NCBI GenBank assembly: GCA_035529395.1
Contig: DATKWT010000110.1
Coordinates: 1 to 40,188, forward strand
Source of the DNA: Dehalococcoidales bacterium
GTDB taxonomy: Bacteria; Chloroflexota; Dehalococcoidia; Dehalococcoidales; Fen-1064
Reading direction: 5' to 3'
DNA: 40,188 nucleotides
Position numbers and translations under genes: made by a program. Shown one piece after another: positions 1 to 40,188 of the stretch (position 1 is the first letter of the stretch; every line of letters starts with the position of its first letter). The notes under the pieces were generated by a model that saw only the letters and a program-made list of their open reading frames with translations, made no database searches and was not told the DNA's origin.

Positions 1-1
1 C

Positions 2-133
2 GCTGAGGCTAGCGGCGTCGACATTATCGACCCACGGGATACTCGTCCTCTGCTCTGTGAATTTGTTGAGATGGCACAGAAGATGGTAAAGACGCAGCTC
101 GGGCCCGGTGTTGGGCCCACTTATCATCCGTGA
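2..133 (+). CDS. Acyl-CoA carboxylase carboxyltransferase subunit, C-terminal end (partial)
   Basis: The open frame runs in from the left edge and ends at the TGA at 131-133, giving the last 43 residues of a protein. It contains VDIIDPRDTRPLL, which matches the conserved C-terminal segment of biotin-dependent carboxyltransferase beta chains (acetyl-, propionyl- or methylcrotonyl-CoA carboxylase), where I-D-P-R-x-T-R precedes the final helix. The rest of the gene is outside the window, so the acyl-CoA substrate cannot be told. It ends about 46 bases before the first short-chain dehydrogenase on the same strand, so the two may be co-transcribed. A carboxylase next to dehydrogenases fits acyl-CoA or ketone catabolism, but that is inference. 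Confidence 0.75.
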   Translation, partial: AEASGVDIIDPRDTRPLLCEFVEMAQKMVKTQLGPGVGPTYHP

Positions 134-179
134 CATGTCGATAACGTATGATGAGAACGTTAATCAAGAGGAGAGAAGA

Positions 180-989
180 ATGACGATACCGGACCTGACT
201 CATAATGGCAAAGTGGTACTGATAACGGGTGGCCGGCAGGGCCTGGGCAGGGCAATGGCATTGGCTTTTGCCGAGGCTGGTGCCGATATCGCTATCTGCG
301 ACATGGTTACAGATGATGGCCGGCTGAATGCGGTCGCCGGAGAGGTTCGGAGCTTCGATAGACGTGCCCTCACTATGATGGCGGACGTCCGCAACCGAGC
401 CCAGGTGGAGGAAATGGTCAAGAAGGTTCTGGACGAGTTCGGTCGGATTGACGTCCTGATAAACAACGCTGGTGTTTCAGGTGGCGGAATGCTCCTTGAC
501 CTGCCTGAGGATGACTGGGATAGAGTCATCGATACCTCCCTCAAGGGCACATACCTCTGCTCCCAGGCGGCAAGCAAGGTGATGATTAAGCAGAGAAGCG
601 GCAACATCATCAACATGGCATCGGTGGGCTCTTACTTGAAGGGAGCGTCTCCTTATGCGATTGCCAAGAAAGGTATAGTCTCGATCACCCAGGGATTGGC
701 ACACCTTCTTGGTCCGTACAACATCAGAGTAAACGCAATAGCTCCAGGAGCAATCAGAACGGAGATGACACGGCTCATCTGGGATACCCCTCAGATATTA
801 GAGGCTTATGTGAGCGATACACCTCTCGGTAGAATAGGCGAACCGGAGGATGTTGCACACGTGGCTCTATTCTTAGCATCTGATGCTTCACGCTACACTA
901 CAGGGGCAACCATAATGGTTGACGGTGGTATATTACCGGCAAGTGTGCCACGACCTTCTGCACTACAGCAGACTTTTCAATCACAATGA
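180..989 (+). CDS. Short-chain dehydrogenase/reductase (SDR family), copy 1
   Basis: A classical SDR of 269 residues. The dinucleotide-binding motif TGGRQGLG is at residues 16-23, NNAG follows at the end of the fourth strand, and the catalytic Tyr-Lys pair lies in YAIAK after the serine-containing segment MASVGS. The C-terminal VDGG segment is also typical. The ATG at 180 is chosen because a purine-rich GAGGAGAG stretch lies just upstream and the Rossmann fold starts about ten residues later; the frame is open to an earlier ATG at 108, but that would overlap the carboxylase end. The protein should oxidise or reduce an alcohol/ketone pair with NAD(P)H in the cytoplasm; the substrate cannot be read. 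The tail after VDGG is longer than in the two following SDRs, and the gene is clearly more diverged from them. Confidence 0.92.
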   Translation: MTIPDLTHNGKVVLITGGRQGLGRAMALAFAEAGADIAICDMVTDDGRLNAVAGEVRSFDRRALTMMADVRNRAQVEEMVKKVLDEFGRIDVLINNAGVSGGGMLLDLPEDDWDRVIDTSLKGTYLCSQAASKVMIKQRSGNIINMASVGSYLKGASPYAIAKKGIVSITQGLAHLLGPYNIRVNAIAPGAIRTEMTRLIWDTPQILEAYVSDTPLGRIGEPEDVAHVALFLASDASRYTTGATIMVDGGILPASVPRPSALQQTFQSQ

Positions 990-1020
990 GAGTTTACAGT
1001 TTCCCAATCCAAGAACCTGG

Positions 1021-1094
1021 GGGTGTTGCTAACGTGGCTTTTTCCTGGCTTCCGCTATATCACCGGACACACTCTTAATGTCGAAGGTGATTGA
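1021..1094 (+). pseudogene. Remnant of an SDR 3' end
   Basis: These bases match the last codons of the SDR gene ending at 2020: the stretch coding for YITGHTLNVEGG is almost identical. The preceding part (reading like ANVAF.., then a jump) has lost a net 11 bases compared with the intact copy, so the two halves are in different frames and nothing can be translated through. No start codon or N-terminal SDR sequence is attached. It is best read as the leftover 3' end of an additional tandem SDR copy that was mostly deleted. Confidence 0.8.
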
Positions 1095-1208
1095 CGGGCT
1101 TGATATGCGGCATCAGGTTACGTAGTATTCGAATATCTTTGACTCCGGTGATACCTCACTGTGAGTTGAAACAGGCAATCTGACAAAAGGGAGTATGCGG
1201 AATGAGTG
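1056..1208 (+). repeat. Direct repeat unit 1 (partner at about 1973-2126)
   Basis: The 3' end of the SDR remnant, the gap after it and the first bases of the next SDR are a diverged copy of the 3' end of the second SDR, its gap and the start of the third SDR. Shared landmarks in the same order include CGGACACACTCTTAATGTCG, TATCTTTGAC, CACTGTGAGTTGAAACA and the start context AATGAGTGT. The offset between the copies is about 917-918 bases, one gene plus spacer. This shows that the unit duplicated was a whole SDR gene with its spacer. Confidence 0.85.
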
Positions 1209-2020
1209 TGCCAAGTCTATCTCTAGAAGGTAAGGTGGCTATTGTTACCGGGGCTGCCAGCCGCAGGGGGATGGGTCGGGCAATTGCTCTGACTTTTGCC
1301 GAAGCCGGGGCCGATGTCGCCGTTAGTGACTTGGTAGTCGACTCGGGGGACCGCAATCTGGGTGCAGTCGCTGAAGAGATAAATAAGTTCGGTCGGCGTT
1401 CTCTGGCTATCCAGGCGGATGTCTCAAAGAAAGGTGATGTCGATGACATGGTCCGGCAAGCGACTGACGAGCTTGGCCCGGTTGACATTCTGGTAAATAA
1501 CGCTGCTATCATCAAGATTTCAACTGTACTTGAGACAGACGAGGATTCCTGGGACAGCGTCATGGATGTCAATCTCAAGAGCTGCTTTCTCTGCTCCAAG
1601 GCAGTGAGCAAGGGAATGGTGGAAAGAAAGAGTGGTTGCATCATTAGCATATCCTCAATGAACGCACTGGACGCGGTTCCAGCAAGAGCTAGCTATAATA
1701 CCTCCAAGGCAGGTATTATTATGCTCACCAGGTCGTTGGCCCGGGAGTTAGGCAGTTATAATATCCGGGTTAACGCTATTGCACCGGGTGCGATTCGAAC
1801 AGACATGGGCCAACATAACAGGCCCGGAACGGGCGATAAGCACGTGGAGATTGACCCTGAACAAATGAAGCGAATGGAGGCTCAGCTTTTAGCGCGGATA
1901 CCGCTAGGTCGGATGGCTGAGTCGAGTGAGGTTGCCAGCGCAGCCCTTTTCCTGGCATCCGATGCCGCCAGCTATATCACCGGACACACTCTTAATGTCG
2001 AAGGTGGTTGGTTGGCCTGA
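1202..2020 (+). CDS. Short-chain dehydrogenase/reductase (SDR family), copy 2
   Basis: A classical SDR of 272 residues. It shows the glycine motif TGAASRRGMG near residue 16, a following Asp-rich strand end (SDLVVDSGD) that favours NAD(H), NNAA in place of NNAG, the catalytic serine in SISSMN and the YNTSK active-site motif 13 residues later, then the P-G motif (IAPGAIRTDMG) and a C-terminal VEGGW. AAGGGAG upstream of the ATG at 1202 is the likely ribosome-binding site. The N-terminal 60 residues are nearly the same as in the third SDR, whereas the middle and substrate loop (residues about 185-225) differ more, as expected for duplicates that diverge in substrate. The substrate is unknown. 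Confidence 0.93.
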   Translation: MSVPSLSLEGKVAIVTGAASRRGMGRAIALTFAEAGADVAVSDLVVDSGDRNLGAVAEEINKFGRRSLAIQADVSKKGDVDDMVRQATDELGPVDILVNNAAIIKISTVLETDEDSWDSVMDVNLKSCFLCSKAVSKGMVERKSGCIISISSMNALDAVPARASYNTSKAGIIMLTRSLARELGSYNIRVNAIAPGAIRTDMGQHNRPGTGDKHVEIDPEQMKRMEAQLLARIPLGRMAESSEVASAALFLASDAASYITGHTLNVEGGWLA

Positions 2021-2119
2021 TACCCGGCAGCAGGTCACGCAGTATTCGCATATCTTTGACTTTAGTGGCATGTCACTGTGAGTTGAAACAAGTATTTCTG
2101 ACTAGAAGGAGGATGAGCA

Positions 2120-2950
2120 ATGAGTGTACCAAGTCTATCTCTGGAAGGTAAGGTAGCCATCGTTACCGGGGCCGCTGGTCTCAGGGGGATTGGCCGAGCA
2201 ATCGCACTGGTTCTTGCCGAAGCTGGCGCTGATGTCGCCGTTTGTGACAACGTGGTTGATGTTGATGACCGGAATCTGGGAGCGGTAGCGGAAGAGATAA
2301 ATAAACTCGGTCGGCGTTCTCTGGCTATCAAGGCTGACGTCTCGAAGAAGAGCGATATTGATGATATGACCCGGAAAGTGACAGATGAGCTTGGCCCGGT
2401 TGACATTCTGGTGAACAATGCCGCCATACTCGGCGGTGGCTGGGGAGGGCAGGCTTTTGATGCCACCGAAGAGGAGTGGGATGAGGTTATGGCAGTTGGG
2501 CTCAAGGGCTACTACCTTTGCGCCAGGGCAATTGGCAAAGGAATGATAGAACGAAAGAGTGGTAATATCATTAACATCGACTCGATTGAGGCTGTCAACT
2601 GCATGATTGCGGCAGGGTCTCCATATGGAATTGCCAAAGCAGGTGTCCAGTTTCTTACCAGGACGCTTGCCCGGCAACTGGGCCAGCACAACATCAGGGT
2701 CAATTCCATCTGTGCCGGAGGTGCCAAAACGGATATGGGACGGCATCACATGTTCGACAGAGGTCTGGAGCCCGTCAACGTTGACCCGGAACAAGCTAAG
2801 CAAAGACAGGCACAGCTATTGGAGCGTATTCCACTGGGACGGATATCTGAGCCGGGTGAGATTGCCAACGTGGCGTTATTTCTTGCCTCTGAGGTTGCCA
2901 GTTATGTTACGGGGGCCATTATTGCAGTAGATGGCGGCATGACAGCTTAG
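2120..2950 (+). CDS. Short-chain dehydrogenase/reductase (SDR family), copy 3
   Basis: A classical SDR of 276 residues, paralogous to the gene just upstream. Visible motifs are TGAAGLRGIG near the N-terminus, NNAA, the Tyr-Lys motif YGIAK and a C-terminal VDGGM. The serine that precedes the Tyr is in INIDSIEAV. An insertion GGGWGGQAFDATEEE at about residues 108-122 and the loop HHMFDRGLEPVNVDPEQAK before the C-terminus set its substrate site apart from copy 2. A very good AGAAGGAGG ribosome-binding site lies before the ATG at 2120. It is probably co-transcribed with copies 1 and 2. Function is limited to NAD(P)-dependent oxidoreductase; I see no basis for a more exact substrate. Confidence 0.93.
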   Translation: MSVPSLSLEGKVAIVTGAAGLRGIGRAIALVLAEAGADVAVCDNVVDVDDRNLGAVAEEINKLGRRSLAIKADVSKKSDIDDMTRKVTDELGPVDILVNNAAILGGGWGGQAFDATEEEWDEVMAVGLKGYYLCARAIGKGMIERKSGNIINIDSIEAVNCMIAAGSPYGIAKAGVQFLTRTLARQLGQHNIRVNSICAGGAKTDMGRHHMFDRGLEPVNVDPEQAKQRQAQLLERIPLGRISEPGEIANVALFLASEVASYVTGAIIAVDGGMTA

Positions 2951-3327
2951 CTGACCTCTTAGTGCTTCTGCTGGCTAACCGGTTGCTATTGAGGGATAAT
3001 AGCTAGCGAACGCATCAGGGTTTGCCCTTGTTCTACAGCGTTTTGGCAATGAATAGAGCCCTTCTATATCTCAACCCACTTATTGAGTGATTTGCCTTAG
3101 AGCCTTGAGCGACTGTTGAAGAGTCTTCCTTTTCCGTAGCTCTCGCAGGAGACTCTTCATGATGACATTTCCCTGGACAGTTGCGCGGTGACAAAATCGT
3201 AGAACACCGACATTATCACAATCCTCACTACCGAAAGATAATGCCCCCCCAGCAAGCTGAGGGAACCGCTCGCTGAGATTCCGAGGAGGCGGAGCATCCC
3301 CTTGGCTAAAGGTAGGGCTCGAGTTTT
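2951..3327. other. Intergenic region between convergent genes, with one inverted repeat
   Basis: No convincing gene is present here. The only structure I see is GAAGAGTC at 3118-3125 facing GACTCTTC at 3151-3158, which extends to a 12-base-pair stem with a single bulge and a long loop. It lies between the + strand SDRs and the - strand cluster, so it could form a hairpin in either transcript, but it is not followed by a clear U-run on either strand and is not a textbook terminator. Confidence 0.5.
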
Positions 3328-4047
3328 CTACAGGTCTATATGCTGATACGTAGCGAAACCGTAGCCAGCCCTGATACAGTTTATCATTCTTCCCTGAGGT
3401 ATCCGTACATTCCTGTCATCATCCAGAATCTGTTTAACCACGGCTGCCGGGTCGTCCGAGTCTATCTCATAAAGAGCAAGGTACGGGGCATCATCATCTT
3501 TCGGCTCCGGATTCAGAGTAAGATAACGGTGTGCCTGAATCAGTCCCGGTGTTTCCAGAAGGTCATGAAAATGAGTGTGAAGGTACCAGTCCTTAAACTC
3601 ATCCTTCCGGGCGGGGTCCGTACAGAAGGTCGGTACCACGAAAAGCGCTTCAGGCATCCCGTCAGGCAGGTGTGTTTCCGGACGTTGCAGCGGTGAAACC
3701 GTCCTGCGCATGACCAGGAAGTCCCAAACTGTCACCTGATATACCTTGATGCAATCTATCATTCGTCCCTGTTCAACCCTCTTCCCGTTGTCTTCGAGCA
3801 TAACATTCTGCATCAGGTCCCAGGGGTCGTCTGAGTCGATACGGTACAGAGTGAGGTATCTGGCCTGACCTTCTCTAAGTTCTTTTGCCACATTTCGGTA
3901 GCGGTAGACGTTCTCGATTCCAGAGGTCTCCAGCAGGTCGGGGATATGTACTTTGTTGTACCAGTGGTTGAACTCATATTCCCGCGATTGGTCAGTACAG
4001 TCCAAATACTCCAGGGCTATCGTCTTTGTCGGTAACAGTTCGCTCAC
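3328..4047 (-). CDS. Duplicated dimeric alpha/beta-barrel (EthD/DUF4286-like) protein
   Basis: A 239-residue protein made of two related halves. The first half has EFNHWYNKVHIPDLLET and YLTLYRIDSDDP; the second has EFKDWYLHTHFHDLLETPG and YLALYEIDSDDP. This W-Y-x-x-x-H-x-x-D-L-L-x-T-P pattern is that of ferredoxin-like dimeric alpha/beta-barrel proteins (EthD and relatives), which as dimers form small-molecule pockets; here the two-domain chain could make a barrel by itself. The start is a GTG at 4045-4047 preceded by GGAGGATTC. It is the last gene of a long - strand set and resembles the two-domain protein at 6612-7328. An enzymatic or binding role in a degradation pathway is likely, but no reaction can be assigned. 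Confidence 0.75.
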   Translation of the reverse strand: MSELLPTKTIALEYLDCTDQSREYEFNHWYNKVHIPDLLETSGIENVYRYRNVAKELREGQARYLTLYRIDSDDPWDLMQNVMLEDNGKRVEQGRMIDCIKVYQVTVWDFLVMRRTVSPLQRPETHLPDGMPEALFVVPTFCTDPARKDEFKDWYLHTHFHDLLETPGLIQAHRYLTLNPEPKDDDAPYLALYEIDSDDPAAVVKQILDDDRNVRIPQGRMINCIRAGYGFATYQHIDL

Positions 4048-4199
4048 GAATCCTCCTTCAAGTGTCCAGAATTATCTTATATCACGACGTGCCTTCCGGT
4101 GAAGGCAGTACCTTATATAACAGACCTGGGTTGAGTAGTAAGAGTCAGGTTGTTAGTACTCTGTCGGCGACACCGTAGAATTGACTCTATCAGCAGTCT

Positions 4200-6572
4200 T
4201 TACCAGATTTCCCGACTACTCTCGAAATGGGCAGTAAGTACCTTCGCCGGGTCCTCCGTCTCGACTATGTTGGGAAAAGACCTGCCGCCCGGCGGGCCGT
4301 ACCCACTGGGCACGTACAGCACGAAATCAAGGGACTGTACACCCCTGGAGACAGCATCAACGTAATCTTGTATTGCTGACGGCTTGCTCTGTCGCACGGT
4401 ACTCCCGGTGTAGCCACCATCATTCAGTTTCTTGTCAGCATACTGGAACGCAGCCCCATAGAGTGACATCAGAACCGGGGTGCCGGTCGGTGACTGCCCG
4501 TAAATTCTGGCCAGTACAGACGAGCGTTCGGCAAACTGGAAGCTGGGCCAGTTTCCCTTTCCCCAGGTCATGCCAGGGAACAGAGGGTCCTGGCCCTCCT
4601 GAGGTGCTCGCGACATCCCAAAGGCAACTCCGAGCACGGAGGCAAGGTGGAAGGCCCGGAAGATATCATGTCCTTCAGCGTTCCAGTTCTCTCTTGAGTG
4701 CCTCAGGAAACTAGCGCTGTTCATGAATTGCCCCCGAAGGAACCCGTACTCTTCGGCAGCACCAAGGTGTGTGGCAATACCTCCAAGGGTGATGAAATAG
4801 GTCCAAAATCCGTTTCTCCCCATCTCGTCGAAGTCTATCTGTCCGTCACCGTTCTCATCGAAGGCATCCAGCAATTGTTGTCGATAGGACGACCCGGTTA
4901 GAGTGTCGTTTGACTCAAGGTAGGCCATCAGTGTGTGCTGGAGGTACCAGAGAGGAGTCAGTGGGCTGTAGTAGAGTTGAGAAGTGATGAGTTCCACAAA
5001 CGTTTCGTCTTCTATCCTGCCCAGATGCCCCTGTAATGATGCCAGTGGTGTCTCTGTGACACTGTCCCAACCAACAACGTGATAGTCGAGTTGCCCCAGA
5101 CCGCGACCGGCAGCATACGCGGGCATTACGTACCGCGATACCGGTGCTTCAATACCATCTCCGGTCACAATGCAGTTCCCATTAAGATGAGGGGTCGGTG
5201 CACTCTGCAGGAAGTCGATGGGTAGATTATGCCTCTTTTGAAACTCTCTGGCTTTCTCAAGGGGGACTGTCTTGAACATATACCGGGCACAAGCCAGGTC
5301 CAGAGCCACCGGGTCCAAGGAGGCAAAGACGTAGCCTTCCGGCACCGGACCCACGGTCATATCCAGGAGCTCAATACCATCTGACACATGGACCATGAAG
5401 ACGCCCTGTTCTTTCGTTGCCTTGACTGTGTCCGCTTGTGTTCCCTTCATCCCTGCCGTCCGGGTGACCACGTACTTACCTTCGCTGTCTCTGACCGGCA
5501 GTCCTGTTTCTTCATCCAGCTTCACCATCCAGACCGAGTGGGGAAGGCGAGCCTTCATGCCGGGTGAGGGCCTGGCGGGAACGGCATACTTCCACCGGGT
5601 GCTATCAGGGTTCCCGTCAGACGTAACCTCCATCGGGATGAGACCAATTCCCAGATTTTTAAGGGCGTTGGTGAAGAGGTCCATACCATGCAGGCGAAGT
5701 CGGGGTACGTTAATCAGGACACAACCCGGGTAGTCCTTGATGTCCTCGGCATCGTTCGGGTCTCCGCCGACGATGACCTTGTGCAGGGTTAGCTCTTTAT
5801 AGTTGGCTCCATCTGGAACGGGAACGTCTCTCCCCTTTGACGGGTCATCGTTAATCCGGTTCAGGTCATATACCATGAGGCGGTCATCGGCCCTGCCCGG
5901 TGGGATGTACTCACCGGACACGCTCTCGTGGTGACCGCGCATCGGGTCATCAGTATGAGAAGCATCATGTGACTCGGAGAGGTACAGTCTGGCGAAATAG
6001 AATCCCCACCCACCGTAATGCTCACCGTATTTCCCTTCCATGATTGCCTCGGTGGTTACCTTTGCATTGCCACTCAAAGATTTGGTACGCGTAACAGCAG
6101 TGGCCGTCATTGTGGTAGATGCCTCCCCGATAGACATACAGTGGTAGGAAATCCCCGGAATATCGTGGAACCATCTCATCAAAGCTGCTGTCACTGTCCA
6201 GTTTGACACTGCCATTGCCCCCGGTCCGGCGCCGTGTGTCTCCGGGTCAATTACACCAGGTATCACCATGTTAGGTTTGAAAAGCAGCTTCTTCCCGGCC
6301 TTTACCTCGGATTTCACCTTCTCGGCGAAGCCTGTTTCCTCATCGAGTCTGGCTAAAGCGTGGTCCAGGTTCTCATATGTATAGTCTATTTTCTGTTTAA
6401 TTTCTGCCCAGGCCTCAACATTCGACTCGTTGATGAAGCTCTGCAGTAACGGCGGAATACCCACGTACGCGTTAGCTGCGTCCATCCGGACCACGGCCAC
6501 GGGTGAACCTGAGAAGTCCGTTACGGTCTTACCAATACTTGAGTTCACTAAATGGCCACTTGCTGAAGTCAT
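4200..6572 (-). CDS. DUF362-like protein with a C-terminal EF-hand
   Basis: A 790-residue protein. The N-terminal half carries features of DUF362-type proteins, including KLLFKPNMVIPG (about residues 93-104) and CVLINVPRLRLHGMDLFTNA with KNLGIGLIP further on. About residue 590 there is a canonical EF-hand calcium loop, DENGDGQIDFDE, in which positions 1, 3, 5, 9 and 12 are all good ligands. There are few cysteines and no CxxC iron-sulfur motif, unlike many DUF362 proteins. No signal peptide is obvious. The ATG at 6570-6572 has GGAGAGGAG upstream. It lies between two duplicated alpha/beta-barrel proteins, 39 bases after the upstream one, so the three look like a functional unit. The reaction is unknown; the family assignment is from pattern recall only. 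Confidence 0.6.
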   Translation of the reverse strand: MTSASGHLVNSSIGKTVTDFSGSPVAVVRMDAANAYVGIPPLLQSFINESNVEAWAEIKQKIDYTYENLDHALARLDEETGFAEKVKSEVKAGKKLLFKPNMVIPGVIDPETHGAGPGAMAVSNWTVTAALMRWFHDIPGISYHCMSIGEASTTMTATAVTRTKSLSGNAKVTTEAIMEGKYGEHYGGWGFYFARLYLSESHDASHTDDPMRGHHESVSGEYIPPGRADDRLMVYDLNRINDDPSKGRDVPVPDGANYKELTLHKVIVGGDPNDAEDIKDYPGCVLINVPRLRLHGMDLFTNALKNLGIGLIPMEVTSDGNPDSTRWKYAVPARPSPGMKARLPHSVWMVKLDEETGLPVRDSEGKYVVTRTAGMKGTQADTVKATKEQGVFMVHVSDGIELLDMTVGPVPEGYVFASLDPVALDLACARYMFKTVPLEKAREFQKRHNLPIDFLQSAPTPHLNGNCIVTGDGIEAPVSRYVMPAYAAGRGLGQLDYHVVGWDSVTETPLASLQGHLGRIEDETFVELITSQLYYSPLTPLWYLQHTLMAYLESNDTLTGSSYRQQLLDAFDENGDGQIDFDEMGRNGFWTYFITLGGIATHLGAAEEYGFLRGQFMNSASFLRHSRENWNAEGHDIFRAFHLASVLGVAFGMSRAPQEGQDPLFPGMTWGKGNWPSFQFAERSSVLARIYGQSPTGTPVLMSLYGAAFQYADKKLNDGGYTGSTVRQSKPSAIQDYVDAVSRGVQSLDFVLYVPSGYGPPGGRSFPNIVETEDPAKVLTAHFESSREIW

Positions 6573-6611
6573 GCGTGCCTATGCTCCTCTCCAAAACTAA
6601 CAATCGCTTGC

Positions 6612-7328
6612 TCAGGGAATCAGCGGGTTGTCCTTCAGGAAGTCCACGTCCGGCTTGTACCTCACAAAGGTACTGGCTAATTCTACAAAGGGCTCACTGT
6701 CAGCCCAGGGAGGACTTGTGAATCCGGGTGGTGAATCGATGTTTGCCTTACGCCAGGCATCGAAGTCTTCGTACCACAATTCGGAGACTCTCACCCAGGG
6801 CGAGGGCATTGGCGAGTCCTTCAAAGCACTATGGCTCACGTATTTCAACAAGCCCGGTTGCTGTGCAACTTCTCGGGAGTGGACATCCAGGTACCACTTC
6901 TCTCCGTCCTCCAGAGATACCCCTTCCGGGTATCTGAAAACACATACCCAGCGCAGGATAGGCCTTTCCTCGGGAGTAGGGGCCTTGCCCAGAAAATCCT
7001 CCGTTGGCATTGCCGGAACCATGGCACCGGCGGCCGGTTGTGCATTATTGGATACCCGTGTGAACGATGAACGGGTAAAGGGCCAACTGAATGGTTTTGC
7101 CTCTATGAAGGACTCAATACTGTCATACCACAACTCGGTGAGACGACCGCGTCGCACGCCGAAGCGCTCTGCTTCCGGTGGTGGTTCCTGCGCACGGTAG
7201 CTCTCGTAGCGACGCAGCCATGGTCCGAAGAAGCGCAAACACTCCTTGTAGTGGTACCGAAAGTACCACCTGTCTGCCTCAATGGGATCGACCCCGTCCA
7301 GGAATCCAATGGCAACCTGTTTGATCAT
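6612..7328 (-). CDS. Duplicated dimeric alpha/beta-barrel (EthD-like) protein
   Basis: A 238-residue protein with two ferredoxin-like halves. The first has IGFLDGVDPIEADRWYFRYH with a FFGPWLRRYESYRA strand; the second has WVCVFRYPEGVSLEDGEKWY, then VAQQPGLLKYVSH. The W-Y-x-x-x-H pattern and the two LTELWYDSIESF / VSELWYEDFDAW repeats show that the halves are related. The ATG at 7326-7328 is chosen over an in-frame start 21 bases earlier because GGAGGAG ends six bases before it. It sits directly upstream of the DUF362-like gene. EthD-like proteins are commonly found in clusters for degradation of organic compounds, where their role is often unclear. Confidence 0.72.
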   Translation of the reverse strand: MIKQVAIGFLDGVDPIEADRWYFRYHYKECLRFFGPWLRRYESYRAQEPPPEAERFGVRRGRLTELWYDSIESFIEAKPFSWPFTRSSFTRVSNNAQPAAGAMVPAMPTEDFLGKAPTPEERPILRWVCVFRYPEGVSLEDGEKWYLDVHSREVAQQPGLLKYVSHSALKDSPMPSPWVRVSELWYEDFDAWRKANIDSPPGFTSPPWADSEPFVELASTFVRYKPDVDFLKDNPLIP

Positions 7329-7474
7329 TGCTCTCCTCCTTCGGGACATGCATTCACGGCAATACGTCGGAACCAGTCCATCTCTATATCTACAGCAGCA
7401 GGTCCTGTAACAGGTCCGGACGGATGACTATGTTCCGCCATGCGCTGAAGATTCCCTGTTCTGGCGCGGCTGTT

Positions 7475-7510
7475 GCGACCCGCAATGGTGCGGCGACCCG
7501 CAATAGTGCG
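7475..7510. repeat. Two tandem 18-base repeats
   Basis: GCGACCCGCAATGGTGCG (7475-7492) is followed directly by GCGACCCGCAATAGTGCG (7493-7510), differing at one base. Each unit contains the small inverted repeat CGCA..TGCG. They lie in the 211-base gap between the SnoaL-like gene and the alpha/beta-barrel gene, so they would be in the untranslated part of the - strand transcript. Confidence 0.85.
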
Positions 7511-7539
7511 GCGGAGACATGTCTGCACCAGGAAATGTA

Positions 7540-7965
7540 CTAGGGTCTCAGTACCCGGTATTTGATTCGCCAGCCCTGTGGAGTCTTGACCCACTGGTCC
7601 TGGTACACACCGGTCATATACAACCTTGGTGCTTCAGTGGGAACTTGGATTGTGAGTACAAGCATAGTTCGGACACTAGCTGAGTCTGCGGTGAGCTCAT
7701 CGAAAATAAGACCGGACTGGTGGTGGTAGCTGGTCACCCCTTCACGCCGCTCACTAAGTCGCTGCGCGCAAAAATCGCGCAACTGCTCACGACCTTCAAG
7801 CTTCGTAGCTGGTGTGGTTGCACCTGCAGCATAGAACTCCCATAGTCCGTCCTCAGTGAAGACATTTGCCCAGCCTTCGGCGTCACCTGAATCGAACGTG
7901 TACGAGTACCGGGCTACCTGCTGTTGTATTGCCAGCATGTCCTCCGTACTCACTGAATCATTCAT
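7540..7965 (-). CDS. SnoaL-like (NTF2-fold) protein
   Basis: A 141-residue protein of the SnoaL/NTF2-like superfamily. The pattern is clear: an N-terminal helix AIQQQVARYSYTFDSGDAEGWANVFTEDG, then FYAAG, a second helix LRDFCAQRL, and the C-terminal strands MTGVYQDQWVKTPQGWRIKYRVL. The A-x-x-F-T-E-D-G and D-x-W-x-x-x-x-x-G-W-R-I motifs are typical of the small dehydratase/isomerase-like members (SnoaL_4). The length is normal for a single domain. The ATG at 7963-7965 has CGGAGGCG just upstream. Such proteins often act as cyclases, isomerases or small-molecule binders in catabolic or polyketide pathways; which applies here cannot be told. A 32-base palindrome precedes it. Confidence 0.85.
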   Translation of the reverse strand: MNDSVSTEDMLAIQQQVARYSYTFDSGDAEGWANVFTEDGLWEFYAAGATTPATKLEGREQLRDFCAQRLSERREGVTSYHHQSGLIFDELTADSASVRTMLVLTIQVPTEAPRLYMTGVYQDQWVKTPQGWRIKYRVLRP

Positions 7966-7992
7966 TTCGCCTCCGTATCCGAATGTGATAGA

Positions 7993-8024
7993 CAGTACCC
8001 CTGACTTATAAGTCAGGGGTACTG
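7993..8024. repeat. Perfect 32-base palindrome between two genes
   Basis: CAGTACCCCTGACTTA is followed immediately by its exact reverse complement TAAGTCAGGGGTACTG, so the 32 bases form a perfect palindrome with no spacer. In RNA it would fold into a long hairpin after the stop of the gene ending at 8065 and 28 bases before the SnoaL-like start. There is no U-run after it on the - strand. It could be a terminator or processing hairpin that lowers expression of the distal genes, or a DNA-binding site. Confidence 0.9.
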
Positions 8025-8064
8025 GTGCAATCTTTCCGCGGTTCTTGAAAATGACCTGTCTGGT

Positions 8065-8634
8065 CTACTTCAGCTCTTCGGTAGGGTTGTCAGCCCGAAT
8101 GTATGTACCGACTGGCCCGACCAGTGCGAAATGCCCCGGTTCACTGCGGGAACCATCCGGCATCTTAGCCGTGCCGACGCCCAGATAGATGCCATCTGCC
8201 AGTTTGCGAATCTCATCGGTCAGTGTGTTCTCCTGGCCCTCCGGGAGGAGTCGGAGTTGGTAAGCCCCGTAGTACATCATAAGGGAAGGTTTGCCGTCGA
8301 TGAGCGAGGTCCCCATCTCGGTGGCGAAGCGCATGTATCGCTCAATCTTGCCGCCCGGCCAGCGATAACGATTGTAGCCGTCACCCTTAGTCTTGCTGAT
8401 GGGCCAGAAGGCCTTACCTAACCAGTAGCCTGTCCGCGAGTTCTCGTTGTACATGATTTCGGCGGTACGCTCCCGTCGCTCTTCATCACCAGCATTTGGG
8501 ATGACTCCTTCAAATTCCCCGACCAGTTCGGTCATTTCCACCGCCGGACACTGCTTCCACAACTCTATGACCTCTTCCCTGCTGAGTTCCATCAGTTTTT
8601 CTTTAGTCCATTGCTCTGTCTTTGCGATAGCCAT
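8065..8634 (-). CDS. Uncharacterised protein with a G-x-W-x-G segment
   Basis: I do not recognise this 189-residue protein with certainty. It begins with a charged helix (KEKLMELSREEVIELWKQ), then a segment ELVGEFEGVIPNAG, then TGYWLGKAFWP, which carries the G-x-W-x-G pattern of small lipocalin-like domains, and ends in strands such as SLMMYYGAYQLRLLPEG and HFALVGPVGTYIRA. A calycin or GXWXG/DUF4334-like barrel is a reasonable guess. No signal peptide or membrane segment is present. The ATG at 8632-8634 has an excellent AAAGGAGG ribosome-binding site. It lies 78 bases after the Gfo/Idh/MocA gene in the same - strand set, so a role in the same pathway is likely. Confidence 0.7.
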   Translation of the reverse strand: MAIAKTEQWTKEKLMELSREEVIELWKQCPAVEMTELVGEFEGVIPNAGDEERRERTAEIMYNENSRTGYWLGKAFWPISKTKGDGYNRYRWPGGKIERYMRFATEMGTSLIDGKPSLMMYYGAYQLRLLPEGQENTLTDEIRKLADGIYLGVGTAKMPDGSRSEPGHFALVGPVGTYIRADNPTEELK

Positions 8635-8712
8635 TTTGTCCTCCTTTGATATTATTAGTTTTCACCAGAGGTGGTATTCATACCTTACGTAATTGCCAAG
8701 TCTATTGAATAA

Positions 8713-9831
8713 CTAAAGGGTAGCTAAGTCAACCGGTTGCCCCGTCCGCGACGATTCATATATCCCAAAAAGGATTTTCATCGTGCCCAGGTTGTCGTGT
8801 CCGCTGCTGATGGGTTCCTTGCCTTCCCGGCAGCACTCGGCGAAGTGGACGACCTCATTGGTGTAGGGATTGTCACTGAACAGCCCTTCGGGTGGGTCTA
8901 TCGGAACGAATGGGCGAGATGGCATACCTCCGGGTCCCGCCCCCTCTATGTCGTGCCTGGGGGATGACACCACCGCCGGAGCCTCGTGCTGCTCAAGCGC
9001 ATTTCCTCCTGTTACAACAGGAGTATAGATGCTGCCTCCGGTACCGAGAATCATTAATTGGAACTGCCAGGGCGTCCGAGTCGTCCAGCTATTGGAGATA
9101 TGCCCGATAGCTCCGTTCTCGAATTCGATAGTTGCCATGACCCGGTCTTCTGCGCCGCCGGTAAACATCGGGTGGTCCGTCCAGCATTTTGCAGAGACCC
9201 GTTTGGCGTCACCGATGAAGTACCGGAAGAGGTCAATGAAATGAGTGGCATTCCATATCAGCGAACCGCCTCCGGCCTGCTTTCCGTCCAGACGCCACCG
9301 CATCCCTTCGTTCTGGGTAAACCGCTCGCTTGCTGCCGTTGACCCTGAAACGAGCACCGGTAGCCACGAATCGGAGCGGACGCCCCAGACCTCACCGAGT
9401 TCCCCCTCTTGAATCAAGCGTTGCACCCCTACGTAGCTGGGTACATGGCGAAGCTGCTGGCCTACCATGAAGGTCACGCCTGCCTTATCCGTTGCGGCAA
9501 TGATGTCCCGGCACTCCTGCATCGAAATCGCCATCGGCTTCTCCAGGAGCACGTGTTTGCCGGCTTCAGCCGAAGCAATTGCCAGGTCCCTGTGCCAGTG
9601 ATGACTGGCGCAGATATCCACGGCCTCGATGTCCGCTTCCTTCAGCATGGTCGCGGCGTCAGTGTAGACGGCATCGATTCCGGCTTGCCTGGCAAACTGG
9701 CGGACGGCATCTTCACGAACATCACAGGCCGCCGTTAGTTTCACTTTTTCCGAGGCCCGGTTCATGGCCATCAGGTGTAGCGCGGAAATCGAACCGGTGC
9801 CTATCAATCCTACTTTCAGTGCTTCTGCCAT
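8713..9831 (-). CDS. Gfo/Idh/MocA family oxidoreductase
   Basis: A 372-residue NAD(P)-dependent oxidoreductase. The N-terminal Rossmann motif GLIGTGSISALHLMA is at about residues 8-22, and the family's conserved Lys-Pro is present in VLLEKPMAIS near residue 96. The second, C-terminal alpha/beta domain includes GGGSLIWNATHFIDLFRYFIG, where the H-x-x-D pattern matches the usual catalytic His/Asp area, and a substrate-side segment with AEDRVMATIEFENGAIG. Length is as expected for the family. The ATG has AAAAGGAGGTGG upstream. Members act on sugars, inositols and other polyols or diols; the substrate cannot be determined. It follows the solute-binding lipoprotein and is separated from it by a strong hairpin. 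Confidence 0.92.
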   Translation of the reverse strand: MAEALKVGLIGTGSISALHLMAMNRASEKVKLTAACDVREDAVRQFARQAGIDAVYTDAATMLKEADIEAVDICASHHWHRDLAIASAEAGKHVLLEKPMAISMQECRDIIAATDKAGVTFMVGQQLRHVPSYVGVQRLIQEGELGEVWGVRSDSWLPVLVSGSTAASERFTQNEGMRWRLDGKQAGGGSLIWNATHFIDLFRYFIGDAKRVSAKCWTDHPMFTGGAEDRVMATIEFENGAIGHISNSWTTRTPWQFQLMILGTGGSIYTPVVTGGNALEQHEAPAVVSSPRHDIEGAGPGGMPSRPFVPIDPPEGLFSDNPYTNEVVHFAECCREGKEPISSGHDNLGTMKILFGIYESSRTGQPVDLATL

Positions 9832-9903
9832 TCCACCTCCTTTTTAATCTTCAGTCGGAAATATTCAGGCATGCCGACCGCTGCCGGCACCCGGCGGCTT
9901 GGG

Positions 9904-9931
9904 GGTGCTGAGGGCTTGCACCCTCAGCACC
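9904..9931 (-). terminator. Strong hairpin after the solute-binding protein gene
   Basis: GGTGCTGAGGG (9904-9914) pairs perfectly with CCCTCAGCACC (9921-9931) around a six-base loop, giving an 11-base-pair GC-rich stem 23 bases past the end of the solute-binding protein gene. On the - strand it is followed by a C-rich and not a U-rich stretch, so it may be a transcript-stabilising or attenuating hairpin and not a classical terminator. Confidence 0.6.
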
Positions 9932-9953
9932 TTTACTAGCGTCCGAACCTGCT

Positions 9954-11801
9954 TCAGTCCCGCACTCCGGTCATCTCGTATTTCAGGTCCTGGTCAATCC
10001 AGAACCGGGCTTGCGTGGCACTAAGTAAACCGCCACCTAAAGAGCCCTCCCCGTTGAAACCTTTATACCACGGCTGTACAAAACCAAAGCTGGGCGTACG
10101 GGGCACGATTATCATCCAGTGCTTCGGGATGGCATACGCTTCACAGTCCTGTATGAATTGCACCTGGTCCTCGCTGGTGGAAGCGTTATCCGCTTTCATT
10201 ACCAGTGCGTCGTAGTCGGGGTCCCCCACCGGGAAACTCCAGGGGTTCCCGCTCCAGAACTGTACCTTTATCCAGGCCATTGGCTCATAATTCACACAGC
10301 CATACCAGCTTCCGAGTGGCCCGGCGCTCTTAGAGAAAACCTTACTGGAATAGGCAGCCCAGTCATAGGTCTTGACATCCAGGGTGATACCAAGCTCCTT
10401 CCAGTATCCCTGCACGATTTGAAGTACATCGGCATTAACCCAGGATGGGAAAAGGTTGAAATCTAGCTTGAACCCGTTGGGATAGCCGGCCTGTGCCATG
10501 AGGTCCTTCGCCCCTTGAAGGTTGTATTCGTAGCCTGCCTTCCACTCATCTGTCCACTGCGAGTACGGCAGATAATAACCTACACAAGCCATTCCTACCT
10601 GGCCGTAAGGCGTCGGGTCTGCCAAGCCCTCATAATAGGTATCGGCAATCTCCTCCATGTTGATGGCCATCTGCATCGCCTTGCGCACACGTACGTCATC
10701 AAGAGGCGGCAGCGTGGCATCAATAGGATAGACCTGACCTGTGCTAAAGTACCTGTGTTCTACCAGTTCCGGGTTGCTATTACGTATGGTTTTTGCGTTC
10801 TCTATGTCAGCGCTCAGGTAGTCAATCTTGCCGGCGCGTAATGCCGCAACCTGGGTCTGGTAGTCCGGTATAACGAGCTGCCTGACCCTGTCAACATATG
10901 GAATCTTATTCTCCGGGAACTTCTCGTCATATCCCCAGTAGTCGGGGTTCTTTACCCATGTCCACGAGCTGTCAATCACGTGGTCGAAAATCATGAACGG
11001 TCCACTGCCGACCAGGTGGTGCCAGTCATTCAGGTTACCGTATTGCTGTATGACCTCAGGCGGGTAAACCCAACTCCCTTCATAACTCTCGCATAAAAAT
11101 GTCTTCAGCGCAGTGAGCACTGGTGACTTCAGCTTCACCTCGACGGTATACTTGTCGGTGGCGGTTATCGATTCAAACGGTATGCCAAGCATGCCTGTGG
11201 CATTGGGTGTAGCCACGGTGAAGCCGCTGCCCATCCCCAGCGTCCGGTGGTAGGACCACTCGACGTCGTAGGCGGTCAGCTCACGTCCATTCATCGGGGG
11301 CAGGTTCTGCCAGTTGACTCCTTCGCGGATGTGGATAACGAAGTGAGTGGGGCTGACCTGCTCCCAGCTTTCGGCTATCTGCCCGCGGTAGATGCTCTCG
11401 GGGAAGTAAGACGTGCTCTGCCACGAGAAAATATCCCTGTCTACCGCCCAGTCCGCTATGGCCAGCTTCTCCAGGAAGTAACTGGCGGGCCCAACCCCCG
11501 CAGAGCCGTTCCACGGGTCAATATATGGGGGGTCTGTACCGGTCACGAAGGTAAGAGTACCACCGTATTCCGGCTTGGTGACCATTTTGTGGGTTGCCGG
11601 GTCCAGCACCATCTCTTTCTTCTTCTCTACCACCACCACCTCCTCTTCTTCCTCTACCTTCGGGGCTTCCTTCTCGATGACTGTCCCTGTTACTGTTTCT
11701 CCTTCTTTCTCCTCTTCGACTGTCGCAGCCTGGCAGGATGACAACACCAGCGCCGCCACCATCAGGCAGGTCAGTAGAACCCACAGAGCCTTCTTCTTCA
11801 T
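9954..11801 (-). CDS. ABC transporter family-5 solute-binding lipoprotein (peptide/nickel type)
   Basis: A 615-residue extracytoplasmic binding protein. It starts with KKK, a hydrophobic segment and the lipobox LSSC at residue 23, so it should be a lipid-anchored protein. A Glu/Lys/Val-rich low-complexity linker follows (about residues 27-70). The family-5 signature appears in the body: IAESWEQVSPTHFVIHIREG, LTAYDVEWSYHRTL, VGSGPFMI and DDVRVRKAMQMAINMEEIA. The protein should capture a peptide-like or other organic ligand for the two downstream-type permeases encoded just before it. The ATG at 11799-11801 has AAGGAGGAAG upstream. Family-5 proteins bind very varied ligands, so the true substrate is unknown, although the catabolic neighbours suggest a carbon source. 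Confidence 0.93.
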   Translation of the reverse strand: MKKKALWVLLTCLMVAALVLSSCQAATVEEEKEGETVTGTVIEKEAPKVEEEEEVVVVEKKKEMVLDPATHKMVTKPEYGGTLTFVTGTDPPYIDPWNGSAGVGPASYFLEKLAIADWAVDRDIFSWQSTSYFPESIYRGQIAESWEQVSPTHFVIHIREGVNWQNLPPMNGRELTAYDVEWSYHRTLGMGSGFTVATPNATGMLGIPFESITATDKYTVEVKLKSPVLTALKTFLCESYEGSWVYPPEVIQQYGNLNDWHHLVGSGPFMIFDHVIDSSWTWVKNPDYWGYDEKFPENKIPYVDRVRQLVIPDYQTQVAALRAGKIDYLSADIENAKTIRNSNPELVEHRYFSTGQVYPIDATLPPLDDVRVRKAMQMAINMEEIADTYYEGLADPTPYGQVGMACVGYYLPYSQWTDEWKAGYEYNLQGAKDLMAQAGYPNGFKLDFNLFPSWVNADVLQIVQGYWKELGITLDVKTYDWAAYSSKVFSKSAGPLGSWYGCVNYEPMAWIKVQFWSGNPWSFPVGDPDYDALVMKADNASTSEDQVQFIQDCEAYAIPKHWMIIVPRTPSFGFVQPWYKGFNGEGSLGGGLLSATQARFWIDQDLKYEMTGVRD

Positions 11802-11922
11802 TTATCTTCCTCCTTGACTTCTCAACAGCATTGCTTGCGGCAAGCATCATCGGAGCTCACATCTCACACCTCCATCTCATGAAGAACCGCTGTCTCGCTA
11901 TCAGCGTTCCTCCTGCCTGTTG

Positions 11923-12900
11923 TTACGCTTTCTCCACCTTTGCCTGCTTCTTTGCCAGGGCTTTCCTGGCGAGTTTCTCCCCACGGCCTCCGATTCCACC
12001 TATGCCGCCCCTCATCCTGGGGTCAAGCAGGTCTCTGAGTGCATCACCAAACATGTTCAACCCGAATATCGTCACGGTAAGGGCGATTCCGGGCCATAAC
12101 ACCAGCCAGGGTGCACTCTCCAGATGGGAAGCATTGCTCCCGGAAATCATACCTCCCCAGCTCGGTACCTCAGGTGGCAGGCCAAGCCCCAGGAAGCTCA
12201 GACCTGCCTCCGCCAGGATGTAGCCGCCGATACTCATCGTCCAGCTGACAATTAACATAGGCAGCACGTTTGGCAACACGTGCCGGAAGATCACCCTTGG
12301 TGTGGTGCTTCCTATACACCTGGTCGAATCGAAATAGACACTCTCCTTTATCCAGAAGACCAGCGCTCGTGCTCCCCTGGACCCGCCTATGCCGCCGCCA
12401 ATGCCGAGGACACAAATCAGTTGCACATAACCGGACCCTATCAACCCTATCAGTGTTAGATAGATTACCAGCGTCGGGAAGCATACCCAGGCGTCAACAA
12501 ATCTCTGCACCACCAGGTCGAACTTACCCCCGATGTAACCGGATGTGAGACCAATGACGGCGCCGAGGGCCGCGCTTATTGCAGTAGCGCTGAGGCCGAC
12601 AATCATCGAGACACGCGCTCCGTAGATTATCTGGCTGAACATGTCATGTCCCAGCATATCCGTACCCAGCAGCCACATGCCACCCGGTGGGAGCATCCTG
12701 GCAGTCAGATGCATTTCACTCAATTCGTAGGGAGCCACGAACTCGCTAAATATTCCGACGAAAAATATGACCAGTACGATGATTGCCCCCACAGTGCCCA
12801 GAGGCTTTTCCCGAACCAGCCTCACCATGAAATCAACCACCGGATGACGGCGCCTGTGTGTTGCAGTCAGACTGGAATACGTTTCAGTAGTCTCGGTCAT
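11923..12900 (-). CDS. ABC transporter permease, OppC/DppC type
   Basis: A 325-residue inner-membrane permease. A cytoplasmic N-terminus with basic residues is followed by a first membrane helix (VGAIIVLVIFFVGIFSEFVA), the GTDMLGHDMFSQIIYGAR segment that is diagnostic of OppC/DppC proteins, and the BPD_transp_1 core. The EAA-type cytoplasmic loop reads ILAEAGLSFLGLGLPPEVPSWG. The end is unusually basic and glycine-rich (RGGIGGIGGRGEKLARKALAKK). It works with the OppB-type permease encoded 18 bases upstream and the binding protein encoded downstream. No ABC ATPase gene lies in the cluster, so the ATPase must be encoded elsewhere. Confidence 0.94.
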   Translation of the reverse strand: MTETTETYSSLTATHRRRHPVVDFMVRLVREKPLGTVGAIIVLVIFFVGIFSEFVAPYELSEMHLTARMLPPGGMWLLGTDMLGHDMFSQIIYGARVSMIVGLSATAISAALGAVIGLTSGYIGGKFDLVVQRFVDAWVCFPTLVIYLTLIGLIGSGYVQLICVLGIGGGIGGSRGARALVFWIKESVYFDSTRCIGSTTPRVIFRHVLPNVLPMLIVSWTMSIGGYILAEAGLSFLGLGLPPEVPSWGGMISGSNASHLESAPWLVLWPGIALTVTIFGLNMFGDALRDLLDPRMRGGIGGIGGRGEKLARKALAKKQAKVEKA

Positions 12901-12918
12901 TTCTTATACTCTCATATC

Positions 12919-13881
12919 CTACCCGTAGCGGATCCGGGGGTCCGCCCACGCATAGCTGATATCCGTCAATATAATAAGCCCCATCCCAATAACGGCATAA
13001 ATCAGGTTTGTCCCGGAGACAATCAGGTAGTCCCTCTTCATAAGCATATCCAGAAGGTAACGTCCCATCCCGGGAAGAGCGAATATCTGCTCCATTATTA
13101 CCGAACCGCCGATTAGCACACCTATCTGGGGAATAAACATGGTAAGCAGCGGAATCATAGCGTTTCTCATGGCATGTCTGATAACTACGACCCGCTCGCT
13201 GAGTCCTTTAGCCCACGCTGTCCTTACATAATCCTGCCTGATGACCTCCAGGGTTATTGTTCGCATAGTCCTGATCATACCGCCCCATGCCGTTGCACCG
13301 GTGAGTATAGCTGGAATAATGAACTGCCTGAGGTTCCCTATCGGGTTCACAACAAAGGGAATATATTCTACGTCCGGCACATAACCCACCCACCGTCCGC
13401 CGTAAACAATAAGCATTTTCGCCATCCAGAATGCGGGTGCTGCCATGAAAATTATGGCGGAAACCCGCGCCACGTAATCGAACCAGGCGTTCTGCCGTAT
13501 CGCTGAATAGACACCTATGGGAATTCCAACTATGTTGATAATAATGATAGACAGGAGACCAAGCTCAAAGGTAACCGGTATCCGTTGCGCCAAATCCTGC
13601 GTTAACGGCCGCCCTGTGCGCAGTGATGTTCCCAGGTCTCCATGCAGGATAATATCGCCAATCCAGCGAAAGTACTGCTCGTAAATCGGCACATCCAGAC
13701 CCAGCCTGTGCTCAAGCGCCTCCCTGTCCACACCTGCTCCCATATTTTCTGCGCCCATTTCTGATAGCATCACATCAATAAGGCTACCCGGCATAAGGCG
13801 CACCATCAGGAAAACGGTTACGGTCACTATGAACAGTGTCGGGATGAGCAGCACGATTCTTCTAAGCAGGTATGTACGCAT
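12919..13881 (-). CDS. ABC transporter permease, OppB/DppB type
   Basis: A 320-residue membrane permease. It begins with the typical MRTYLLRRIVLLIPTLFIVT helix, continues with GLDVPIYEQYFRWIGDIILHGDLGTSLRTGRP (periplasmic loop of OppB proteins) and holds the EAA-type loop VVIRHAMRNAMIPLLTM. EQIFALPGMGRYLLDM near the C-terminus is strongly conserved in this family. The ATG at 13879-13881 lies only three bases after the TetR stop codon, and no separate ribosome-binding site is visible, so translation is probably coupled to the regulator. It pairs with the next gene's OppC-type permease. Confidence 0.94.
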   Translation of the reverse strand: MRTYLLRRIVLLIPTLFIVTVTVFLMVRLMPGSLIDVMLSEMGAENMGAGVDREALEHRLGLDVPIYEQYFRWIGDIILHGDLGTSLRTGRPLTQDLAQRIPVTFELGLLSIIIINIVGIPIGVYSAIRQNAWFDYVARVSAIIFMAAPAFWMAKMLIVYGGRWVGYVPDVEYIPFVVNPIGNLRQFIIPAILTGATAWGGMIRTMRTITLEVIRQDYVRTAWAKGLSERVVVIRHAMRNAMIPLLTMFIPQIGVLIGGSVIMEQIFALPGMGRYLLDMLMKRDYLIVSGTNLIYAVIGMGLIILTDISYAWADPRIRYG

Positions 13882-13884
13882 GGT

Positions 13885-14580
13885 TTAATCCAGCCTAGTA
13901 GCTCGCAAGATGCCCCACTTCATCCGCGTCACTCTGGGTTCTGTAGATGGGGGAACCTTTTGATCCACAGCTATCGCCTTCAAGATGAAATCCGTTAGTT
14001 GCTTTGTGAAGTCGTCCAGTGACATGAGTCTTCCCAGAAACCACCTGTTGTGAGCCCAGGCAGAACACATCCTGCCGATGAGATGACCGATCAACCGGGG
14101 GTTTTCTACTTTGAACTCGCCTGTATCAACACCTTTTGCCAGTAACACCTCAAAGTAATCGGTTACACGGACTGAAGCACCTAACATTTTTCTTCGCCCT
14201 TCCCTCTCCAGTCCTATAACCATATGATTGAGGAAATTGTACTCGTCCTGCATTTCATCTACATCTTTTATATAGGTTTGTATGGCCTGACGAAGGGCAT
14301 CTGTTACGCTTAGAGTTGATAGCCTGCTGTTGATTTCTGCAAAACTCTGTCCGTGTACTTGCTGTGTATAGTCCAGTATCAGGTAGACAATATCCTCTTT
14401 AGAGGCGACATAGTTATACAGGCTGCCTTTGCCCATATCACAATGCTCAGCAATTTCGCTCATTGTAGTATGTGCGAAGCCCTTCTCCACGAAAAGCTTC
14501 GTCGCGTGGTGAACTATCTGATTTCTGCGTGTATCAACTAATTCCGTGTTTCTCGTAATGGCACGTATGTTTTCAACCAT
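13885..14580 (-). CDS. TetR family transcriptional regulator
   Basis: A 231-residue TetR-type repressor. The N-terminal helix-turn-helix is plain: TRRNQIVHHATKLFVEKGFAHTTMSEIAEHCDMGKGSLYNYVASKEDIVY (broken here only by reading), with the signature K-G-S-L-Y-N-Y and F-x-x-K/S-E-D at residues about 18-70. The rest is an all-helical ligand and dimer domain with no recognised specificity. It is the first gene of the - strand set and is followed within three bases by the OppB-type permease, so it most likely controls its own operon in response to the transported compound or a metabolite. A good promoter and a perfect inverted repeat lie just upstream, which supports autoregulation. The start at 14578-14580 has only a weak ribosome-binding site. 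Confidence 0.93.
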   Translation of the reverse strand: MVENIRAITRNTELVDTRRNQIVHHATKLFVEKGFAHTTMSEIAEHCDMGKGSLYNYVASKEDIVYLILDYTQQVHGQSFAEINSRLSTLSVTDALRQAIQTYIKDVDEMQDEYNFLNHMVIGLEREGRRKMLGASVRVTDYFEVLLAKGVDTGEFKVENPRLIGHLIGRMCSAWAHNRWFLGRLMSLDDFTKQLTDFILKAIAVDQKVPPSTEPRVTRMKWGILRATRLD

Positions 14581-14637
14581 CTCATTTATCCTGTAATTAG
14601 CTGATATTTCACCGGCTATATCAGAAAAAGTACCAGA

Positions 14638-14691
14638 ACTGACCAGTCAGTCAACGATGCTTAGTTTATACGTTCACGGTCCTGTTGTCAA
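14638..14691 (-). promoter_or_regulatory. Promoter and probable TetR operator of the tetR-opp operon
   Basis: On the - strand TTGACA (complement of 14686-14691) is followed after 15 bases by TATAAA (complement of 14665-14670), a near-consensus sigma-70 pair although with a short spacer. Immediately downstream, around the expected start of transcription, is ACTGAC-CA-GTCAGT (14638-14651), a perfect inverted repeat with a two-base centre, which is a usual kind of TetR-family operator. Binding there would block the operon's own transcription. Confidence 0.6.
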
Positions 14692-14700
14692 GCAGACGGA

Positions 14701-14732
14701 TTGACTGAGATTAAGAAAACGTATAGTATACG
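14701..14732 (+). promoter_or_regulatory. Candidate promoter of the PEP-utilising enzyme gene
   Basis: TTGACT (14701-14706) and TAGTAT (14724-14729) are 17 bases apart; TATAGT at 14722-14727 is an overlapping alternative. The -10 region is inside a perfect 13-base palindrome, CGTATA-G-TATACG (14720-14732), which could be a regulator site. The promoter diverges from the tetR promoter. Confidence 0.45.
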
Positions 14733-14798
14733 GCCAGATCGAGTTTCCACCAGTTATGGGACGCAGCCAAAAAGAGGCAGATGAAAAAGGAGTTTATC

Positions 14799-17621
14799 AT
14801 GTCAAACGTAATGCCAACGGACCAGGAGAGAGGTGGCTTTCTCGTTAGTCTTGGTGAGGATGGGTCGACGGAGATTGCCATGGTGGGGGGTAAGGGTGCC
14901 AGTCTGGGCAAGCTGGTCAAGGCTGGTTTCCCTGTTCCGTCCGGATTTGTAGTTACGACGAATGCTTATGCGGAGTTTCTTCGTGCAAACGATCTTGAGG
15001 TGAAGATAGAGAAGATACTGGGGGACCTCGACTACGGGGACCTCGATGAGCTGGAGAAGGAGACGGCGAAGATTCGGGATGAAATCGTCGGTTGCAGGCT
15101 CCCCGATACTCTGGCTGGCGATATTGTGAAGGCGTACGGGCAGCTTGGGAATGAGCCGTACGTTGCCGTGCGTTCCTCAGGGACGGCGGAGGACCTGGAG
15201 GGTGCGTCCTTCGCCGGGCAATACGACACGTACCTTGATGTCAGGGGCGGCGACGCGCTGTTGGATGCGGTGCGGCGGTGTTGGGCATCGATGTGGACCG
15301 CGCGGGTTACTGCGTATCGTCATAACAAGGGATTCGACCACGGTGATGTCGGCATCGCCGTTGTGGTCCAGACGATGGTCGAACCTGAGGTGGCCGGTGT
15401 GATGTTTGTCGGGAATCCCATGAATGCCAGGGCCGATGAGATTGTAATCAACGCGAGCTGGGGTCTCGGTGAAGCGGTGGTGTCGGGCAGCGTCACACCA
15501 GATGAGTATGTCGTTGGCCGGGACACGCTGCAGGTCAAACGTCGCAGCCTCGGTTCGAAGGAGCTGCGGGTGGTCCGGGACCGGAAGAACGGGAACGGTA
15601 CGGTCCGGGAACCCGTGCCCGTCACCCTCCAGGGAGAGCATACGCTTTCGGATGAACAGGCGGGTGTACTTGCGGAGATGGGCCGGCGGGTCACTGCTTA
15701 CTACGAAGGGCTGCCGCAGGACACCGAGTGGGCGTTGGCGGATGGTTCCTTCTTCCTGCTGCAATCCCGCCCCGTCACCGGTGTGGCGTTCACCTGGGAA
15801 GAAGACCTCGACCTGTGGCCGTCAATACCGGAGGAAGAAGACGCCATCTGGACGCGGTCAGCGGCGGACGAGTGGTGGACCGGCGCAATCACACCCTTGA
15901 TGTGGTCGATCCGCGGCTACTGGATCCACGCCGGTGCCGCTGGCAGCTACCGGCCCTTCGGCATGGGCGACCTTGCTGAGATGCGCTGGATGAAGTACCG
16001 GCACGGCACAATGTACTACAACACCAGGGTGGACGCGCTCATGGCCGAATACAGTCTTCCGCCGAGTCTCCGGGAACCCATGCTCCGCAAGCTTCACCCT
16101 TCCCAGTTGGACGAGGCTATGAACAAGCCCTTCGATCTCTGGCGGGCAATGAAGATGTTTGCCGATATCGAGATAAATCATCCCGCATGGAGTGGTGTGA
16201 ACGCTATCGACGCCAAGATCGCTATGGAACGCATGATGCGCAAAGGTGGGGAAAGCTATGACATGCGGCGTGAGATGGTGAAGTCAGTGCACCCTAGTAG
16301 AGAGGAGTTGCGGGCCAAGAAAGACGATGAGCTGAGGCAGAGTATCGACGACCTGTTCTTGGGCGTTACATATAGAGAAAGGGAGCGCCCTTCGTTGGAA
16401 GAAGGAGCGGGCGTCAGGGGGAGAAGAGGAGGAGGCGGTTGGGGCGCGTTCTTCCTCTACGGCCCTGTTATCCAGGCCCTCCTGGAAGGCGTGATTCGGG
16501 ACTGGTATGACGGCGACAATCCAAACGCATTTACAGAGGTAATTAGCGGTATTTCCGAACGCACCCAGCAGTTCTACGACGATTACGATTTCTGGAAGCT
16601 GGTGGATACAATCAGGCATTCGGAGAAGCTACGCGCCCTGATCAAGGAGTTCGAAGGAGCGGCGTTCTTCGAGGAACTCAAGAACCACGAGGAAGGACGC
16701 GCCTTCCTCTCCCAGTACGAGGCGTTCCTGGAGATGAATCTCTACCGAGGCCATGCCGACCGGGATATCTACTACGCGCGTCGTATCGAGGACCCGAATA
16801 TCGACTACGAGGCGTTGCGCCTGATGGCGACTGCGGATAGTATCGAGTCTCCGGATGAGAGGGAGGAGAAGCTGGTGCAGCGACGCGAAGCCGCAACTGC
16901 TGACGTGATTGATAATCTCTCAAAGCAGCCAATCGGTAGTGTGAAGGTAGAGATATTCAAGTTCTTACAGGAATACTGCCTGAAGATATTCATGTCGCGC
17001 GATGACGGTCGCTCGATGGGTGATGCGATGACCTTCCGGAAGAAGCTGATACTCGGAGAACTCGGCCGAAGAACGGTGTCTCGCGGTCTGCTGGACGGTG
17101 AGGATGACTTCTACTTCCTCTCAATATATGAACTCTGTGAACTGCTTGAGGGGAAGGAGCCGCAGGTCCTTGCCAGGGCAAAGGTTGCTGCCCGCAGGAA
17201 AGGCTTCGACCACTTCCGAACCCACGAAGAGGACCCGCCGCTCTTTCTCAAGGGCGATGAGCCGCTGGACCTGGAGCAGCCGGCCGATGGCGCCAGCAGC
17301 GGTGTCCTGAGGGGTGTCGGGACCAGTCCCGGACTGGTGACCGGATGCGCCCGAATCGTTCCCACCCAGAAGGACATCGCCCGCCTGGAGCAAGGCGATA
17401 TCCTTGTCTGCCACGGCACGGACCCGGGCTGGACGTCAGCGTTTAGTATTGTCGTTGCTGTGGTCGCGCAGACGGGGGGTATGCTCGGGCACTTCTCGTG
17501 CCTTTCGCGGGAGTACGGCATACCGGCGGTATCACTTCCGAACGCCATGAAGCTCATCGAAGATGGATCCGTCATTACAGTGAACGGCGGCACCGGTGAG
17601 ATCCGGTTGGCGTCCGTGTAG
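14799..17621 (+). CDS. PEP-utilising enzyme, rifampin-phosphotransferase-like (PPDK-N plus mobile His domain)
   Basis: A 940-residue protein. Residues about 20-340 form an ATP-grasp domain of the pyruvate phosphate dikinase N-terminal type, with GGKGASLGKL, VRSSGTAEDLEGASFAGQYDT (in two readable blocks) and LQSRPVTG. A long helical, unfamiliar middle follows, with a glycine-rich insert RGRRGGGGW. The last 110 residues are the swivelling phosphohistidine domain: GVGTSPGLVTG, GTDPGW and GGMLGH, with His898 as the expected phosphorylated residue, and REYGIPAV. The C-terminal TIM barrel of true PEP synthase and PPDK is absent, so this is closer to rifampin phosphotransferase or phenylphosphate synthase-like enzymes, which move the beta-phosphate of ATP to an acceptor. 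The ATG at 14799 is preferred because AGGAG is six bases upstream; an in-frame ATG lies at 14781. Confidence 0.82.
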   Translation: MSNVMPTDQERGGFLVSLGEDGSTEIAMVGGKGASLGKLVKAGFPVPSGFVVTTNAYAEFLRANDLEVKIEKILGDLDYGDLDELEKETAKIRDEIVGCRLPDTLAGDIVKAYGQLGNEPYVAVRSSGTAEDLEGASFAGQYDTYLDVRGGDALLDAVRRCWASMWTARVTAYRHNKGFDHGDVGIAVVVQTMVEPEVAGVMFVGNPMNARADEIVINASWGLGEAVVSGSVTPDEYVVGRDTLQVKRRSLGSKELRVVRDRKNGNGTVREPVPVTLQGEHTLSDEQAGVLAEMGRRVTAYYEGLPQDTEWALADGSFFLLQSRPVTGVAFTWEEDLDLWPSIPEEEDAIWTRSAADEWWTGAITPLMWSIRGYWIHAGAAGSYRPFGMGDLAEMRWMKYRHGTMYYNTRVDALMAEYSLPPSLREPMLRKLHPSQLDEAMNKPFDLWRAMKMFADIEINHPAWSGVNAIDAKIAMERMMRKGGESYDMRREMVKSVHPSREELRAKKDDELRQSIDDLFLGVTYRERERPSLEEGAGVRGRRGGGGWGAFFLYGPVIQALLEGVIRDWYDGDNPNAFTEVISGISERTQQFYDDYDFWKLVDTIRHSEKLRALIKEFEGAAFFEELKNHEEGRAFLSQYEAFLEMNLYRGHADRDIYYARRIEDPNIDYEALRLMATADSIESPDEREEKLVQRREAATADVIDNLSKQPIGSVKVEIFKFLQEYCLKIFMSRDDGRSMGDAMTFRKKLILGELGRRTVSRGLLDGEDDFYFLSIYELCELLEGKEPQVLARAKVAARRKGFDHFRTHEEDPPLFLKGDEPLDLEQPADGASSGVLRGVGTSPGLVTGCARIVPTQKDIARLEQGDILVCHGTDPGWTSAFSIVVAVVAQTGGMLGHFSCLSREYGIPAVSLPNAMKLIEDGSVITVNGGTGEIRLASV

Positions 17622-17649
17622 CAGAAGAAATAATGGCCAGGAGGCTAAC

Positions 17650-18807
17650 GTGGTAGATCTGACGTTAACGGACCAGGAGAGAACTGCGTTTTATCAGGAA
17701 ATCACCAGGAACCGGGCACTGGACTATTTCTTTGTTTTTGACAACGTCCCCCTGCAATTTATCTACAGGGACAGACTGATTCCCGGTAAACTCACCGACC
17801 TGGAAAAGCGCAATAAGGCCATTACGGAAACGCTGTGGCTGGAGGCATATCACCAGTACCTTGTGTGCAATGTCGGCTATCTCCTCCTATATCGAGGGCG
17901 GGTACTTCAGATGGTGTTCCAGGTCCATCAAATCGGTGCCGGCACATTCGCACCGCCAGCGGAGGAAAGCCGTCAGTTTCAGGCAACCGTTGAAGACGTG
18001 CAGGCCAGCTTCGATACGTGGATGGCAAATACGGGATGGAAGATGGCTGATGATATGCGTAAGCAACCGCCAATGGCCTCGTGGAAGAGCCTTTTGGGCG
18101 TTCCGGACCGGACTGTGCGGATTGCTTCGATCATGCCGGTGGGCAACCAGGTCGTGTTGGAGCTCATCAGTACCTGGACTGAAGACGGCGTGCTGAAAGA
18201 GGCGGCGTGGGTGGCGGTCCTGATATACGATGTTGATGGTACCGTCCTGCAGGACCGGAGTTACATTGATTTGGCCAACTGGCCGTCCACACGCGGGCGG
18301 GAACAACGAAGATCAAGAGCACCACAGAATCAACCGCAAACCACGGGTGCAGGTGTAATGGACGGGTTCTATGAATACCATCGGTCACGGCAAATAAGTG
18401 CTGCTGTGACCGATTTGGAAAAGCGAAACCTGTCGATTATCGAAGGGGCCTGGGTCGATGCCCAGAATACCGGTCTCAATACGAAGGTCATCCATCCCGA
18501 ACGGTTCAGGATGCAATGGCCCGTTCAGAAGTGTTCCTGCAATCTGAACATCGCAAAAGAAGTGGAGGCCATCGTCAAGGAAGCGGCGCCTGACAGAAAA
18601 ATGCGCCTGGGCCTGACCTATGCCAAGGGGAACCAGGTGGCAGCGGAGGGTGTTGTCTCCTGGACGGAGGACGGCGTCGCCAGGGAGACACCTTTTATAT
18701 CCTTCCTCCTGCTGGATCAGGACGGCCTGATAATCCGTGACCGGCGGTACATTACGCTGGCCAACTGGCCGGGAGCAGACAAGATGGCCGCGCGACTTGG
18801 TTTGTAG
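17650..18807 (+). CDS. Tandem SnoaL-like (NTF2-fold) two-domain protein
   Basis: A 385-residue protein whose two halves repeat one another. Both have a TDLEKRN segment followed by a long helix, then a strand block: STWTEDGVLKEAAWVAVL and YIDLANWP in the first half, SWTEDGVARETPFISFLL and YITLANWPG in the second. The pattern of a helical start and a curved sheet with an E-D-G turn suggests a SnoaL/NTF2-like fold, doubled. The start is a GTG at 17650 with CCAGGAGG before it, 28 bases after the stop of the PEP-utilising enzyme, so the two are likely one operon. It may supply the acceptor substrate or modify the product of that enzyme; that is inference. No catalytic residues can be named. Confidence 0.65.
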   Translation: MVDLTLTDQERTAFYQEITRNRALDYFFVFDNVPLQFIYRDRLIPGKLTDLEKRNKAITETLWLEAYHQYLVCNVGYLLLYRGRVLQMVFQVHQIGAGTFAPPAEESRQFQATVEDVQASFDTWMANTGWKMADDMRKQPPMASWKSLLGVPDRTVRIASIMPVGNQVVLELISTWTEDGVLKEAAWVAVLIYDVDGTVLQDRSYIDLANWPSTRGREQRRSRAPQNQPQTTGAGVMDGFYEYHRSRQISAAVTDLEKRNLSIIEGAWVDAQNTGLNTKVIHPERFRMQWPVQKCSCNLNIAKEVEAIVKEAAPDRKMRLGLTYAKGNQVAAEGVVSWTEDGVARETPFISFLLLDQDGLIIRDRRYITLANWPGADKMAARLGL

Positions 18808-19233
18808 GAAGGCTACAGTCCTGCAAGGGCAAGAAAGGGAAGGACCGCAAGAAAGACTGGGGGAAGACTAGCAGGGACGAAGTTTACAATTCGGACATCT
18901 GTTGCATCTGTACCCTTGGTTGAATGCGAACGGCGATTGTTACTTCAACCACACAAAACGTCAGAATGTTCAATCCAGCCGAGGTTACAGTTGTACGGAA
19001 GGTGACATTACGCCGGCCGGGGGCAGCTTCATGCGGTCAAATTGTTGTGGTTGGGCTTGTCTATATTACTGAAATAACAAGAGGACGGTATAGACCTTGC
19101 CACCGGTAATACTGAAGCCCACTACCGCGCGACGGGTCGCATAGTGCTGGGCTCCGTGATACCCGGCTGGCCCGACGTTGCGCGCTGACAGCCCCAGACG
19201 AGGGTCTTAAGAAGCCTTTGGATAAGAAGTGGC
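18808..19233. other. Intergenic region between convergent genes, no recognised feature
   Basis: This stretch lies between the end of the + strand SnoaL-like gene and the end of metF on the - strand. I find no frame with a ribosome-binding site and coherent protein sequence, no clear terminator hairpin with a U-run, and no repeat shared with the rest of the window. Confidence 0.6.
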
Positions 19234-20139
19234 CTAGATTCCGGCAGCAGCCAGGATGTCGGGAACCACTTCCTCTCTACCGATGGCCATGATGTGGACG
19301 CCGTCGCAGACGGAGTCTCTCTTCAAACCGGCAATCATCCGCCCGGCAATCTCGATGCCTTTGGCCAATGCCCCGCCCTTGGGTGCGGCTGCCAGCTCGT
19401 CGATCAGATTCTGGGGCACGAAGATGCCGGGAACGTTCTCGGTCATGTACCGCGCCATTCTGGCTGATGAGAGCAGGACTATCCCGGCAAGGACTTTGAC
19501 CGGGAACTGACGAGCGTACTGCATGAAGCTGCTGAACCTGTCCAGGTCGTAGATCGCCTGGGTCTGGAAGAACTCGGCTCCTGATTCTACCTTTTTCTCA
19601 AACTTTATTAGCTGAGGCTCGATTGGCTGTGCCTCCGGTGTGACGATGGCGCCGATGCAGAACTCCACTGCTCCATCAAGGTCGTTCCCACCCATGTCCT
19701 GCCCTGATTCCATCAGGCGAATGGTCCTCAGCAGCTGCGAGGAATCGAGGTCGAAGACGCCTTTGGCCTCCTTATGGTCGCCCACCAGCACAGCATCCCC
19801 GGTGAGACAAAGGACGTTCCGTATTCCCCTGGCATGTGCCAGCAGAAGCTCGGCCTGCAGAGCCAGGCGATTACGGTCGCGACACGTCATTTGCAGAATA
19901 GGCTCGCCACCTTGTTCCTTAATGGCGAGGCAGCCACCGATGGACGGGAATCGCATCACTGAACTCTGGTGGTCAGTGACGTTGATCGCGTCGACGCTAT
20001 CCTTGAGAATATCTATGTGGTGATACATTTTCTCAAGGTTGGTTCCCTTCGGCGGCGCAACCTCGCTGGTGACTACGAACTTGCCAGAATTGAGGGCACT
20101 CCTGAATCCGGACGCCATTATACTGCCCACCTCACTCAC
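19234..20139 (-). CDS. metF: 5,10-methylenetetrahydrofolate reductase, catalytic subunit
   Basis: A 301-residue MetF of the short bacterial type. The family pattern is visible: an early VTSEVAPPKGTN, DAINVTDHQSSV (the T-D-x-x region near the flavin), LQMTCRDRNRLALQAELL and NVLCLTGD for substrate and FAD contact, then GAEFFQTQAIYDLDRF (the F-F/Q-T-Q strand) and VLAGIVLLSSARMARYM. The protein should reduce methylene- to methyl-tetrahydrofolate, the last step of the Wood-Ljungdahl methyl branch. Its GTG start overlaps the stop of the preceding metV by four bases (GTGA), which implies translational coupling; an ATG seven codons later is the alternative. It is the last gene of the FdhA-like/NuoE/NuoF-GltD/MetV/MetF set. 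Confidence 0.93.
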   Translation of the reverse strand: MSEVGSIMASGFRSALNSGKFVVTSEVAPPKGTNLEKMYHHIDILKDSVDAINVTDHQSSVMRFPSIGGCLAIKEQGGEPILQMTCRDRNRLALQAELLLAHARGIRNVLCLTGDAVLVGDHKEAKGVFDLDSSQLLRTIRLMESGQDMGGNDLDGAVEFCIGAIVTPEAQPIEPQLIKFEKKVESGAEFFQTQAIYDLDRFSSFMQYARQFPVKVLAGIVLLSSARMARYMTENVPGIFVPQNLIDELAAAPKGGALAKGIEIAGRMIAGLKRDSVCDGVHIMAIGREEVVPDILAAAGI

Positions 20140-20783
20140 TGTATTTGGACCATTCTCGGTCTGGGTAATACCTGAGAGTTCCGGGGAGGATGGTATTTTC
20201 GCATCAAATCGAGCCTGTCCTGGTCTTTAAGTCGCTGGTAAATGAGAGTCCATGCACAGTCCTTCTCCTTATCTACCTCACACTTACCATCGTTAGTACC
20301 ACCGCATGGTCCGTTTACCAGTTGTTTGTGGCAGGCCGTTATCGGGCAGATGCCCGCTGTCTCCCCGAGCAGGCACTGGCCACACTGGGCACAGACTTCA
20401 GTGAAATAACCCGGGGCATTTTCCACTGCAATGAACAGCGTGTCCAGGGCAGGGATAACAGGATGGTTGATATACAGCCCCATCCGGTGCACGCCCAGCG
20501 CACAGGTCATTGCCAGTATACAGCCGGCATCCTGAATAGCCCGGCTGTTTTCCTTCATGGAAACCCCGGTCATTTCATCGCAAGCCGTGGGAATAACCGT
20601 CCAGCCACTGACCCGTTTACCCGTTTCCTGGAGACGGTCCTTCATCTCAAGAACCTGGTCAATCCCTCCCGTCCTGGTCATGGTAGTACAGGTACCACAG
20701 CCAATAATGAAGAGTCTGTCAAAGCTGGTTAACTGCTCCTTGATCTCCTCAAACTGCTTCAGTCTTGTTATTGATTTCATCAT
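20136..20783 (-). CDS. metV: MetV-like zinc/iron-sulfur subunit of methylenetetrahydrofolate reductase
   Basis: A 215-residue cysteine-rich protein of the MTHFR C-terminal family (MetV). Cysteines occur in IIGCGTC (C29, C32), in the central TACDE and TCALG, in CAQCGQCLLGE and GICPITAC, and in the strongly typical end NGPCGGTNDGKCEVDKEKDCAW with YQRL. MetV binds iron-sulfur clusters and passes electrons to MetF in acetogens and related bacteria; it lies next to MetF as usual. The ATG at 20781-20783 is preceded by GGGGAG. The electron source is expected to be the NuoE/NuoF-GltD/FdhA-like proteins encoded upstream, or ferredoxin. Confidence 0.88.
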   Translation of the reverse strand: MMKSITRLKQFEEIKEQLTSFDRLFIIGCGTCTTMTRTGGIDQVLEMKDRLQETGKRVSGWTVIPTACDEMTGVSMKENSRAIQDAGCILAMTCALGVHRMGLYINHPVIPALDTLFIAVENAPGYFTEVCAQCGQCLLGETAGICPITACHKQLVNGPCGGTNDGKCEVDKEKDCAWTLIYQRLKDQDRLDLMRKYHPPRNSQVLPRPRMVQIQ

Positions 20784-20822
20784 AATCTCCCCGCGGGGCG
20801 AACAGCATCACCCGGTTACTTC

Positions 20823-20882
20823 TCCAGGTCACAGCGCAGGCATCCCTGCGCGACTACCTTTCCAGGTCACAGCGCAGGCATC
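20823..20882. repeat. 22-base direct repeat at the end of the NuoF-GltD gene
   Basis: TCCAGGTCACAGCGCAGGCATC occurs at 20823-20844 and again at 20861-20882, 38 bases apart. The second copy encodes the last residues CLRCDLE of the NuoF-GltD fusion on the - strand, and the first is just past its stop codon. The copy beyond the stop would encode the same C-L-R-C-D-L-E in another frame, so the gene's 3' end was duplicated locally. Confidence 0.88.
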
Positions 20883-23800
20883 GCCTGGCTTCCTGTCCGG
20901 CTCTCTCCTCAGAGAAGGCAAGTTCTACCTCGGCAAAGCTGGTCTTTCTCTCATGAGTCGGAAGCAGGGACGCCGCCAATCTTGGCTGTTTCTCCCATAC
21001 CTCATCAGTCTCCAGGTCCGGCAACTCACCACTCACCGGTGATTTGAGATCATACATCTCGACCCGTGAGGTATCACCCCTGATATACTTATCGATGGCG
21101 AAAGCCGCCCTCCTGCCGGCAGCGATTGCGTCAATAACCATCCCCGGGCCAGTAACAAAGTCACCACCTGCGAATACGCCTTCAACATTCGTGGCAAGGG
21201 TATTACTATCAACAACCAGGGTCTCCCAGCGAGTCCTTTCCAGGGCACTGTCCACAGGCAGGAAGGAAAGGTCGGGAGCCTGGCCTACGGCCGCAATTAC
21301 GTTATCTGCCTCAATAAAGAGTTCCGAGCCGGGAATGGGGAGCGGCCGACGCCGTCCACTCTCATCAGGTTCACCCAGCCTCATCCGGCTGCATTGCAAG
21401 CCCGTCACTTCCCAGTCCTGGCTGACTACCCTGGTAGGACTTACCAGGAAATGGACCTGAACACCCTCAGCAATAGCCTGTTCGTACTCCACTTCTGTGA
21501 CCGGCATCTCTTCCCGGGACCTTCGATAGAAGATATTGACCTCTTCCGCACCGAGTCGGAGGGCGGTACGCGCCGCGTCCAGCGCCACATTACCGCCCCC
21601 GATTACGGCTACCCGGCGACCAATCTCCACCTGCCTGCCCGTTTTGATATCCCTGAGGAATCTCAACCCATAGAAGAAACCTTTGATGTCCTCCAGTTCA
21701 CCGGGTATACCAACACGCTGGCTCCTCTGAGCGCCAGCCGCAATAAATACAGCCTCATAGCCATCTCTCTTGAGGTCTTCCACGGTGAAATTTACCGTAA
21801 TCGGACTGTTATACCTGATATCCACTCCTCGTTTCGCGATGTAATCAATCTCTTTCTGAATAACCTCTCGAGGCAACCGGAACTCGGGGATCGCCACACT
21901 TAACATACCGCCACCCACGGGGAGGGCTTCAAAGGCCGTCACCGGATACCCCATTTGAGCCAGGAAGTAGGCACAGGATAGGCCGGTAGGACCAGCCCCG
22001 ACTACGGCCACCCGCTGACTGCGCGTCTGCGGGAATGGCTCCGGGTCTTCAGTCACATTCTGAAAGTACCAGTCAGCGGCAAAACGCTTAAGCTCCCTGA
22101 TGGCAACCGGGTCGTCCAGTTCTCCCCGTCGACACCTGAATTCACAGGGGTGGTTACAGATACGACCGCAGATAGCAGGGAATGGATTACGCTCCCGAAT
22201 GGTATCTACAGCTTCCTGGTATTCACCGGCAGCAATATGAGCAACGTATTTGGGGACATTTATACCTGCAGGGCAGGTGTGCTGACATGGTGATATCATC
22301 AGGGCATCACAGACGGCTGCCGGACACTTCTTTTCCCTTATATGAGCATCAAACTCATCCCGGAAGTATTTTAACGTGGACAACACCGGGTTGGGTGAGG
22401 TCTGGCCGAGACCGCACAGTGAGCACTCCTTCACAGCAGCGGCAATATCAAGAAGGTCGTCAATATCCGCGTCACGGCCTTTGCCCTCGGTGATTCTGGT
22501 CAGAATCTCCAGCATTTGCCTTGTCCCCAAACGACAGGGCGTGCATTTCCCGCAGGACTCGGACTGGACGAAATTGAGGAAAAATCTGGCGATTTCAACC
22601 ATACAGGTAGCCTCATCCATGACCACCATACCACCGGAGCCCATTATCGAGCCCAGTCCGGCCAGTGACTCGTAGTCCACGGACGTGTCAATCAGGCGAG
22701 CCGGGATGCAGCCTCCCGATGGGCCTCCGGTCTGCACTGCCTTGAAACGCTTGCCCCCTGGAATACCGCCACCAATATCCATAATAATGCGGGACAGAGG
22801 GGTACCCATTGGCACTTCTACCAGGCCACTGTTAGCAATCTTCCCGGTAAGGGCAAATACCGCCGTACCTTTGCTTTTCTCAGTACCGATGCCGGCAAAC
22901 CACTCGGCGCCTCGCTCAATAATCACGGGCACTGAGACCAGTGTTTTCACGTTGTTGATTATCGTGGGTTGTCCGTCCAGACCCGACTGAGGGGGGAAAG
23001 GGGGACGAGGGCGGGGCATTCCCCGACGGCTCTCGATGGAAGCAATCAGGGCTGTCTCCTCACCACAAACGAAAGCACCGGCCCCCTCTTCCATATGCAC
23101 TATAAAATTAAAACCGGAACCCATTACATCATTCCCAATGAATCCATTCTGCTGAGCCTGGCCAAGGGCAGTGACAATTCTATTTACGGCCAATGGGTAT
23201 TCAGCACGGACATAGATATGACCCTCACTGGCTCCCACAGCATAGGCGGCAATGGTCAGCCCTTCCAGAACAGCGTGCGGGTCCGCCTCCAGGATAGAGC
23301 GGTCCATGAAGGCCCCCGGGTCTCCTTCGTCCGCGTTGCAGATGACGTATTTCACCAGGCCGGGCTCTTTCCGACACAACTCCCACTTCATACCAGTGGG
23401 GAACCCGGCCCCACCACGCCCACGAAGTCCGGACTTTTTTATCTCCTCAATCACCCGCTCGGGCGTCATGGTGGAAAGGACCTTACGCAAGGCCTGGTAG
23501 CCGCCGGCGGTAATGTAGTCTTCAATCCTCTCCGGATTGATATGACCGCAGTTACGCAGGATAACACGCTCCTGGTTACGGTAAAAGTTTATGTCTGAAT
23601 AGCGTGGTACCGCCTGACCGGTTACCGGGTCATGATAGAAAAGCCGTTCTACCGGTTTGCCGTCCCGAAGGTGTGAGGTTATAATCTCGGAGGCATCCTC
23701 TGGTTCTACGTGGGTATAGAAGATACCATCGGGCTCGACGACAACGTTTGGACCTTGCTGGCAGAAACCATGGCACCCGGTGAAATCTACCCCGGCTACC

Positions 23801-23910
23801 GTAAGTTCCAGGCGGTCTACCTCTGTTTTAAGTGCCTCATAGACGTCATCACCGCCACCGGAGACACATCCTGTCCCGCGACAAACGTAAATAGTACCAT
23901 GAAGCTCCAT
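20854..23910 (-). CDS. NuoF-like FMN/NADH subunit fused to a GltD-like flavoprotein
   Basis: A 1018-residue fusion. Residues 1-60 are a thioredoxin-like [2Fe-2S] domain (C10, C15, C46, C50). Residues about 110-500 are NuoF/HydB: GRGGAGFPTG (164-173) and NADEGDPG (192-199) for FMN and NADH, and the [4Fe-4S] motif CGKCTPCRLG with C453, C456, C459 and a Cys near 496-499. A cysteine-rich linker (C529, C534, C542, C546, C581, C585, C589, C593) leads to a GltD-like domain with the FAD motif GAGPTGLSCA (638-647) and the second nucleotide motif GGGNVALDA (771-779). It ends in CLRCDLER. Two flavins and two nucleotide sites suggest electron transfer or bifurcation between NAD(P)H and ferredoxin. The ATG is five bases after the nuoE-like stop. 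Related architectures occur in formate dehydrogenase and SfrAB-like complexes. Confidence 0.93.
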   Translation of the reverse strand: MELHGTIYVCRGTGCVSGGGDDVYEALKTEVDRLELTVAGVDFTGCHGFCQQGPNVVVEPDGIFYTHVEPEDASEIITSHLRDGKPVERLFYHDPVTGQAVPRYSDINFYRNQERVILRNCGHINPERIEDYITAGGYQALRKVLSTMTPERVIEEIKKSGLRGRGGAGFPTGMKWELCRKEPGLVKYVICNADEGDPGAFMDRSILEADPHAVLEGLTIAAYAVGASEGHIYVRAEYPLAVNRIVTALGQAQQNGFIGNDVMGSGFNFIVHMEEGAGAFVCGEETALIASIESRRGMPRPRPPFPPQSGLDGQPTIINNVKTLVSVPVIIERGAEWFAGIGTEKSKGTAVFALTGKIANSGLVEVPMGTPLSRIIMDIGGGIPGGKRFKAVQTGGPSGGCIPARLIDTSVDYESLAGLGSIMGSGGMVVMDEATCMVEIARFFLNFVQSESCGKCTPCRLGTRQMLEILTRITEGKGRDADIDDLLDIAAAVKECSLCGLGQTSPNPVLSTLKYFRDEFDAHIREKKCPAAVCDALMISPCQHTCPAGINVPKYVAHIAAGEYQEAVDTIRERNPFPAICGRICNHPCEFRCRRGELDDPVAIRELKRFAADWYFQNVTEDPEPFPQTRSQRVAVVGAGPTGLSCAYFLAQMGYPVTAFEALPVGGGMLSVAIPEFRLPREVIQKEIDYIAKRGVDIRYNSPITVNFTVEDLKRDGYEAVFIAAGAQRSQRVGIPGELEDIKGFFYGLRFLRDIKTGRQVEIGRRVAVIGGGNVALDAARTALRLGAEEVNIFYRRSREEMPVTEVEYEQAIAEGVQVHFLVSPTRVVSQDWEVTGLQCSRMRLGEPDESGRRRPLPIPGSELFIEADNVIAAVGQAPDLSFLPVDSALERTRWETLVVDSNTLATNVEGVFAGGDFVTGPGMVIDAIAAGRRAAFAIDKYIRGDTSRVEMYDLKSPVSGELPDLETDEVWEKQPRLAASLLPTHERKTSFAEVELAFSEERAGQEARRCLRCDLER

Positions 23911-23915
23911 GTTGC

Positions 23916-24383
23916 CTAGTCCTTCCTGCTAAACAATCTGGCTACTTTCTTGGGGTTCATGTGACCGTGAGTAGTCATGTTGACAACCATATTAGGTGCC
24001 AGTGCGCAGCAACCAATGCAGGCCACCGTCTCCAGGGTGTACTCGAAGTCAGGGGTGGTCTCGTCCTCCTCGACACCGATCTGTTGCTTGACCAGCTTCA
24101 GTATCGTCTTCGCGCCCCGCACGTGACAGGCGGTCCCGCGACACACCCTGACTATGTTCTTCCCCCGTGGTGCGGTATAGATCTGAGCATAGAAGGTAAC
24201 CACTCCCTGCACCTGACTGGGAAACAGGCCCAGACTCCTGGCAACAAGTGGCACCACTTCAGGGGGGATATAGCCGACCACCCGCTGAATCTCCTGGAGA
24301 AGGGGTATCAGTGCCCATCTTCGCTCCCGGTAGTCGGCTATGATACTGTTTACTTGCTCAAGGTCTGCTTTCACATCAGCCAT
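23916..24383 (-). CDS. NuoE-like [2Fe-2S] subunit
   Basis: A 155-residue thioredoxin-like ferredoxin subunit of the NuoE/HoxE/HydC type. A helical N-terminus with ALIPLLQEIQRVVGYIP is followed by VTFYAQIYTAPRGKN and the [2Fe-2S] ligands in VCRGTACHVRGA and CIGCCALAPNMVVN, a spacing typical of the family. It should form the electron-input module with the NuoF-GltD fusion encoded five bases downstream. The ATG at 24381-24383 is chosen because AAGGA lies a normal distance upstream; a GTG two codons earlier is nearer that site. The start overlaps the stop of the FdhA-like gene by eight bases, so the two are translationally coupled. Confidence 0.92.
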   Translation of the reverse strand: MADVKADLEQVNSIIADYRERRWALIPLLQEIQRVVGYIPPEVVPLVARSLGLFPSQVQGVVTFYAQIYTAPRGKNIVRVCRGTACHVRGAKTILKLVKQQIGVEEDETTPDFEYTLETVACIGCCALAPNMVVNMTTHGHMNPKKVARLFSRKD

Positions 24384-27069
24384 CGGCACTGTTCCTTTCC
24401 AGTCTCACGGCATACGCTTTGAGAGACGGTGTCTTCGCCCGGGGGTCCAGCGCTACGTCAAACAGCCCGTTGACCGGACTCTCCGGAAACGACACCGGCA
24501 TGAAAATGGTCCCTGAGGGTAGCGTATCGGTAACCCTTACGGCAGCAGTCACTTCGCCGACGGGTGAGACGACCTTGACGGCATCACCATCACCGAATCC
24601 GAGGTCTCCGGCATCTGCGTCGTTGATCTCCACCCAGGAGTGTGGCGAGAACCTCTTCAAGCGGGAAGCCTTTTGGCTCCTGGTGCCGCCACCAAAGTGG
24701 GGCAGCACCGACCCGGACAGCAATGTCAGTGGATATCCGTCTCCCGGCATATTCGCTGGCGGAGCATACTCTACAGGGGAGAACCGCCCGAAGCCGCTGG
24801 GGAACAGGCCCTTGTAGAGGCGTCTTCGTTCCGAAAAGCTGCTCTCCGGTTCGGCCCACTCCGGGTCCTCTGTATCCAGGCCGGTGCGGGTGGGGTGCTG
24901 GTACAGAGGCACGAGTTCCTCGATCTCGTCCATGACCTTTCGAGGAGTGGAATATGGCATCGGGTGTCCCATCCTCTCGGCCAACCGGAGAATTATCTGC
25001 CAGTCCGGCAGACTCCCTCCGGCAGGTTCAATAGCTCTGCGTACCCGCTGGACCCTCCCTTCGAAGTTGGTGAAAGTGCCCTCCTTCTCCGCAAAGCTTG
25101 CGGCAGGTAGAACCACCGCTGCCAACTCCGCGGTTTCCGTCTGGAACATGTCGACGACAACGAGGAACTCCAGTGAAGCAAGAGCGTCCCTGACCAGGGA
25201 AGGGGACGGGAAGGTTGAAACAGGATTTTCCCCCACAATCAGCATCCCTTTGATTCTTCCTGATGCTGCCTGCTCGATCATCTCCACAGCCGTAAGCCCG
25301 ACCTCGGTCGGCAACTGGACTCCCCAGCGTACCTCGAAGCTCTTCCTGGCCCGAGCATCGTCCAGGCTCTGGTAGCCGGGCAGCGAATCAGGCAGACTGC
25401 CCATGTCACATGCCCCGTGAGCATTATTCTCGCGCTGCAGGGCGAAGATGCCTCCACGTCGACGGCCTATGTTCCCAGTGAGCATGGCTACGTTTGCGAG
25501 GGCAGTTACCGCGTCTGTGCCGGTCACGTGCTGGGTGATTCCATTGCCGTAGACGATCGAGGCCCGCTCCGCGCCAGCAAACAGGCGGGCAGCAAGTTGC
25601 ACATCCCGACCGGGGACACCGGTCCGCTCTTCCATGTTCTCGGGACTGTCTATCTTCAGGCTCTTCACCAGCTCAGCATAACCGTCTGTCCTGCGGGTCA
25701 CGAACTCCACGTCGAAGAGCTTTTCGTCAATGATTACCTTCGCCAGGCCGTTTATCAGGGCTACATCTGTGCCGATTTTCGGCCTCAACCAGAGGTGAGC
25801 GAACTGTGCCAGCTTCGTTTGTCGTGGGTCTACCAGCAGCAGCCTGGCGCCTCCATACTTGACGGCACGCTTGACAGCGTACCCCACCGCCGGAGCGGAC
25901 GTAACGGGATCGGCTCCAATGACCATTATCACTTCTGACCGTTCCAGGTCGTCAAGGGAGCTTGTCGTGCCCGGAACACCGATAGACCATCCCAGACCGA
26001 CCCTGCTGGCGGAGTTATACAGTCGGCTGCCGTTGTCGATATTGTTCGTACCCAGGACACCGCGGGCCAGTCTCTGCAGGAGGTAATTCTCTTCGTTGGT
26101 GCATTTGGAGGAACCAAGAATAGCCAGGCTCTCGGGGCCATGTTCTTCCTTTATTCGCCCGAATTCGGCAGCCGCTCTATCCAGGGCCTGCTCCCAGGTA
26201 ACTGCTTCAAGACCTTCCGCCGTTTTGACCAGGGGGCTACCAAGTCTATCCGGACTGTGAATGAAATCGTAGCCGTAGCAGCCCCTCACACAGAGAGTGG
26301 CGTGGTTTACTTGACTCTCGGTGCCGGGCCTTACTCGTACCACCCGATTGTTCTTTGTCTCCAGGGATATGCTGCAGCCACAACCGCAGAAAGGGCACAC
26401 CGTGTCAACAGCAGTGGTAGTCGTTCCCCGGTATGCCCTCTCCTTTTCCATCAGGGCACCGGTGGGACACAGCCCCACGCAGGTCCCGCAGAAGGTGCAT
26501 TCGGACTTCTCCAGCGGTGTGTCGTTCAGTGTCGCCGGCTTGGAGGCGAATCCCCGGGCAAAGTAGTCGATTGCACCTTCAACAACAAGCTCCTGGTCGG
26601 CTCGGATACACTTGGCGCACAGTATGCACTTGGAGAGGTCTCTTTCGATGAACGGGTTGACTTCCTCAATGGTGGCCGACTGGGGGATTCTCTGGAACCG
26701 CACCAGCCCGATGCCCATCTCAGAGGCCAGCTTGCGTAGTTGGCAGCCATTGCCTCTGTCGCACACCAGACAGGAATCGGGATGGCTGGCAAGCAGGAGC
26801 TGGATGACCGTCTTCCGGCGCTCCATCACCCGCGGGGAACGGGTGTTGACTACCATGCCCGGGCTTATCGGAGAAACACAAGCCGCCAGCAGTTTCCCTG
26901 AAGGCTCGTCCTCTACCAGGCACAGCCGACAGGCACCAGTCGGGGTGAGGTGAGAATCATGACACATGGTGGGGATGTCCACGCCTGACTCTTGGGCCAG
27001 GTCCAGAATGGTCATACCTGAATGACCGCTTACCTCTACTCCGTCAAGGGTAATTGTAATCGCTTCCAC
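24376..27069 (-). CDS. FdhA-like molybdopterin-family iron-sulfur protein lacking the formate dehydrogenase active-site residues
   Basis: An 897-residue protein with the layout of cytoplasmic NAD-dependent formate dehydrogenase alpha chains. In order it has a plant-type [2Fe-2S] domain (C36, C47, C50, C64), a His-Cys3 [4Fe-4S] motif (HPDSCLVCDRGNGC), two ferredoxin-like motifs (CILCAKCIRADQ and CTFCGTCVGLCPTG), the molybdopterin Fe4S4 motif CPFCGCGC with CVRG, and the molybdopterin and C-terminal dinucleotide-binding domains (GACDMGSLPD). Where formate dehydrogenases have Cys or Sec followed by His (as in R-V-U-H), this reads SRLYNSA, that is Tyr351-Asn352. The Arg of V-R-G-Q-N-N is Gln in LQRENN. 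It is thus probably not a formate dehydrogenase. GTG at 27067-27069 is preferred over the adjoining TTG because AGAGG is six bases upstream. Confidence 0.9.
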   Translation of the reverse strand: MEAITITLDGVEVSGHSGMTILDLAQESGVDIPTMCHDSHLTPTGACRLCLVEDEPSGKLLAACVSPISPGMVVNTRSPRVMERRKTVIQLLLASHPDSCLVCDRGNGCQLRKLASEMGIGLVRFQRIPQSATIEEVNPFIERDLSKCILCAKCIRADQELVVEGAIDYFARGFASKPATLNDTPLEKSECTFCGTCVGLCPTGALMEKERAYRGTTTTAVDTVCPFCGCGCSISLETKNNRVVRVRPGTESQVNHATLCVRGCYGYDFIHSPDRLGSPLVKTAEGLEAVTWEQALDRAAAEFGRIKEEHGPESLAILGSSKCTNEENYLLQRLARGVLGTNNIDNGSRLYNSASRVGLGWSIGVPGTTSSLDDLERSEVIMVIGADPVTSAPAVGYAVKRAVKYGGARLLLVDPRQTKLAQFAHLWLRPKIGTDVALINGLAKVIIDEKLFDVEFVTRRTDGYAELVKSLKIDSPENMEERTGVPGRDVQLAARLFAGAERASIVYGNGITQHVTGTDAVTALANVAMLTGNIGRRRGGIFALQRENNAHGACDMGSLPDSLPGYQSLDDARARKSFEVRWGVQLPTEVGLTAVEMIEQAASGRIKGMLIVGENPVSTFPSPSLVRDALASLEFLVVVDMFQTETAELAAVVLPAASFAEKEGTFTNFEGRVQRVRRAIEPAGGSLPDWQIILRLAERMGHPMPYSTPRKVMDEIEELVPLYQHPTRTGLDTEDPEWAEPESSFSERRRLYKGLFPSGFGRFSPVEYAPPANMPGDGYPLTLLSGSVLPHFGGGTRSQKASRLKRFSPHSWVEINDADAGDLGFGDGDAVKVVSPVGEVTAAVRVTDTLPSGTIFMPVSFPESPVNGLFDVALDPRAKTPSLKAYAVRLERNSADG

Positions 27070-27099
27070 CAATGCCCTCTCGTAACTCCGCTGGAACGA

Positions 27100-27123
27100 C
27101 CTGGCTAACTACGTCTAGCCAGG
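27100..27123 (-). terminator. Hairpin between the REC-REC gene and the FdhA-like gene
   Basis: CCTGGCTA (27100-27107) is perfectly complementary to TAGCCAGG (27116-27123) with an eight-base loop. It follows the stop of the REC-REC gene by five bases and precedes the FdhA-like start by about 30. No U-run follows on the - strand, so it may attenuate and not fully end transcription into the redox cluster. Confidence 0.45.
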
Positions 27124-27128
27124 CCTAA

Positions 27129-27914
27129 CTAGGAAGCACTATGTACGAAACGCTTCCCTTGCTTCACTGACCTTATGCCGGCCAGCAGCTGAGAGCTGAC
27201 GGCCGTTTTAGAAATGAAGCCCAGGGCACCTGCCTGGGAGCTGGCCACAACGTTTTCCTCATCATCGTACTGGGTAAGCATCAGCACCTTGCACAGTGGG
27301 CACTGCCTGGATATCTGTTCCGTAGCATCGAGACCATTCATTACTGGCATGATTATGTCCATCAGGACAACGTCAGGGTTAAGCTCGACGCTCTTCGCCA
27401 GTGCCTCCCTTCCGTTGACAGCTTCTCCAACCACCTCCACATCCCGCTGTACGGCCAGTACTGCCCGAATCCCGTCCCTGACCATGGCATGGTCGTCAGC
27501 TACCAGGACCGTAATCCTTTTGGTGACTCTGTCGAGCAACTTCTCGATACGAGGCAACAGCGCCACTGGCTCGATAGGTTTGGTCAGGAAATCATCGGCA
27601 TCACATGTTATGCCTTCCTCTCTGCGCCAGCCCTGGACGAGTTGCTTTTCCCGTGGGGCATTGATAACCACGATTGGTATACCGCGGAACGGCGGTGTTT
27701 GCTTGAGCCAGTGGTGGAACAGGTATGCGTCTTCTCTGGGCATTATTGTCCCCAGAATAACGAGGTCAGGTCTTTCGTCTCTGGCCATTGCCTGAGCCTG
27801 GCTTCTGCTAGCGGCGGTGACAACCTCGTAGGACTTCGTCAGTAGAGCTGCCCGCATGGTCTGCGAGAAACCAGGCTCCTCGTCCACAATCAGTATCTTC
27901 GGTTTGTCTGCCAT
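27129..27914 (-). CDS. Stand-alone protein with two receiver domains (REC-REC)
   Basis: A 261-residue protein with two receiver domains and nothing else. REC1 (residues about 5-125) begins ILIVDEEPGF and has the Lys in DDFLTKP, but the phosphoacceptor strand reads LVILGTIMP, with Gly55 where Asp is expected, so it cannot be phosphorylated in the usual way. REC2 (about 134-255) is intact: VLVADDHAMVRDG, DVVLMDIIMP with Asp186, and FISKTAVSS. REC2 is very similar to the receiver of the NarL-type regulator encoded upstream, yet the protein stops at GKRFVHSAS, where that regulator continues into its DNA-binding domain. The ATG at 27912-27914 is chosen since GGAGG lies six bases upstream. It may act as a phosphate sink or protein-interaction regulator in the pathway of the neighbouring kinase. 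Confidence 0.88.
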   Translation of the reverse strand: MADKPKILIVDEEPGFSQTMRAALLTKSYEVVTAASRSQAQAMARDERPDLVILGTIMPREDAYLFHHWLKQTPPFRGIPIVVINAPREKQLVQGWRREEGITCDADDFLTKPIEPVALLPRIEKLLDRVTKRITVLVADDHAMVRDGIRAVLAVQRDVEVVGEAVNGREALAKSVELNPDVVLMDIIMPVMNGLDATEQISRQCPLCKVLMLTQYDDEENVVASSQAGALGFISKTAVSSQLLAGIRSVKQGKRFVHSAS

Positions 27915-28201
27915 CTTCATCCTCCTTCCCCGGAACCGTCCCCCATACCTGGCGCGGCTGCCAGTCCACAGGTATCGGACCAGTCTTACTTCACAGCATA
28001 AGGTGCCCCACTGTCCTTCGCAACGGGGCTTCACCTTGATGGGGAGACATAAGACCCTTGGATTGTCCGGGATTATCCCCTGTCCGGGGGCACTGAGCTA
28101 GAGAAGCATGGATGGGCTGTTGATTGACGAGAAGAGGAAGGTTCCAGGGAACCTCGTGGCCGATTGGGGCAGAGTCCAGGACGTGATGGGATGTCCTGAA
28201 G

Positions 28202-28855
28202 TCAGATAGTGATGATGCCTTTCCGCAAGGCATACTTGACCAGGTCAATACGATTGTGGATGCCAAGCTTGGACATGAGTTTGGTCTTATGTCCCTCAAC
28301 GGTCTTCGGCGTAATCACCAGCGTATCCGCCACTTCCTGCGTGGTGTATCCCTCCACAAGCAGCTTCAGTACGTCTCGTTCCCGGTCCGTCAATTGCTCG
28401 TAGGGGTCCTGTCTCGCCCGCCCGCCAGCCTCCTGCTGGAAATCTTCAACCAGGAGCCTGGCGACCGATGGAGAGAGGTAGGAATCTCCCTGGTACACAG
28501 AGCGGATACCTACGGTAAGCTCTGAAGATGCTGCTGTCTTGCTGATGAAACCGGAGGCCCCGGACTCAATGACCGGGAACACGTACTCCTTGTCATCATA
28601 TTGAGTGAGTACCAGCACCCTTGTCCTTGGGAACTCCCTGCGTATCCTGCGTGTGGCTTCCAGTCCCCCCATGACTGGCATGGCTATGTCCATGAGCACT
28701 ACGTCTGGCTCAAGCTCGCCAATCATCTTGAGGGCTTCGCTCCCGTTGGCGGCCTCACCTACTACCTGTATGTCTCCGGCGAGTGCCAGCAGGGCACAGA
28801 CGCCATCCCGGACAATGGTATGGTCATCTACCACCAGTACTCTTATTCTCTGCAT
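28202..28855 (-). CDS. NarL/FixJ-type response regulator
   Basis: A 217-residue regulator. The receiver domain shows VLVVDDHTIVRDG, the phosphoacceptor Asp56 in DVVLMDIAMP and the Lys of FISKTAASS. The C-terminal LuxR-type helix-turn-helix is complete: LTDRERDVLKLLVEGYTTQEVADTL (read in parts) and TVEGHKTKLMSKLGIHNR. The ATG at 28853-28855 matches the normal N-terminus of the family; the frame is open further upstream but that sequence codes the kinase end in another frame. The start lies inside the 3' end of the kinase gene, overlapping by 32 bases, so the two are one translational unit. Target genes are unknown, although the redox cluster downstream on the same strand is an obvious candidate. 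Confidence 0.95.
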   Translation of the reverse strand: MQRIRVLVVDDHTIVRDGVCALLALAGDIQVVGEAANGSEALKMIGELEPDVVLMDIAMPVMGGLEATRRIRREFPRTRVLVLTQYDDKEYVFPVIESGASGFISKTAASSELTVGIRSVYQGDSYLSPSVARLLVEDFQQEAGGRARQDPYEQLTDRERDVLKLLVEGYTTQEVADTLVITPKTVEGHKTKLMSKLGIHNRIDLVKYALRKGIITI

Positions 28856-30080
28856 CCCTGTCACCTTGGGTAATGGGCATTCTTGCCCAGACAGTGGTTC
28901 CTTGTCCGGGCTGAGACTCAATGGCACAGGTGCCACCGAGAAGCCCCACTCTCTCCTTCATGCCAAAGACCCCTCGACCGCGGCCGCTCTCTTCAATGTC
29001 GGTGATTTCCGAGACATCGAACCCCTGACCATCATCGCTGATGCGCAGGAACAACTCATCGTCCTGATACGTGAGGACAATGGTTGCGTTGTCTGCCCCG
29101 GAGTGCTGGGCGATATTGCCTATGGCTCCCTGAGTCCAGCGAAAAAGCCCGGCCTCAACTTCCGGGGGCAGACGTCTGTCCTCCCCTTTGACTTTTACAG
29201 ACACCTCGATGCCCAGAGAACTGAGGATGTTCTCAGCGTACTGGCGAATGGCAGGAACCAGTCCCAACGTATCCAGCAAGGAAGGGCGGAGGTCACGTAT
29301 CAGCCTGCCTATCTCCTTATGCACCTGCACCGCCTGGGACTGTACGTTCTTCAACCTGGCTATCAACTCAGGGTCCTGGCTGCCAGACATCTCGGCCCGA
29401 TCCACCAGTGCCTGCAGCTGGAGGGTCAATCCGGAAAGTGCCTGACTGGTTTCATCGTGGAGTTCACCGGCAAGTCTCCTTCGCTCTTCCTCTTCAGCCA
29501 TCAGAGTCTGCCTTGCCAGCCGACGGTACCTTTCTCGAGCCCTTCTCAGCCGTTCGTACAACGCTGTGTGTTCAATGGCAATGCCAAGCTGATCCCCGAT
29601 CGAGTGCAGCAGGTGCATGTCATTCGGGGTGAAGCGGCGCGGCAGGTGGCTGGCAACGTTCATTACGCCCAGAACCTTGTCCCTTGCCCGCAGCGGAACG
29701 CTGACGAATGCCTTCAGACCCTCATCACTCACCACGTCTGGGTGCGCAGTACGTGGGTCAGTGGAGATATCCTCCAGGAGAATCGCCTTGCCACTCTGAG
29801 CCACCCCACCGGCAATTCCTTCACCCCGATGCAGACGCATTTGCTCAACATATGCTGCGCTCAACCCACGGTGTACCCGGTACGAAAGCATCTGGGTCTG
29901 CTCGTCAAGTAGCAGGATACCACCGATAGTGCCGTCCATGATGTCCAGAACAGTATCCAGCGCGACGCCGAGGATGGCATCCAGATCCGTGAGGTCGCTC
30001 AGCGCTGCCGATACCCGACTCAAAGCCAGGATCTCCCGCTGACGCCTCTCCAACTCGTCCTGAGTGCTCTGTGACTCCAT
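28824..30080 (-). CDS. GAF-domain sensor histidine kinase, NarX/DegS-like
   Basis: A 418-residue cytoplasmic kinase. Residues about 17-170 are a GAF domain (VSAALSDLTDLDAILGVALD, GEGIAGGVAQSGKAILLEDI, VPLRARDKVLGVMNVAS). A coiled linker (YERLRRARERYRRLARQTLM) leads to the HisKA_3 dimerisation segment with phosphoacceptor His208 in ELHDETSQAL. The ATPase domain follows, with GAIGNIAQHSGADNA (N box), DDGQGFD and RGVFGMKERVGLLGG. No membrane segment is present, so it must sense a soluble signal or redox state through the GAF domain. It is the partner of the NarL-type regulator that overlaps its 3' end. The ATG start has only weak Shine-Dalgarno complementarity. Confidence 0.94.
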   Translation of the reverse strand: MESQSTQDELERRQREILALSRVSAALSDLTDLDAILGVALDTVLDIMDGTIGGILLLDEQTQMLSYRVHRGLSAAYVEQMRLHRGEGIAGGVAQSGKAILLEDISTDPRTAHPDVVSDEGLKAFVSVPLRARDKVLGVMNVASHLPRRFTPNDMHLLHSIGDQLGIAIEHTALYERLRRARERYRRLARQTLMAEEEERRRLAGELHDETSQALSGLTLQLQALVDRAEMSGSQDPELIARLKNVQSQAVQVHKEIGRLIRDLRPSLLDTLGLVPAIRQYAENILSSLGIEVSVKVKGEDRRLPPEVEAGLFRWTQGAIGNIAQHSGADNATIVLTYQDDELFLRISDDGQGFDVSEITDIEESGRGRGVFGMKERVGLLGGTCAIESQPGQGTTVWARMPITQGDRDAENKSTGGR

Positions 30081-30857
30081 AGTCTCTACTGCGGTAGGAT
30101 CTCTCCTTATTTCGACACGGCTGTTGCGTTCGTGTGACTATCGGGGACGGGATACGCGGTGATCTTGAGCTACGTGCTTGGTCGGGCGATGGGCACACCA
30201 TGAGCGGCGGCTGCCACAGGGTCGCTCGGGGGGACTTCCACAGACAGAAGGACTGGTAGAGATGCAGTTGAGGGTCTGGCCCCGGTCATCCAAGGCCGCA
30301 CGCGAATACCCATGCATGGAAGACTCGCCTCGCTCACGGAGACTGTGCCACAAGACCAACCTGGCAAACCCACCGCACATAGCTGCCTCCCATTCACGCA
30401 TTGATAAGGTACAGTACGAGCGATACCTTGTCAAATGCTGATGTGTATCGACTACAAATGGTTCTCACCGTCGGTGAACATCATCTGCGAATGTCGGGCA
30501 TTGGGGAGCCAATAATAGAGATGATAGAGGCCAACTAACCGTCAGACAGCAACCTATGCCCCCAGAATCTCCTTGTGACTGAGCGCCCTCTCCAGCGAAG
30601 TCTGGATCTTCATGTCGAGGAGTTCATCGTCAGCCGAAGGTCTCCCCCACTCCTGAAACCCAGCGATGACACTGAGTAGCAGTAAGCCGCGCTACACGTT
30701 CGGGCTGGGCCTGGCCCAGACTTCAAAATCCCTGGAGCGCGACCGGAAGTAGTCGGCGCACTCAGCCCTCGTCCCGGTAGAGCGGCGAGGACGCCTTCAT
30801 GAAGCGCCGTATAATCCTCATCTCGGCGACTCGCCTCCCGCTGGCGGCTTCCTGTTC
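30081..30857. other. Long region without an intact gene; traces of degraded coding sequence
   Basis: No intact gene is seen between the divergent kinase genes. On the - strand, 30760-30557 reads as a coherent-looking protein (for example CADYFRSRSRDFEVWARPS, then after one TAG at 30692-30694, VIAGFQEWGRPSADDELLD) ending at the stop at 30554-30556; I do not recognise it, and it may be a decayed gene or chance. The + strand upstream of 30858 does not contain the membrane helices that the truncated kinase lacks. Confidence 0.4.
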
Positions 30858-32996
30858 ATGGCAGGTGGAGCATACAACCTGCTCAAACGTTACCGTACCT
30901 CTCACTCGTATGAGGAGAGGAATCGCATTCAGTACCTCCTCATAGGCGTACCCTTTCCCTTGGTGGGAGCCGCACTGGATGCTTTCACTGGCCTGCCCCC
31001 GGTTGCCATCTGGGGCAACCTGGTATTCTGCCTTATGTGCGGCATAGCCATTCTCAAATACCACCTGCTGGATATCCGTATCGTCCTCAAGAAAGGCCTG
31101 GTCTACCTCTTGCTGAGTGCCATCGTGGGCATCCCCTACGTAGGCACACTGGTAATTGTTAGCCGGCTTGTTGGTGGAACCGGAGCGCTGTGGAAGGTCC
31201 ATGCCGGTGTGGTACTGCTTGCGGCCATCGCTCTTGGACCGCTGCATAGCTGGGCGCAGAGGATGGTCGACAAGCTGTTCTACCGCGAGAGGTACGACTA
31301 CCTGAAGGCACTGCAACAGTTCAGTCACGAGACCCATAGCATCGCCAACATACAGAAGCTGGGCTCCAATATGGTCCAGCTTGTTGGCGGTGGGCTCCAC
31401 GCATCGAGTTCGTGTCTTCTCCTCCCTTCCGAGAACAGAAATGGCTGGGTTGTTACGTCTGACTTCGGCCTCGAGCGTAGTCCCGAGGGAGTCATTCTCA
31501 AGCACCGTAGCGCTCTTCTCCGGTGGCTGAAACGCCATGGACGTGTGCTCTTCTCCATAGAATTGGACATCATTCCCGAGCTTGGGGGCATCAGTCGGAG
31601 TGAGAGGCAGAGCCTGGACATGCTGGGGGGCGAGCTGTTCGTCCCGATCAGAACGCGTCAGAGCGAACTTTCCGGGGTGCTGGTGCTGGGGAAGAAGCTC
31701 AGCCAGCAGCCCTATTCTGAGGAGGACACGAAGCTGATCACGGCAGTGGCCAGTCAGATGGCCATGGCATTCGAAAACGCAAGCTTGTACCGCAGGACGC
31801 TGAAAGAGGTAACCGAACGAAGCCAGGCAGAGGAACAGTTCCGCAAGTCGGAGGAGAAACTGCGTCTGATGTTTGAGTCCATGGCCGAAGGGATTGTGGT
31901 AACCGATCTCGACGCCAATATTATTGAGACCAACGAGGTGATGGTCAGCATGCACGGTTACGCCAGCAGGGACGAGTTCACCGGGCGGAGTATCGTGATC
32001 CTGGTGGCTACCAAAGACCATGCCAGGATCATGGAGGACATGGGAAACACTCTGAACACAGGGTTTACTAGAGGCCTTTACTACGACTTCCTGACCACCG
32101 ATGGAGTCCAATTCCCCGTCCGGTTGAGTATGGCACTGCTCAAGGATCCCTCAGACAGGCCTGCGGGATTTGTAGTCGTTGCCGAAGACGTCAGCGAATC
32201 CAGGAAGATGGAGGAGCAACTCCAACACTCCCAGTTGCTGGCCTCACTGGGAGAGATGACTGCTGGAATAGCCCACGAGGTTAATAACCCATTGGCAACA
32301 GTGCTGCTCTACTCTGAGATGCTGATGGACAGCGAAGTGCCCAGAGAGATCAATCGGGACCTGAGAATCGTGCATGATGAAGTGAAGCGGGCCGCGCAAA
32401 TAATGACCAACCTCCTGACGTACAGCTGCCAGTCGACATCCAAGGTACGCCGCCTCAACCTGAACAATATCCTCAGAAAGGTCACGGACATGCGGCGGTA
32501 CACGCAGACGGTGCAGAACATCACTGTTTACGTTGACCTACCCGAGGAACAAATCACGGTAAGAGGAAACGCGTCCCAGCTAACCCAGGTCTTCATGAAC
32601 CTCTTGGTAAACGCCGAGGAGGCTGTGCTTGAGAGTGAGGACAGGACCATTGTCATCACCGCAGGGATCGACGGCGATTGGGTCAAGGTATCCGTCGCGG
32701 ACACCGGAACCGGCATACCCGAGGAGAATTTGGGCCAGGTGTTTTATCCCTTCTTTAGCACAAAGCGGAACAGGAAGGGCACCGGACTCGGACTGAGCAT
32801 CTGCTACGGCATAGTCACCGAACACGGGGGGCTGATACACGTGGAGAACAACCCGACGGGTGGTGCTAATTTCTCCGTGGAGTTACCATTGTCAACGAGC
32901 CAGAAAAAGGCAAGCCTGTCGGGGCGAGAGCACAGGCGACTGCCGACTCACTATCCCCACGGTAAACCAGCTCCCTTGTCACCGAGTAGCACTTGA
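30858..32996 (+). CDS. Membrane sensor histidine kinase with GAF and PAS domains, probably truncated at the N-terminus
   Basis: A 712-residue kinase as annotated. It begins in the middle of a multi-helix sensor: NRIQYLLIGVPFPLVGAALD, GNLVFCLMCGIAILKYHLLD and LVYLLLSAIVGIPYVGTLVI are the last membrane segments of the 7TM-type histidine kinase input domain, and the first helices are missing. A GAF domain (about 155-310), a PAS domain (about 330-445) and the kinase core follow: His473 in AHEVNNPLA, NLLVNAEEA, DTGTGIPEE and GTGLGLSICYGI. The first ATG has no visible ribosome-binding site, and the frame upstream is not membrane-like. The C-terminal 35 residues after VELPL are basic and low in similarity to anything. 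It may be a broken gene or one that starts internally. No response regulator follows it. Confidence 0.75.
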   Translation: MAGGAYNLLKRYRTSHSYEERNRIQYLLIGVPFPLVGAALDAFTGLPPVAIWGNLVFCLMCGIAILKYHLLDIRIVLKKGLVYLLLSAIVGIPYVGTLVIVSRLVGGTGALWKVHAGVVLLAAIALGPLHSWAQRMVDKLFYRERYDYLKALQQFSHETHSIANIQKLGSNMVQLVGGGLHASSSCLLLPSENRNGWVVTSDFGLERSPEGVILKHRSALLRWLKRHGRVLFSIELDIIPELGGISRSERQSLDMLGGELFVPIRTRQSELSGVLVLGKKLSQQPYSEEDTKLITAVASQMAMAFENASLYRRTLKEVTERSQAEEQFRKSEEKLRLMFESMAEGIVVTDLDANIIETNEVMVSMHGYASRDEFTGRSIVILVATKDHARIMEDMGNTLNTGFTRGLYYDFLTTDGVQFPVRLSMALLKDPSDRPAGFVVVAEDVSESRKMEEQLQHSQLLASLGEMTAGIAHEVNNPLATVLLYSEMLMDSEVPREINRDLRIVHDEVKRAAQIMTNLLTYSCQSTSKVRRLNLNNILRKVTDMRRYTQTVQNITVYVDLPEEQITVRGNASQLTQVFMNLLVNAEEAVLESEDRTIVITAGIDGDWVKVSVADTGTGIPEENLGQVFYPFFSTKRNRKGTGLGLSICYGIVTEHGGLIHVENNPTGGANFSVELPLSTSQKKASLSGREHRRLPTHYPHGKPAPLSPSST

Positions 32997-33422
32997 GGTG
33001 CTGACCCACCTACTGGGATTCGTCTTCGGTGGGAAACATGATCCTCAGTTCCCTGGGTCTCTCGCCAAAAACCACCGCAGTAGACAAGTGCAAAGGTTTT
33101 AAAGAAGGCTTTGGCTAGTTTATTCCACTCTTTAACAGGGTGATGAAAAGGTGAGTCCAGAGGGAGCCCCCTCAGAAGGGGGGGAGCCCCCTTATGGCAG
33201 GGGTGTCTGGGTGTTATTCTTACAGAATGACGTGGGCAGAATCCGAAACCAGATTCTGCCGGTGTCCCCCAGATATAGTGGGGTTGGTCGAAAGGATTTT
33301 TCCTCACTTGCCTAATGGTCGCGGCCCGGAGAGAGCTATATCAATATTGACGGACGAGTATTCCGAGGGCTGTGGTGCCCAGCTGGCATGTCGAGGGACT
33401 GTTGCAGGCCATGTAGTTCCTA
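32997..33422. other. Intergenic region with G/C-run hairpins and a perfect inverted repeat
   Basis: No gene is supported. GGCAGAATC (33235-33243) and GATTCTGCC (33252-33260) form a perfect nine-base-pair stem with an eight-base loop, nested in a looser TCTGGG/CCCAGA pair. Just before it, GGAGCCCCCT occurs twice (33163-33172 and 33183-33192) around a G-run. The compact, structured block from about 33150 to 33300 has the look of a small non-coding repetitive element, which only a genome search can show. Confidence 0.4.
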
Positions 33423-33451
33423 TTGACAAACAAGGAGCCTCATGTTATGGT
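33423..33451 (+). promoter_or_regulatory. Promoter of the Trp T-box leader and trpB2
   Basis: TTGACA (33423-33428) is a perfect -35 box and TATGGT (33446-33451) lies after exactly 17 bases as a moderate -10 box. Transcription would begin near 33458, just before two consecutive hairpins (TGCTGTC/GACAGCA at 33464-33480 and CCTGCTAT/ATAGCAGG at 33483-33503) and the T-box leader. Confidence 0.6.
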
Positions 33452-33540
33452 TACTAGCAACCGTGCTGTCGAAGACAGCAACCCTGCTATGTTCGATAGC
33501 AGGCATAATATGGTAAAGGCTGCGAACAGGACTAGTACAC

Positions 33541-33810
33541 TTCCAGCGAGGTTCAGAGAGTCGGGTAAGGTGTGAGCCGATACCGGCGCAGAAGTCGAAT
33601 GGACCTGGGAGCCGCAAACCGAAAGTGGCCGGTCTGAGACCGGGTAACGAGTAGGCTTTGTCGCCGGGGAAGCGTTATCAATCCCAGGGTATCGGGACCA
33701 GCCCCGGTACCTGATTGAGATGGGGCCGACTCCTGACGGGGTCGGGGCCTGTGAATTAGGGTGGCACCGCGGAGATAAACCTCTCGTCCCTTTGGGGATG
33801 GGAGGTTTTG
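33541..33810 (+). promoter_or_regulatory. T-box riboswitch, tryptophan-specific
   Basis: A complete T-box leader. The start has the AGAGAG of stem I and GGTGTGAG of the distal part. The conserved T-box AGGGTGGCACCGCGG is at 33758-33772 and is followed by the terminator hairpin. The specifier is TGG at 33600-33602, in the context CGAA-TGG-ACC, which aligns with the CGAAA-ATC-CC specifier of the ileS leader in this same window. It should bind uncharged tRNA-Trp and then let transcription run into trpB2. Confidence 0.93.
33777..33808 (+). terminator. T-box terminator ahead of trpB2
   Basis: AAACCTCTCGTCCC (33777-33790) pairs with GGGATGGGAGGTTT (33795-33808) over 14 base pairs, two of them G-U, with a TTTG loop; a T-rich stretch follows. 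The CCGCGG of the T-box would compete with this stem as antiterminator. Confidence 0.88.
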
Positions 33811-33850
33811 AATTTCCTGTAAGTGACAGGAACCAAGAGGAGGTGACGAT

Positions 33851-33895
33851 TTGCTGATAAAATCACTACGCTGGCCCTGCGGGGCCAAATTATAG
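33851..33895 (+). CDS. Putative 14-residue leader peptide with one Trp codon
   Basis: AGAGGAGGTGA (33836-33846), the strongest ribosome-binding site in the window, is followed seven bases later by TTG, opening MLIKSLRWPCGAKL and then TAG. It lies after the T-box terminator and before trpB2. Its Trp codon is in the left arm of a two-part hairpin (33862-33899). A strong ribosome site for such a short frame suggests a regulatory leader peptide, but the TTG start and the lack of a U-run leave doubt. Confidence 0.35.
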   Translation: MLIKSLRWPCGAKL

Positions 33896-33899
33896 TGAT
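33862..33899 (+). promoter_or_regulatory. Two-part hairpin in the trpB2 leader
   Basis: ATCACTA (33862-33868) pairs with TAGTGAT (33893-33899), and inside it TGGCCC (33872-33877) pairs with GGGCCA (33882-33887) around TGCG. The structure covers the Trp codon and stop of the putative leader peptide and ends about 45 bases before the trpB2 start. It is not part of the T-box. Confidence 0.6.
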
Positions 33900-33945
33900 A
33901 TGTGGTTGATATTGAAATTACCTGGAATATCTGAAAGGAGAGAAA

Positions 33946-35310
33946 ATGGATAGAGCGAAGTTTATTCTTGATGAAAAGGACATGCCGACTGCCTGGTATA
34001 ACATCCAGGCGGACCTGCCCGAGCCGCTTCCGCCACTTCTGCATCCAGCCACCAAGGAACCCACGATTCTTCCACCACCACTTTTCGTTGAAGCCCTGAA
34101 CGAACAGGAGTTCAGCACGGAGCGTTGGATTGACGTCCCGGAAGAGGTGCAGGAAATCTACCGTACCTGGAGACCGACCATCCTGCACCGGGCACACCGC
34201 CTGGAGAAAGCGCTGGATACCCCGGCCAAGATATTCTACAAGTATGAGGGTACCAGCCAGGGCGGGAGCCACAAGCCGAACACGGCAGTTGCCCAGGCAT
34301 ACTACAATAAGCAGGCGGGAGTTAAGCGTATAGCCACCGAGACCGGGGCCGGGCAGTGGGGCAGTGCGCTATCGATGGGCTGCATGTTCTTCGGCCTGGA
34401 ACTCAAGGTCTACATGGTCAGGATCAGCTACAACCAGAAGCCCTACCGCCGCATACTGATGGAGACCTGGGGGGCCACCTGCGTCGCCAGCCCCAGCGAA
34501 GATACCAATATCGGGCGCACCATCCTCGGGCAAGACCCGGATTCCCCGGGCAGCCTCGGTATGGCCATTAGTGAAGCGGTAGAGGATGCCGCCACCCATG
34601 ATGATACCAGGTACTCGCTGGGCAGCGTGCTCAACCACGTGCTGCTTCACAACACAATCAATGGTCTGGAGACAAAGAAGCTGATGGAGGAGCAGACAGA
34701 CACCTACCCCGATATTATTGTCGGTTGCGTTGGTGGCGGCTCTAACTTTGCCGGAATGTTCCTGCCATTTGTCAAGGACAAGATCGATGGTACCAGACCG
34801 GACCTGCGCATTATCTGCGTAGAGCCGACCAGTTGTCCCACGTTGACCAAGGGGCCCCTGGCCTGGGACTTCGGAGATGTTGCCGGTATGGCCCCGATAG
34901 CCTTCATGAATACCCTGGGACATGGCTTTATACCACCTCCAGTCCACGCCGGTGGCCTTCGCTATCACGGCATGGCACCCATCATCTGCCACCTGGTGAA
35001 GCTCGGTCTGGTTGAAGCCACGGCAGTGCCACAGATGGCCACCTTCGAGGCCGGGGTGACTTTTGCCCGAACCGAAGGCATCCTTTCCGCACCCGAGACC
35101 AACCATGCCATCAGGGTAACGATTGACGAAGCCCTGAAATGCAAGCAGACCGGCGAGTCAAAGACCATCCTGCTGGCCCATAGCGGACATGGTCATTTCG
35201 ACCTGGCGGCTTATGATGCCTATCTATCAGGCAAGCTTGAGGACTATGACTACCCCGAGGAGAAGGTCAAGGAAGCGCTTGCCTCACTACCACAGGTAGA
35301 CCGGCAGTAG
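33946..35310 (+). CDS. trpB: Tryptophan synthase beta chain-like protein, TrpB2 type
   Basis: A 454-residue TrpB-like enzyme of the longer TrpB2 group. The pyridoxal-phosphate lysine is K110 in [14 protein letters not shown], and the glycine-rich phosphate loop is [12 protein letters not shown]. The extended N-terminus with [20 protein letters not shown] and the C-terminal [19 protein letters not shown] are typical of TrpB2. It should make tryptophan from indole and serine. No trpA follows, as is common for TrpB2, which often salvages free indole. The ATG at 33946 has AAAGGAGAG upstream. Expression is under the Trp T-box, which strengthens the tryptophan assignment, and a good terminator follows the gene. 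Confidence 0.94.
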
Positions 35311-35335
35311 AACAGCCACACCTGGAACACATTCA

Positions 35336-35361
35336 GGGGGGCAGGCGAAAGCCTGCTCCCC
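35336..35361 (+). terminator. Intrinsic terminator after trpB2
   Basis: GGGGGGCAGGC (35336-35346) and GCCTGCTCCCC (35351-35361) form an 11-base-pair stem with one mismatch and a GAAA tetraloop, followed by TTCTTC. It is 25 bases past the trpB2 stop. Confidence 0.85.
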
Positions 35362-35446
35362 TTCTTCATCAATTCAACAGGACCTTAATGATTCCTTAAT
35401 AATCTGTTGCTAAGTTAGAGTAACAGACAGCTCCGGCTGCCTTGTC

Positions 35447-35476
35447 TTGACACTGCTTTCATAGCGGGGTTATCAT
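35447..35476 (+). promoter_or_regulatory. Promoter of the HtrA-like protease gene
   Basis: TTGACA (35447-35452) and TATCAT (35471-35476) are 18 bases apart. The start of transcription would be near 35483, about 16 bases before the ATG at 35499; the ATG at 35484 would leave no leader, which helps decide the start of the gene. Confidence 0.65.
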
Positions 35477-35498
35477 TAAACTGATGGTGGTGATGTTG

Positions 35499-36632
35499 AT
35501 GAAACTCAGGCATTTGGTCCTCTCAATTGCGCTTGTCGTGTCGTTGCTTTTTACCCTCGGTTGTGATCTGATACCGGAGCTGGAATCGTCAGAACCGCAG
35601 GAACCACCCGCTACCATAAAAGTTGAAGAGGAAGAGGTAAATCCCATAAACCCTGATTGGGAGGTATCCTCTTCAGGCGACCAATCAGAAGCGCTGCCCA
35701 GCATTGCCGATGTTGTTGCCAGGGTCAAACCGTCAGTGGTTGCTATTACCGTTGAGGTAGTGAGCCTTGATGTTTTTAATCGGCAGTACACCCAGGAGGG
35801 CGGCGGTTCGGGCTGGATTATCGATGAAAGCGGCATTATCGTGACGAACGCCCACGTTGTCAGCGGCGCGATAAATATCACGGTAACCCTGGATGACGAA
35901 AGGGTAATTCCGGTGGATATTACTACTGTGGCCATGGACCCGCAGACGGACCTGGCTGTACTCAAGATAGACGCCGGGAAGCTGCCTGCGGTGGCCGTGG
36001 GTGATTCTGACGAACTGAGAGTTGGTGACTGGGTAATCGCCATCGGCAATTCTCTGGGCTTTGGTATAAGGGCAACCCTCGGAATCGTCAGCCAGAACGA
36101 TGTTGCCGTTAACGAAGAGCTGGGCCAACCGCTCAGGTTAATAGAGACCGATGCGGCCATCAATCCCGGCAACAGCGGGGGGCCGCTGGTGAACGTGGCC
36201 GGTGAGGTGATTGGCATCAATAGCGCCAAAATCCAGGCGGTTGAGGTAGAAGGCGTTGGTTGGGCAATCGCCAGCACCGATGCCCTTCCCATCATCCAGA
36301 GCCTGATCAAGATGGGCTACGTTGTCCGCCCATGGCTCGGTGTGGGCACCCAGACTGTCAATCCCACCACCGCCTTCTGGCAGCGGCTACCCGTTGATAC
36401 CGGGGTGCTGATAACCAACGTGGCCGCGGACAGCCCGGCTGACCGGGCGGGACTCGAGGATGGAGATGTCGTCGTCAGCTTCAATGGTGTCCAGGTGACC
36501 ACCGCCTACGAGATGGTCACCGGTATACACGCCACGGAGGTCGGACAGACGATAGAGATAGTCTACTGGCGGGGTGACCAGAAGCAGACCACACAGGCAA
36601 CTCTGGTGGAGAGTCCCCCGCCCGAGGGCTAA
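35499..36632 (+). CDS. HtrA/DegP-like serine protease with one PDZ domain, probable lipoprotein
   Basis: A 377-residue exported protease. The hydrophobic N-terminus ends in LFTLGC with Cys22 as the likely lipid anchor, and an acidic, proline-rich linker follows. The trypsin-like domain has all three catalytic residues: His119 in TNAHVV, Asp151 in DPQTDLAVLK and Ser226 in NPGNSGGPLV. One PDZ domain closes the protein (about 270-370; PWLGVGTQ, DSPADRAGLEDGDVVVSFNG). It should degrade or hold misfolded proteins outside the membrane. The ATG at 35499 is chosen because GGTGGTGAT is a few bases upstream and the promoter places the transcript start just before it; in-frame ATGs at 35484 and 35493 are alternatives. 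Its stop codon overlaps that of ileS on the opposite strand. Confidence 0.95.
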   Translation: MKLRHLVLSIALVVSLLFTLGCDLIPELESSEPQEPPATIKVEEEEVNPINPDWEVSSSGDQSEALPSIADVVARVKPSVVAITVEVVSLDVFNRQYTQEGGGSGWIIDESGIIVTNAHVVSGAINITVTLDDERVIPVDITTVAMDPQTDLAVLKIDAGKLPAVAVGDSDELRVGDWVIAIGNSLGFGIRATLGIVSQNDVAVNEELGQPLRLIETDAAINPGNSGGPLVNVAGEVIGINSAKIQAVEVEGVGWAIASTDALPIIQSLIKMGYVVRPWLGVGTQTVNPTTAFWQRLPVDTGVLITNVAADSPADRAGLEDGDVVVSFNGVQVTTAYEMVTGIHATEVGQTIEIVYWRGDQKQTTQATLVESPPPEG

Positions 36633-39600
36633 GCCTCACGCCTCACTCCCAGTTTGATATCATGCCCGACCAGCTTGTAGCTCGCGGTAAAAGCATCCGT
36701 CTCCGGCACTCCCTCAGCAAGTTGTCGTGACAGCGTTTCCTGCCTGATGTAGTCGGCCCAGTCCTCCATAACCTGCCTGATATAAGTATCACCTTCGTAG
36801 AAGGTGGTGATGTGGTCCGCGATATTGAAACCGGCTGAGCGACGCATTGTCTGGAGCCGGTGCACCACCTCCCGCGCCATGCCTTCTGCGGCCAACTCCG
36901 GGGGAATGTCTATGGTTATGCCTGTAGAACCAGCTGCTTCGACTTTCACTTCATAAAGACCCTGTGCAGCCTTCGTGTCTATTACATCCGGAGCTTCGCG
37001 AATAATATCCTTTACGTTCAACTCCTCCATTATCTGTAGCTTGACTCTATCCAGGTCGCTCTGACTCTTTATGAGAGTAGTTGATGCCATCGCCAGAGGT
37101 TGTCGTACCTTGATGCCGGCCTGACTGCGGGCTGCCCGTCCCTGGTTGCTCACCTTCATCGCCAGGCGCGTAACCTCCGATAGCTTCCCGTCTATCAGCG
37201 TCTCGTCGGCAATTGGGAAGTCGGCCAGGTGCACGCTGTCCGGGGCTTCCGGAAAGACGGAACAGACCAGGTTCTGGTATAGCTCCTCGGCGAGGAACGG
37301 TGTGAACGGCGCCATTAGCCTGGACAATGTCCCCAGGCACTCGTAGAGTGTGTTATAAGCGGCCAGCTTATCAGCGTCATTCTCACTCTTCCAGAACCGT
37401 CTCCGGCTGCGGCGCACATACCAGTTGGACAGGACATTAACGAAGTCCTCTATCTTGCGTCCTGCTCCGGTCGGGTCGTAGTCATCAAGACCGGCATCGA
37501 CGTCCCTGACGAGCTGATTAAGCTCGGAGAGTATCCATCGGTCAAGCTCCGAATATTCCAGCAGCGTGTTATCGTGTCCGGGGGTGAACTCGTCTATGTT
37601 AGCGTAGGTAATGAAAAAGGAGTAGACATTCCAGAGGGTCATCAGGAGACGCCGCGATATCTCAGTGAGCAGACCTTCGTCAAATCGCATGGAGTTCCCC
37701 ACGGGTACGGACGTGAAAAAGGACCACCGCAGAGCGTCGGCACCGAACTTATTGATTACGGCCCACGGGTCAACGATATTCCCCTTGCTCTTGCTCATCT
37801 TCTCGCCTTTAGCGTCCAGGATATGACCGTGGCAGATAACATTGCGATAACAGGGCCGGTCGAAGAGAAGGGTGGAAATGGCGTGCAGGCTGTAGAACCA
37901 TCCGCGCGTCTGGTCGATAGCCTCGCAGATATAGTCGGCCGGAAAGCGCCCGTCTTCCAGTAGGGTTTCATTCTCAAATGGGTAGTGGTCCTGGGCCAGT
38001 GGCATTGCCCCGGAGTCGAACCAGCAATCGATTACCTCCGGTACCCGCCGCATCTCACCACCACATTCGGTGCACTTAAGCGTTATCCCGTCAACGAAGG
38101 GACGGTGCAGGTCCAGGGGTTCCTCCAGTCCGGTGGCGCCCATTTCTCCCAGCTCGCTAACACTACCAACACATTCGAACTTGCCGCAGGACGGGCACTG
38201 CCAGACCGGAAGGGGAGTCCCCCAGTAGCGCTCCCGTGAGAATGCCCAGTCGACATTGTTCTTCAGCCAGTCCCCGAAACGGCCGTACTTGATATGCTCC
38301 GGGTACCAGTTTATCTCGTCATTACCCCTCAGAAGACTGTCCTTAACGGTGGTAGTCCTGATGTACCAGGTCTGCTTGGCGTAGTAGAGCAGGGGGGCAT
38401 CACAGCGCCAGCAGAACGGGTAAGTGTGCAGGACTGACTCGCTGCGAAAGAGCAGCCCTCTCTTCTCAAGGTCATCCAGCACCAGCGGGTCGGCGTCTTT
38501 GACGAACCTGCCCGAGAAGGGATAGTTGCCGCTGATATTACCCTGGAGGTCGACGTGATGGACGAAATCGAGGTCGTTGTCCTGCCCGGCCTGGTAGTCG
38601 ACTTCGCCGTAGGCGGGAGCGACATGGACAATGCCGGTACCCTCTTCCATAGAGACGAAGTCAGTGGCAATCACGCGGTAGGTCAGGTTATCGTCCGGCT
38701 CCTGCACAGGCAGTTCAGAACGCTCCTGGAAACGCTGTCGCTCCACGTTGAATGAGTCTGGATTGAAAAGCGGTTCGTATCTCACACCGGCCAGCTCTTT
38801 CCCCTGGAAAGTCCCTGCCACCGTGCGGTCACCCAGACCTGTCACCAGTAACAGCGCTGATGCCATAATCAGGTACTCACCGTCAACCTCAACGACCGCG
38901 TATTCATCATCAGGGGCTACAGCCAGGGCAGTGTTACCCGGCAATGTCCAGGGAGTGGTTGTCCAGGCCAGGAGGTAGGTCTTCTCTTGGCCAACCAGGT
39001 CTCGCAGTCTCTCCGGAAGCTCGTCGCCCGAAGGGACGATTCTGAACTTGATGTACACCGAGGGGTCTTCGGTGTTTTCCTTGTAGCCCTGGGCGACCTC
39101 ATGGGAGCTGAGCGACGTACCACAGCGCGGGCAGTGGGGTGTGACTCTATAGCCCTGGTAGACCAGACCCTTGTCCCACATCTGTTTTATCGCCCACCAG
39201 ACGGACTCAATGTAGTTGTTGTCCATGGTCACGTAGGCATGCTCCATGTCGGTCCAGTATGCGATGCGCTCAGTCAGGTCTTCAAACTCCTTGATATAGA
39301 GGGAGACGCTCTCGCGGCAGCGGTCATTGAATCGCTCGATGCCGTACTCCTCAATATCTGCCTTACCGGAGAAGCCAAGTTCCTTCTCTACCTCCAGCTC
39401 TACCGGCAGGCCGTGCGTGTCCCAGCCTCCAATTCGCGGAACGTAGTAGCCTTTCATTGTCTTGTAGCGGGGGATAATGTCTTTAAGGACACGGGGCATT
39501 ACCCAACTAACGCCAGGCTTGCCGTTGGTGGTGGGTGGGCCTTCATACAGGACGAAACGGGGGCCGTTCCGGCGTTCATCAACACTCCTGATGAACGTAT

Positions 39601-39676
39601 TATTCTTCCGCCACAGGTCGAGTATTCTCTCCTCCACCTGTGGGAAACTCACCCTGCTGCTCACCGGTTGAAACAT
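36629..39676 (-). CDS. ileS: Isoleucyl-tRNA synthetase, type-2-like, with an altered HIGH motif
   Basis: A 1015-residue class I synthetase that charges tRNA-Ile. GWDTHGLPVE (84-93), the editing-domain segments TTPWTLPGN (240-248) and HVAPAYGEVDY, the KMSKS loop at 626-630, zinc-type CPRCG, CPSCG and CTECG motifs and DCWFDSGAMP are all present. The first signature, normally H-I-G-H or in type-2 enzymes G-I-H-H, reads G-V-S-W (55-58) in NGKPGVSWVMPRVLKD, so no histidine remains in the motif. The ATG at 39674-39676 is chosen since GGGGGTGAT lies just before it; the in-frame GTG in that site is less likely. Type-2 enzymes are commonly mupirocin-resistant. A T-box leader controls it, and the 3' end overlaps htrA by four bases. 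Confidence 0.95.
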   Translation of the reverse strand: MFQPVSSRVSFPQVEERILDLWRKNNTFIRSVDERRNGPRFVLYEGPPTTNGKPGVSWVMPRVLKDIIPRYKTMKGYYVPRIGGWDTHGLPVELEVEKELGFSGKADIEEYGIERFNDRCRESVSLYIKEFEDLTERIAYWTDMEHAYVTMDNNYIESVWWAIKQMWDKGLVYQGYRVTPHCPRCGTSLSSHEVAQGYKENTEDPSVYIKFRIVPSGDELPERLRDLVGQEKTYLLAWTTTPWTLPGNTALAVAPDDEYAVVEVDGEYLIMASALLLVTGLGDRTVAGTFQGKELAGVRYEPLFNPDSFNVERQRFQERSELPVQEPDDNLTYRVIATDFVSMEEGTGIVHVAPAYGEVDYQAGQDNDLDFVHHVDLQGNISGNYPFSGRFVKDADPLVLDDLEKRGLLFRSESVLHTYPFCWRCDAPLLYYAKQTWYIRTTTVKDSLLRGNDEINWYPEHIKYGRFGDWLKNNVDWAFSRERYWGTPLPVWQCPSCGKFECVGSVSELGEMGATGLEEPLDLHRPFVDGITLKCTECGGEMRRVPEVIDCWFDSGAMPLAQDHYPFENETLLEDGRFPADYICEAIDQTRGWFYSLHAISTLLFDRPCYRNVICHGHILDAKGEKMSKSKGNIVDPWAVINKFGADALRWSFFTSVPVGNSMRFDEGLLTEISRRLLMTLWNVYSFFITYANIDEFTPGHDNTLLEYSELDRWILSELNQLVRDVDAGLDDYDPTGAGRKIEDFVNVLSNWYVRRSRRRFWKSENDADKLAAYNTLYECLGTLSRLMAPFTPFLAEELYQNLVCSVFPEAPDSVHLADFPIADETLIDGKLSEVTRLAMKVSNQGRAARSQAGIKVRQPLAMASTTLIKSQSDLDRVKLQIMEELNVKDIIREAPDVIDTKAAQGLYEVKVEAAGSTGITIDIPPELAAEGMAREVVHRLQTMRRSAGFNIADHITTFYEGDTYIRQVMEDWADYIRQETLSRQLAEGVPETDAFTASYKLVGHDIKLGVRREA

Positions 39677-39701
39677 GGCTATCACCCCCTATAAAGAAAA
39701 T

Positions 39702-39723
39702 ATCCCGCCCCAAGGGACGGGAT
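39702..39723 (-). terminator. T-box terminator ahead of ileS
   Basis: Read on the - strand, ATCCCGTCCC pairs with GGGGCGGGAT across a TT loop, giving ten base pairs with one G-U, followed by ATTTTC. In + coordinates the arms are 39714-39723 and 39702-39711. Confidence 0.88.
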
Positions 39724-39965
39724 TAATTATAACCCGCGGTACCACCCTACTTCTCCGGGAATAGGCCGGAGCACTTATCCAGGGTACGTATTCATACCCC
39801 CGTCAGGGATAACGGCTGACGACTCCGGCCAAGTCTACACAACTACCAGCTTCGCTGGTGGCCTTCGGTTGGCAGCTCGGGAGGGATTTTCGGAAAGCCG
39901 GCTACGTCTGCTCGCACCATACCAGACTCGCTGGGTACCGGTGTCTCTCCTACTCTTCTCCGTCA
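39702..39965 (-). promoter_or_regulatory. T-box riboswitch, isoleucine-specific
   Basis: The conserved T-box AGGGTGGTACCGCGG is the complement of 39734-39748 and is followed by the terminator. Stem I begins with AGGAGAGACACC. The specifier is ATC (complement of 39885-39887) in the context CCGAAA-ATC-CC, an isoleucine codon, which agrees with the downstream gene. Uncharged tRNA-Ile should switch on ileS. Confidence 0.94.
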
Positions 39966-40051
39966 ACGCACTTACACTTCAAAGGTTAACACGTTATGGA
40001 AAACAAAGCAAGTGAAGGGACATTCCATGAACCTGTTTTATTGCCGTAAAG

Positions 40052-40188
40052 CTAGCTCTGACTACCCTGGTCGGGCAGAATCATTACCTTGCGGGCGTCG
40101 CCCTCACCGGTGCTTTCTGTGGTGACATCGGGATGGTCTGTCAGGGCCAGGTGGATGATGCGTCTCTCGTAGGCAGGCATCGGCTCCA
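40052..40188 (-). CDS. Jag/KhpB-like RNA-binding protein, R3H-domain end (partial)
   Basis: The last 44 residues of a protein whose start is beyond the right edge. The sequence [20 protein letters not shown] followed by [17 protein letters not shown] matches the R3H domain at the C-terminus of Jag (KhpB, SpoIIIJ-associated) proteins, in which P-M-x-x-x-E-R-R-x-I-H-x-x-L and T-x-S-x-G-E-x-x-x-R are conserved. Jag binds RNA with its KH and R3H domains and is usually encoded with the YidC insertase, which would lie outside the window. It stops about 85 bases before the ileS T-box leader on the same strand. Confidence 0.88.

Follow-up and report, generated by a model that had tools for sequence, protein, structure and literature searches.

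Why should a tryptophan gene that lies behind a Trp T-box carry, between the T-box terminator and its own start codon, a second short reading frame with a Trp codon and a hairpin? The question is raised by the leader of trpB2 in a Dehalococcoidales bacterium (assembly of 2.36 Mb in 191 contigs), within a window on contig C110 that comprises the whole 40,188 nt stretch of DNA analysed here. From 5′ to 3′ the leader consists of the Trp T-box, a terminator, a small hairpin, a Shine-Dalgarno (SD) sequence, a TTG start codon, the frame MLIKSLRWPCGAKL with its stop codon, a hairpin, and 50 nt leading to trpB2:

33513–33794, plus strand: T-box leader with specifier UGG (GAA-UGG-ACC), i.e. for tRNA-Trp; Rfam RF00230, specifier from sequence and alignment.
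33780–33809, plus strand: intrinsic terminator hairpin of the T-box with a short T run; from sequence.
33814–33832, plus strand: small hairpin of 6 bp, TTCCTG/CAGGAA, separating terminator and leader frame (uORF); from sequence and relatives.
33838–33846, plus strand: SD of the leader peptide, AGGAGGTGA; from sequence, a 9-nt SD match.
33851–33895, plus strand: leader-peptide frame, with TTG start at 33851–33853, 14 sense codons and TAG stop at 33893–33895, the Trp codon TGG being codon 8 (33872–33874); from sequence, frame conservation and covariance model R1.
33872–33887, plus strand: conserved hairpin TGGCCC-TGCG-GGGCCA, its 5′ arm beginning at the Trp codon (inner stem TGGCCC 33872–33877 with GGGCCA 33882–33887, loop TGCG); from folding and alignment.
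33862–33899, plus strand: genus-specific outer stem of 7 bp that extends the hairpin (ATCACTA 33862–33868 with TAGTGAT 33893–33899); from folding and relatives.
33935–33940, plus strand: SD of trpB2, AAGGAG, 39 nt past the uORF stop; from sequence and accessibility prediction.
33946–35310, plus strand: trpB2, a TrpB-like PLP enzyme of 454 aa; NCBIfam TIGR01415 (604.6 bits) and NF009057, Pfam PF00291.

The match of the T-box leader to RF00230 scored 93.2 bits against a gathering score of 93 and spans the full model (positions 1–219 of 219); the specifier UGG, the UGGN bulge, present as GGGUGGCACCGCG, and the terminator at 33780–33809 complete the assignment. Since the specifiers of the relatives' T-boxes could not be typed by regular expression, a Trp specifier is claimed for the T-box of the window alone. 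A second T-box on the minus strand (39710–39975) leads straight into an ileS-like gene (36629–39685) and is ordinary. The strong SD, the 14-codon TTG frame and the single Trp codon that an initial annotation had placed after the T-box are all present (33838–33895), and model R1 matches positions 33836–33891 with E = 9e-7. The small hairpin TTCCTG/CAGGAA is weakened or altered in the congeners L003 and L004.

Among 127 trpB2 upstream regions from relatives of the order, a script recovered 43 with a short frame that follows an SD and has its Trp codon at the base of a GC hairpin, the spurious L050 being left out; Trp frames read by hand (L020, L047, L080, L114 and L126) bring the regions with an SD-preceded Trp-codon frame to about 48 of 127. 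The same arrangement is repeated across dozens of genera, an SD-like purine run occupies the leader-peptide position in nearly every relative, and the module turned up in further orders of the class too when 393 Dehalococcoidia genomes were searched with a covariance model. The encoded peptides vary (MTKLSRYWPGGP, MAKRARYWPGGAVK, MFTISRRWPRWGP, MITSGHYWPAGANI, MRLAVKTWPFGA, MVILKKSWPGGADN and MQLWRWPAGAKIN, each followed by a stop codon). Trp, with about seven codons upstream of it, is their only constant residue; it is codon 8 in about three quarters of the leaders and codon 6, 7 or 9 in the others, and several relatives have two or more Trp codons (e.g. MFTMSWQWP, MTWRWRC).

When hairpins were located first and an SD with a start codon was then sought, this start and the Trp codon shared one frame in 41 of 43 cases, where one third would be expected; the loci are related, hence no exact p-value is claimed for this count. 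The two exceptions are L003, for which the wrong start was chosen, and L059, which has a broken frame and lies in a leader without a T-box. Despite loss of the hairpin, the Trp codon is retained in L020 (MVTATRYWRM, then stop), L114 (beginning MTTMSWHWRSL) and L126 (MAATDKMWRGLDK, then stop). Between the sisters L110 and L114, 5 of the 18 nt that make up codons 2–7 are different, yet the encoded amino acids are identical. Over twelve disjoint pairs, 14, 12 and 17 differences were counted at codon positions 1, 2 and 3; this third-position excess is small, and the claim therefore rests on frame conservation and not on codon bias. From this conservation we infer that the leader frame is translated. 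As a side observation, the hairpin-less L020, L114 and L126, which belong to different genera, all read TGG-CGA, and the trpX leader L298 has TGG CGA TGG CGA plus a new stem.

The 55-nt hairpin piece folds at −19.4 kcal/mol (z = −2.96), with 1 of 200 shuffles equally good, and folding of the whole stretch gave z = −2.74. Both stems of the two-stem hairpin proposed in the initial annotation are paired in the window, and the inner one (UGGCCC/GGGCCR) is kept in relatives; the outer 7-bp stem, however, is already mismatched in the congener L003 (TATTGAT) and is missing in other genera. In the R1 alignment of 57 loci, which was itself fitted to this structure, 97.7% of the six inner-helix pairs are standard, compared with 59–65% when the partner is shifted by one column. 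Compensated stems, for which the initial annotation had proposed to compare relatives, do exist in L128 (GGCGC/GCGCC) and L298 (GCGAT/ATCGC), both outside the 57-locus alignment, whereas covariation in the core stem is weak (17 of 500 shuffles score as high) because its letters are nearly invariant over the 57 loci. Such invariance exceeds the needs of a simple hairpin and may reflect a constraint on the sequence itself. The reading frame that passes through the 3′ arm differs among relatives (WPxGA, WPxxG and WPGGP, giving GA, RG and GP), and the stop codon lies before or inside this arm in L178 (MAKKSRMWP), L154 (MTPISWIWP), L110 and L128; therefore, the hairpin is probably selected as RNA. 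Trp codon and hairpin are apparently both under selection, for different reasons. The idea of a leader peptide was to be dropped if neither frame nor stems were conserved in relatives, and the comparison found the Trp-codon frame and the inner hairpin conserved.

Is the hairpin perhaps the functional element, as a 5′ stabiliser of the mRNA, a pause hairpin for RNA polymerase or a protein site, with the Trp frame incidental to it? Its near-invariant letters across the class and its persistence past the stop codon in L178, L154 and L128 would fit. We nevertheless regard this as unlikely, given the frame maintained in 41 of 43 leaders, the Trp codon kept by three lineages after the hairpin was lost and the synonymous differences between L110 and L114.

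The distribution of the module follows particular genes. Of the 127 trpB2 upstream regions, 44 have both T-box and frame, 30 a T-box only, 4 the frame only (L005, L006, L009 and L038, where cmscan finds no T-box) and 49 neither. The module is thus present in 44 of the 74 trpB2 leaders that have a T-box, compared with 4 of the 53 that lack one, L046 being counted as a T-box leader on separate T-box evidence. No such frame was found in the 16 trpB2 leaders directly behind trpA. The module also follows T-boxes of genes for ABC substrate-binding proteins, whose best NCBIfam match is TrpX (240 and 249 bits, under the model cut-off of 390). Six of seven such trpX upstream regions with a T-box have the WP hairpin frame, and the seventh, L298, combines a T-box with MTWRWRC, a stop codon and a different stem. 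In the same genomes, the T-boxes ahead of trpE operons and of ileS run straight to their gene and no such frame was found behind them, in line with the earlier statement that this is the normal layout of T-box leaders; the module is therefore not a by-product of T-boxes generally and belongs to trpB2 and trpX. Across the genomes compared, the Trp-codon frame with its overlapping GC hairpin is a conserved module behind the T-boxes of trpB2 and of genes for a TrpX-like tryptophan importer in Dehalococcoidia. In a scan of 85k species for a T-box plus hairpin, the matches listed were mostly chance occurrences in GC-rich genomes, and every real tandem case among them came from a Dehalococcoidia or Chloroflexota record. 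A phylum-wide search with the model gave weak matches beyond the class (best E 0.0014).

Two observations concern individual trpX-type or truncated loci. The long spacers between uORF and trpX in L133, L294 and L296 contain a repeat-like piece (beginning TTCGACAAGCTCACCACGAGCGG). L323 (G007:C140:1-300) has a T-box and MTVQARYWPPAGANELRIN with its stop codon at a contig end, the downstream gene being cut off; the trpB2 of the same genome (C74) has no T-box in the 178 nt upstream.

How, then, could the module act on the gene? An effect of the hairpin on trpB2 initiation, as originally proposed, was not borne out. Over 41 leaders the predicted accessibility of the trpB2 SD, computed from secondary structure only, was 0.53 with no ribosome, 0.55 with a stalled and 0.54 with a terminating ribosome, and this constancy across the three states speaks against an SD-sequestration switch of the erm type. 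The distance from stop to start is 50 nt in the window, 28–115 nt in trpB2 relatives and roughly 60–300 nt before trpX, i.e. too long for occlusion and too variable for translational coupling or reinitiation.

These distances bear directly on an output like that of rtpLP, in which, with Trp-tRNA plentiful, a ribosome at the leader stop would hinder initiation at the main gene and a stall at the Trp codon would relieve it. The order of the parts, a Trp T-box and then a short Trp-codon frame (probably translated, judging from frame conservation), matches Bacillus subtilis rtpA, and the mechanism would be feasible in a few leaders with short spacers of 28–32 nt (L038, L045, L103 and L032). A terminating ribosome covers about 15 nt downstream, however, and the stop in the window lies 39 nt from the SD of the gene and not beside it; with the longer spacers of the other leaders, an output of this kind appears improbable to us.

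Little credence is likewise given to classical or translational attenuation, by which a stall at the Trp codon would favour an alternative structure that blocks a terminator or exposes the SD of trpB2. The position of the 5′ arm at the Trp codon does recall the 1:2 hairpin of trp leaders. Yet no second terminator was found between uORF and gene, structure in the spacers is not in excess over shuffles (mean z 0.07), and the released 3′ arm pairs downstream to the same extent as in shuffles (0.59 versus 0.58); the SD, as stated, is insensitive to the ribosome. A transcription attenuator of the trpL type, with an antiterminator/terminator pair and poly-U, was rejected on these grounds, the spacer being unstructured and A-rich (48% A, 11% C). 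A C-rich Rho site was rejected as well, as the spacers are C-poor and not rut-like; a rho gene is present in the genome, and Rho polarity may play a part. A peptide acting in trans does not agree with Trp being the one constant residue of the N-terminal part. An arrest peptide sensing free Trp, like TnaC, was discarded because neither the residues of the nascent chain nor their spacing are conserved: the stop codons are TAA, TAG or TGA, 1 to more than 10 residues past Trp, and Pro can be replaced by Arg or Ala. Finally, the inverted repeat TGGCCC-N-GGGCCA could be read as a DNA operator for a repressor forming a roadblock after the T-box, its letters being palindromic and nearly invariant, but the spacing of the half-sites varies (loops of 3 to about 8 nt), unlike in a dimer operator, and the reading frame is left unexplained, which makes this very improbable.

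The explanation we favour, and consider probable, is a second sensor layer after the T-box, formed by a leader peptide whose translation stalls under shortage of Trp-tRNA. Binding of uncharged tRNA-Trp to the T-box would let RNA polymerase read past the terminator; on the read-through transcript a ribosome would initiate at the strong SD and, about seven codons on, meet the Trp codon. With Trp-tRNA scarce it would stall there, covering and melting the hairpin; with Trp-tRNA plentiful it would continue, terminate and depart, and the hairpin would fold. According to established footprint sizes, a ribosome whose A site holds the Trp codon spans both hairpin arms, and therefore stall and hairpin should be mutually exclusive. 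The suggestion that a pausing ribosome alters the hairpin is thus physically sensible, although no sign of control over trpB2 initiation was seen. The stall would be a second report of shortage that raises expression of the gene. Its output is the least certain step: it would not be at initiation on the gene's own start codon, and because neither a terminator nor an SD switch nor a fixed spacing was seen, we propose that the stalled ribosome or the melted hairpin acts on the whole message, through mRNA stability or transcription elongation. The outputs that remain independent of distance are mRNA stability and pausing or coupling of RNA polymerase; with low confidence, we favour the former. 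Against Trp sensing, the single Trp codon common to the leaders would be a weak sensor by textbook standards. The module is missing from 30 leaders that keep their T-box and is, on this comparison, not essential.

Derived forms of the leader occur in addition. Upstream of trpB2, an SD with a frame of one or two codons (M, MF, ML, MN or MT, then stop) may replace the Trp frame; this is the case in 14 of 23 leaders that have an SD-preceded start without a scripted hairpin match, compared with 12% by chance, a count that includes the possibly spurious L011. The distribution is clade-structured, with L094, L095, L096, L098, L102 and L115 in g53 (at a guess, a Dehalogenimonas-like genus), L060, L075, L082 and L088 in g66, and L031, L052 and L105 besides. 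These minimal frames suggest a role for the landing and leaving of the ribosome beyond Trp sensing. In L017, which has no T-box, the leader frame (69 nt before trpB2) has lost its Trp codon and is continuous, in frame, with trpB2 (MSNILRQPLTGANTRKQKIEGGT-MERTKF...), an arrangement suggestive of a uORF turning into an N-terminal extension. The T-box-less leaders of g24 (L009, L086, L062 and L129) have a promoter-like TTGACA-N16/17-TAATAAT at or before the uORF start, and their frame would therefore be leaderless or untranscribed.

The closest known system is the rtpA leader, a tandem of Trp T-box and leader peptide rtpLP (Chen and Yanofsky 2003, 2004, as cited in PMC11255114). Both have a Trp T-box terminator and then a short Trp-codon frame, with the same tRNA sensed twice in series; the present case differs in its phylum, in its genes (trpB2 and trpX-like) and in the conserved GGCCC hairpin at the Trp codon. 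The leader stop of rtpA is next to the SD of the gene, whereas here 28 to about 300 nt separate the stop from the gene. Three Trp codons are carried by rtpLP, here usually one is constant. To our knowledge, rtpA in Bacillus is the single system with tandem sensing of one tRNA by RNA binding and translation. The B. subtilis rtpA (anti-TRAP) leader is reportedly the subject of Chen and Yanofsky's papers in Science 301:211 (2003) and Mol Cell 13:703 (2004).

Trp-related T-boxes at trpE and a trpB-like gene were reported for two Dehalococcoides strains by Wels et al. 2008 (PMC2494555), whose text does not contain the term 'leader peptide' and thus leaves undescribed the frame and hairpin that follow the T-box; in the Dehalococcoides-like genomes of our comparison the short frame reads MNWG or MDWG, then stop. 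The trp attenuators of Corynebacterium and Streptomyces (PMC1262725) have a leader peptide with UGG codons and a GC-rich hairpin nearby, but their double or triple UGG and their antiterminator/terminator pair with poly-U are not the rule here, where a T-box precedes. In Mycobacterium tuberculosis, an M-box riboswitch likewise precedes and controls a small uORF that is conserved (PMC12810186); it differs in sensing Mg2+ and in being a translational platform where termination is Rho-dependent. The literature searched, which covered few subscription papers, contained no account of a leader peptide following the Dehalococcoidia T-boxes considered here. T-boxes at these genes and the tandem of T-box and leader peptide were thus already known, and the Dehalococcoidia module appears to be new.

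The module would place a tandem sensor in another phylum, as a class-wide arrangement ahead of two different tryptophan genes. It is kept or lost independently of the T-box, so that each of its gains or losses may serve as an experiment done by nature. A near-invariant hairpin combined with free spacing mismatches the textbook outputs of leader peptides. Tentatively, and with rather less conviction than for the leader peptide itself, this may point to a new type of output, in which a stall at a single Trp codon acts via a sequence-specific UGGCCC hairpin regardless of the distance to the gene and without terminator or SD sequestration, e.g. by starvation-dependent stabilisation of the mRNA; stacked on the T-box, it would set a second threshold for trpB2 and Trp uptake, and not for the trpE operon.
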